Origin: Medicago truncatula
Lineage: Eukaryota; Streptophyta; Magnoliopsida; Fabales; Fabaceae
Length of the DNA stretch: 64,000 bases
Assembly (NCBI RefSeq): GCF_003473485.1
Contig: NC_053045.1
Span: 40,342,494 to 40,406,493 of the forward strand
Direction: 5' to 3'
Shown here: in pieces, positions 1 through 64,000 of the stretch
How the letters are laid out: each line of letters opens with the position of its first letter
Numbering within the stretch: position 1 is the first letter of the stretch
The notes under the pieces: model-generated
What the model was told of the DNA's origin: nothing
Databases searched by the model: none
Seen by the model: only the letters and a program-made list of their open reading frames with translations
Translations under genes and position numbers: made by a program

Positions 1-440
1 TATACAACTCCCAAGTTAGAGATGTTCTTAAATTTGTTTACCATGAGTTTTTGTATTGTCATCCCATATTTTTTCATGTTTACTTTTTCCATTTTGTTTT
101 TGTTATTCATAAATTTTCTAAATGTACTTAAAAAAATCTTTGAAGTGAAACAAATATGTTAGAATTAGTATAATTTCATCTTAAGAATTAGAGGAAATGG
201 AAGTTTAGCTCTTAAAATAATTAATAAATTTTCATCACATAAATGAAAGAGAGAAAGAATAATTGGAAGGAGATCCAATTTTACATTGATATGTTTCTCA
301 TGAGTACATATATATTGTGGGTAAAATCATAGTACACATTATAGGAAAGGGTTGATTTATACATCAGCTACCATGCAATAAGAATAAAAATCAAAGAAAA
401 CCAGCCCATATATGCATCTTTGAATGCATGAATGATAAAA
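1..440. other. Non-coding, 3' flank of SKS gene
   Basis: AT-rich sequence holding the presumed 3' untranslated region and downstream flank of the SKS gene. No conserved coding frame, RNA gene or repeat boundary was recognised. Confidence 0.5.
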
Positions 441-2078
441 TTAAGTGTATTGTAGTGCAGGCCTTGGCATATCCTTGACAATGCCGCAGACTTGATGAGT
501 ATCTGGAAGATTGTACTCATCCCTGTTGGATTTTTCAGGGGACAACACACTCATGTACATTTGTTGGCCAAGGTACCTGTTCTCAGCCATTTCTGATCTC
601 AAGTTCCACATACCAGCGTTGTCGAATGTCAACATAATTGCGGCCCATGACTTGGGGAACACTTGCACTGTGTGCCTGCTCACTGCATCCAAAAGGTTGT
701 AGTTCTTTCTCTTCTCTGGTGTCCATTTGCCTGGCTCAACAGCCACGGCGAAGAAAGAGTAACCATCCAAATTGTAAGACTGGATGACCTTTGTAGGGTT
801 CTCGAAGATGATCTCAACGAAGGTGCGGAAAGTGACGTTGAGGACATTAGCTTCCACTCTAAGGTTACCGATGACAGCAGGGGGATTATCAGAGGTGAGG
901 TCGTATTGGAAAACCTTGTTAGCAACACCATAGTATTCAGCAAGCTTGAGTGGGGTTTCATCGTCCTCGTGGGAAACTCCGTTAAGAGTATAACGAAGCT
1001 TTCCATCAATGTTAAAAGGATTGTTAACGAGCTTGATGGTACGGGTGATGTTGATCTGTCCGTAATGGTAAGAACCTTGAGGATTGGGCCTAGCAGCACT
1101 AGCGGTTAAGTTCCAGCGGAAAGAACGAACCTGGTTCAAAGACCAAGCCCAACCAACTGGTGCAGGTGGGAGAACAGGTGAGGCAGGGCCATTACCGTTA
1201 GTGTAAGAGATAACAGCAGTTGTGGTAAGAACGGTCTTGGTGAAACGTGTGGAAGCGACCATTTTGTATTGCTTGGGTTCCTTGTCAGCAGTCACGAGGA
1301 CAGAGAAGCATTGTCCTACGTGAACGTCAAGGGAATCATAAACGTTTTGAACGGTGTGGGAACCTTCCATTTCGACGAGCTTCATTGGGTGATCTTGGAT
1401 TCTGAAGTTAAGAGAATCCTTGAGACCAACGTTGCAGAGTCTGTACTTGTAGGTCTTTCCTGGCTCCATTTTGTAGAGTGGCTCAGCACTGTTGGATTTT
1501 CCCATGATGTGGACTCCATCAGGTCTTCCCATGGATCGGCCACTGTCAAGGAACTTTTGCAATTGAGTGTGACTCTTTCCGTACCAATCACCCATAAGAA
1601 CCCAATATTCGTCAGCGGGATCAGCATATGGGACAGGGATCAACAATCGGCTGTAGACTCTAATTCCACCGATACCACCGGCAGCTCTCATGAGACCGGT
1701 AGTAGGGTAGTAAAAGTAACTACCAATTTGATCCTTAACCTGGAATTTGTAGGTGTAGTTGGTTCCCGGGGCAATAGGACATTGGACTCCCGATGTTCCA
1801 TCGGCCCACGAGTTTTTCCTTTGTTGAATACCGCTCCATGTGAAAAGGAGTGGCTCATCAAGGTTGTTGAAAACGTTAACTACAATGTTGTTGTTGCTGG
1901 TACCGTTAATTTCAGGTCCCGGGAATTGACCGTTGATGAGAATACCCTTTTGAGGAGTACCCAAAGGTGCAATGTTACCATAGGTAACCTTCCATGTATA
2001 GTACACATAAGGATCTTCAGACCTCACTGCTGTTGCCATAAGGCAAACCATCAAAGCTATGATAGCCCCACGAGTCAT
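441..2078 (-). CDS. SKS: SKU5-similar (SKS) multicopper-oxidase-like protein, pollen type
   Basis: An uninterrupted 545-residue frame. It starts with a signal peptide (residues 1 to about 20, likely cut before EDPYVYY), followed by the three-cupredoxin layout of the ascorbate oxidase/laccase superfamily. The copper ligands are gone: the first HWHG-type site reads TWSG (about 80-83), the second region reads YFYYPTTG (about 121-128), and the C-terminal HCHIEWH-type region reads MWNLRSE (about 490-496). This loss is typical of the SKS family (Arabidopsis SKS11-14, tobacco NTP303, Brassica Bp10), which act in the wall or apoplast, many in pollen tubes. Several N-glycosylation sequons are present (for example NGTS, NLTAS). 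There is no hydrophobic C-terminal tail, so no GPI anchor is expected, unlike SKU5. No catalytic oxidase activity should be assumed. It has no operon-like partner; the next gene is over 4 kb away. Confidence 0.93.
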   Translation of the reverse strand: MTRGAIIALMVCLMATAVRSEDPYVYYTWKVTYGNIAPLGTPQKGILINGQFPGPEINGTSNNNIVVNVFNNLDEPLLFTWSGIQQRKNSWADGTSGVQCPIAPGTNYTYKFQVKDQIGSYFYYPTTGLMRAAGGIGGIRVYSRLLIPVPYADPADEYWVLMGDWYGKSHTQLQKFLDSGRSMGRPDGVHIMGKSNSAEPLYKMEPGKTYKYRLCNVGLKDSLNFRIQDHPMKLVEMEGSHTVQNVYDSLDVHVGQCFSVLVTADKEPKQYKMVASTRFTKTVLTTTAVISYTNGNGPASPVLPPAPVGWAWSLNQVRSFRWNLTASAARPNPQGSYHYGQINITRTIKLVNNPFNIDGKLRYTLNGVSHEDDETPLKLAEYYGVANKVFQYDLTSDNPPAVIGNLRVEANVLNVTFRTFVEIIFENPTKVIQSYNLDGYSFFAVAVEPGKWTPEKRKNYNLLDAVSRHTVQVFPKSWAAIMLTFDNAGMWNLRSEMAENRYLGQQMYMSVLSPEKSNRDEYNLPDTHQVCGIVKDMPRPALQYT

Positions 2079-2249
2079 GTTTATTTTTTGTGTTTTTTTT
2101 CTAAAGACAACAAAAGCAATTTTTTTTTTGTTTTGAATATAAGTTCTAAACTTTATTCAACCCTTTCCTACCTCCTTCCTTTCAATTATGATTGGAAGAA
2201 GAAGATAGATGTTTCTTCTTCTGTGTTTTTACTCAAACATAATCCTCCC

Positions 2250-2322
2250 TTTATATATGCCTTTGCCAAACCTATTTTTACCACAAATAATTTGGTTACA
2301 TCGAACTTGTCTCTCAACCACA
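2250..2322 (-). promoter_or_regulatory. Core promoter of the SKS gene with TATA box and pollen-box-like motif
   Basis: Read on the minus strand, TATATAAA lies at 2257-2250, about 170 bases upstream of the ATG. TGTGGTT lies a little further upstream at 2322-2316. TGTGGTT is the core of the LAT52/LAT56 pollen box. The combination fits a pollen-expressed gene, but the motif is short and occurs by chance. Confidence 0.5.
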
Positions 2323-3361
2323 CTTCATCTTTGGTACACCTTATATGTCTCTCCACCATTCATGTTTCTCTCTTTGACTTTCTATTTTTGTCTCTTTTTT
2401 AGAAATTTTCTTTCATGTTTGTGATTTCTTGTTTTGATTTTACAAAACACGGAAGAAAAAAACGTATTTACTTTATTTAGCTCTCTACATTTATCAATCT
2501 ATATTTTTTCCCTAAAAAGACAAAACACAGCTTAAAAAATTATGGATTTGTCCAAAAAATTCCAAGAGCATCATGAAAATTAAGTCATTTTAAATTGAAA
2601 TGAAATTACTGTTATAACTGTATTTTATTGTGGCACTGGCATGAACCTAGCTACTTTTTACATATTCTCAATCATCATCAAATTTTAAGCTCCTGTCCTA
2701 TTTGTACATGAGAGTAACTTTATTGCTTAATTTAAATCTATATTTATATTTATGGTATAAACAATAGAAAAGTATATGCAGCATGTTAAATTACAATAGA
2801 AAAATTGGTTAGGACGAGAGAACTGATATTGTGTGTCTGACAATTTTTTTATAGAGATTAATCATTGCTAAATTGTGGTGAAAACATTGTACCAAATAAT
2901 ACGATAGCTCAAAAAAATAGAAATGGTTATTCTTTTCTTTTTATTGCATAGAAATGGTTAATTCTATATAAGTACAATGTTCATAGAGAATTAATGTATA
3001 GGTATAATAGACATTGTAAAAATTAATTTTTTGAATAACATTCTTAAATAAAAAAATTTAAAGACATTCTTAAAATGTTTTATTTTACAAGTGACATTCC
3101 TAAAATGTTCCTATTGTTTGAAAATACAGAGTCTAATCACTCCGTGTGCAAATGAAATTCAGCCTACAATTTCTCCAAATAATGTAGCTAAACAATAAAT
3201 GCTTTCATTTACAAAAAGTTCACGCTAGAAGAAAAATTGTTATGACATAAATGCTTATGAAGAGATTTAATTTTATGAATCAAGACCTATTTTAGTCTTT
3301 GGGAAAATTTGCAAAACTCATTTTAGTCCCAGAAAAAAATAAAATCATCTTTTGGTATCTG
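2323..3361. other. Intergenic AT-rich DNA
   Basis: Upstream region of the SKS gene. It holds homopolymer runs and no credible coding frame. Nothing else was recognised. Confidence 0.5.
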
Positions 3362-4454
3362 AGCAAAATAAATCGGAACAAATTAGTTCGGAACCTCTTT
3401 GCACTTTGTTAAGAATTTTCTTTGGAGAGTCGCACGAGGTTGCCTACCAACGCGAGTTCGTTTACAGACCAAGGGTGTCTTATTTCCGCTGCAATGCCAG
3501 TTTTGTAACGAACATGAGGATAGCCTGCATTCGATCTTCCTGTGTAGTAATATCAGACAGTGCTGGAAGCGGACTGGCCTTTGGAGTTTAATCTCTGTTG
3601 TGACCCTTAATCTTGGAGACATTTCTGCTGTTTGCTGTAAATTCTGAACCGTTTAGATTCCACTCAGCGCTCAGTTGTTAGCACGCTCATGTGGAGTATT
3701 TGGAAGAATAGAAACAACAAGGTATGGAATGATTTACAGGATATGCGCCAGTCTATTTGTGACCGAGCTAAAGCATTGCTCGATAGCTGGACAAACGCCC
3801 AAGAAGTGAAACATAAGATGTGCACGAGGCAAGCTACCAGAGCAATCAAAAATTGAACGAAACCATCTCCAGGAAGGTATAAATGTAACATTGACACATC
3901 CTTTTCCGACTCTCTTGACAAAGTAGGAATAGGAATTTGCATAAGAGATGACGAAGGGGTGTTTGTATTGGCCAGAACCGAATGGTTTTCTCCCATGCTC
4001 GACGTCGACACTGGTGAGGCTCTTGGTTTTTCTAAGAGCAGTGGAATGGGTAAGGGATCTCCAATTGTGGAACATGGATTTTGAGGTAGACTCAAACAAT
4101 TGTTGACAACATCTATGGAAAACAATTATGTGCGCCTTAGAATTTAGTGTTATAACAAACAATTATGTGCGCCTACTCTGCATCGACCTTTTGAACTCTC
4201 ATGTTAAGTTCGTTAAGGGACAAGGAAATGAAGTTGCTCATAATTTAGCTAGGGTCAGCTCCATTGAAATCTAGCTTCCGCATTTATTACAAAATTCGGA
4301 CATGAATACATTATTATAAATTATATGCATTAATCTTGTTCTTCTCAACAAAAACCATTGCCCCAAACAAGTTCTTAATTTCACAAACAAGCTAAATGAA
4401 GTGCACTCGTAACCTTTACTCTTCTTTTTTGTTTGCAAAAAAAAAAAAAAAAAA
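3362..4454 (+). mobile_element. Decayed LINE 3' end: zf-RVT and RNase H-like fragments with poly-A tail
   Basis: The frame at 3399-3647 encodes a reverse-transcriptase zinc-binding domain (KNFLWRVARGCLPTRVRLQ, then C-x2-C-x7-H-x4-C). The frame around 3868-4045 encodes an RNase H-like domain (YKCNIDTSFSDSLDKVGIGI, CIRDDEGVFVLA, TEWFSPM, GEALGF). A frameshift follows, then more of the domain, ending HNLARVSSIEI and a stop near 4273. An 18-base A run (4437-4454) follows as a tail. Flanking TTGGTATCTG (3352-3361) and TTGGTATGTG (4456-4465) may be the target-site duplication. Stops and frameshifts show it is dead. It is 5'-truncated: no reverse transcriptase or endonuclease domain is visible. Confidence 0.8.
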
Positions 4455-6477
4455 CTTGGTATGTGGTCCAAGGATTTGACCAACTAATTCAATGAGTTCA
4501 ATCTCACTATTCACTTGCGGAGGCGCCACTTGAAGCTAGAGCAAAACTAAAATTGACACCGAAGAAAAATTGAACCTAAGATCTTAAGAGAAGCACACTT
4601 TAATGTTTCAAGTCAACATCGTTAGCCTAATTCAAGTGGCTTATAATCTTTAATTCTTTGATTCATCCCAAACTTTAATTCTTCCAAAATAGATCTATTC
4701 AGTTTCCCTCTAAATAATTTATTAATTAAAAACAAATAAAACGTAAAAACTATTTTCCCTTGCTCTTCTTTGGATATCTTTAATGTATTCAAAAAATGGA
4801 AAGAATTTTTTTTTTGTCAAAAAGGTCAAAACTAATCCTAGTTGTAAACAGTCTTGAGGACAGTCCCAACATGCCGTTAATCCTTTTAGAGTTCAGGAGT
4901 TTCAGTTCTAGCTGATGTTGGTTGTGATGGCTTTTGATCTGATGCAGTGGAGATTTTCTCAGTGTATCGGGTTTATGCTTGGAAGTAGTATCTTGAATCT
5001 AATTGAATTGTTCTCAGGCGCATAAGTGATTAAGGATTTTCAAATCTTGGTGGTAAATTCATTTTTAAAAATTGAAAAGCTGGTGATTTTTTATTGTATT
5101 AAGGGATCGCGTGTTAAAAGCGTTCTTGGTTGTATCTCAAAATCCTTGTATATTTGACTCCAGAGTAGTAGTTGATGTTCCTTGCATTGTCTACGGTTTT
5201 ACGGTAGCTTGTTAATGGCTTGGAGCGAGATCCTAAGGAGTCTCTTTTAATTCGATTCCCAGGTAATTTTTGGCAATTTGTTCGAATGGCGTCTTATAAT
5301 GGTTATATTGGTGTTCGAGATTCGATATCCCTTTAAGAGCTCTTTGGCATCCTTGTTGTATTTGGCTATTTCAAGGGGTTATGTCCTCTAAAAACATTCT
5401 TGTTATTTTTGGACATCTTTTTAACATTTCTTGTGCTTTGAGATGTTTTTCCTTTATTTTTAATAAAGATGTATGATATTTGAACAACAATTTATTATAC
5501 AACTTATGAAACAACCATAGATTTATAATGAAAAATATATATTGACACGAAAATCAAGACAACAGAGAGATAAAGTAAAAACATAATGTAAGTATTTGAA
5601 AAAAATTATTACAAAAATTATCACAATATGATTGCACAAATATCATTTCTCTTTAATAAAATAGTATTTTTGCTTCTTAAAAATAAAAACTTGCTCGTAG
5701 TTTCCCGATTCCCACGAAAAGATCGTAGATGCAACTTCTCCACCTTTCAATTCTGAAAGCATTCCAACCATTTCACTCATCCTAGGCGAGTGTTTGACGA
5801 CAGAAACAGATATAATAATGATCTCAACAAAGAAAAGATCGACATTCATTTCATGCAGGATGGGAAACAACGAAATAATTCTACAAAATAGGTAAATAAT
5901 AATAATAAAACCTAAATATGTGGTTGATGCCATGGCCTGTATGAAAACTTAAAAGGAAATATTAAAGAGTGTCATTAAAGCATTTGTTAAGGAAATTAAA
6001 ATAGAAATATTCTTTTGGGACATTGTAAACAGTGTATATTCAACTTTTGGAATGTTTAAAAATTATTTTCAATGTAAAGTTTCTACATTTTGTTTTCTTA
6101 ACTAGGGCACTTGTTAGCAACATCAAAATTAAATCCATGTGAAATATGTGCAGCAAAGCAAAATAAACAATCATTATTACAAAGTATAGCCCCATCGCCA
6201 AACTATCCAATCAAGTACAAGTCTCTGGTCCTTTTTCCTTCTGTTATTACCTATTTAAATTAACCTTGTACATATATTCCCATTGTTATGCTGACCAACA
6301 AGTGTTTGGTTTATTTCAAAAGCATTAATTGCAGAACAATATGAGAAAAAGGAAGAGGCTACAGAAATATAAATAAAATAGCACAAATCAGATTCAAAGA
6401 CAACACCCATTCATATCCCTGACGAAACCTTGGCAGAGGGGGACTACTTATTGTCACCACAAGCCCCAATTTAGCAT
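4455..6477. other. Intergenic DNA with one unrecognised small ORF
   Basis: About 2 kb between the LINE remnant and the PURA1 stop codon. A 96-codon minus-strand frame at 5643-5933 begins with a hydrophobic stretch but matches nothing I recognise. The last part (about 6340-6477) is probably the PURA1 3' untranslated region. The stretch at about 4840-5470 reads like degraded repeat DNA of unknown class. Confidence 0.4.
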
Positions 6478-9400
6478 TCATCTTTGAGGGGGATCAATTG
6501 TGCGGACATTAGCAACTGACATACCCTCAATTCGGTCCTTGGTGATTTCCACAAAGTGACCCACAATCTCATGAAACTGCTTGAGCCCCGACAATGGAAG
6601 AATGATTGAGGATCGATCAGAACCTGCAACCTGCAATGAAATAACAAGAATTTACAGCAGAAAATCTTCTACCCAAACTACAACGAAATAAAGCAAGAAG
6701 GACAATAAAAACATAATGGCAACACACCTCAGATATTCTTAGAAAATGGCCCCTATTGTTGTTCCCAAGATCAAAGAAAAATCTTTTTTGATCAGCTCTG
6801 ATCACTTTGGAGACCCCCAAGTTCCCAATTTCATCCTGAGCTGGCAAATCAACAGACCTGTCCACATTCAATTCAGAAGAGGTGGCAGGTTGAGTATTAT
6901 GACCAGATATGAAGCCAGCACCAACATCATCCGAAAGTAGTCGCTCCGAGGATTCAGAATTTTGCTGTTGCGAAATACAGACAAACAGATGAGTTTTAAC
7001 ACAAAAAAAAATAAAAAAATAAAAAATAAAAAAAGAGAACTTGGAAATTTTGGTGGCTAAGCAGGAAAAAAAAACTGTCTACTAGCAAAAGAATGAAACC
7101 TGATTGGGAAGAAGGAAAAGCCTCGAGGCTTCATTAATCTCTGCCAAAATGTTCCTGAATGCTGCCCACCCTTCATCCCTGGAACTTCCTGCAGGAACAA
7201 TTATAGTGCTACGGTTCCTGCTGACAGAAGCTTCAGACACCTTCGCAAAAAAAAAGTAGAGTCGTTAAATTTGAAATAAAATAAGCATACATGATAGATG
7301 TAATATAGTCCATTAGATAGAAATTCAGAAATACACATAATACGTAAGCCTAAAAGGATGCAAAACAAGATAACAACTTTTTATGAGGGACTACATGTAG
7401 CCTCATCAAAACAATTTAGGTTCAAGGTAGTCAAAATCAGGATTTTACATATAATCGGTAGGGGGGAGTAAAATCGTAAATCGTAGAACTGTTAAATTAA
7501 TCGTAGGATTATACAAAATTCATAAAACTAAAATGTATGCATATACATGCGTATAAAATAGCATAGGTAAGATAAAAAAAACCTTTAATTACACTTGAAA
7601 TACTTGTATAAATTTAAATTCATAAGCATAACTCACATAATAGCATAGTTGCATAACACTTGCACAATTAAAACTTAAAATACTTATGTAATTAAGACAC
7701 TAACACTCAAATATCAACAATATAACCCTTGAAATACTTGTGTAATTAATACTTTAAATCGAAGTCACAAGTCTCTAACAAAACAGCAACTAAAACTGCC
7801 TTTTGTAGTTCCACCATCGTGACCATAATCATAGAATCATTTCAAGAAAAGTGGATTATACAATACAGGATTCCACCAAATTGGGATTTTGTGTATACTC
7901 ATAATTGGTGAGGTAAGAATAATCGCAAAATCCTAGGGTTTTAGGATTAAAATCGGGATTTTGACTACCATGTTTAGGTTAACTGGAAACACCAATACCG
8001 GAGTTATTTGCAAAAGTTTTTGCAGATGTTACCTAGTGTCACCCGTCACCAAATTCAAATGCCATTATATTAACAGAGACCGATGTAGAATATTAAAGAA
8101 TTACAGAATATAACAGTTGACTGCGTAGCTACTTCCTTGTAATGCAGACCGGTTTTACTGTTCTTATGTTCCAGTGTGATACATGCCTTGAAGCATGCTT
8201 GTCAAATTCGCAGTCATTTTTACTGTTTGAAGCATGCCTTGAAACATAAAAGTTATCTCCATTCTCCAAAAATAGCATTGTTTTTACTGTTTTTTTTTTA
8301 TGCTCTGTTTTCTTGAAGCATTTTGTCCCTTTGTTTTGTTACAGTTTCTCCCGTTTGTGCATATCTTAAAATGTCCCTTTGTTTTGTCACCGTTTGAAAT
8401 ACGTTTGAAATAGTAATTTTCACGAGTCTACGTAGAGTCTTACATTGTTTAAAGCTTGATTTTGTTCAATTCTAGTGCAAGACTAATAAATGCTGTTGCA
8501 CCAAAAATAGAAGAGTTTTCCATTGTGTAACAGCACATGCAAAAACAACAGAAAGTGGCCAATAATGGCAACATCCCTAAACTTCTAATACAAAATGATC
8601 ACCTGGTTTTCAACGCCTTTCACCCCCTCCCTTTTCCTACCTTCAAACCCACATTGAAGGGCAAACATCAGATAGGAACAATAATCTGGCAATATGAATA
8701 TAAAAGGGGATATTGAAGATACCCCTAAAATACTCAACGTAGAAGATTTTAAACAAAGAAAATAGAAGGTCCACATATTATGTACTGTGCAATAAAGGGG
8801 GAAATTCTTCAAAAAAAAATCCCAGGCTCTATCTTGGAGTCACAAGAGAAATTAAGAGAGAGACAGGATTTGGAGGAGGAGGAGGAGGAAGGAATAAAAG
8901 ATCAATGTATTGAGCATAAAAGTTGAAGATTAAACAATTGTGTAGATGATAGGTATGACATAAGTATTGTGGGGTGATTTATAGCATAATCATCATCAAA
9001 CAGACAACTAAACTAAGCTTCAGAAGTCAGTGCCTAAGCTGAATCAGAAATTCCACCACGGAAAGACTTCAACATGATGTATTTTAATTTCTCATCGTAC
9101 AGTTGCAAAGTTCCAAGCGACACAAATCGAACATGTTGAGATACAGGTGTTTGATCTCCACCAGCACCAAAATAATTCTACTGAAACACTGCAAAGCACA
9201 ATTCACTCTCTATCGACCACCATTATAAGCACGAAATCTGTGAAATTTGAATTCCTAGATCTTACAGTAGTATTATGCATTTCAAGCAACCGCGATAGGA
9301 ATGTCTAACAAGATACCCAGCATTTACTGCAAAATCCAAATAAAAATTTCCATTTCTCACAAATAAACAAGTTGTGAAATGGTAAATAGTCTGTTATAAA

Positions 9401-10234
9401 TATTCATCATTGCGGGTAAAAGGCTGGGGAGCAGACTGAACCCGCAGAATAACTGAATTTCCCTATCCCTCGTAGCAAAGAAAGAAACATATTTGCAAAC
9501 TTTTCCAATTGAAAACCAAGTAAAGCCTAGATGCTTTGAATTTCATTCCATCACAAATATAGAAAATATTGGCATAAATAGAATGAGTTGATACAACAGC
9601 CAAATTCCAATTCGAGCTAAATAGAGTGAAATTAATTGAGAATGTGCAAGTACCTTTAAGAAACGGCCTCTTCTATTCTCTCCAATGTCAAAGTAGAAAA
9701 CCTGAAACAAAGAAAAAAAGATTAATCAAATTAAAAAGTAACCATGTGAGAAAAAGAGGGGAATAAATTAGTTTTAGTCTATGTTTGGTATCACGGTGAG
9801 TATGCCATAATCACAATCACAGTGACCTAGAGTGATTTTCCAACAACTAAACTCTGTAGCTTCTGCAAAATCACGGTGGATGACCATGACTCTGGCTGAT
9901 ACCAAACACAGACTAAGTGAATGATGAGTACCTTGGTATCAAGCTGCAATTCCTTACTAAAAAGTTCTTGATCCTCAGAATTAACATAATAATTGAAGAG
10001 ATCAAGAAACCAGGAAATGCCAGAGAAAGGAACGATGATGGTAGACCTAGTAGCAGAGGTTTTTTCAGAAATCTTAAGGTAACGACCACGAGGATTCTCT
10101 TTCAGATCGAAGTAAAACAGCTTGTGTTCCACTTGTAAAGTCTTACAAAGAAGCTCCACGTCAGCACCACCACCACCACCTCCACCGCTACTACCACCGC
10201 CGCCGCCACCACCACCCCCGGAGTTTCCCTCCAT
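6478..10234 (-). CDS. PURA1: Transcription factor Pur-alpha 1 (PUR repeat nucleic-acid-binding protein)
   Basis: Five exons: 10234-9932, 9701-9654, 7240-7100, 6964-6728 and 6630-6478, all phase 0 with GT-AG junctions. They encode 293 residues; Arabidopsis PURA1 is about 296. A glycine-rich head (about 5-23) precedes three PUR repeats. Repeat 1 (about 24-95) has KLFYFDLKENPRGRYLKISE. Repeat 2 (about 97-160) has VFYFDIGENRRGRFLKVSE. Repeat 3 (about 222-285) has RFFFDLGNNNRGHFLRISE. Each repeat continues into an IIVP or IILP beta/alpha unit. Family members bind purine-rich single-stranded DNA or RNA, including telo-box promoter elements of ribosomal protein genes, in the nucleus. The start is the first ATG before the poly-glycine run. 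Exon 2 is only 48 bases. The 2.4-kb intron 3 carries a hAT-like element. Confidence 0.95.
7423..7972. mobile_element. Non-autonomous hAT-like element in PURA1 intron 3
   Basis: This 550-bp element has terminal inverted repeats: it begins CAAGGTAGTCAAAATC and ends with the complement of CATGGTAGTCAAAATC. It is flanked by a perfect 8-bp duplication TTTAGGTT (7415-7422 and 7973-7980). An 8-bp duplication with CAAGG-type ends fits the hAT superfamily. There is no coding capacity. Its termini resemble those of the two elements at 27967 and 29193. Confidence 0.85.
9776..9914. repeat. Short inverted-repeat element in PURA1 intron 1
   Basis: AGTCTATGTTTGGTATC at the left (9776-9792) is mirrored by GATACCAAACACAGACT at the right (9898-9914), 16 of 17 matching. 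The total length is about 139 bp. It looks like a small MITE. No convincing target duplication was found, so its superfamily is unassigned. Confidence 0.6.
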
Positions 10235-10629
10235 CTACGCCAATCCAATTAGGGAGGGATTCAGAAAATTGAAATTGAATAAAGACGAAACAGATCTGAG
10301 TTTAGGGTTGGGAAGGTGGAATTGGGATGAGATGTGGAGAGTGGAGTGTGAAGTGGCTTTTGTTGGGTGGGTGGAGCTACAACTACAATTACAAGGACGT
10401 CATTCACGATGTCGTTTGTAGATCCATCTCATGAATGAATGAATGAGTGAATCTTTGTTTTCACCTCAATAAGTCAATTTTCTAAGAATCGGTAATTTAC
10501 TCCTTTTGTAGTACCTGTCAAACACTGCTCCTAATTCTAATCAATAAATAAACTGGAGTAAAAGTATATTTTTAAAATCAAAACTGGAATTAGGGTCTTG
10601 TTGGTTTAAAAATATTTTTTAAAAATATA
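10235..10629. other. PURA1 5' untranslated region and promoter side
   Basis: The 395 bases upstream of the PURA1 ATG. The first ~150 bases are purine-rich on the plus strand and are probably leader sequence. An ATGA repeat lies at about 10431-10448. No TATA box stood out. Confidence 0.4.
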
Positions 10630-10911
10630 CTTCATCCGTCCCAGATTGTATTACTTTTTCGGCATTTTACACACATTAAGAAATATAATTAATATTGTGT
10701 GGAAAAGAAATATTATGAAATGTTTTAAAAAATTGTCCTTAATAAATAATATGGGAAAAATAAATAAAAGAATTGAAAGAAGATAGAGTAATAAATAGTT
10801 AAGGTTATAATAGAAAAAATAACATTAATGTTACATAGGTATTGTAAAACGACATATAATTCGTGACAATTTTTTTTTTCTAAAGCGACATATAATTTGG
10901 GACGGACGGAG
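10630..10911. mobile_element. Stowaway-type MITE
   Basis: About 282 bp with ends CTTCATCCGTCCCA and the complement of CTCCGTCCGTCCCA. TA precedes the left end; the right flank is CA, a decayed copy. Internal sequence (TATGTCGCTTTA-type motif, TTATTTATTAAGGACAA on the opposite strand) matches the element at 16043-16325 in reverse orientation. Non-coding. Confidence 0.75.
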
Positions 10912-11058
10912 CATCTTTTTACACTTTAAATATATCTTTTGACACTTTAGGACAAGTTTATAAAATTACTTTTGGATACTCTTTATTGTCAAAATTTAAA
11001 ATTGTACATAAACATTTTATTCTCATATATCCCCTTCAATGGAATACTATATCTAAAT

Positions 11059-11241
11059 TAGGATTGACAATAAACCGAACCAATTCGATTAAAGTTCGTA
11101 ATTCGACTCGACAATTGATTCGCCGAACTTGGTTCATGAATCAAATAAGCCGAACTTGAACTAAAAATTAAGTTCGTCAACTAATTGAGCTGAACTTGAA
11201 CTATATGTAGCTCGACTCGTTTGATTCACGAGATGACTCGA

Positions 11242-11287
<46 letters not shown>

Positions 11288-11876
11288 GATTTTACACAAT
11301 CAGATAATTGATTATATATATAATACTTTAAAAACTAAGACAAACACTTGACAGTAATAGGATAAAAATGAGCTACATTAAAATTGATAGACAATGTCAT
11401 GCACAATGTTGTTGTAGTTTTTAAGGATTTCAAAACTAAAATAGTCCTACATCGGAACATGCATGAAAAATGAAGGATACAATTATCTATAAGAAGAGAA
11501 ACATATGCCACAAGAAGGCAAAACTGGATTTAGTTATTGCATACCAGTGTTAATTACTATGTGTAATAATAGCTTCATCCAGTCCATTAAAAATTGGTAT
11601 AAATTCTAATATATTTATGGGTCAAAAATTTAAATTCTTTGACTTTTGAGTTACGTGGTTCAAGTGGCTTTACTCATTTTCATACCTAAACTTGTGCTTT
11701 GAACCAACGAAATGAACCTAATGAACCGAACCAAACTGTTCGTGAACTCTAAACGAGCCGAACTTGAGCTGAAAAAAAAAATTCATGTCAAACTCGAACC
11801 GAGGTTCGAACGGAGCCAATTTTTAACGAGTCGAGTCGAGCTCAGACAAGTTCGACTCGACTCATTTCCAGCCCTA
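11059..11876. mobile_element. Non-autonomous hAT-like element with GAACTCGA-rich arms
   Basis: 818 bp. It begins TAGGATTGACAATAAACCG and ends CATTTCCAGCCCTA. A perfect 8-bp duplication ATCTAAAT flanks it (11051-11058 and 11877-11884). Both subterminal regions are built of alternating GAACTTGA, GACTCGA and GTTCG words in opposite orientation, a structure often seen in plant hAT elements. No transposase. A (TA)19 microsatellite lies inside. Confidence 0.8.
11247..11284. repeat. (TA)19 microsatellite
   Basis: A perfect TA dinucleotide run of 38 bases inside the hAT-like element. It is likely length-polymorphic. Confidence 0.95.
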
Positions 11877-12099
11877 ATCTAAATAGATTATTGTATCTTA
11901 AATTATTAATCTCTGATTTTTGGAAGATATATTGGGCAGCAAGGAAATTATAACGTGACGGTTATGATCTATTCTTTGGTGTTAAATTTCAATTTCATAA
12001 GCTTATTGGTATGTTAACCTTTATGCTTTTATATTTGATACTACAAATATAGTAAAAAATTCTTGTTTAATTAATGGGTCAAGTTTAAATATTTTTTAT

Positions 12100-12590
12100 T
12101 TTTGAAAGGAGCAAATTTACAACGTTTCATTAAAAATCGAGATATAAGTACATAACGATACATCAATAAATATGTAAGAGCTAGTATAAAATTGGACTGT
12201 TTTTGCTAAGGTGTGAGCAATCTCGTTAATTTGAATCCGGCTAAACTCAATATAAGAATTTTAAAATTTAATAATAAATAATTGTTTACAAGCATTCATA
12301 ATACAACTAAATTAGTCTAGAACCTTTCTAGAGTCACAAATGAAGTTCATATTGTCTACATGAAGGTCAATCACTGAGGTTAAGGCATTATAGAGGGCCC
12401 AAGCCTTCCCCATCTCTACATAACAAAGTGGGGAAAACCACATAAACTTAGCAACATAGCATATGTCTTCATCCTGAATGCACGTGTCAATCCTCATCTT
12501 AGTATGTGAATAAGTGAATGATGCTTCTATATTACATGTATATTCTTCAAGAGAGTTATATATCCTGATCCTGGAGCCTGTTTCGACCAC
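12100..12590 (-). mobile_element. Decayed LINE RNase H-like fragment, minus strand
   Basis: On the minus strand, 12590-12312 encodes an RNase H-like domain (YTCNIEASFTYSHTKMRI, MWFSPLCYVEMGKAWALYNA, NFICDSRKVLD). After an AT-rich break the tail continues (NEIAHTLAKTVQF) to an A-rich 3' end near 12100, given as T-rich on the plus strand. The first catalytic aspartate of the NIDAS motif is changed to glutamate. It is non-functional, and homologous to the fragment at 3362-4454 on the opposite strand. Confidence 0.75.
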
Positions 12591-12627
12591 CTCTAAACAA
12601 CAACACGAATATCACTAGAACTCGCTT

Positions 12628-12866
12628 TATAGTTTATAGGTACAAAATGTGACTTCTTGGAAAGAATAGTTAACGACGCTTAATAATCTTAATAATTTCC
12701 AATTTTTCAAGAAGAGATCCTACACTCTTTATAGATGAATTTGTTTGTTAGATGAATTTCCTCACAAGTCTCTATTTATAGGTACAAAATGTGGCTTCTT
12801 TGAAAGAATAGTAAATGACGCTTTACTAATTTCCAATTTTTCAAGAAGAGTCCCTACACCTCCAAA
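12628..12866. repeat. Direct duplication of about 100-145 bp
   Basis: The stretch from 12628 (AGTTTATAGGTACAAAATGT) recurs from about 12772 (ATTTATAGGTACAAAATGT). Both copies run on through GACGCTT and CAATTTTTCAAGAAGAG. The copies have small differences. Intergenic and of unknown origin. Confidence 0.7.
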
Positions 12867-13677
12867 GTTCACTCTTCTTAGTTGAGTATGCAGGTTTCAT
12901 ATGAAAGGATAGTCCTCAAATTCATCTATACCTTGAGCTCTATCCAATATCAAGCCCCAAAAAATTCAAAGTTTGATTGTAAAAACAAAGACCAAAATGC
13001 CATATGTTCAAAAACTAGCTAAGAAATTCAAAACTAAGGGATAAAGGAAGTACCAAAGGTGGCGTCTCAGTCGATATCAATTCTAGAGAATACATGGCAT
13101 GTAACAATTGTTGGGTTTTTTAGAAAATAAGGGTACGGTTTTTTAGTTGGAAAATTCTTGAGTTTGTTATTTTATTAGTTTTGTGCTGTCATCTGTGATG
13201 ACCATGGAAATGACGGAGAACAATTCTAGATTGAAGAAATACGCTCCTCACCGACTTCATTGATAGCATCTGAAGTGGAGATAATGAAAGAGAAGGAAAA
13301 GGGTAAAGAAAATAGGGGAAATTTTACATAGATGCAGCATTATAAGATCTGATAGACTTGCAAAATTAAAATGTGATCTATCTTAGACCTCCTATAATGA
13401 TGTTCCACAATAGCGGCAGCCTAAAACTTGAACAAATAGACACTATCAATTTGAACTGCTTTAAAGCTGTAATATCTAAAGATAATTTTTCAGTCACATC
13501 TTTTTATTAAGACCCCATCTATCTATGCAGTGAATTGACCAAACAAAAAATAGATGCCCCAATGGATGGGTCTGCATCACAAGTAAAGCTATCCACTCTC
13601 GGGAGAATTTATCCAAATAAAATGGAATGATTGGCATGGGTGTGGATTAAGGGAAGGACCAAAACTTGTCCATTGAT
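12867..13677. other. Intergenic DNA downstream of RHIP1
   Basis: About 0.8 kb including the presumed RHIP1 3' untranslated region. No coding frame or repeat boundary was recognised. Confidence 0.4.
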
Positions 13678-16600
13678 TCACACAGAAATCCCTAACTCGG
13701 AGATCTTCATTATCCGTTTGTCCAGCACAGATCTCTGCCGCTTCAAACTTGAAGCCAAAGACGCAACCTGGTTATGTTTTTGTGGTGGACAAGAAACAGT
13801 AAGTAATTTCAAGTTACAGCACGTTTGGAAAACAAAGAATACAGAGTCATAGACTTGCCTCAGCTCGAAGTGTCAGGGCTTCACGGCTAGGTATATCCCG
13901 CAGCCTGTCTATTAAATCTACAGCATGATAATAGAGTGTAAATTTCAAAGCAGTAGCTCGGGCTTATTATTAAATATCATGACACATCCCCAAAGCAAAT
14001 ATGAAAGGGATAAAATAATCATAAAAGGAGCCCCTGCTTTTTATTAGTAAAAAACATCTGACCACACAAAAGGAGACATGAAATTAATTAAGTTAGTTTT
14101 TATATAGCATACCAGTAGCTCGGGCTTCAGCCTTGTATGATGATTTTGCCAGGCGTTGTAATTGGGCTCCAGTGTTCCTACGAATCATTGGAGTAAAACA
14201 TTCAGGCATACGTCAACTATAATCAAGTAACTCATACGTCCTTTCATTGACTGACTAATAATACATACATTAGTTCGCTGTGCCCATATTTCATTTCCTT
14301 CTCAGCAAGAGCTGTCCTTTGAAGCAATTTTATGCTCTCCTTCTTTAGCAAATCTACTGAAAGGTTCAAGTCCTTCACATTCTTCTCTGCACTTGCATAC
14401 CGTGCCTTCACAGGTATTAATGCAAAAAGGTGAAACAAACAACAGAATTTTAAGACACAACTGTCTAAGATCTCAAGATACAATGTCCTAAATATTAAGC
14501 TACAATATAATGAAAAAGCATATTAAGATTTATATCACAGATGAAGAGATGTAAGAACGTAGGTTAGGGATCTTGATTGTTCCACTGAATAATACCTCCT
14601 CACTTTGAAATCGACCCAATGTGTGGCGGAACAGAAATCTTCTCGGACCTGCAAGAAGATTAAGTACTTTAAAATAAAATAACATACAAGAAAATTACAA
14701 ATTCATTTGACTTGAGACAGAAAAACACACACACACACACTAGGTAAGACTGGTTTGAATCATAATGCAATATTATAGTACAAAAGTCGTAATGATCACA
14801 TTTCCCAAGATATGCATTAACAGCAACAATCAGGTTATACCTGACCAAGTGGGATCAGCAGCATGGATCAATCAATGCCATTATAAAAGGAAAATTTGAG
14901 CAAGGTCTTTTTTATTGGTTTATTCTAAAGTTTTTATTAATGAGAAAACTTAGACTAGGGGAGGCACACACCCATGTAAAATTATGGAGAACCACCAACC
15001 TCAGCGAGGCAATGAAATTTACGTTTACCAACTGGAGAATTCGACTATTCTAAAGTTTTAATAGGTATTCCCCTGTTTATTTTAATTGATCCCCATTGTC
15101 TCGCAATCACATCCTCTTCACCTTAAAAGAAACTTGTCCTAGAGTTTTCAGCTAAATCATGAAATCTTCCACTCCAAAATTAAATATTTAATGAAAATTT
15201 GATAAGTTAAATATTCAATCATGAACATGAATATTTGAAAAATCTTAAAATCATTTCCTGACTTCTTCTCTGAATTTTGAGAAATCAGGATCCTTTCCAT
15301 ACTAGCTTGATCAATCAGTTTTTGAAAGTATCGAATGAAGCATATCTGACTGAATAAAGTAAAATCAAAATTTTCTAACTCTGAAAATTTTAAAAGGTAT
15401 GGATCCAAAAATTTGTGTTCACCTCTTAAATTTGCAGGATTATATTATGAACAATTTTCCGGAGCCATTGATATGGCATGTTATCTTCCACTTGTAGAGT
15501 GTTTTCTTGATTGGATCAATGAAAAATGCATTTATTGGCTGAACTATTGATGTGATTAATCAGGTTCCTTTTGAGGATCCATAATTTATCTGGATATCAT
15601 AGATCAGTTTAAAAGTCCTTTCTATAATGCTATCTTACTTAAGACTACTTTCCAAATTGCCTATAAGGTCAAGGTTGCCTTTTTATGTATTAGGCAGGCT
15701 CTCTCCACACGATGCTTGCGACTTCAAAGCATTTTTTTTCCCCTTCTGAAAGGACTTCAAAGTGTGTTTAAACATGACAAATCTTCAATAACATGTGTTA
15801 GGAACCCACAGTGGAAAACAGAAAAAGGAAAAGGGTGACTTCACTGTTTTCTCAATGTTAACATGTGTTGCATAGGTACGGGTACGGTACTCGCCACTCG
15901 GTATGATATGGGTACAGGTACGAGAATACGGTTTTTTTTTTTTTTAAAAAAAAAGGTACGGGTACGTCAATAAAAAACACGAGTTTTGATATGATATAAC
16001 ATGAAAGAGCTAAATTGTTCAATTCACAACAAAAACATCATACTCCCTCCGTCCTAAATTGTATGTCGCTTTAGGGAAAAAAAATTGTCCCAAATTATAT
16101 GTCGCTTTACAATACCAATGCAACATTAATGTTACTTTTCCTATTATAACCTTAACTATTTATTACTATCTCTTCTTTCAATTATTTCATTTATCTTTCC
16201 CATGTTATTTATTAAGGACAATTTTGTAAAACAACTCATAATATCTTTTTTTCCACACAATATTAATTGCATTTCTTAATATGTGTGAAATGCCCAAAAC
16301 GTCATACAATTTGGGACGGAGGGAGTAGTAAACTGTAAAAGTTTAAAAAGTCAAAAACTGTGTTTGGTTACAATAACAAAGAAATTCAAATATACAAGTA
16401 ATATTGTATTATTACGTTAATATATGAGAAAAACACAAATTTCACTCTAAACAAAATAACGAGAAAAAATGGAGTACCGAACAAGTACCGTACGCGTACC
16501 AGTACCTGGTACGTACCCAATATAAGTGCTTCACCGTTTTACAAGTACCCATGCTACACAGATGTTAACAAATCTCAATGATCCTTCGACTCTACCCTTG

Positions 16601-19600
16601 CATCTCACTATTTATTGTGGAACTTGTTCCCCCTACTAACTTGCTAATTGCTGCAACGATCCCTAACTAATTATCCAGTCTCTTCTGCTATAACAGTATG
16701 TCACAACAAATCTAATTCTGCTCTAATAAGTCTCACCATGGTTTTAATTTTTAATATCACTTACTGCAAGGAACACAGGAACAGCAGCTTCTTAATAGAC
16801 TCGTGGTTAAAATCTGGGAGTATATATCATATGAAAGCTTAATACAAGTTCCAGGGGCTATTATACCAGGTTATCTGTAATACTGTATATTACTGAGGCC
16901 AACCTAAATTATATATAGTCAAACTTGGCTATCCAGTCCTTTAAAGGACAGATGCTAGTCATGCATTGTGACTCCTTAATAAAATAAAAACTACATCAGA
17001 CACAAAAAAAATAAAAAATAAATAAAAAATAGGAAAGCATACACAAATACAAAGAAATCAGCATTGATCCTGCATAAGTTTACCCAATTTGGTCACAATG
17101 TAATACCTTCCGACAATATAAAGTTAAAGATGAAAAAGTTGTTAATTGAACATTTGAAGAAAAACTTTTAAGTGGTATAATGTAGGAAAACTCATTACTT
17201 GTCTGTGCAAAAGATGGGAAAATACCTCTCATAACAAGAAGGGCAGTAGAAACAGCAAGACCAACGCCTATAGCCGGATTCTCCCTTGCTACCATCACTC
17301 CATCTACAAAAGGATTAAGATCATAAATTGGGCATGCTTCTACATACATAAAAGATCACCCACAGCACAGCCCAGGAAAAACTTTGCTTTTTCAATTGCA
17401 AACAAATTAGAGATATCCTCCAAATGCTAGAGTCCTTCACAAGTAGGGTGAAAACCATGCAATCTCTCCGTGTATCAGTGTCAAAAAACCATTGAATAAA
17501 CAACTATAGTTTGAACACCAAATAGAGGTCACAAATATATATATAACCCCATGAAAGCAATTTTCTCCAACCAAATTTTAATAAATGCATACATTATACA
17601 TGGCCACAAAAGTTCAACCATACATTAAAAGGTGCTTCAACGTTGAAGAACAAATCCACTACTCATAAGTTTAAAACTATGTAAATTCTAATCACCTTTA
17701 ACTTTATTGAAGAAAGCATCTTCATAAGTTCTATATTGTGACACTGCTCCTGGTAAAAAGTTCTGCAAAGAATCAAACATAATATACATGAGCTTTGGAG
17801 CCGATCATATTTTTTTGAGATAGAAAAGGGATAACACATGGTCAGGAATTTCCAGTATATTAAACAAGACAAAACAGAACATGGAAAGAATAAAAATAAG
17901 AGAGCGTAAAAAGAAGCTATGACACTAGAAGAACAGAGATTTTCTACAAACGAGTAGGAAAGTAAATGCAAGAACCTCACCAATCAGTTAATAAAAGGAA
18001 ATGCAAAATAGCACTTTACATTTATTTACAATATTCAAAGATATCATGAAAATAACTTTGCTTCAATCTTTTTGATGGTTTGACTTTGCTTACTATTTTC
18101 TTATATATCAATAACTGTTAGCATTGGCCTTCTATGATATAAAAGAGAAACAATCCCAAACAAATCAAGCTTCATAACTATAGACAGATTTAGCAGGTTG
18201 AACCAGGTGACAGCATCTCAAAAAAAAAAAATGAAACTGAAAACCAATATGACAAATTTGATCTAGTATATCTTAGGCTCCTGGATTGAATCTGGTCAAA
18301 TATGTTTGGATAACAAAAGTGAAAGTCATGCATAAAATTATAATTTCAATTCTAACTTGCTCTCAATTATAATTAATTCAAATCGTAAAATTTAATGTAT
18401 AAAAATATACAACGCATCAAGAAATATAGTTCTAATTTTATTGCTTTGGCAGTGGTGGCAGGCTAGGCTACTCTAGCGGTTCCGACAATACCCAAACCTT
18501 CTCAAGGTTATATTCGGTCCCATTAGATCGCGCCCCCTATTTTTTGTCATTTTGCCTGCAGAACAATTGTGTATAGGTTTTTGGAGTCAAACGTCCCTAA
18601 AACAAGGGTCATTCTGTAGTATACGGAGTGGGTTTCCAGTTCCATCCTAACTGCATTAGCCCTTCAGTCATTCTTTTGTGTTTCTCCACCATTATGGCTT
18701 TTGGTTCCCCTCTTCATACCATCGTATTTGCTTCTTCTTTTCTGCTCCTTGATCCAAACTGTGGATTTGTTGCTTTTGTTGCCCCAAACCTGGGTTGCCT
18801 TTGCCTCTCCAGTTCCAGGATTTCTAGCTCGCAGGGCTCTTCATCCTTTTTTATAGATGATTATGGGCTCTTGGCTTCTGATTCCTTATTCTCATCTTGA
18901 AATGCAATGCTTCTCATTCCAATTCACTTTCTGTTTCCTCGTCCCAAACAGGCACCGGAAGGTGTGTGTCATATTCACACAGGAATTGCTTCCAGAGTCC
19001 ACACAACATCGCATTCCGGTTTGCCCCATTTCTAGCATAACCACAAATTGATAGCACCATTTCTTAAAGCCTTCACAGCCATGGAACTTGATATATTATC
19101 TTCCTGAAGTATTCCAATGGCCACACAAGATACTACTCCACATTTGGTAAGCTGTCCAATAAGCATCCTCTCCATCAAAGCATCAAACATTGGAGGAATC
19201 ATCTTCAAGATCCAATGCCCACAACGTCAATATTGTAACTTCGATGAAAGTTTATAGATGCAAAGTAAATCTTTCCAAGAAATGGAGATAAACTCGCCAA
19301 TTACAAAGATCATAATATTGTAGAACTTCGGGAATCTGTTCCTCCCCACCCAAAGGCCCCAAAACACTTGGTTGAACAAATCTTCCCCCCCCCCCCCCCC
19401 CCCCCCCTATCTTTCCTCTAATTACTTTATATCCTATTTTTCCCTCTCTCGTCTCTTACTAACAACCTTTTTTTTTTTTTAACAGCAAATATTAATATGT
19501 TAATTGTTATGTTGGTATATTTTCTCCTCGCCAAGACCTTAACTCTTCAACTGCTTTAATCCCTTAGCTCTAGTTGAGCTATCCAGCCCCCCATATTACT

Positions 19601-20118
19601 AACTGCCTATAATTAACTAGCAATCGGGGTCCCCTAACATAATGCTAGTGATGGTATTGGGAGTGGCAAAGATGGTAATAATAGTGATGATCAGTGAAGA
19701 TATCCTTCTTAAACTATGGCAATGTCCCAATCATCTTTCAATTGAAACCAGTGAGAATTGACATTAATATTTCTTACCAAATTAAAATGAAATAGAAAAA
19801 AATAGAGCTATCTGATATTATCTATGGCGAAACGAATATGAAGAATCAGGGAAAAGGAGAGGAAACCTGAAAGGTGCGAAAATGGGTGGTAGAGTTGTGC
19901 TGCACAGTACGAGCAGATTCAATTGCGGAACGCTGAAAATTCTCTGCCATCGACGCAAGTGATGCGGAGGGAGGTGGAGGGGAGGATGAAGTGTCTTCTC
20001 CGTTAATAGAGGGCAGCGAATACATCTCTGCCATTGACACCGGTGATGCCGGTTCCGGTGCCGGCGAGGAGGATGATTCTTCTCCGATAGAAGATGGCGA
20101 CGAATCTGTCTCTGCCAT
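13678..20118 (-). CDS. RHIP1: RGS1-HXK1-interacting protein 1 (RHIP1)-like membrane protein
   Basis: Eight exons: 20118-19867, 17762-17696, 17303-17226, 14648-14596, 14405-14269, 14177-14113, 13917-13859 and 13767-13678. The total is 801 coding bases, 266 residues; Arabidopsis RHIP1 is about 263. An acidic/serine-proline head (1-56) contains two copies of a 28-residue unit. Next comes [17 protein letters not shown], a predicted membrane-associated stretch (about 108-132, [20 protein letters not shown]) and a long helical, charged C-terminal half ending KISELGISV. In Arabidopsis the protein links the sugar sensors RGS1 and hexokinase 1. All introns are GT-AG except intron 7, whose donor reads GAG then GCAAGT; only use of this GC donor restores the conserved C-terminus. 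Introns 1 and 3 exceed 2 kb, and intron 3 carries nested transposons. Confidence 0.9.
15863..16561. mobile_element. hAT-like element in RHIP1 intron 3, interrupted by a Stowaway MITE
   Basis: Left end ATGTGTTGCATAGGTAC and right end the complement of CTGTGTAGCATGGGTAC, with most positions paired. A perfect 8-bp duplication ATGTTAAC flanks it (15855-15862 and 16562-16569). The arms are rich in GGTACGGGTAC-type words in opposite orientation. It is 699 bp in total, about 416 bp without the nested element. Superfamily assigned from duplication length only. Confidence 0.75.
16043..16325. mobile_element. Stowaway MITE nested in hAT-like element
   Basis: Begins CTCCCTCCGTCCTAAATTG and ends with the near-perfect complement (GGGACGGAGGGAG). 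It is flanked by TA on both sides (16041-16042 and 16326-16327). 283 bp, non-coding. It is the best preserved of four related elements in the window. Confidence 0.92.
18430..19384. other. Unclassified degraded sequence in RHIP1 intron 1
   Basis: This part of the 2.1-kb first intron is more GC-rich and less repetitive than its surroundings. It has short frames on both strands (for example 18628-18900 plus) and looks like a decayed gene or retroelement fragment. I could not assign a family. Confidence 0.3.
19385..19407. repeat. C23 homopolymer
   Basis: Twenty-three consecutive C bases in RHIP1 intron 1. Very unusual in an AT-rich genome; the length may be unreliable. Confidence 0.9.
19951..20118 (-). 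repeat. 84-bp in-frame tandem duplication in RHIP1 exon 1
   Basis: Two adjacent 84-bp units, 20118-20035 and 20034-19951, encode related 28-residue segments: [20 protein letters not shown] and what follows, then [20 protein letters not shown] and what follows. Each starts with ATG, and the conserved MAENFQRS begins directly after at 19950. Confidence 0.85.
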
Positions 20119-23100
20119 TTTGATACACTGCTCTCGGTGGCTGTTTCGTTCAGGCTATAAGTCTTAACAATTACTAGCTGCTCCCAAACAAATAAAAATA
20201 CATTAGTAAGGTTAATGTTAAGACTAATTAGATTTTATTTTATTTTTATAGGTGAATTTAGATTTTGTTTTTGTTAATGACTAAATTATTTCTAATTTTT
20301 TATTTTAAGGTATATCTCTACCAAAAATTGTAAATGATCAAAATGGTTATCACTATAAAAAAAATAAAAGAAAAATTAAATTTGATCCCAAACAATTTTT
20401 AGTTTCACTATAATTTTATGCGGAAGATAAAAGATAAATTGGCGAACAAATACACCTTCAAGAGAACATCTTTATGCCGTATGCCCATATGAGATCGAAC
20501 ACAGGAGCAAAATGATGAGGAACCGTAGTAGTAAGCAGACGATAAGCGTCGTGCAAAGTATAACAATCGTTTAATTCTGAAATTCAAAGACAATGATCCT
20601 GAATATCAACAAGTCACGGTAAGAAGTGAAGTCATACACTCCCCTACCAGCTCCTCCTCAAACGCCAACAACTTCGTCGCCATTTGTAAGCCTCACATCC
20701 TTCACCCTAACCTAAATCAAACATATCTTTAATTGTTGCCCACTGACTTGCAACCAAATCAAACAGTCTACGGAACCTATCACATAACCTATTTGTCTAA
20801 AAAAAAATATTATCCTCGTTACCAACCCCCCCACCCCCCTCTAAAAATCAACTATATTGCTTATTCTTACCAACTCCTCCCACCAAACCGACCCCTCCCT
20901 TCCACCCTCCTTCAAACAACCCCCCTCGACTTCATATCTCGCCAACAACACCCTAAATCACAAATCAACTCTTCTTTGATGGAGATACTAAATGTCTATT
21001 TTTTAACCTGACATACCAAATTTATGATTAACAATTATAGACAATATAAAGTACTAACAGTTTATGTGAAATTGTGAATTCCTTTTGAAAAAAACAATGT
21101 ATGTCAATTAAATTTTTTAGACAACGGGTTTAAAAGTATTAAAATTGATAGATCCATAGGAGGTATAATGTTGACATGGTGAGTATAGTGATAACTTAAG
21201 TAATAAAGCGATAAGAAAGTTGCGTGTTCTTCTCAAAATATAGAAAAAGAACGTTTTGTGCTTTAGCCAGATTCACATTATAATATCGATATATACATAA
21301 ACATATTAACATTAATCATTAAAAAAATTCCTTAAAAAACATTAATCATTAAAAATAAAGTTGTATCCGCAATATCTTTTTTCACAAGTTCCATCCGTGA
21401 AAGGCTATCGAAATGTGTCGAATAATAAATTATACATATCTCTTTTAATTGAGATTTAAAAATTTGTTAGCCATGTTATGAAAATCCAACTTCTAGACTC
21501 AACCTCATTGGTTTACTTTTGAAATTTAATTGAATATGAAGTTATAAACACCTGTTTTTTTTCTCAAGTATAAGCACCTCATTTTTATTTGTTAGAAAGG
21601 AAAAAAAAAACCTAGTTTATATCCCCATCATAGATATTAGTAGTCTCTTTTTGTATGTAAAATGTTGGTTACATGATTACATCACCAATAAACACTACTT
21701 TATTGTTGTTTTTTTAGAAGAGTAGTGATATTTGAACATCAATTTGAAATAACTTTTGTGATAATCTTTGTTTTTTTTCTTCTCTTTTTATTGGTCAAAA
21801 ACAATGGAGAGAGAAAAAGAAAGAGAGAATAAGAGTATAATGTAAATATGTATGAGAAAGTTGTTAAAAAGTTATCACAAATGGTTGTACAAATATTTTT
21901 TATTTTTTATTTTTGAAACATTTGTCGTGATCAGATTCTTTTTTCATGGTAGTCGACACTAGTCGTGATTAGATTCTCTACTAGAGTAATAAAGTACTAT
22001 TTTTCGAAGTGTTTGGTGGTATTGCTGACTGATTTTCCAAATAAAATTAATACTTAGTACTATTCTTGATGATATTATGGAGAACTTTGGTTGGACAACT
22101 TCCTTTAAATTAGAGTGACTTGCCAAGAATTATTCAATCAAGATGAATGAACGTTGGAGTTTCTTTATCAATCTAGGTCCCTCGGAATTTTGTGCCGTAT
22201 GAGAAACACCACGCAAGGAGCTCGTGGACATTTTTATGACCATAGAAAAGATCTATGTTGGGATATTTGGGGGCAATTACCTCCCTGTCATTTTAATTTC
22301 GTTTAAGTTATTGAAACTGGTTTAGTGTTCTTCATAAAAATTATTGAAATTTTCTTATTTGTGAATAATGAAACACAAAACGGTGCAAGACTATATATTG
22401 TTGAGTAATTGTTTAATTGCATACACATAAAACAAATTGACAGTGTTGAAAAGGAAATCATACAAAAATATAAATATGAAGATACTATTTCTATTTTTAA
22501 AATAAATAATACAAAGTTCTTAATATCGTTGTAATTTCCTTATTTCATAAAAACAAAATAACAATGCAATAAAATAGTTACGATTTTTTCACTTTTTTAT
22601 TCACTCTCGTCCAAATTCATTCATAAGAGCCCCCAACAAAGTCTACGAGTACTGGTATCTCCAATGGGGGATCCTACTTAACAAGGACCACTCCCCGTTA
22701 AGGATCCTCCATTGGAGGAAGAACAAATGAGTCTCCGTTAATGAACGGATAACTATATCCTAAGTAACTAACGGGTCCCACGTTTAAAAAGGTAATAAAA
22801 TGTGTACTATTTGGTCCTACTTGCATAAAGAAGTAATAAAATGTGTACTACTTAGTCCCACTTGTAAAAATGAGTAATAGGTAAATTACTTTTGTTTAAT
22901 GATGTAAAGATAATGTGTCATGTTTAAGTACTTTTCATTGGAGTCATTGAGTCTTTAATAGGTACTTTTATTAAAAAATTATAAATAAGTGATGTATCAC
23001 ATGAGTCCATTTAAGAAGTCCTTGTTAGGAACCATTGCTGATGTTCTAAGAAAGTTAAGAAAATATGTTTTTATTTTGGCTACTGAGAAAAAGTGTTATT

Positions 23101-23476
23101 TTTCCATATTTATCCCCCACGTTTATTTATTTATTTATTTTGAAAACAATCCCAACGTTTACTGATATCATAATAGAGAGGAAAAAAAATCATTGCATAA
23201 AGTTAAAAAAAACAACTTTGATGCATTATAATCATAGAAATAGATAGCAATTTAATAAATATGTTGGTGCATTTTAGAAAGAAAGGAAACAACAAATTGT
23301 AGTTTTGAGAGAATTGACAACATGGCTCACTCTCTTATCAAAATAATATATTTATTTCTCGATGTGATATGTTTGAAGGATAATTGAACTCTCATAAAAT
23401 AAGAAACTAAATTTTCCTAATTACAATGACTTAAAAAAGACTTAATAATTGTTATAGAAAAATTATTGATGTTATA
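20119..23476. other. Intergenic DNA between RHIP1 and the AGTRAP-like gene
   Basis: About 3.4 kb. It holds the RHIP1 promoter side, a C-rich pyrimidine stretch at 20800-20960 and AT-rich DNA. No conserved coding frame was found. A possible MITE at 22656-23050 is listed separately. Confidence 0.4.
22656..23050. repeat. Possible MITE with imperfect inverted ends and internal direct repeat
   Basis: The left part reads CCAATGG then AACAAGGAC; the right part, complemented, reads CAGCAATGG then AACAAGGAC. Inside, GTAATAAAATGTGTACTA occurs twice about 46 bp apart. Boundaries and target duplication are unclear. Confidence 0.4.
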
Positions 23477-23564
23477 TGTTTTGTGGTGGTAGTTAGGGTT
23501 TGAATCCAAGACCTTACATATATTATATATATTGTCTTGTCAATTTAGTTAAGTTTAAGAGTGC
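23477..23564 (-). mobile_element. tRNA-derived SINE remnant (minus strand)
   Basis: On the minus strand it has a box-A-like CTTAACTAAATTGACAAG followed by a box-B-like GGATTCAAACCC, the arrangement of a tRNA-derived polymerase III promoter. It is flanked by a 10-bp duplication TGATGTTATA (23467-23476 and 23565-23574). Short, about 88 bp. Confidence 0.6.
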
Positions 23565-23574
23565 TGATGTTATA

Positions 23575-23897
23575 CTCTCTCCGTCCTAAATTATAAGAAA
23601 AAAATTCATTTTTTTTGTCTCAAATTATATGCAAAAAGATCAACTTTTATCGTATTTAATTATATTTTTTCAAAATATTACTTTTTCCAAAGGAAAATTA
23701 AATGCAAAGTGTATTCAATTTGCTCTCTTTTTTATTTTCTCTATAATTAACTAGCAATGAAAATTATTTTTACATCTTCCTATAAAACTTATTTCAAAGA
23801 TAACACAAAAAACTTTATTATAAACTACTATGTTGTAGTTTTCTTAATAAGTGTGATTTTTTTTTTCTTCTTCTTATATAATATGGGACCGAGGAAA
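23575..23897. mobile_element. Stowaway-type MITE adjoining a SINE
   Basis: Starts CTCTCTCCGTCCTAAATTAT and ends ATGGGACCGAGGAAA, with TA on each side (23573-23574 and 23898-23899). About 323 bp. The TA at its left end is the last two bases of the SINE target duplication. Confidence 0.75.
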
Positions 23898-24302
23898 TAT
23901 GTTTTAAATGACATGTATATATGATCATATTATGAAAAATGATTGACATCCACGATGATATTGAGAAATTTACTTAAAAAAATTCAATAAAAATATTATA
24001 TTTTTAGAGTAAATAAATTAAATTGCGTCGGGGGAGTGTGGGAGAGAGAGTAGCAGCAGGAGAGAGGGGAGAAGTTGGTTACAGAAGTCACAGGTGGAAA
24101 GGGCGTTACAGTTTTCAAGACAACAAGTTGCAAAATTGTAGTATTTTTAATTAATCCCTCTGCGTGAAACTACTCTTTCTTCAATAGACAGATTTGCTCC
24201 CCAAAATTGGCAATTGTTCGCCACTCAGAAAAAGAAACTGCAAACTTTAGAGCTCAAACGATGCATTCCTATTGATTTTCATTTTTATTAAATATTTATT
24301 TT

Positions 24303-27300
24303 ATGATGCTTTGTTGTTGTTCATTGAATTTGAATTTGAATTTAAGAGATCGAATACAACCATGGTTACGCGATTACGATAGCCTTCAATCCTTCGCTAT
24401 CATCCTCATTTACATTCAGGTACTTTCTTTCATTTTCCCTCAATCATTATAATATAATAATAATAATTTGATCGATGATTTCAATGAAGATTGGGTGCGC
24501 GTTACTTGGATCGCTAGGAGCATCATACAATGGTGTATCGCTTATAAATCTTGCTATCTCATTGTTCGCTTTGGTTGCAATTGAGAGTAGTAGTCAGAGC
24601 CTTGGACGCACTTATGCTTTCCTTCTCTTCTGTTCTATCTTGCTCGATATTTCTTGGTTCATTCTCTTCACTCACGAAATTTGGTAAGCCCATCGCAATT
24701 TAGTTTTATTGGTCGCCTTATAGACATGTTATTATGCATTTCACATTGTAGAATTCGTTAGAGATGACAGTAGTGGTGGCCGGTTTTAAAGAGAAAATGT
24801 GGATTATTCGTTTGTCCTATGAATGAATGACTAGAGACACACTTGAGTCCCTAGGAAATTAGGTTTGATTGTTCGAAATTTAAACCTTCCATCTTCTTAT
24901 CACTCTGCTCCTTAACTCCCCCACCCTCCAGGCAGAGTAATAGCTTTTGTATGGGATTTTTGTGGGATGACGAGATGCAAATCACTAAAATATACTCGTT
25001 GCCTGGGAAATCATACTCTTTCACAACAGTTTCCTTTGCGGCTTGTTAAAGCATAGTAATGGCTTTTGTGTGGGATGATGAGACGAAAAACACTGAAATA
25101 CACTTGTTACCTGGAAAGTCACGTCTCTTTCACATAAATTGCCTTTGTGGCTTGTCAAAGCAGCGTAATGGCTTTTGTGTTGGATTTTTGGAATACCTTT
25201 GGGTTGGGTTCATGCCCTTTTGACTTGCGGCATTTTTTGAAAAAAGGTCCTGAACTGACAATGGATCAACTAGATGAAATATGCTTCATCTAGCATATAC
25301 AAACTCTTGTGAACTTATGGGGGTTAGAGACTCTAAATTTGACTAACATTTCAATGCGTTGCTAACTGAGTTGCCTGAAACTTAAAAGTCCTTATTTGCT
25401 ATTTCATTTACATGTATTATTGTGTTGGAATATTTTGATCTGCTATTTGGTGGATGGAATTGAGCATTTAAAATGGAAATGAAGTTCCCAGTTCCAGTTA
25501 TCTTGTTTGGTGTATATATTAGAGTAGGAATTTCAAATATAAGCACAACTCTATGGCATTGAAAATAACTATTTTCAATTTTTAGCCTAGACCCTAAGAA
25601 ATGCTATTCCAAGATTAAAAGTCAACAACAATATGTTATTTTTGTTGTTTACTATCTTCGTTTCTGAGTATCTCAACAAGTTTTGCAGCTAGCATACTTA
25701 GGTTGTTTATGCCGGTAATGTGATTGCAGGATTCTTTGATTACTTTGATCATCTGTGGCAAGGTTCGCTTTTGGTTATCGTAATTGATGGAATATTTTTT
25801 TATCATCATAACGCACTCTAGCCACATCACTGCCAACATTTTTTGCATCCCTCTGTTTATCAATATGAAGTCACTGTGGTATACAATGAACAAACTATAG
25901 TATATATGCTCACATGAACCAATTTTCTATGCTTGTATGAATCAAACAAGTGATCATGACTGTGCTTTTGATTCACATCTGATCAAAATCTTTATGTGTG
26001 TTTGCAGGAATATTTCTTCCGACGATTATGCCAAGTTTTTCATATTTTCTGTGAAACTCACCCTGGCTATGCAAATCATTGGTTTTATAGTGAGGCTATC
26101 ATCCTCATTGTTATGGATTCAAATTTATAGGTTGGGTGCATCCTATGTGGACACAGCTTCTCGAGCAGCAGACTTTGACTTACGGAGTAGCTTTTTGAGT
26201 CCTGTGACACCGGCAGTAGCGAGGCAAATCTCCAATTCGAATGAGATACTTGGAGGCTCTATATATGATCCAGCCTACTACTCATCCCTGTTTGAAGATA
26301 GTCAAGAAAACAAATCTACATGTGGGGTAGGATAAATTTTTCAGAACCATATATCTGTTTATGTTTGCTTCAATGATTAATTTTCAGTTGGTATACATCT
26401 TTTCTGCTGGGTAAAGGAATAAAGATAGATGAAACTGGTTATATTGTCCTGTATATTCTGTAGTTAGCACGCTACCTCTTCTGGTAAATATCCACTTTGT
26501 GAAGTCTTATCGGATATACATTGATGACAAGGACAAGGAAGAAATGAAAGCTTTTCGGAAGACATTAAATTTTACCTGTGAACTTTAGGTTTCTATTTCT
26601 TATCATTGAGATTGAATTACACCTATCCAAAAGAAGGATAAAAGTTCTGCCTAATTTGTCAAACCAATCAATTTTTACCTATTCCTCAGCTTGCTAGTCA
26701 CATATTATGCAATCAAGTGATTGAGTTTAACACTTTATTCTTCTTCCTTCCCTATTGTAAGATGTTGCAGCGGGGGCTCTATTTATTGGTACCAGTCTAG
26801 TCTCTATCATGTTTCAATGGTGCATTTCACCGGTGCACCGACAGTTTTAAGGTTTCACACTGTGAAAGATTAAGCGCCAGAACAAAAACGAATACTAATT
26901 CCTGAGAAGAAAAGGCTTTTTGTAATTTTTTTCCAGGAAAATTCATTATAGGGATTTAATTTAATATTATGTATCCTACATAGTCTTGTTATTTTGATAA
27001 ACTTCGTTGGGCTTTACATATTTCATTTGATTGGTTGTTTCTAGATGCCCAATCATGACATTACCCAGAACGGGTCAACATCAGCCACTGGAGTCTCTCC
27101 GAAGACATCCACAGAGATATCTTTTCAGGCTTCGAATGTAGGTATTTGATTATTATATATACCCTTTTGCAGTCTATTTACTTTTTGCAGCATCATGAAT
27201 CTGTAATCTGTATTACTTGGCCTAAAACCTCTTTTACCCTGATCTCATGTTAACAGTTTACTGAGAATTTCGATCTGTTATGCATTTTACTGAACGACAC

Positions 27301-30150
27301 AGATGGATGTCTGTTGAATGTCATAAGAACATGGGCATTTTAATTATTTTTTATTGGTTTTTTTAATAAAAAAAAACATTTAAAAGTGATCACTTTAGAG
27401 ATTTTATTTTAGATAGTTTTGTCCTAATCATGGTTGATCAAGGCTAGACTGTGGTACTTTCAGAAGAAAAGTTTGCTAAGTGCAGTTTTATCATGTATAC
27501 ACAGGAGCCTGCCATGCGTAAATTGTGAAACAACTTATACTTTCAGTTATGCTTTTATTCCAATGATTTTTCTTGTCTCCTGGTTTATCGGTCTCTAGTT
27601 CACATGTTTAATGACTAAGGCGATATCTTTGGATCAACAGTGGATTCAAGATGAAACTAGTCAATTGCCTGCTTTGCACGGTCTTTTTAATGGAGAGTTT
27701 CATTTACGTTGATGTTTTATCTGGTCTTATTTATTTTTCTTTGGAAAAATTAGTGACCACATCAATGACCAAAATTTGTTCGCCTTGATAATCATTTGGT
27801 TGTCTTTCAAATGTTTTCCCTATTAGGAGGACAATTCACTGCCAAGGCTTTCAAATGTCTTTTCCTAGAGCACTCTCTTGATAATCATTTGATTGTCTTT
27901 GCTTTCTCCATCTTTTTGTTTTATTACTTTTCAACGATGACTATGACTGCTGACGGGTGCTAGCATCAAGGTAGACAAAATCGAGATCCTAAGTAAGATC
28001 GGGTAGGACCCATGAAATCGTGAATCGGAGGATCGTAACACGGATCGTAAGATCCTACCAAATTTAAAAATTCATATATATTGCATATAAATTCATAGAT
28101 ATTCATATGAAGCAACATAATTTAATAGAAAGAAAACTTTAAATAACACTAACATTCATTATCAGTAGCACATTAAATAAATTATATGGTGTGGTAGAAC
28201 AGTAAATAAATTATATGGTGTGGTTGAGAACAGAACAAAGGGAAAAGGGTTGAATATAAAATAGAGTGGCTATGAAAGAATGAAGGATTGTAGTCTGCAG
28301 AACTAATGGGGGTAGAAGACTGAATAAATAATTAACGTGATAGAGGGAATTGCATTGGTAAGGTTCCATGATTTATGGGTGTATTGGAAAATTTCCCTAA
28401 TTATTGATAGTGGCTTTATTGGAAAGATTTTCAGTAATCAATTGGTTTAATGAGAATTTGAAACTGTTTCAGAAAATTAGAAGAGTGAATCACGTTTTTT
28501 TTTTGCCTTTATGTTCGCAAAAAAAAAAAAGTTGGAATAAATCCGGGTCAAGGCCCGACCAGAAAACCAGGTCTTTAGTAAGTAAAACGCAAACCGGGTC
28601 GAGAACCGACCCGCGGACCCGGATTTCTGGATCTCAAATCTGAATCGCCAGAATCGTACGATACAAACAATTCTGCGTTTTTCAACGGCGATCCAAACCG
28701 CGACCACCAATTTCCGATTCCGACGACTTTCCGGCACGGCAAGAGGAGGTCAGATCGCAAACTCGGACGATCCTACGAGTTGGATCGCGAGTTTGTCTAC
28801 CTTGGCTAGCATGGTTGAGAGGATGTTGCCATTTCTCATCAACTCACCATGTAGTTCCTTCTACCTTGGCCCTGATATCTCTCTTCTGATTAGTAAATAG
28901 TCTGTCCACAACTTTATTCAATTCAGGTTTTTCATTATTTTAGAAGCGATTCCATTTTAAAAACCACGTGTGAATCTCTTTCCTATCTAGGTTGGTGCCA
29001 TACAATGTTTGTTAGATGTCTGCCCCTTAAAAACAAAGTTTTTCTTGGCTCAATCAAGAATGAAGAAGCATGAAATTGGATAGAAATGTACTGCAAATAT
29101 ATGTTTTTTATATACAAATACAGTTTCAATTGAATTAGATCGTTTCCATTAATATTTCTTGCATTTGTTTCGTGCTTAAAAGTTGATGGCATCAAGGTAG
29201 ACAAACTCGCGATCCAACTCGTAGGATCGTCCGAGTTTGCGATCTAACCTCCCCTTGCCGTGCCGGAAAGTCGTCGGAATCGGAAATTGGTGGTCGAGGT
29301 TTGGATCGCCGTTGAAAAACACATAATCGTTTGTATCGTACGATTCCGACGATTCAGATATGAGATCCATAAATCCGGGTCCACGGGTCGGTTCTCGACC
29401 CGGTTTGCGTTTTACTTACTAAAGACCGAGTTTTCGGGTCGGGTCTTTGACCCGGATTTATTCAAACCTTTTTTTTTTTTTTTTGCGAACATAAAGGCCA
29501 AAAAAAACGTGTTTCACTCTTCTAATTTTCTGAAACGGTTTCAAATTCTCATTAAACCAATTGATTACTGAAAATCTTTCCAATAAAGCACTATCAATAA
29601 TTAGGGAAATTTTCCAAGACACCCATAAATCATGGAACCTTACCAATGCAATTCCCATATTTATAGCAATCAATTCCCTCTATCACGTTAATTATTTATT
29701 CAGTCTTCTACCCCCATTAGTTCTGAAGACTACAATCCTTCATTCTTTCATAACCACTCTATTTTATATTCAACCCTTTTCCCTTTGTTCTCTTCTCAAC
29801 CACACCATATAATTTATTTACTATTCTACCACACCATATAATTTGTTTAATGTGCTACTGATAATGAATGTTAGTGTTATTTAAAGTTTTCTTTCTATTA
29901 AATTATGTTGCTTCATATGAATTTATATGCATATATATGAATTTTTAAATTTGGTAGGATCTTACGAACCGTGTTACGATCCTCCGATTCACGATCTCAT
30001 GGGTCCTACCCGATCTTACTTAGGATCTCGAGTTTGTCTACCTTGGATGGCATGTCTAATTGTCTACTGGCATCTTGACTCACCCAGATCAGATCTGTCT
30101 AGTTGGTAACTTCTTATGTGTTTTGATCCTTGCAGGAAGAGAATGTATAA
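24303..30150 (+). CDS. Small multi-pass membrane protein resembling AGTRAP
   Basis: Exons: 24303-24419, 24490-24683, 26008-26326, 27045-27137 and 30136-30150. They encode 245 residues. Four hydrophobic segments lie at about 29-50, 54-71, 80-100 and 113-141, followed by a soluble serine-rich tail. The order of segments and motifs (LLDISWFILF, LTLAMQIIGF, WIQIYRLG) resembles type-1 angiotensin II receptor-associated protein, which plants carry without the receptor; function in plants is unknown to me. Two in-frame ATGs (24303, 24306) are possible starts; an upstream frame is stopped. The last junction is ambiguous: AAT then GTAGGT gives the tail NEENV, while GTAG then GTATTT gives a 254-residue protein ending at 30173. 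Intron 4 is 3 kb and holds two hAT-like elements. Confidence 0.75.
27967..28804. mobile_element. hAT-like element, left copy, in intron 4 of the AGTRAP-like gene
   Basis: 838 bp. Ends CAAGGTAGACAAAATCG and the complement of CAAGGTAGACAAACTCG. A perfect 8-bp duplication GCTAGCAT flanks it (27959-27966 and 28805-28812). No transposase frame. It is closely similar, in reverse orientation, to 29193-30045. Confidence 0.9.
29193..30045. mobile_element. hAT-like element, right copy, inverted
   Basis: 853 bp. Same terminal repeats as the left copy (CAAGGTAGACAAACTCG at the left end). It has its own 8-bp duplication GATGGCAT (29185-29192 and 30046-30053). The different duplication proves a separate insertion event rather than one fold-back element. 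It ends about 90 bp before the last exon. Confidence 0.9.
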
Positions 30151-30623
30151 ATCACAAGATGGAACTTGTTTAAAATAGACACCGAAATGCATTGTTCTCA
30201 CTCCTGTATTGGTATGGGTCTTTCTCATTATGCAGCATCCTGTATGGGAGTAGGTCTTGTACCATATGCATCTGTTGGCAACTTTCTCAATGTAAATGTT
30301 TTGGCAGAAAGGATAGCCACGCCACTGGTGCATTCTATGACAAAAACGAAATCCAAGGTTTTTCCTTGAAGCAGTGCCTGAGTATGTCTGAAATTGAGCT
30401 TAGGAAACAAATCTAGTTACATTTTTGACAGATTTGCATATGAGCAAGCAGTTCGGAATCTGCATGTAGGTGGAAAATATGCCTGGAATTTGTTCCCGGG
30501 TTTTTCTTGCCTTTTTTGTTGCAGTGTTTTAGGAGGCTAGTTAGTAAATCCATTGTTACGAAGCGGGCATTTTATATTTATTTGATTATTTTTTTAAACT
30601 AGACCATGAGAATATATGATATT

Positions 30624-30701
30624 AAAGATGCTATAGAATCAGTTAGTGTTCATATTGAATTGAAAGATGCTATGAAATCAGTTAGTGTTCATATTGAATT
30701 G
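30624..30701. repeat. Two-copy tandem repeat of about 39 bp
   Basis: The unit beginning AAAGATGCTATAGAATCAG is followed directly by a second copy with one change. It is downstream of the AGTRAP-like gene, in or near its 3' flank. Confidence 0.75.
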
Positions 30702-31050
30702 AATAGCGTGCGAATGTTGAATTTGTAATGATTGATAAACATTGATTATAAGGAGGATAAAAGAAAAAGAAGGGTAAAATCTACATCAACCAATTCAAAA
30801 TCCTTTAACATGATATTTCAAATCGGTTTAGTTTCAACATGATTTGATATTTGACGGTATTGCATAAGCAGTGGTTGTTATAATAGTCGTCACTTAGGCC
30901 CCATGCAGCCTTTCTCTTGGCTGAGTATGGAAGCAATAGTGTCATTACTTGATTCACACGTTTTCTATTAAGAATTAACAAGTCTTTCATCAAAGAAATT
31001 AAGCTAGTGCAGAAATAATGAGTAAGACCTTTGCAAACACTCAAATATTA

Positions 31051-31442
31051 ATCACCTATTTGTTGATAAAGAATAGTTCGAAAGTCCCCTCAATTTGGCA
31101 GTGCCTAATCACCTGTTTGTTGATAAAGAATAGTTCGAAAGCCTCTCATTTTGGCAGTGCATAATCACCTATTTGTTGATAAAGAATAGTTCGAAAGCCC
31201 CTCATTATGACAGTGCCTAATCACCTATTTGTTGATAAAGAATAGTTCGAAAGCCCCTCATTATGACAGTGCCTAATCACCTATTTGTTGATAAAGAATA
31301 GTTCGAAAACCCCTAATTTTGGCGGTGCCTAATCACCTATTTGTTGAAAAGAATAGTTCAAAAGCCCTTCATTTTGGCGGTGCCTAATCACCTATTTGTT
31401 GATAAAGAATAGTTCAAAAGATCCTCATTTTGGCGGTGCCCA
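31051..31442. repeat. Minisatellite, 7 copies of a 56-bp unit
   Basis: Each unit begins ATCACCTATTTGTTGATAAA, continues GAATAGTTCGAAAG and ends GGCAGTGCCTA or a variant. Seven units with scattered substitutions fill the interval. Intergenic; no reading frame is conserved across the units. Confidence 0.9.
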
Positions 31443-32154
31443 AAGATACAACAAAACGTTGGTACTTTGGTTTCTAGAAACTATACGAGGCCAACGATCC
31501 AAGTTCATGAGCTAACTTGGTTTCATTTTAATTCACCCAAAAAATAGCTTGGTTTCATTTTCATGTGATTTAATCTTTTTTTTTTTTTGAGGAATTTTTT
31601 ATGTGATTTAATCATGACAGTGGATTGATAAAATATAAGTTGATGATCCAAAATGAATGGTCGCAAAAAATGGTTCGTATCAAACGTGGGTATATCCTTA
31701 TCTTTATAGTTGTATTACTTTGCTAATATTTAAAAGACCAGATCATCACATTCCAAAATTGCGAAACAGACTAAAATATGAAAACCATACACTTCTTTTT
31801 TTTTTTTTTTTGAAGGAGAAAACCATACACTTCTTAATCATGATATATATTGCATTACTTCAGCAACATCAGCCGCAAAATAATAATCAAAAACAAAAAG
31901 TTGCCCACATTTTCGAGTACCAAAAATTCATACATATAATCTCAAAAATTTAAGAGTTTGCAACTTTTCTCAACGATAACATAAGGTAATAGTGGTATGC
32001 AAATACGTGTAGAAAAGGGAAAACCCCAATAAAAGCATCAATTGATGTTTTGCATCCAATGTAGACTGTAGATGGTATAATATAAGAGTTCATTATTTTC
32101 CATCATAAAAATACTTCGCCAAAAAGCAGAAAAAAATCACTTTTTAATGGGAGA
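31443..32154. other. Intergenic DNA downstream of pyruvate kinase 1
   Basis: About 0.7 kb, AT-rich with poly-T runs. The end nearest 32154 is the presumed 3' untranslated region of the kinase. Nothing else was recognised. Confidence 0.4.
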
Positions 32155-35100
32155 TCATTTCACGGTCAAGATTTTGATGATTGATGCGGTACCCACGCGA
32201 TGCAGAACCACAACAGAATCCCCATTAACGCAGAGTCCCTTTCCCTTGGCACATTGAAGGGCAAATTCTATTGCATCTTCTGTTGTTTCTGCATGAGAAG
32301 CTCTAGCAGAAGCTGCACTTAATATTGGAATCAATCCTCGGAATATCAAGCTATGTCTCGCAGGGGACTCATCACTGCATGACCAATCAAAGGTATCAGT
32401 CGTTAGCTCAGGAACAACAACAGAAAGAATTGGCGTGCCTGGCCTGTATTTAGCCACCAATTTTGCAGTAGTCCCTCCTCTAGTTAAAACCAATATGAGA
32501 GCTGCTCTAGCAGAGTTGGCTGTTCTAACAGCAGAAGAAGCTAGACTCTCCAACGGGCTCATGGGTACTGGTGAGTGCTCCATTATCCTTTTGAATACAT
32601 CTCCATAGTCAATGGTGCTCTCAGCTTCAACACATATTTTAGCCATTGTACGAACAGCGAGTTCTGGATAAGCTCCAGCAGCAGTTTCACCACTAAGCAT
32701 GACACAGTCTGTTCCATCCAGAACTGCATTTGCAACATCAGTAGCTTCAGCTCTGGTTGGCCGGGGAGATTTGATCATTGACTCCAACATCTGGGTCGCA
32801 GTAACGACCGGTTTTCCTTGGATATTGCACTTATAAATCATCACTTTTTGTGCGAGAAATATTTTCTCAATTGGAATTTCCATTCCAAGGTCACCACGTG
32901 CCACCATAAATGCATCAGAGTTTGCAAGGATATCATCAAAGTTTGCAACCCCTTCTTGGTTTTCAACCTGCCACATACAGTTGCAAGTCGCAGAAAAAAA
33001 GCAACTAGAAATAAGTAATTGAACATAAACATATACAAGAGATAGAAAAAATCAGTAGGAACTCAAACATATTTTCTTTGAAAAGCATCTCAAAGTTTGT
33101 TAGATGATGTCAAATAACACACATTAATGTGGATGCAGCAATCATCTCTATGAAATCATGTCTGATTAGAACTCTTGACACATCGTTAAACAAGCTCAAA
33201 AATCACATCTATTCCATGAAGAAAAAAAAATCAGAAATTCATAACATAGCATACCTTTGACATGAGAAGAATGTTCTTAGCATGGTGTCCTAGCAGTTTC
33301 CGAACTTGCACCAGATCAGAACCTTTTCGAACAAATGAAAGCGCAATCATGTCAATTTTATTGGGAACTCCCCAAGCCATGATATCTTCCTTGTCTTTCT
33401 CAGTCAAAGTGGGAAGATCCACTACAACTCCAGGCAGATTAACATTCTTTCTCTCGCCTAGAACAGCAGAGTTCTCACAGCGGACTCGAACCAAACCCAA
33501 TTCTTTGTCACATGATAAGACTGTAAATGATATGGTTCCATCTGCGCAGAGTATGACACTCCCGGGCTTCACATCATGAGCCAACTTTTTGTAGCTCATG
33601 CTGATTGTATTCTCATCACCCTTTAGGCTATAGTCAGTTGAAATAGTTATTTCATTACCTTGTTTCAGTTGTATAGGTTTGGCGTCCTTGAGAAATCCAG
33701 TTCGAATCTCAGGCCCCTGCAGCAATGAGCAATGCAAGTAGATGCATAAGATGAAAGATATGAAATGTAGGAACTTGAAAATGCTGGTTTTATTTTATTA
33801 AGTTGATGAATAATAATGCCTCGAACTCTCACCAATTCAGCATTTAGTGAAAGATAGGAAATGTAACATGCCTAAATGATTAAGCCATTCATGTTCTTGA
33901 CCTATGAAACTAAGAAGCATATAATGAGTAAATCAGCAGCTTTACATTGAATTGTTTTTAACTTCATTTTTATGAGCCCAGTAATACTAGATCGGTTTAA
34001 AGAACCTTAAGAACTTTCTGCTACAAGCCTCCAACAACATACCTATTTAAGAACTTCAAATAAGTCCTACAACTACAAGTCACCCTACATCTTGTGCTAT
34101 TATTGTGGAAATTATTTTTTAATGCATAAGAAACAGCTTTTCTACTCTTGTACAATAAGAGTTTTTAGTTGCGGCACTCATCTCATCTCCCTCAAATTAC
34201 AATACTCACCAAAATCAGGTTCTAAACCATAAAGATTAAGAATCAAGTAAGAACCGGACATTGAAGATGCTTTTATATCATTATAGCGCAGAAGCGTTAA
34301 AAGAACTATAGTCTATTTGGATTGACTTATTTGAGCTTACCTACTAGCATAAGCACTTGTGAGACTCTTATGGCCTTGTAAGCACTTGTGAACTTATTTC
34401 TATGACTAGATAAAATAAAGTTTAATTGTTTACATATAAGCTATAAGCAGTTTCCATAAGCTATTTTGAAGAACTTATGAAAATATGTTTAACTTATGAA
34501 CATAACAGAAGTTGATTTCATAACTTCTCTCAAGTAGTCTCACAAGTCCTTATGCTAGTGAATATGCTCAAATAAGTCAATCCAAACAACCTTTATGACA
34601 AATAAAAAAATTATTTTCAGCTTATTTTCATAACCTCTCTAAGATAGCTTATAAAAACTGCTAATAACTTGCATGAAACAAGTTTGACTTTATTTTATCT
34701 TGTTATAAAAATACTTTATAAATAAACAGTTACATGATAAACGCTTAAATGAATTGTTTACCCAAACATAACCTAATCTTACAGTTCAAACATGTATTGA
34801 CGGTAAAGTCACTCTTAATCCGTTAAATTTGATCTTAATTCTTATCCATACATATAAGGTCAAAATCAACTTGATACACTTCATACATCTCACACATCAA
34901 TCACAAACACAGATTACAATTAACAAAGAAAACTCAAGATACATATGAATAATGAGTAATTAATAAATAAATAAATAAATAAATAAATAAAAAGGTTTAA
35001 TACCTTAGTATCAAGCATGACGGCGCAGAGAATTCCGGTATTCTCCATAGCAGCTCTAAGATTATCAAGAGTTTCCTGATGATAGTCATGAGAACCATGA

Positions 35101-35231
35101 GAGAAGTTGAATCTGGCAACGTTCATACCTGCTCGCAAAAGCTTCTCGACCATGGGAACAGACCTAGATGCGGGTCCCAGCGTGCAAACGATCTTAGTTT
35201 TGGGCTTCTTCTCTGCTACAATCGTCGACAT
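32155..35231 (-). CDS. Pyruvate kinase, cytosolic isozyme (copy 1)
   Basis: Three exons: 35231-35004, 33716-33255 and 32967-32155 (76, 154 and 270 residues), all phase 0. They give 500 residues; plant cytosolic enzymes are about 510. It converts phosphoenolpyruvate and ADP to pyruvate and ATP, the last step of glycolysis. Visible signatures: KIVCTLGPASR and NFSHG near the N-terminus, LDTKGPEIRTG spanning the first junction, the catalytic lysine region SFVRKGSD, the active-site segment MVARGDLGMEIP and the loop KPVVTATQMLESM. No plastid transit peptide is present, so it is cytosolic. Copy 2 lies 3.2 kb away in the same orientation. The reading starts at the first ATG, and a TATA box lies about 100 bases upstream. 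Confidence 0.96.
34316..34586. mobile_element. MITE in intron 1 of pyruvate kinase 1
   Basis: Left end TTTGGATTGACTTATTTGAGC is mirrored at the right by CTCAAATAAGTCAATCCAAA. The inverted similarity extends inward through AGCATAAGCACTTGTGAGACT. About 271 bp. Target duplication not resolved; superfamily unassigned. Confidence 0.75.
34962..34993. repeat. (AAAT)n microsatellite in pyruvate kinase 1 intron 1
   Basis: About eight copies of AATA, close to the donor site of exon 1. Confidence 0.85.
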
Positions 35232-35330
35232 GTTTGTTTAGATCGATGAGTGATGGTGTTCTTCTTCTGCTGCCTCTGTTTTGGGTGCGCTGTGCTTTTA
35301 TTCTGACTCTCCAATAAACAACTGAAACCG

Positions 35331-35338
35331 CTTATATA
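35331..35338 (-). promoter_or_regulatory. TATA box of pyruvate kinase 1
   Basis: TATATAAG on the minus strand, about 100 bases upstream of the ATG at 35231, at a usual plant distance. Confidence 0.55.
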
Positions 35339-35441
35339 GATATTCTCAAACAAGCAAGTCTCACGCGGACCAAAATTATTCAACAAAAGTAGTATTTTTT
35401 TCTTGACCAATAATCAACCCAAAAGAAACATTTTATAAAAC

Positions 35442-37330
35442 TAACAGTCAATTTTATTAAAAAAACAAAATTATATATATTTATTTATACTTTTTTCCTC
35501 AAATTTTACTTTCCAAAAAATACTATCTGCACCATTTTTGTTGTTGATAGAAATATCTACATCACTTTTTTTTTTTTAATAAGAAATATCTACATATTTT
35601 TTTTAGGGAAAAAAATATCTACATCATTGTAAAGCTATTATCATGTAAGTCATTATAACACAACAATAATGATAGATTTAGGGATGACAACATTGGCACC
35701 AACAAAAAATATCAGCAATGGATGGATAAATATTTACATTATTGCATCTGAGTTTGGACTTAAGGAATTACCCACAAATTTGAACAAACATGAGTGCAAC
35801 CCACATATTATATAAACTATAATTATAACTTTATATCATACTGCAATTAATTATTTACTCATAAGTCTTTGATATTTATTATAATATTAACTTATTTTTT
35901 TATACTTTTGATATCTTTTTAATTGGTTAAATACTCTGATGTGTGATAATTTATAGGTTGATTTGAAATAGTTTAAATCATACTTTAATTATGTGTGATT
36001 TATTTATTTATTTTCCATTTTGTTGTTAAAGTACGGATAATAGACGCAAGTACGTCTGCTTAGGTGGCCACGAGATGCGGGAACGAGCACCAAATATGTT
36101 GCCTACGAAAATATGTACTCAGCTACGAGCATATTTTATAAATGTGAGTATGGAGATGGACATACTATAATACCATATCTAAAAGGTACGCATTATTATT
36201 GTGGTGGATTAGTAAAATTATTGGACTATTAACAGTCAATTTTATTAAAAAAAAGTTATATATATATATATATTTGTATGTGTTATTGTACCTTTTTATA
36301 CTTTTTTTCTCAAATTTTACTTTCCAAAAAATAGTATGTTGATAAAAATATCTACATCATTTTTTTTAGGGATGAAACATCTACATCATTGTAAAGATTT
36401 TTTTTTTGAAAGGATTGTTGTAAAGATATTATCATGTAAGTTACTACTCTCTCCGTCCTTTATTAGATGATCTGTTTGACAATGTACACTTTTGACCAGA
36501 CATACTTTAACCGTATCATTTAAGATGTTGTTGGATTCGTCTCGATTAATATTTTTAAAATATTAAATTTTCATAATATTTTTAAATAGATAATTAAAGA
36601 TATCAAAGATATAAAATATGCATTGATATGTGTGTTAGAACAAACTAAGTCATCTAATAAGGGACGAAGGAAATATAAAACAACAATAATGATAGATTTA
36701 GGGATGACAATTATATCAGAGTATATTAGCACTAACAAAAAATATCTACGATTTATCTCAAAATATAAATATATACACACATACATACGATAGATGGATA
36801 AATATTTAGATTATTGGGTTTGAGTTTGGACTTGAGGAATTACCCGTAAATTTAAACGAGTATAAGTGCAAATACGAGCACTCTAGTATCCGGTCTGATT
36901 TGCAACCCGCATATTTTATAAATTATAATTATAATTATATATCATATACAATTAATTATTTAATCCCAAATCTTTGATATTTATTATAATATTAACTTAT
37001 TTTTTATACTTTTGATATTTTTTAATTGGCTAAATACTACGATGTGTGATAATTTATAAGTTGATTTGAAATAGTTTAAATCGTATTTTAATATGTGATT
37101 TATTTATTTATTTTTCCTTTTGTCATTAAAGTGCGGGTAATAGACGCAAGCACATGCGTTTAGGTGTCCACAAGATGCGGAAACGAGCACCAAGTGTTGC
37201 CTATGAATGTATGAACTCAGGTACGAGCATAATTTATAAATATAAGTATGGGGATGGACATACTATAATACCAAATCCAAAGGGTACAAATTATCATCGT
37301 GGTAGATTAGTAAAATTATTGAACTATTAA
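35442..37330. repeat. Direct duplication between the pyruvate kinase genes
   Basis: Unit A (35442-36229) and unit B (36230-37330) both begin TAACAGTCAATTTTATTAAA and end GATTAGTAAAATTATTG followed by ACTATTAA. They share internal blocks such as AATGATAGATTTAGGGATGA. Unit B is longer mainly because of a Stowaway insertion. Neither unit codes for anything visible. Confidence 0.85.
36447..36673. mobile_element. Stowaway-type MITE inserted in duplicated unit B
   Basis: Begins CTCTCTCCGTCCTTTATTAG and ends CTAATAAGGGACGAAGGAAA, with TA at both flanks. 227 bp. The matching place in unit A (near 35652) has a single TA and no insert. Confidence 0.9.
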
Positions 37331-38426
37331 ATAATATATATTATTTTACTCGAATTTTTTTTTCCTTTTTATGTTGACGGTTGTAGTAAATTATAGCAAT
37401 TAGATCAAAAAATTTATGAATTGTCATTTTCCATAATTATAAATTTTTAAAACAATTTATAATTAATTCATTATTTGTTTAAATATTCTAAAATTTTGTG
37501 TTGATGATTATTATGTTATTCTAAAATTAGGGAACAAAATTTCACCATAAATGCTTACTCGGAAGTTGGAACAAAATGTGTTTAGATCGAAAAATCAAAA
37601 TAAATCAAGACTTCTTTGAAGTATTATAAAACTTTGTAAATACCTTCTATGTATTTTTATAGACGTCTTTGCAAAAAGTATCTCAAAATGTGTTTATAGA
37701 ACGATGTTTATGGTGTTTTGTTTGTTTGAGCTTTTTGCGCTTTAAAATACATAATTAATCCATACATTGTCGTTAAATTCTAATTATATGTGGAAAACTA
37801 TATTTTAACGTCCTAAACATTCTTGAAAATGATGAAAAAATTCAACCTCTAAGTCCTTTTTTAGACTTTATATCTCACATGAAATATGAAGAATCTCAAA
37901 TTACAATTGTCATTTTCGCTTATATCGAATGATCATTTGAACGATTAATCCGAAAATATATAGCTTCAAAATGTAAATTGAAGAAAGATATTTGTACCTG
38001 TTAACCATGAAATAGATTCAATTATCAAAGTATCCAAATACAAGTATGCTTAAGTCAAACGTAAAAGATGAGATATAACAATTACAAACTCCCAGCCATC
38101 TATGTAAGAATTAGTTGGGTAGATGATCTTTTGTAAGAGAAAATTCTATTATATAGTTTGTCCACAAGTTTTGTGTGAAAATTCATTAGCTCTTGCTCTT
38201 GTATTGTTTTCTTTACCAACTAAGAACCGGTAACAATGTCTTTGACTTGATCAAACTTTTATTGTTTGATTTATGAATAATTCTAAAATAGGGAATATGT
38301 ATCCCTAATAATAAAAGCTCTAATTGATGTTCTGCATCCAATAAAGAAAGAAAAATGTATGATAATACTTCTTTCCCACCATCAAAAATTGCCAAAAGCA
38401 GCTGAAGAACTCATTTTAATGGGAGA
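37331..38426. other. Intergenic DNA downstream of pyruvate kinase 2
   Basis: About 1.1 kb, AT-rich, ending in the presumed 3' untranslated region. No coding frame was recognised. Confidence 0.4.
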
Positions 38427-41054
38427 TCATTTCACAGTCAAGATTTTGATGATTGATGCGACACCTACACGATGCAGAGCCACCACAGAATCCCCGTTAT
38501 TGCAAAGACCTTTTGTTTTGGCATACTGAATGGCGAAGTCTAGTGCCTCTTCTGTTGTTTCTGCATGAGAAGCTCTAGCAGAACCCGCACTCAGTACTGG
38601 AATCAATCCTCGGAATATCAAGCTATGTCTGGCAGGGACCTCATCACTGCAGGACCAATCAAAGGTATCGGTCTTAATCTCAGGAACGACAACAGAAAGA
38701 ATTGGCATGCCTGCCCTATATTTAGCCACTAATTTTGCAGTACTCCCTCCTCTAGTTAAAACCAATATAAGTGCTGCTTTAGCTGAGTTTGCCATTTTAA
38801 CCGCAGAAGAAGCTAGACTCTCCAATGGGCCCATCGGTACTGGTGAGTGCTCCATTATCCTTTTAAATACATCTCCATAGTTGATGGTACTCTCAGCTTC
38901 AACACAAATTTTAGCCATAGTTCGAACAGCAAGTTCTGGATAAGCTCCAGCAGCAGTTTCACCACTAAGCATGACACAATCTGTGCCATCCAGAACTGCA
39001 TTCGCGACATCAGTAGCTTCAGCTCTGGTTGGCCTAGGTGATTTGATCATTGACTCCAACATCTGCGTTGCAGTGACAACCGGCTTTCCTTGGATATTAC
39101 ACTTATAAATCATCACTTTTTGTGCTAGAAATATCTTCTCTATTGGAATTTCCATTCCAAGGTCGCCACGTGCCACCATAAATGCATCTGAATTTGTAAG
39201 GATTTCATCAAAATTTGCAACTCCTTCTTGGTTTTCAACCTGCCACATACATTTGAAGCAACAAAGAGATAAAGTAACCAGAAATAAGTAACTAAATACA
39301 ATATACACCAAAGATAACAAATATCAGCAGGAACTCAAAAGAAAGTTTGTTTAAAGAACATCCTAAATTTTGTTAGATGATACCCAATAGCGCACATAAA
39401 TGTAGATGCAACAAGCATCTCTATGGTGTCATGACTGATTCACAGTTTCAATATATTTTTAAACCAGAACTTTTCATTTTCATGAAATAAAACCAGAAAT
39501 TCACAATATACCATACCTTTGACATGAGAAGTATGTTCTTAGCATGTTTTCCCAACAACTTGCGAACTTCCACCAGATCAGAACCTTTTCGAACAAAAGA
39601 AAGTGCAATCATGTCAATATTATTAGGAACTCCCCATACCATGATATCTTCCTTGTCTTTCTCAGTCAATGTTGGGAGATCCACTATGACTCCAGGAAGA
39701 TTAACATTCTTTCTTTCGCCAAGCATGGCAGAGTTTTCACAGCAGCATCGAACCAAACCAGCTTTTTTGTCACATGATAAAACTTTAAATGATATGGTGC
39801 CATCTGCGCATAATACAATGCTTCCGGGCTTCACGTCATAAGCCAACTTTTTGTAGCTCATACAGATCATATTCTCATCTCCTTTTATGTCATAGTCGGT
39901 TGAAATGGTTATTTCCTGACCTTGTTTCAGTTGGACAGGCTTTCCATCCTTGAGAAATCCGGTTCGAATCTCCGGCCCCTATAACAATGCAAATAGATAC
40001 ATAAGATAAAAGACAGATAAGGAAATAATTTCACATTCATTAAGTCCAACAATGGCAATGCCTTGAATTCACACCCATTCAGCATTCAATACAAAGATAT
40101 GTAACATGATACAAACAAATTATCAGGTTATGAATGAACTTGTATACCATGAATTCACACCAATTCAACATTCAGGATATCTAACACAATGCACACAAAT
40201 TCTCAGGTTATGAATGAACTTGTAAATTGTTCTTCATGAATCATGATTATACATACATATATAATTTTGTGTATGTTCACTTCACAGACATATCCCCGTT
40301 GGAGACATTCAGGGCATTCATCCCCACTCGGATTTCCATGAGAGTTGCCAATACAAATTTATATACATATCATATCAATGTTGTTAATCAATGAAAATAG
40401 TAGTTTGTTCAAATTCTGCCATGTGACAGTGCTATAGCACCGTTATAGCCACTATTAACACTTTGTACTAATTAGCATATTGCGGAACAATAATGGTTTG
40501 TTCAAATTCTGCTACACCATAGCACTACAACACCACAATAGATGCTATTATTTGACAACACTGATACATATTATATATACATTACCGTTAACTCTATGAC
40601 TTCAAATTTCTATCACTTCAAATTTCTGGATCCGTCATTATGTATTATAATGGAAAGATAAACATAAATGAGAGATCTAGTAATATTTAGGTTTGATCTA
40701 CATGTAAACGATCAAATGCACATTAAATCACGCATTAATCACACGTAAGATGCAAATTCTATACCATCCTATCAAAAATCATAAGATTAAAAAAGTAAAT
40801 AAAATAAAATCAACAGAGAAATTAAAGTTTAATACCTTAGTGTCAAGCATGACGGCGCAGAGAATACCGGTATTTTGCATAGCGGTTCTAAGATTATCAA
40901 GCGTTTCCTGATGATATTCATAGGAACCATGAGAGAAGTTGAAACGAGCGACATTCATGCCTGCTTGTAGAAGCTTCTCCACCATTGGAACAGACCTCGA
41001 TGCAGGTCCCAGCGTGCACACGATCTTTGTTTTGGGTTTCTTCTCTGCCATCAT
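38427..41054 (-). CDS. Pyruvate kinase, cytosolic isozyme (copy 2)
   Basis: Three exons: 41054-40836, 39978-39517 and 39239-38427 (73, 154 and 270 residues). Total 497 residues. Exons 2 and 3 have exactly the same lengths as in copy 1, all introns are phase 0, and intron 2 is still alignable, so the pair arose by tandem duplication. The same catalytic signatures are intact (LDTKGPEIRTG, SFVRKGSD, MVARGDLGMEIP), so it should be active and cytosolic. Differences from copy 1 are scattered, for example LVRCCCENSAML against LVRVRCENSAVL and MVWGVPNNID against MAWGVPNKID. The N-terminus is MMAEKK; the second Met (41051) may be the true start. Confidence 0.96.
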
Positions 41055-42479
41055 CGATATTGTGGATCAATGAACGCTGCGTTTTGATTCAGCGATCGAT
41101 GTGATTGAAAACTAACTACACTTCCACGGCTTTTGAGCTCTAAAACAAGACACGAGGACTTTGTTAGCGATATTATTCAAAAGGAAAATGCTTTATGGCA
41201 ACTTTTGTCGCACCAATTGCACGAATCTCTCTTATTCTGCATTTAATTTAACTTATCACTTCAACGTTTTTGTTTTGGTTAAGACACTGGCCTTTGATAG
41301 CAGAAAAATGGAATCACTAAGTTGTTATGTATGATATGGCATACAATGTGCACCTTGATGGTGTGGCTTTGTATGATATGGCATGCAATATTTCCAAAGG
41401 ATGTTTTGTGGCAGAAGCAACGCTGCAAACTATTGGTGGAGAATATTTTGTGGTAATCTATTACAAAGTCAATGCAATTCATTGTGTAAAATAATAATAA
41501 TTTAGTTTATATATATTATTTTACTTGTGTCAGAAAACAATAGTTTATCTTGTGTCAAAAAATTGCTAAACAGCCTGAGGCGTAGTTATATACATATGGT
41601 AAAGTATTCATGCAAATGGTGCGACAAAGTTTGCTGTGTCAAATAGCACTACTCTATAATAATCGACGACCTAATTATTTTTATTAATTAAAAATCTGAT
41701 TTCGATATTGAGTTGTGTAGTAAGTGAATACTGTGGTGGGTGACATAACCTAGTGCGAATTATTATTTTATTTTTTTGGTCAAGACATAATGCTTATTTA
41801 TAATTTTCAATCACTGTCTTTAAAATTATTAATTACTATTCTTGTCTTTCAAGTCATTGCAAAGAAGGAAAAAAACAAATTACTTGTTTTTCATGTTTTT
41901 TTTTTTATTTATTTAAATTTTATGTGATGTATCTTGCATTATTCTTCTTTTGATAGCGATGCTCCTAAATATTTCCTCTTTTCCATTAAAAAAAACTCTA
42001 TGCATCAAAAAAGAATAAAAAAGAGATGCTTATAAGGGAAACTAAACATATTTCGTATTGAATCGACAACGATTAGGCCATTACATTGTCTATAAAGATG
42101 AGAAGGGTTGTGAATTATAACTTTTAGAGAGTTTCGTATATAGTTATTAGAATTTCTTATAATTTTAAGTATTAATCAACGGTAGACCACTTAAGAAGGT
42201 GGTCCACCATAGTAATACTAGAATTGGAACAAACTCAAGTCCCTCCTTACAATGGTTGTTTGCATTACTATTACTAACATCAACCATCCCAAACCAGGCG
42301 TCGATGGCAATCCTTGTTGGTTGTTGGCTAGTAATGGGAAGTTCTCAATCAAATCAGCTTATCACTGTTGGTGATTTCCAAAATAATGGAATCACTTTAG
42401 AACCAAGAGTTGTAACTCTTCATGGAAATCATTCATATACATTGGAACATTATTATTTATTGATAGATAATGAACCATG
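41055..42479. other. Intergenic DNA upstream of pyruvate kinase 2
   Basis: It holds the promoter side of pyruvate kinase 2. A 93-codon plus-strand frame at 42199-42480 has no recognisable family. Nothing else can be supported. Confidence 0.35.
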
Positions 42480-42622
42480 ACAATGATTCAAGTGTATATG
42501 GTTATAACATTTGGCAAAAGGGTGCTTAATGAATCATAACATTGATTCAAGTGTATATGATCATAACCTTTGACAAAGGGGTGCTTAATGAATCATGGCA
42601 TTGATTCAAGTCAAAGGGGTGT
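42480..42622. repeat. 60-bp tandem repeat, about 2.4 copies
   Basis: Unit containing ATTGATTCAAGTGTATATG and AAAGGGGTGCTTAATGAATC at 42480-42539, again at 42540-42599, then a shortened third copy. The following 300 bp (TATA-like CACTATAAATGC, pyrimidine-rich stretch) could belong to an LTR, but no matching second end was found. Confidence 0.6.
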
Positions 42623-43417
42623 TTTCTCTCATTTGAAGAGTCATATAATGCACTATAAATGCTTGGCATTTGTGCATTAGTTGGACACACAACAACACAC
42701 AATTTTGGACAGAATTTTGTTGGATTAACAACATAATTCTCCCTCATTCTCTTACTCTAAATCATCCATCAATTCTTTAATGCATGAGTGAATTGTTGGA
42801 ACCATAAATCTGTAAAATACTGTTAGGAGATACGCTTTGTGTGGTTGTGCAATACACGTCAAGGAACTCATAGTATCCTGAAGGGGATTCGCCGGTCATT
42901 CCTTATTGCATCCAATATACAGTTATTGGTGGGGGCGAATCGAACCTAAAGGTTAGTGTGGCAACCCCATGCGCTTTGAGTTTTACATGCATAACCATTA
43001 AAATTTTCAGGTTTCAAGTGCAGCCACATCTTCCCAACAATCAAGATATACTACAATCTTTAGAATTTATGTGCACACTTCATCATGTTCATCTTCATCA
43101 TCATCTTGATCAAGACCAGACCCCAAACACAAGTTTCAACAATCACTATCTCTCCAATCACTCTAACATTGATTCGTTATTTTATTTTCCCCTTAGCTTG
43201 GCAGTTTGCAATGCCCTCAAAGTAATTGTTCCTTATTTTGGAAAGTTTGTCATGGTAAGCTCCTTACTAATGAAGAAAGAAACGGCCTCTAATAGTATTT
43301 GTATGTGTTGCAATTATCGTGATGACTTTATTATGTGTGTTATTCGTGACTGTGAGGGTGTCGATGAGCATTTGGATAATTTTATTAGCCATGATATGTG
43401 GGGCAAGTTCTTTACTT

Positions 43418-43523
43418 CTTCTTTTTTTTTTTTTTTTTTTTTGCGGTGACTGAAGTTTAAACCCTAGATCTTGTATATTTTATGCATTGTTCATACTAAC
43501 TGAGTTAAGCTCACGAGGACAAA
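43418..43523 (-). mobile_element. tRNA-derived SINE (minus strand) with poly-A tail
   Basis: On the minus strand: GTGAGCTTAACTCAGTTAG (box A), then GGGTTTAAACTT (box B), then a long A run (T run on the plus strand). The flanks match over 14 positions with one mismatch: CAAGTTCTTTACTT (43404-43417) and CAAGTTCTTTCCTT (43524-43537). This proves insertion by target-primed reverse transcription. Confidence 0.85.
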
Positions 43524-43825
43524 CAAGTTCTTTCCTTTAGGCCTTAGTGATTGGCTTATTTAAAATTTTATCTCTTATAACATTGACAATCTTGACCCTC
43601 ATTGGCCAACTTTCTTTGTAGTCACCACTTGGAGACTTGGGAGAGACCATACCTTACTTATTTTTGAAGAAAAAAAATGAAGCACCCAAATATTGATTGT
43701 CATGGTCCATTCTATTTACCATGATATTCTTCATCCAACGATGGGTTTTGTGTTTTGACTTCTCTATGGCCCCTTCATGCATCAGATAGACATGTTTGCC
43801 TCTATCACATTTGAAAAATATTTTT

Positions 43826-43984
43826 TTAACATTAAAAACTTCCTAAAAACACATGTGAAATACTTAAATGTCCCCAGCGGTAGTTAACTACCACAGACTT
43901 ATAACTAGAAAATCGGCGGTAGTTAACTACCGCTGAACTTTTTAGTCTTTTTCATGTGTTTATAGGAAACATTCAATGTCAGAA
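43826..43984. repeat. Small fold-back element with two GTAGTTAACTAC palindromes
   Basis: GCGGTAGTTAACTACC occurs twice, about 50 bp apart (near 43880 and 43918). Outer arms AACACATGTGAAA and TTTTTCATGTGTTTATAGG are mirrored around them. The structure folds into one hairpin or two cruciform-capable palindromes. Non-coding. Confidence 0.65.
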
Positions 43985-45822
43985 AAGCAACCATCATCAC
44001 ATTTGCATGGAAGACAACAATTTTATTGATCTTCTTGCCAACTTATATCATGTTTGTAGAGGACTGGGTTGAATAACAGATATATAAATATGAAATCTGG
44101 GGACAATCAAGTTAAAACCATCTTCACCACGCCTCATTACCATGCCTAACGGAACATATATTTCGTAAGTTGCACATCATGCCTGAGTAAGTGAACCATT
44201 CGATAATTAAAGATCCACATGTATTAGCATGCAATGTCAACACCTTACACATCTCTTTTTCTCCTGAGTTTCTCTCTGTGTGTTTCTCTATGTTTCCTCC
44301 TTCCTAGAACAACACTCAATGTGTTTTTCTCCCCCTTGTCAATACAAAAGAATCACACAACCACCAATAAAACAAGCCACCCAAATCCATAACCATGTCT
44401 ACACTCATCTTTAAATTTCATTCATTTGACTCCATAAAGAAAAAACTTTACTCCGCATCTTTCACCCGTTTTTTTTACTAAAAAATATATTTTTCGCTCT
44501 TTTTCATTCACTCAAATATGGTTGAAAAGAAAGTGACCAGTGTCCAATCTCAATCCCACAACCCCAAGACATTAAACCCACCACTTACAACCATTATGTT
44601 CATATTCAAAACCTCAAGTTCGTCTTTCTCAGAGACCACATACCATAGACATAAGACTCAACTCTCTATGCAAACCACGTTGGCATGGACATTGAAGCTC
44701 TAATCTTTGGAAAAACTATCATCTTGGAGTTGGAAAAGTTCACCTGACCGCACGTTAATTTACTTTTCTCTTCGTTTCCATTTGTTCTTCGTCCAAATGA
44801 ACATGAAATCATGAGTTTATTTTTGGGTGCATTCAAGGTGAATGAGATAGATTTGGGAGAAAGAGAGGGTGGCTCGCAAGGAAGACGAAAAGTAATCTTT
44901 ATTATCAAAAAACTCAAATTCCTTGCTTAAATCGCACACACTAGACACCACCAGAGTACTACATATCTTTTGAGAAACTGCTCCCCTAAAAAGTAAGTAA
45001 ATAATAGAGTGAGAAAGTCGATAGTTAATATTCATCACACTCGTAATTAGTTACGCTCGAACATGTAATGTCAACCATTGATTTATTTAACTCCTAAAAA
45101 ACATTAATTTATTTATCAATAATTATTATTGTTCATTTTACACTCTAAAATGAGTTGATCAACTTTAGAAAAGCCAAAAACTTGTTGAAAAAGGTTGGTA
45201 TTTCATGAGTCTGCACAAACAATATGAAATTCTCCTTCCTATCCATGCAAACAAAATATAAAAATCTAGGAATCACACTAGAACGGTGTAAGATGGTTGT
45301 TCAAAGTTCAAACCACTTCATCTAAAATTAATAATGATGTAAACTCCTTCTTCAAAAAAAAAAATAATGATGTAAACTCATTCTAACCAAAATTTGGTTT
45401 CAGAATCTCTGGGCCGTCTAGTATTATGCATCGTGTCTAGTATTTTCGTATAAAGATCTCCTTTGAAAATGGAACGGGCAATCTGAAGGAGAGCCACAGA
45501 CCAAGTAGTCATTGTGATTTTAATAAAAGAAAAATGCGCTAAGGAATCAGTCATATCAGAATGTTGCCAAACCAGATGAGACATAAGGATTCCCAACCCA
45601 GAGCCAAACACGCTCCTAGTCCTAGCCTCTCCCTAACCCCAGCCAATACCAAATTTGGGTAAGCTCTAGTATACAAAACTTAAGGTCATTACTTCATCAG
45701 TTGCTCCATGATCTTCATACTAGCTGTTCAAAGTAAAAAAGTTGATCATCTCTGGACTCAAATCACCAAAGAAAAGGAATCACAATGCCAGTAAACTTAC
45801 CAGTTAAGATTCATCTGAGTTT
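43985..45822. other. Intergenic DNA downstream of glucosidase II beta
   Basis: Short frames on both strands, none with a recognisable family. Pyrimidine-rich stretches at 44230-44500. The last ~150 bases are probably the 3' untranslated region of the glucosidase II beta gene. Confidence 0.35.
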
Positions 45823-48800
45823 TCACAACTCATCACGGCTTTCTGGTTGTTCCGAATTCAGTAGGTCTAGCTTGTGTTGTAACTCCTGTTACATTCCACA
45901 GTCACTATAAATGCCATGTTGAGGTAAGGACAATATCAGTTATCATGTAATGATCGGTTTACGTACCTTCAGCTTTTCTTCCTGACAAAGGGCTGGGGTA
46001 GCTAATAAAGCTACATACCTGCCATGAGGCCCATGAGACAGCAATCAGGAAAAAAGAAAGAACACACACAAAATAAAAAAATTTGACCTAAATGAAGACA
46101 AGTGGTAAAATGAGCAGAGTAACACAAAATAACAAGCCCTACTCGCAACGGCTTGGTTCATCTACATCAGTAATCTCGTTTGTCAGTCCGCATTTTAGCT
46201 TGACCTGTTCAAAATCCAGCCATTAATTACACAGTCCACTTCAAAAAAAATACATACAATCCACAAATCCAAACCACCTTTCAAGTTTTTATTTCCATGA
46301 GAAACTCCACAGTCACAGACTAGTCAATTTAATTAATTACTTACAATTATTTTTTTATGAGAAATCTAAGGAAACTGAAATTGAACTTCGCCAACTATAA
46401 CTCGCTGAAAGTAAGTCTCAAACCCAAGATGAACTATTATACCTATTAACACGCTCGTTTATATTGTATTTTAACCAACACTTGTGATTTAAATGAATAT
46501 AATTACTTTAGAATGAATAGACACAGAATAGTCATGTAAGTAACAGTTGAGTATAAGAAAATCTTTTGATGGTTTGTTGCTTTATAAATGATCCGTTTTA
46601 ATGAATAGATACAATATAGTCCTCTAAAAACTGAAAGAAATGGCACATAATTTTAAAATAAAAAAACATACATACCTTCAAACTCCTATCAGGACCGTTC
46701 CAGCAATGATCACCATTAGAAAACACCATTACTTTGTATGAATCCTCAAATTTGTCCCAGCGCCTGTGAAAAGAAAACTGAATTATTTTTCCTCTTTTAC
46801 AGAGAATATAAAACTATTTGTTTTCACCAACTGATGCTTGAGTTTTTTTGAACTGGAGAAACACAGTCTGATTAAATTTATCAACTACCAAAACCTTACC
46901 CCAAACGGGTGGTGGAATGGCCCTCCTCCTGGCTAGCCTGTTTATAGGGGCAGACTTTGTAAATGTACCTGAACCAAAATTTTCATCCCAGAAAGTGAGA
47001 TGACGAGATAGGATTATCTAACTTTCAGATTTACAAAAATGTCAAATACAACAGAAAGTAAACTTTTAGGGGAGAAAAAATGTTAACTTGTTCTGCTTGC
47101 TCTCAAAGCAACGATCATAGAATGAATAAAACTCCTTTGCTGGACCTGTAGCATTCAAGTTTTACTTCAGTTTACTCAAGCCAATTCCACAATTAAACCT
47201 CCACAATACAAATGCTATGAGTGGCAAATGTTACCAGCATGATACTAACCAAAATCAAGTTTTTGCTTTTGTGTCAGGCTCGATATTCTAGACTGTATTT
47301 TAGACAACTTGGCACTTGATTCGTCATATTCCTTGCGTATACGAGCAGCATCTAAAGAAGCCAAAGAGAAAGGCGTAAGTTATATCCATCTGGACAAATA
47401 ATATGTGTAATGAAATGTTAAATGTGTACCTGACTGATTCACGGGTGTCTGGAATATATTGACGACCTGAATAATATTCCATACAGATTTCTGTATTTTC
47501 TCTAACCAAGAAGGGTCATCTGTTGTGCTAACATCTGAGTTAATTTGAATTACCTTAATCACAAGTCCATTATATACCACCCTTTGATAAACATTTGAAT
47601 TAATACTATAACAAACCTGACAAGTCTGGTTCACTCTCAACGTCAGATTTGTATGAGGAACTAAGGTCTTCGTGCTCATCCTCTTGAAATTCTTCATCGT
47701 TTATATCTTCGTCATATTTGCCAGTGTCATCGTCATATTTTCCGGTGTCATCGTCATATTTGCTGGTGTCGTCATCAGTTTCAGAAGCATATCCTTCATT
47801 CTCTTCATTATTTGTCCCGTGTAGAATATCTTCCTGATCTTCATTGTCTAATGCAGTGTTGGCTTCAACACTTTTCTTTCCAACATCTTCTCCTGTCCAA
47901 CGAGAAGCAACAAGCCTGCCTAATTCTTCCTTTGACAATCCATCAGTATTCTCAGATGCTTCTTTCCCCTAAAGATATGTATATACCCACAAAGAGAAAA
48001 GAAAAAACATAAATGAAAAGTGGGGGAAAATTGTGAATTTATTTCTGAACTAAACTATTATACATAACTTCAAGCAATCTATCTGTTCATATAGGAAAAA
48101 AAGATTTCCCTTGTGAGCAGGAGATATCAGAAGTGAATACGAGTTCCACAAGGCACAAAGTTTGATTTTTGAACGCCGCCAAAATTTGATATTTTTATAC
48201 TTATATTCGAGACCGCAAGGAGTACAAGGTTTAAGTACAGAAGAGGAAGAAAAGAAAGAAGAATAACAATTAATGTTTCCATGATTGTTTGGTGGCTGAA
48301 CAATCCTGTTCCTATCCCTGAATTCAATTCGATAGGATTGGGTGGGATTGTGCCAGCTCATGGAAACCGTGGGAAACAGAGATACTCCAACATTTGTTTG
48401 GTCCCCATTTTCCAGTTGGTGGAGCAGGTAATCAATTCAAAAACCTATCCCTAGCACATTATCAATAAAATTCCCTAATCTGAAACCTGATAGACCTGAG
48501 ACTATTGTCCTATTTTGTTGGCGTGAGACCTGCGATGCTACCTGAAACCTTGGTGCAGTGGACTTGTGGTGCTGCAAGTAAAAGCTCGGTGAGTCTCAAA
48601 CCTTGACTCTGCATCTTCGAGTGATGTGACCTGCGAGTGGCTCGTATTTAAGTGCTTTGTGGTGTGTGGGTAATGTATGTAGACCGACCGACTCTCTTGT
48701 TGTGTTTGAGTGCTATATTTATTTGTTTTTCGTTTAGCTCTGTTGGCCGGGAGCAAATTAATAGGGCTGTATGACCTTTATTTGTGATTGGTGTTTATTT

Positions 48801-51800
48801 ATTTTAAATTGGAGTTTATTTATATAAAAACACTGATAGGATAATGAGGAGTTTGTTATGATATGAGATAAGGAGCAGTTAGTAACAATATAGGATAATG
48901 AGTAGTAGTTAGAGAAGTTAGTTGGTATTGATTAGTTAAAAAAGTTTCATGTACAAATAGGAGAATACATGAATAGAGGAGGGGATTCATTCAGATTTGT
49001 AAACTTTTGTGAATAGAGTAATCTGTCTATTGTAGAAGGGGAAATCCTAGGAGGGTATATTTCTCCCCTATTAACTCTCTATCTTTTGTTCTAAATCTTT
49101 CAATAAAATAGTTATTTATTTTGAGTTCAATTTCTTGGTTCCTAACACACTCACAATGGTAATTTTCCATGAAGGAAGACAGATAATTCCATGATATGTT
49201 TTTTCTGCTAATAAGTTTTTCGATATTGAGGATATCTTTGTTGTAGGTGTAATGTATATAAAAGGATAAGGATTAGTTTTTGTCGTCGTATCGTGCATCC
49301 GTTTTAGCTAAATACACTAGAATAAAAGGGTGTAAATCAATTGAACAAGTCGCTATGAGACGAGAATAAAAGTAAATTCTAGTCAAGCTAAGAGTGTATG
49401 AACTACGCAGATACCGTATCGATGGCTTCATCAGAAGACTCTGTCTTTCCAGTTGTCAAATCCGTTTCAGATTCAACAGTGGGTTCTCTCTCAGCTTCTT
49501 TTGCATTCTACATTCAGGAAAAATCAAGTAAAAATGTTGAGGAAGTTTTATATCTAATGAACACACATGGCAGGAAATGCCACCTTAACAACAATAATTC
49601 AGAAGAAAATAAAAATTGCAATCCACAAATTTTATTCACCTCTTCCACTTTATCAAACAAGGATCCTTCACTTTCAGAGGTATCAGTGGCTTTATCAAAA
49701 TTTTCAAGTGTGTCAGCTAGCTTTTCCCCAGCTTCATCCTATAAGAAAGTTTTCAATGTTAAATAGATGAAATAAACCACTGACCACATGATGGAGTAGT
49801 GAAACACAATCACACACACATACAAGCTAAGAAACAGATTGATGAAGAGAAGTAATCTGCTCCACTGGCACAAATGGATGGGTGGAAAACAGTTAATTTT
49901 CTATCTACATTTGCAAGTACAAGAAAACAAGAAAATAGCAACAAAATTGTATCTAATAACATACTTGCATATTTAAATAGGTATGGCTTTAACATAGTAA
50001 ACCTCCTAACTCCTAGGAGGATGATAAAAGATCAGGAAAATCATAAATACACAGAGCCACTTCATATTAGCTGAATGCCAGATTCCAGATTGTCAATGCC
50101 AGATTCCAGATTGTCAATGCGTTCAAAAGTTAGAATAAAACACTCAATAAGGCTTGTTCTGATTATACAGTCAAGTTGCACAATTAAAATGACTCATACA
50201 ATCGAACCTGATCAACTGGAGAGTCCTCTTTAACCTCAATTTTCTCATGAATACTTGCCGCGAAATTGTCTTCGATGTCTGAATGCTTTTCAGCTTCATT
50301 TTCAATTCCTGTATCTTCTTCATTGGTTTTAACTTGTTTTTCATTAGCCTTTTCCTCAGCCTCTTTCTTCTGTTTCTCTTCTTTTTCTTTCTGTAAACGC
50401 TCCTTCTCCTCAGCCTTGTCTATTTGTTCTTTATGATCTGCAATGGAGAGAGAGAGTTTGTTAAAGAAAGAATTCCATTTGATAGCATAGAAAATTGCTA
50501 TCACATGACAAATCTTCAAAAAAAAATATCCTTTATCACCCAAACCAAAAGTTCACATCCTTTATGACATAGCGTGAAATCTGTAATTTCACGGTCAAAT
50601 ATGTTATGTGATCACATGTCTTGTTCTGAACTATAGAGTTTGAAAAATGCCTCTCCCCTTGTTAAACAGACAGGTAATAGTGGCACTACTTTGTCACGTG
50701 TGGTTCATCAGTTGAAAATAGATGGGTGTGGGCACCAGGCATATGTGTAATTAAACAGTTGGTTCAGAATATCTCAAACACTTTATACTCTTCCCAACAT
50801 TTTAAGGTTTCTTGCTAAATCAAAAAAGACATCTAATCTAGCACTTCAAACCAAACACAACAATCACTGTATCCCTGCTTTCCTAATCAGATTTCCCTAT
50901 ACATTCACTTGATCCTACCAATGCAAAATTAATCTATTATAGCATATAGCGATTTTAAATTAGTAACGAGTGCATTTGATGATACAGTGACTGTCAATTT
51001 TTTTTTGTATGGATGATCTATTGATAATTGTTTTTATGACTAGATATATCCTTAAGACAAAATTAAGGTAGTTTATTCATCCTTAAGTACATCATTACGA
51101 GAAAAGGGTAGAACAAAAAAATGGTACCCTTTAACTGTTTCACAACCCCTTTAAGTATACTTTCTTCTTTTTTCAATTTTGAAAGTTCTGCCTCATCCTT
51201 CTCCAGAGCTAAATGTGCGTGTTCAATTGCTTGCTTTCTCACTTTGACGCCCTCTTGATATGTGGCAATCTTTTTTCTCAGCTTCTCTCGCGCAGCTTTC
51301 CCAGCCTCCCAGCATGTATTTGAGCACTTTGCTTTACCATCATATTCATCACTTCCATCACAGCAATCTAGACATATCAGCAGGAAAGTGAAGTAAATAA
51401 CTTCATAGCTAATGAAACAAAAAAGTCTAGAAACTGCACAAACTACAGGCTAGCAGTTAATTGGGTATCGATGGTTTTTAACTACGACGCTCACAATACT
51501 TTTAGATCATAGTGAAATAATAACGCTTTAAGAGCTGTTAAGCAGATGAACAGTGTAAGGGATGGATAACAACATAAGGTGCTTGCCATACTCGTCTTGT
51601 TGCACTGCAACATGACTCAAAATATATGAAAATTCTATACATACTGCTAAAACAATCTCGGATTGAAATAATACAATATAGAAATAACTTTTGCAATGTA
51701 GAAACAATCTCTATGCCATATATCTAGGCATCTACATTATAGAAGACTCTAATATTGCCAGAGAAAATAACAAAGTAACAATGTAAGTTCACATCCATTG

Positions 51801-52763
51801 CACCAGATCCTTAATTTGCGTTTGCAAAAAATAAAGTACACCGGATCCAAAAATGTTCACTTTCTACACCAAAATTAATGTCAAAAAGTAACCAATATAA
51901 GCATATTCAGTGTTCATACATGTACTTCAAAATCTATATGTATAGGATCTCGCCTATGCATATCTATCCTATCCAATACCAATTTTTTCTTCTTCCTGCA
52001 ACTTACTTTCCCCTCTGTCCCTAGTTTTACATTCGTGGCTAAAGTCAGGTTTTTAAATAAAGGTCCGCAGCCGCAATCTGTTCTGCGATATGATAGTATC
52101 TTAAGTTGTCAAAACTGTGATTGAGGCCACATTTGACCCTACTTGTCCACAATACCAGGGATTGCGATGTGATGGCAACCATTATCTATGTAAAACCCTG
52201 TTTGAAGCACTAAAGTCTAACTATACATGCAATTGACAAAAACACATTAATCTCACCGCAAATTCCATCATTGACTCGAGACGAAAACAGATACAGAGGG
52301 GAATGCCCAGCATTACGACAATAAAATTTTCCACGCGGACACGCAGATGTACCTGAAATACCAAAGCCACGTTAATTAATCAACAATAATTCAACACGAA
52401 ACAAATAAAAAATTATTAAAAAAAAAGAGAGAGAGAGAGAAACGAAACCAGGTTCATCGGTGCCATCGGGGCAATCGCAGAAATCGTCATTGAGCTGATC
52501 TTTGTTGAAATTAGCGGATCCATCTTTACATCTTATTACATCGGAAGATTTGTAATATTTTTCATCTGCGAAAATAACCAGTAACCGTCGTCGTCATTTC
52601 TATAACAATAATTTAGATAAAAATGTGTGAAAAAATCGTAACAGTGAAATGAACCTTGGGGAGCGATTCCGAGAAATGGGTCTTTGGGCTTCGAAGAAGA
52701 AGATAATGGGGCGAGAAACACGAGGAGGAGAGGAATGAGAAAGATTCGAAGCTGCAGCTTCAT
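45823..52763 (-). CDS. PSL4: Glucosidase II beta subunit (PSL4/PRKCSH homologue)
   Basis: Fifteen exons: 52763-52655, 52565-52449, 52352-52257, 51367-51128, 50437-50208, 49738-49640, 49507-49415, 47968-47617, 47351-47250, 47145-47088, 46968-46900, 46763-46676, 46204-46143, 46018-45967, 45885-45823. They encode 609 residues (Arabidopsis PSL4 about 647). Signal peptide 1 to about 24; two LDL-receptor-A-like calcium-binding modules (about 49-80, [12 protein letters not shown]; about 87-126, [12 protein letters not shown]); a charged coiled coil (about 125-240); an acidic middle with KYDDDTG repeats; and a mannose-6-phosphate-receptor homology lectin domain (about 480-590, with [22 protein letters not shown]). 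It ends RDEL. With the catalytic alpha subunit it trims glucose from N-glycans in the ER and supports receptor quality control. All introns are GT-AG. Confidence 0.96.
47700..47790 (-). repeat. 21-bp coding repeat (KYDDDTG) in glucosidase II beta exon 8
   Basis: About 3.5 copies of a 21-bp unit encode consecutive D-D-D-T-(S/G)-K-Y heptads in the acidic middle of the protein. Copies differ by few bases, so expansion was recent. Confidence 0.85.
48834..49147 (+). mobile_element. Possible solo LTR in intron 7 of glucosidase II beta
   Basis: The 314-bp stretch begins TGATAGGA and ends TCCTAACA, an inverted TG...CA pair. It has AATAAAA about 40 bases before its right end and internal short direct repeats (AGGATAATGAG). 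This looks like an LTR in the plus direction. No clean 5-bp duplication and no retroelement body were found. Confidence 0.45.
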
Positions 52764-54383
52764 GTTGTTGATTGTTAGATCGAATGTGTTTAGAAATTGA
52801 ACAAAAGGGGGGTGTAGATAGCGACAGAAACGTCCCGTTATGGACACCAGCGTATCGAGCAGCGACTGCTACTGACTCTTCGTGAAATTAGATAGATTTC
52901 AGAATCCTCATTCAAGATCATCACCAAATTCGTACCAGTTTTGTCAGATTTTTATGTCTATCAAAATTTGAAGTTAAATTTCTCGAAAAATTAAATTCCT
53001 GATGTTACTCAGTTATTTAATTGTAAGGAATTATTTTAAAATATAAACGTCTTTTAAATTACTATATATTCATTTGTTTTTCTTTTTTAATTAATATACA
53101 AAAATCCTACTAATTCACATTTTTTATTTGAGTTTAAAGAACGGGTTAGTGGAACCCAATCATTTTCAAAACATTTAACATCGGGTGGATTGACGATGCG
53201 AAATAGTTTTGAACATGCAATCAATCAAAATATTTAGAATTATCACATCAATTAATATTTTTTATTCACGTGACAACTCATAATGTTTTGATTGGTTGTG
53301 TATGCAAAAATTATTTTCGACTATCAACTTGTCACCATTAAACTCTTTTTATTTATACATAAAAGACAATTTAATATTAGTTGTTATTATAGATATTAAT
53401 TACACCGCCAACTTATGTGAATATGTACGTGAAATATACATAAGGAATGTTTAAACTATGGAATGACACTAGTAAAGAAAGACTTTGTGTACAACTTTTT
53501 TCTTTTTTTGATATTGTAATTTTAGTTTGTCATGTTGTAAGAGTCTAGCACATTTTGTGTGACAAAGCCTTCATTGACATTGATGTTGTTGTTAAATGTG
53601 GAAATAAATGAAGTTTGCTCCCTCTCCGTGTTACTCTGAGACACCCAAAAATGCTCATATCAAGATCGGGAGTTTTTGTCTTGAAAAAAAATCTTGCACC
53701 AATTTTGTTTCGTTCAAATGTCAAAACTTACCGAAAATTACATTTTTTTCGCTACGTATTGGAGACTACATTCTGATAGGTTTCAATCTCTTATGCATGT
53801 TTTAGTTTCAAAACTCAAATTCTTAACCTCCTTCTCCGTTGAGTTTCATTATTGACATCGAAAGGGCGCATATTTCTTCTCATTTTTAACAAGTGTCAAT
53901 TTAATATTATTTGATTGTTAGAGTAAAATATGATATTTATATTTTGTTGTGGAATGTGATACATAACTACCCGAACATAGTGAGTTAACATGCTCCTAAA
54001 AAGAATGAGACAAGGTAGTTGTCGATGAAAGATGAATTAAGACGAGGTCGGATGTGTTTTCTTAATCGTCATTTCATTTGTTTTAAGTGATTAACTTTGA
54101 GGGAGGAACTTTGTAGAGCGTTAGGTACAGTTGTTTTGAATTTTGAGCTACACCAAAAAATGCATAAATGACCATAGTGTGATTATTGCCTATTTGGCAA
54201 ACAACGTGGCCTACATACTGTTGTGTGTAACCCCTATTACGTGTTTACTCCCTTGGTAGTAGTGGGATTTTGACGCCGCTACGTTTTGGTTCAATTTTCT
54301 CTCTTTAGCATTACTTGTTGACAAAGTCCTTCTATGCGTAGTTCTACCACAAATCATATTTATTCCCTCATTCCTCATACCAA
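52764..54383. other. Intergenic DNA upstream of glucosidase II beta
   Basis: About 1.6 kb with the promoter side of the glucosidase II beta gene. A pair of similar AT-rich stretches (about 53200-53300) mentions no coding signal. No gene was recognised. Confidence 0.4.
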
Positions 54384-54526
54384 TTTTTTTTTTTTTTTTT
54401 TTTTTATCTTAAATGAAGTGATAAACCACTAATTCACGCACAACTGTGAGGTCCCGGGTTCGAACCCGGGTCATGATGTCTGGCCTTGCAATTTCGACAT
54501 TTGCCAGTTGAGCTAGGACTTCTAGA
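54384..54526 (-). mobile_element. tRNA-derived SINE (minus strand) with near-intact polymerase III boxes
   Basis: On the minus strand: TAGCTCAACTGGC (box A, 54515-54503) and GGGTTCGAACCC (box B, 54467-54456), then about 75 bases and a 22-base A run (T run at 54384-54405). The flanking duplication is TTCCTCATACCAA (54371-54383) against CTCCTCATAACAA (54527-54539), 11 of 13. It is not a functional tRNA: no cloverleaf can be closed around the boxes. Confidence 0.88.
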
Positions 54527-54539
54527 CTCCTCATAACAA

Positions 54540-54985
54540 TTATTGGCACTCCAAGCATAGGTCGTGGGTAATGTGTCATTATTTAGTCTCATTATGTTGG
54601 TGACTCGGTTTCAAGCCTTTGACATTCCATATTTTGAGTTAGTGAGCTTGAGAAAGAATTTGCTTCATCACTCGACTGCTATAGCATCGCTTATTTGTCA
54701 AATCTAACTAACAGAGTTATTATTTTTAAGTGTAAACAAATATCCATATGTTATATCACTGGTTATCATTAATAAAATGGATGATGTGACATAATTAATT
54801 ATTATTATTGTATCGTAAAATGGATGATGTGACACAATTAATTAATTAACTAGTTGATGATAAAATGGATAATATAAAATTACATTTTATTTTACAATTA
54901 CTTCTCGCCGACTTCATTTAACACTACATTTTTTTTTAATTTACATACACTATCTAAAATAAAACTAACAATTTATTTTTATTTT
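54540..54985. other. Intergenic AT-rich DNA
   Basis: Contains AAAATGGATGATGTGACA in two nearby copies and a third weaker one (54776-54870). No gene. Confidence 0.5.
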
Positions 54986-55845
54986 GAGTATTACTTCTCC
55001 CATCCTATAGGATTTTCGCGCGTCCTGTGTTTTTTTCAAAAATACCCTTGAGGTTTCCGGATTTCATAATCCGGAATGGTGTTTTCCTTTGTTATAGGGT
55101 GAAAAATGGAGTTAAGGATTTTTCTGGATTTTGTAATCCGGAAACTTCAAAAAATAGCGCGCGTTACATGATGTTTCCGGATTACATAATCCGGAAACCC
55201 CTAAACACATTTTTTTAAGGTAAAATAGTTCGGATTATATAATCCAAACTGTACCAGCACATATCGTAAACATATTTGTAACATGTATAACCATTTTAAA
55301 GACAATATTAATCTTCCTAACTCTTATCCTTTTGTTTTGGGTCATTGTTACCTGTTCTTAGTCAAAAATCGAGTTTTCGGGCTACTTGATCGGATTGCTC
55401 TGAAACTTCCCCAGAAAATCAGAAAAAATTCAAGGACCATGACTCCCTTAGAAGAGACTTCTTATGGGATTTCGCCCCTCAAAATAAAAAATTTCATTGT
55501 TTAGATTCATTTTTCATTTTTTTTTTTAATTATTCATATTCTCAGAAAAATTTGAAAAAATTTGCACTAGTTTTATTTGATTTTTAGAATTTTTTGGTGG
55601 TATTTTTATATTTTTATGATTTTATTTGACAGATTTTTACCATTTTTTACTTAATTTTTTTGTTGTTTTTAAAATCAAAACTGCTGAAATGTGAGAGATT
55701 CTGATGGCTGGTTATACATAAGAATTGTCCAGATTATAAAATTCGAAATAGTAAACATGATTCCGGATTATGAAATTCGAAAACCTAAATACATTCTTGG
55801 AAAAAACGCAGTGCGCGAATCCTATAGGTAGGAAAAATAATACTC
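54986..55845. mobile_element. Mutator-like MITE upstream of the NusB-domain gene
   Basis: 860 bp. Inverted ends start GAGTATTACTTCTCC and GAGTATTATTTTTCC, and continue through CCTATAGGAT to a CGCGC core. A perfect 9-bp duplication TTTTATTTT flanks it (54977-54985 and 55846-55854), as in Mutator-like elements. Inside, the palindromic word CCGGATT(N)4AATCCGG and decayed versions occur six times. Non-coding. Confidence 0.88.
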
Positions 55846-55878
55846 TTTTATTTTTCCGTTTGTAATAGTTTTTCAAAA

Positions 55879-55886
55879 TATAAATA
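55879..55886 (+). promoter_or_regulatory. TATA box of the NusB-domain gene
   Basis: TATAAATA, 66 bases upstream of the ATG and only about 25 bases downstream of the Mutator-like element and its duplication. Confidence 0.55.
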
Positions 55887-55951
55887 AAAGCTAAAAACGC
55901 ATTTTCAATCCAATTATTATCACCGTTATCTATCTACTCCACACTACAACA

Positions 55952-58900
55952 ATGGAGGGAGCCTTACTTCCCCTCTCTTCACCTTCAACTTCTTCTTCCA
56001 AACTCAACCACCGCTTTTGCTTCCCCTCTTCACTACTAAACAACCACCGTTACTCTCACTTCCCCAAATTCCTTCCCAAACCCAAAATTAACACAGTTAC
56101 TTCATCACCGTTATCTCTTAAATGCTCTCTCCGTGGTTCCACTTTAGCACTCGACAAAGACGAAACTTCTGTCTCAGAAATAACAGACACCTCTTCAATT
56201 TCTCTGCCTAAACTCGATAAAACCGGCCGGTTTTGTAGTCCTAGAGCCGCTAGAGAACTTGCTCTGTAAGTACATTACAGAATTACAATTGTCTACTGAA
56301 TTTGAGTATTTGGAATTACGTTAACGGTTTTCTATTTTGCAGGTCTATAATTTATGCTTCGTGTTTGGAGGGATTGGACCCGGTTCGGTTATTTGAGAAA
56401 CGGATGAATGAGCGTAGAGGTAATTGTTAACTGTTTTGGTTTTGGTTGTTGTTGGTATTGTGGTGAAGATTGAAGTGAATGTGTTTGTTTGTTATAGAGG
56501 TTGGTTATGAATTTAACAAGGAGAAACTGTTGGAGTATAACCACATGAGTTTCGGAGGGCCACCTGTTATCGTTGAAACAGATGAAGATGCTAATGAACT
56601 TCTAAGGAACATTCAACTTGAGTCTGCAATTGGTAATGATATATAATAACAATAGCTTCTAAACTAATTGTGTTTTAAAGTTGTACATTTCATATTTTGA
56701 CCAATATATATGATTAGTTAATTTGATTTGCTGCTCAAATTTGAATTTAATTGGTCTTTGGAAATGAAAGTCGGTCATTTCTTTATATATGGTGATTCAT
56801 TTGCTAATAGATTAAGGCTTGAAATTAAGCTTGAGTAGAAAAATTTATGGACTATTCATGATAATTCTAGCTTTTAAGTTGTAGCATGTCCAAATGAATA
56901 AGACTTAGGACTAGGAGTGTGGTATGAAACTGAAGTTGTGTTGCGGCTAATGCGGTCTGAAGTGTGCCAATTGCAGCCTGATGTAAACCGTTTTACACTG
57001 TTATCCAATCACTATCCGATATTATCTTTTTGCCACACCAGCTTGAAATACTTTAAAAGAAAAACATATAACTTAGTTGTGAGCTTAACCTTCCCTAATT
57101 ACAATATGATTTTATTTTCCATTTATCACATGCTTAATAGTTATGTGTAACGTCTCATTAATCACTAGTTAGGGACATTTGCTGGGACGTGAGAACTAGG
57201 ATGACGATGAACTGCGCGAGGGATTTTAACCAATTAGGGTTTTATAGGCTTGTTTTCATTTTAATTCAATTAAAACATGTTAAACTGATGTGTCAAAAAA
57301 AAAAACAGTACACTACATATAAATTGAACTCCTTGAGTGGCAGCCTGATATTACGGCTGCATTACGTGATCTGGTCTTCATTTAAAACCTTGCATAGGAA
57401 TGCAACATCAAACTTTTTACCTTGGTAGCCATGAGACAACATCAAACTTTTTACCTTGGTATCCATGAGAACAAAAATTTATAGTGAGTTTTATATTGGT
57501 TCTCACTGCAGCAGTTTGGAGATTTAGCAATTTGATGTTGTAAGTTGGCCCTAAAGTAGTAGTTCTAAGGAGGGGTACATCCATATGGCCTCTCAAGCAT
57601 TGTAATGTTTCTCTCTTTAAAATTGTTCTGTTTTCATTTTATGGCCTGTATATCTATGACAGATTAATTTATACAGACTTTAATACAGGAATCATCTGCT
57701 ACTGGTTAAAAATGTATGATTAATTGATTATGGTATTATATCTTAGGTATACCTTTGTGTAGCCTTCCTTATTATGTTATGTCACATAATTTCATATGAC
57801 AGAAGTCTTTGCGTTGTCACTTGTATGCCCAGGAAAAGTTTTGACTTGGTTATAATATATTTATTATGTTCACAGTTTATAATTTCCTTTTGTGACTCGT
57901 TATATTCTGTTGCATGCCAGAAGAAGAAGTCCTTGCAGCTCCCCCAAAGCTGGTATATAGCAGATTGATTTTGAGGTAAATGTAGACCCTTTACATATAA
58001 TGCATGCATCAGACTTATACTTGTAGCTAAAGCTTGTCATTTGTCATCAAACACTGCACGATTGAGTGCTCTGGTGTGTATGAGTTTGTTTTTTGGTTTT
58101 GTTTTTTTAATGACAAATGTTGATCATTAAATGTTAGAAATGTTGATCCTTATTCCAATGGAATCTAATAATCTAGCACTGTGTCATATCTGCAGGTTCA
58201 CTAGGAAACTATTGGTTGCCGTCAGGGATAGATGGGACAGTCATGTCCCTGTTATTAACAAAGTTATCCCACCAAATTGGCAGGTACACGAAATGAAATA
58301 GCTTTTGCACACAATTTATTACCCCCCCTGCATCCCGAACAAAATGAAGCAATAGATATAGTAAATGCTTCATCTTATTTCATAGAATTTTGGCTAGACC
58401 CTACTCAAAATTCTGAGTTAGGTCAGGAGGCGAGCATTGTCCAAGCTTTATAATGACTACTTTGGCCATATTTTTAGTCAATGTGGCATCTCACCATTAT
58501 TTAACCCCTGCTATCTTTATCATCCTTTGAAACAATGCCATAATTAGAATTTCAAAGTTCAAGTTTACAAAGACATAATTTGTCTAGAGTAGGGCAAAGA
58601 AGAATAAATGTATCATGTTAAAACTGTTCAACCTAAATTTACAAGGTCTGAGAGGTATGACTTCCTATTATGTCTTTTTCCTTCCACATTATCTTGAACA
58701 ATAGAAGTCTTTTTCCCACTAGGTGACAAAAAGGTTTTTCTCCCATTACTGACGTAGAACAGTGATCCTAGGGTACTCCTTTGACTTTGGTTTTATATGC
58801 TCTCTGAAAAAAAGGAATTCTTAGTACCTCATTATTATTCTTAGTACCTAACATAACCCTATCCTTAGTACCTCATTATTATTCTTAGTAGCAAACAGGG

Positions 58901-60435
58901 AAACACCTTATTAAGGTAACTCTATTCTATACTGGAATGAGATAATCCAAAATAGGATATAATTCCTAACTCCTAAGTTACAACTAACAAATCAGAAACC
59001 TTAATTACTGATCAGTTGGTGTTGATCATGTTGGAAATAGTAATGGTATTGAGTGTTTTGTTGGATTTATTGGGATCATTAAACAGTTATTGTTGGGTAT
59101 AACAATTTTAACAAACGATGAGTTAATAGAACATTGGAAATTTAGGATCGTACCGAATAGTTTCATTCTTATTCTGTTATTATAAATACGAGATGTATTT
59201 ACACTTAAATGCAGTTAAATTCAGCTGGCCGAGTGCAAGTCATGATACTGTATTTTTTCAAAACCCAAGACTGCGATCACTTTCAACTGATGACTTAGTT
59301 AATCTATTTACTCATTACTGATAAGTGATAAATGCCTATACAGTTGCACTTGCATTATTTACATTGAATTTAGAAACCCTTGCATACTGCGTAGTACAGT
59401 ACACTACCATTTTTAGGTTGATAGTTTCTCAAATTGTCTTATCGTTCATCTAGTATATTAGCATCACAGTCTACGTGATATAGTTGACAGCTTTGTATTT
59501 TTACTGGTTTAATAATCTTTTGATGATACTTGTTTGCATCTACTTCCAAGTCATAGAGAATTCCAACTAAAGTTCGAGTATGACTTGTAACCAAGGTTGG
59601 AGTATCGTTATGGTGTGTGGTGGCCAAGGCCACCCCAATTTTTGTTTTTATTATTGGATATGCATACATAAGGCATCAAAAGTAAAATGTTTATACAAAT
59701 GTCAAGGTTACAAAATAACAAAGTAACCACTGCTACACCAAATTTTACGTAATGATAGTGAAATGTTTATATACATTTGTTAATTATTTGGCCATTTCTA
59801 AATAATCAAACCAAGCTCCCCCACTGCTTGTAACTATTTATTTCTGTTTTATCCCTATCACACACACACCCTCCTCCACTCACACTTTATAATTTTAATT
59901 ATTAGACGACTTTGTTTGTTAATGGCCATAGTTTGCATATTGTTTGTTGATGCATTCCAGGAAGAACCAGCAGGGAAGATTTTAGAGCTTTCTATTCTTC
60001 ACTTGGCAATGTCTGAAATAGCCGTGCTAGACACCAGACACCAAATTGTCATTAACGAGGTACATCTTAATTTTCTGTAATCATTGACTTTTTATTTTTA
60101 TTTTTGTGGGTGTTAGGGGAACTATTGTTTTCAACATATGACAATGTCAATTTTTTCTACCATTGGAATGAACTTTGAATAATGTGTATTACCAATAACA
60201 CAAATTATAGCTAGTAAGGGACTGAGTCATGATACTTGCATATTGCTTATACATTCACACACTTTCACACGAGCACCATTTCATAAGCAATAAAAAACTT
60301 AAATCATGTGCTATGTTTATTTTGAAGGCGGTGGATCTGGCTAAACGGTTCTGTGATGGAGCAGCCCCTCGTATCATTAACGGCTGTCTACGCACATTTT
60401 ACCGAGATCTGGAGGCATCAAATAATAGGGTTTAG
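55952..60435 (+). CDS. NusB antitermination-factor-domain protein, plastid-targeted
   Basis: Seven exons: 55952-56265, 56343-56419, 56498-56632, 57921-57975, 58196-58283, 59961-60059 and 60328-60435. They encode 291 residues, close to the ~300 of the Arabidopsis homologue (At4g26370, from memory). The first ~65 residues are rich in Ser/Thr/Pro with few acids, a chloroplast transit peptide. The NusB-like all-helical domain starts at about 97 (SPRAARELALSIIYASCLEG) and ends with LELSILHLAMSEIAVLD and FCDGAAPRIINGCLRTFYRDLE; the bacterial equivalents contact boxA RNA and NusE/S10. A role in plastid transcription or rRNA processing is inferred from the family. Its promoter carries a MITE close to the TATA box. 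Confidence 0.93.
57402..57468 (+). repeat. Two-copy 34-bp tandem repeat in NusB-domain gene intron 3
   Basis: CAACATCAAACTTTTTACCT continuing through CCATGAGA occurs twice in direct succession. Confidence 0.8.
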
Positions 60436-61565
60436 TTGATCTACATTATCTGTATGCTTATTGCTTTAGATTGTTGAGAATATTGACGTGGATTTGAGGA
60501 ATATCACCTATGCTGGTCTGATAAGTTAGAGATATGTTGAACCATTACTATAGGTTGGTGCAACTGGCAAGATCATAAGTAGGAGTTATGTTTGAAAGTG
60601 GTTGATAAACTTTAGTCTTTAGATGATTTCCCACAAGTTTATTACGGTATGCACAAGTAGTGAATATGAGCATTGTTTTCAAAATTCAAGGTCTATCCAA
60701 CTATATATCAACAATCGCATATCAAATTTTTGTAATTAATATGTATAATTTTTTTTGACCAAATAACGACGAAGATATACTATTAATTTACTTTAAAAAA
60801 AAAAAAAGTTAAACCGGCTCCCCGAAATTGACATTCGGTTGAATATGAAACCTTTGACAGGAGAAACCTTTCGACTGTTCTCCCTTCAAAAATGAATTTC
60901 GGATTTTTTACATCGAAAGGATTTACTTGTTACTAATAGAACACAACCCCCGTTTTTCTTTAGATCTACTTGTTTCACTCCGATAGTATCATAAATTGAG
61001 TCAATGCATAGGAAATGACTGCATTTTCATACTATTAAGTTAAGTGAAATACAGAAGACATAATCCGAATTATATCAGATTACTTAACTTATATTATTGG
61101 ATAATACGGAGTCTATTCATGCAGGATATGATAGAGTCTGATCATAGAAAAGATTCTCTTCAAGCGAACCATACTTTAAACTTTAAGATCTCAAGCCAAC
61201 GTTAAAGTATTATTTTATTTTATTCATATAATTAAAAAATTAACAATTCACAAACACAATATATTTAATGATATTTATGAAAACAAGTGTTCATCCTTGG
61301 CATTTTAATTGTTTTTAAATAAAAAATGCAAAAAGTGTTATCTTCCAATATTGAACACAGTAAAAAAAAAACGTATAAAGAAATATTGTATTTCGGTATA
61401 AGATTTTTCTTTCAATATTACCCATCACTTCACTTGATTATCTACCATTTTATTGTTTATTGTTAATAAAAGCAAAAAGATATGCATGTTAAATTAATGC
61501 TTGTCTTGATGCTAATAATAATCAAAAGGTATGATAAGTTGTTTTTTATGAATAACAATATATTT
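60436..61565. other. 3' flank of the NusB-domain gene
   Basis: AT-rich DNA with the presumed 3' untranslated region. No further gene was recognised. Confidence 0.4.
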
Positions 61566-61574
61566 TTTTTTATA

Positions 61575-62325
61575 GAGTAAATTACACTCCTCTCCCTTCA
61601 AAGATGCTTAAATTACACCTCCTCCCCTCTTATGTTAAAATATACATTCTCCTCCCCTCTTATTTAAAACATATTAGAAAAAATTTCATTCCCCTCCCCT
61701 AAGAAGCTTGAATTAAACTCCCCTCCCCTCTTATGTTAAAATCTACACTTTACTCCCTCAATATTTTTTTTTATTTCTAATAATCTAGCAAAATAATAAT
61801 AATCTAACACACTTCGGAAAAAATAGTATTGCGGGTCTATTTTAATATAATAAAAATAGAATACATATTTTTCGCTATTTTTTATCCACAATTTCATCAA
61901 CGTGTAGTTTTAATCCCTACTATAAAACATGAAACAACCCAAAATAAAATTAAAATATGTGAAAAATTACTAAAGACAATAAAACATGGTTATTTAAAAT
62001 TTAATTTTATACTCTAAATTATAAAATCAATAGCAAAATATTTAAATTTAATTATCATTGACATTTAAATTATAAAGAAATGAATTAATTTTTTTAAAAT
62101 GGTGGTTTAAAATTAATATCTATCATAAAAATATTTATTTATGTTAAAATAGATTAAAGTGTAGTGCATATTTAATTATCAAGGGAGAGGATTGTAATTC
62201 AAGTATTTTATAAGGGAGGGGAGTATAACTTTTACTTTTCAAAGGAGGGAAGTGTATATTTTAACATAAGAGGGGAGTGGAGTGTAATTCAAGTATCTTT
62301 GAGGAGAGGTGAGTGTAATTTACTC
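61575..62325. mobile_element. Mutator-like MITE with CTCCCCTC subterminal repeats
   Basis: 751 bp. Starts GAGTAAATTACACTCC and ends with its complement. A perfect 9-bp duplication TTTTTTATA flanks it (61566-61574 and 62326-62334). Both arms are arrays of CTCCCCTCTTATGTTAAAAT-type units, three or four per arm in opposite orientation. The AT-rich centre has no transposase. Confidence 0.9.
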
Positions 62326-62622
62326 TTTTTTATAAGGCCAGAGCAAATGACTTCAAGAAGAGTGACTCCAACTATATTGGTACCCAACTCTAATCTTTTG
62401 TCAAATACTTATAAATATTATTAAAAAAAAAAGGAGAAAAATATATAAAAAAAAACTGGGAACATCAACCTAACCAGTTTATCCATAAAATGTAGATCTA
62501 CCCAAACGTGTTATATGAAAATTAACAACACCAATGGATCAAAACAGCCTCCTTAGAGGTCTAGACTGTAGTGAATGGACCAACCGTCAACACGGAGCAT
62601 ATCCACGTACCATCATCCCTTA

Positions 62623-63574
62623 GGGTGGGATTTAGTATGGGAAAGGATACTTGTTTCCCACCATGGAAAAATATTTTTTGACAATTAGATTAAAGAGGAA
62701 TACCAATTTTATCATGGTCTATCCACACTATATTTTTTCTCTTTCTCTTTCACCATTTTCTTCAACCTCCATCACTGTTCTCCTCTCCACTTCTCTACCC
62801 CCAACACAGTCACCACTAAACAAACTTGGTAGAAATCTCATGGTGACAAATAGAAAATCATAGTCATAATAATAAAGGAAAATAGGACCTGATTTTAACT
62901 AATTATTTCAAAGAATAATAAAAAGATCTAAAATCGTATAACAAGGAAATTTTCTGAAAGTGTTTGTCTGATGTTTGCGTGAATTGATTTCTTGGGCTTC
63001 AAAGAGAAAGGGGATAATTAGTTAAAAGTTATACAGTTGATGCTAATTCTTGTTTTGAGTGTGTTAATTAAAGGAGAGACCGATGAGTATCTTCTTTCCA
63101 GACAACGGTTCCGACGACGTTTGTTACAGATGTGTTGCCCTGTGATTAAAGCAACATCGTTTGCGACAGAGAGGTTGGATTCGTCGGACGGAAGGGAGAG
63201 AGGAAGAGACGAAAAGATGGCGTCGGAAGTGGTGTGTGTGTTTAAAGGAGGACAGGGAGGGTGGGAAATATTGTAAAATTTCATATGTGAATATGATGTT
63301 GCTAATTATCCCCTTCAATGTTGAAGGTTGAAGGTCGGAAGTGGTGTGTTGCTAATTATTTCAGATCTAAAATCTTAACTTATGGAGGTTGAAAGTCAGT
63401 GGTGGTGGGGGGTTCACGGTAGAGTCTGATGGAGGTTGAAGAAAATGATGAAAGAGAGAAAAAATATAGTGTGGATAGACCATGATAAAATCGGTACTCC
63501 TCCTTAATCTGATGGTCAAAAAATACTTTCCCATGGTGGGAAACAAGTATCATTTCCCATATTAAACCCCACCC
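62623..63574. mobile_element. Long-TIR inverted-repeat element
   Basis: 952 bp. The left arm begins GGGTGGGATTTAGTATGGGA and the right arm ends with its near complement. Pairing continues for well over 100 bp (TTGTTTCCCACCATGG; TATCCACACTATATTTTTTC; CCTCCATC). The centre has short frames (for example 63037-63276) with no known domain. No clean target duplication was found; the long arms suggest a Mutator-like element. Confidence 0.75.
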
Positions 63575-64000
63575 TCCTTCCAAAGTACAACAAGTTAAAC
63601 ACTCTTTCGAGTCACAAAGCAAATACAAATAAGACCCTTCTTCCGACGTGTGGAGAAAAACCACCATCCAAAAACATCTGAAGCAACACATCAGTTCGTC
63701 CCTTATTAGACATTGAAGAACGGCGACATCCTTAACAATATGCTCATCAAAACATCTTAAAAGGAAGAACAATATGCCGATAAAAACAAAATAAAGCTAT
63801 TCAATTTTTTTCTTAAAAGGCTATTCAATTTTTCATATTACAAAAAAGTTATTTTTTTTTTTTTGTGGTAGATAGTTATTATTTTTCTTATAAAAAATTA
63901 TTGATTTTTTTATGAAGAAAAAAGATAATTAAAATATAAACCTAGTGTGAAAAAATAAAGAATCATAAACCTCTCCTCGACGAAGAAGGGAAATCGAGCC
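63575..64000. other. Intergenic DNA at window end
   Basis: AT-rich with poly-T runs. A minus-strand frame of 130 codons (63380-63772) overlaps the end of the inverted-repeat element and has no recognisable family. No gene can be supported. Confidence 0.4.

Follow-up and report, generated by a model that had tools for sequence, protein, structure and literature searches.

Two facing hAT-like elements in the modelled last intron of a Medicago truncatula gene and their predicted RNA hairpin

Mu killer (Muk) of maize carries inverted transposon sequence that gives a hairpin, and Muk silences an active autonomous family. Another point of comparison is hATpin, which Moreno-Vazquez et al. reportedly presented in 2005 under a title that speaks of hAT MITE-like elements that fold themselves. 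Here we describe two related elements, A and B, which face each other in a stretch of 64,000 nucleotides of the Medicago truncatula genome (the window, i.e., the whole of the DNA that was analysed). As in Mu killer, inverted transposon sequence is predicted to give a hairpin, but the silencing of an active autonomous family is a feature of Muk. As in hATpin, A and B are hAT, MITE-like and have a predicted stable secondary structure, whereas their hairpin requires two copies.

Other plant systems resemble the pair in the kind of element or in its setting. BniHAT-1 and BniHAT-2 of Brassica nigra, with inverted ends of 25 and 12 bp (PMC7385995), and the hAT-like MITEs of carrot (PMC8227079) have, according to parts of these reports, 8-bp duplications, inverted ends, a length below 1 kb and often a position in or near genes, all of which also describes A and B; A differs in its CpG-rich 3' part. 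Inverted repeats near Arabidopsis genes (Arce et al. 2023, outlined in part of a review, PMC12595863) are likewise TE-derived and lie in or next to a gene, whereas here two complete copies, each with its own duplications, share one intron.

The anatomy of the pair, as re-derived from the sequence, is given in Table 1 and agrees with the first-pass annotation in coordinates, inverted orientation, spacing and both 8-bp duplications. Alignment of A with the reverse complement of B gave 866 columns, comprising 794 identical positions, 31 mismatches (14 transitions and 17 transversions) and 41 gap columns; the arms are thus identical at 794/825 aligned bases. Indels private to each copy were also found, A being without 22 bp present in B and in a relative elsewhere in the genome (L014), and B without 11 bp present in A and L014, while the flanks of A and B are unlike each other. 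The motif CAAGGTAGACAAA is present at all four ends, and the longest stop-free frames are 90 codons in A and 107 codons in B. The 64 kb were scanned for inverted ends with 8-bp duplications, resulting in five matches, three of which have hAT-like ends (A, B and a third element, C), with the remaining two sitting within the A/B hairpin; 20 first-order Markov simulated sequences, used as a control, gave 0 or 1 match each and three in total. The two were also considered as a single 2079-bp composite bounded by outer duplications; this was rejected, because the outer flanks differ (GCTAGCAT vs GATGGCAT) and A and B are each bordered by an exact duplication pair of their own.

Table 1. Positions of the elements, their duplications and ends, and the modelled host gene within the window
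Feature	Position	Strand	Remarks
Element A, non-autonomous hAT element (by sequence), 838 bp	27967..28804	+	inverted ends; exact 8-bp duplication GCTAGCAT; relatives in own genome
Element B, copy related to A in opposite orientation, 853 bp	29193..30045	-	inverted ends; exact 8-bp duplication GATGGCAT
A, left target-site duplication GCTAGCAT	27959..27966		
A, right target-site duplication GCTAGCAT	28805..28812		
B, left target-site duplication GATGGCAT	29185..29192		
B, right target-site duplication GATGGCAT	30046..30053		
A, left terminal inverted repeat	27967..27989	+	partner 28782-28804; 91%, 21/23 positions match
B, left terminal inverted repeat	29193..29215	+	partner 30023-30045; 96%, 22/23 positions match
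Spacer between A and B, 388 bp, predicted hairpin loop	28805..29192		
Host gene, 245 aa by model	24303..30150	+	coding exons 24303-24419, 24490-24683, 26008-26326, 27045-27137, 30136-30150
Last intron by model, 2998 nt, contains A and B	27138..30135	+	acceptor ranks 1/160 AGs (score weights chosen by the analyst)
Element C, distant family member, 550 bp	7423..7972	+	exact 8-bp duplication TTTAGGTT; a PurA-like coding block on either side

Other repeats also occur in the window. An inverted pair of a different repeat, 88% identical over 288 bp, occupies positions 10628-10914 and 16040-16327 and has CTCCCTCCGTCC-like ends, which we take to be as in Stowaway MITEs. Further along, 62622-62774 and 63427-63575 form an inverted repeat of ~150 bp (90% identity, ~650 bp between), and 32028-33758 and 38310-40013 are direct duplicates (84% over 1738 columns) with pyruvate kinase coding blocks in each copy.

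Relatives of A and B were sought in the genome to which the window belongs (429.9 Mb, 42 contigs), and this holds at least 65 matching pieces including A and B, with 40 of the 118 candidates scored, a modest number for a MITE; A and B are otherwise small, non-coding and multi-copy, as MITEs are. The exact 17-bp end occurs 28 times in this genome, four of these in A and B, and its reversed control 0 times. Forty family stretches were fetched for inspection of ends and duplications, and 23 of them had both ends and an 8-bp duplication (at most one mismatch); no 8-bp duplication was found in the other 17, 15 being without a recognisable end pair and matching flanks and two (L014 and L017) having ends. 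Four stretches on contig C4, near 5.86-5.90 Mb (L041, L051, L052 and L053), have the duplication ATAAGCAT in common and follow each other at ~12-kb steps; they are probably a tandem array carrying one insertion and were counted as such, leaving 20 independent copies, of which 14 have an exact 8-bp duplication.

One relative, L031, is 3287 bp long, has ends as in A and B and an exact duplication, and is 91% identical to A across the first 200 bases. It encodes DUF659 (E 1.7e-58) and Dimer_Tnp_hAT (E 2.3e-5), both above the Pfam cut-off and in separate reading frames, its coding part being spread over several frames (introns or breaks). As a rule, hAT-type terminal inverted repeats have A at position 2 and G at position 5. 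Because the transposase-bearing L031 has the same ends, A and B are, judged by sequence, non-autonomous hAT elements, large ones by MITE standards, and the earlier assignment to hAT is upheld by the 8-bp duplications, the hAT-type ends and the hAT domains of L031. The distant member C is 65% identical to A over 185 columns and has at least 54 matching pieces of its own in the genome (40 of 97 candidates scored). Plasmid records gave no relative of B at E 1e-5, and in viral contigs the 17-bp end matched in five stretches with no A or B match longer than 18 bp, which was taken as chance.

The first-pass annotation had treated A and B as separately inserted, which stands insofar as the distinct duplications indicate two events; the copies themselves, however, look like sisters rather than unrelated insertions. 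Their sister support was 97/94 in trees of both ends together, which covered 17 of 25 elements (C, L031, L035, L037, L040, L041, L042 and L044 were excluded as too diverged, short or long), and 84/81 for the 5' part and 90/89 for the 3' part in half-element trees of 13 of the 25 (L016, L017, L030 and L032 also excluded). Of the matches that were scored, B is closest to A (92%), and L008 and L014 come next (88%). L014 (C6:7878411-7879240) is the nearest scored relative outside the window; it has no target duplication and its outermost bases are altered, and it may therefore be rearranged. Comparing A, B and L014 site by site gave 41 for A=B, 10 for B=L014, 16 for A=L014 and three three-way, and at sites polarised with six further copies 8 supported A+B, 2 A+L014, 2 B+L014 and 8 fell under 'other'. 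A is equally close to B and to L014 in the first three bins (11/402 and 11/411 positions differing, respectively), and most of the sister signal stems from the 3' part, in which L014 has diverged. That A and B are sister copies among those scored is moderately supported by these comparisons, and a nearer relative could be missing because 40 of 118 genome candidates were scored.

Random placement of 30-65 copies would leave 0.0002-0.0004 others expected within 1.3 kb. Because A and B are mutually nearest among the scored copies, descent from two unrelated donors is less likely than a local jump or subsequent gene conversion. Of these the jump is the simplest account, and arms homogenised by conversion are the alternative, which would give the same signal. 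Mismatches between A and B are mildly clustered, with 15 in 200 columns of the CpG-rich part, a density reached by 74 of 2000 shuffles (scanned at 5-column steps, hence slightly lenient). Partial gene conversion was set aside as a reading of these mismatches, the clustering being mild and in a CpG-rich part; conversion over the entire arm length may have taken place. The divergence of the copies (K2P 0.039) translates to 1.5-3.0 My at substitution rates of 0.65-1.3e-8.

According to the gene model, A and B probably lie within the last intron of the host gene. The modelled last exon has five codons (EENV and a stop), and its acceptor lies 90 nt beyond the end of B. Read-through from exon 4 would, in the same model, add VGI and a stop in place of EENV at the protein end, and an RNA ending inside the intron would hardly alter the protein, changing the last few residues only. 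The name AGTRAP, which the gene had been given, is unconfirmed because Pfam returned a weak MFS_2 match under the cut-off (E 0.018) and none above it, and PDB returned no match at E up to 1. A paralogue that might confirm the last exon was sought in the own genome and none was found, the four matches being the gene's own exons; a narrow phrase search of the literature for AGTRAP in Arabidopsis found no paper. AATAAA occurs at six sites in the 2998 nt of the intron (four in A, one in B and one outside), with ~4 expected from base composition, and special polyadenylation signals in the intron were rejected as this is no clear excess. Immediately 3' of the host gene, at positions 31049-31440, a 56-bp unit occurs seven times in tandem.

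When the intron was folded in silico, 800 of the 838 bases of A paired with B, and the longest unbroken helix between them was 97 bp. The folding energy was -1650 kcal/mol, compared with -766 kcal/mol when B was reversed; the 1291-nt intron without the elements gave -292 kcal/mol. The very long double-stranded intron RNA that had been predicted is thus reproduced by folding, which for a 3-kb RNA indicates that the hairpin can form on thermodynamic grounds; its forming before splicing is a separate matter. No Rfam family was found in the window at gathering scores.

We propose that larger relatives supply hAT transposase in trans, and that A and B would have inserted at different times or sites, most likely through a local jump in which one copy landed, reversed, at a linked site. 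The resulting inverted repeat has arms of 838 and 853 nt and a predicted loop of 388 nt. Upon transcription of the intron, some of the RNA would fold back and be diced to 21-24-nt siRNAs, and these would mark A and B, possibly along with the rest of the family, for methylation. The host gene would be little affected, because the intron is spliced out and read-through, by the model, only swaps EENV for VGI. We give this whole explanation, i.e., two hAT insertions, a local jump, a hairpin, siRNA and methylation, and little host effect, a probability of about 0.8. In our judgement the anatomy of the pair is nearly certain; taken on its own, the production of some siRNA from the pair is slightly favoured, and a measurable effect on the host gene is improbable. 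The small-RNA, splicing or polyadenylation effects suggested in the first-pass annotation are plausible because of published cases, described in parts of the sources cited: rice EUI is repressed via siRNA by an intronic MITE and rice OsIBM2 RNAi and mutant lines show premature polyadenylation of genes with heterochromatic introns (PMC7145194), and carrot hAT-like MITEs in introns are often retained in transcripts (PMC8227079).

The insertions themselves may be read in other ways. Inverted repeats are hard to assemble and A and B are close relatives, so the pair might be suspected of being misassembled, or of being one element that was copied locally, inverted and together with its flanks; the different exact duplications, the 31 substitutions, the private indels and the unlike flanks nevertheless make such a duplicate, a danger already raised in the earlier annotation, scarcely credible. 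That annotation had also seen a hint that the elements favour targets ending in GCAT. On the + strand GCAT does close both duplications, and the two agree at 6/8 positions, an agreement (at least 6/8 in either orientation) found in 1.5% of random pairs when judged after the fact, and the duplication of L041 ends likewise. Yet GCAT endings number 3 of 23 sites, these being A, B and, out of the 21 others, L041, and a common end 4-mer at any end and in any orientation occurs in 2.4% of random pairs; the A/B pair prompted the idea, and these chance figures are post hoc. Over the 23 sites (A, B, C and 20 other copies, with half-sites treated as independent, which is a simplification) the pattern is instead T at position 2 or A at position 7, in 27/46 half-sites against a background of 0.33 (p 3e-4; 25/42 without A and B), with a pyrimidine at 3 or a purine at 6 in 37/46 (p 2e-5). 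The T2/A7 preference is the nTnnnnAn target pattern given for Hermes in part of one report (PMC10368747), and a true preference for GCAT is very unlikely.

The fate of the RNA likewise admits other readings. A and B may be unremarkable intronic MITEs, removed by splicing too early for the hairpin to have any consequence, with no small RNA and no effect. Plant introns often contain MITEs, as in carrot, where 918 of 3637 hAT-like MITEs are intronic according to part of one study (PMC8227079), and AATAAA shows no clear enrichment in this intron; on the other hand, unbroken pairing of up to 97 bp is in principle a good Dicer substrate, and 24-nt siRNAs come from ~486 of 634 inverted repeats near Arabidopsis genes according to part of a review (PMC12595863), which leaves the chances of an inert pair somewhat short of even. 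Alternatively, the gene may stop in exon 4 with SNVGI and a stop, placing the hairpin downstream, between convergent genes. The intron offers an in-frame TGA from its tenth base and an AATAAA at 27365, and the modelled last exon, of five codons, is without homologue support, but the donor GTAGGT and the top of 160 AGs, by score weights of our own choosing, join in frame to a stop, and we regard an end in exon 4 as unlikely.

With two hAT insertions related by a local jump as the preferred reading, the arrangement clearly exemplifies a kind already known. It adds a family with a transposase-bearing relative, likely sister copies, a corrected target preference and, by the model, a near-neutral effect on the protein of an ending in the intron. 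The pair might even be a natural trans-silencer, in which a local jump into the opposite orientation gave rise to a gene-driven hairpin whose siRNAs hit the ends common to the whole family, L031 included; this is a long shot, and if it were true the host-gene promoter would control the silencing of the family. New small-RNA loci have been proposed to arise from inverted transposon pairs. Should this pair yield nothing, it would serve as a useful negative case, and the locus could test if a local jump alone suffices to make a silencing hairpin, to which it is suited because the family is identified, the divergence is measurable, the insertion sites are distinct and the intron is probably a single one.
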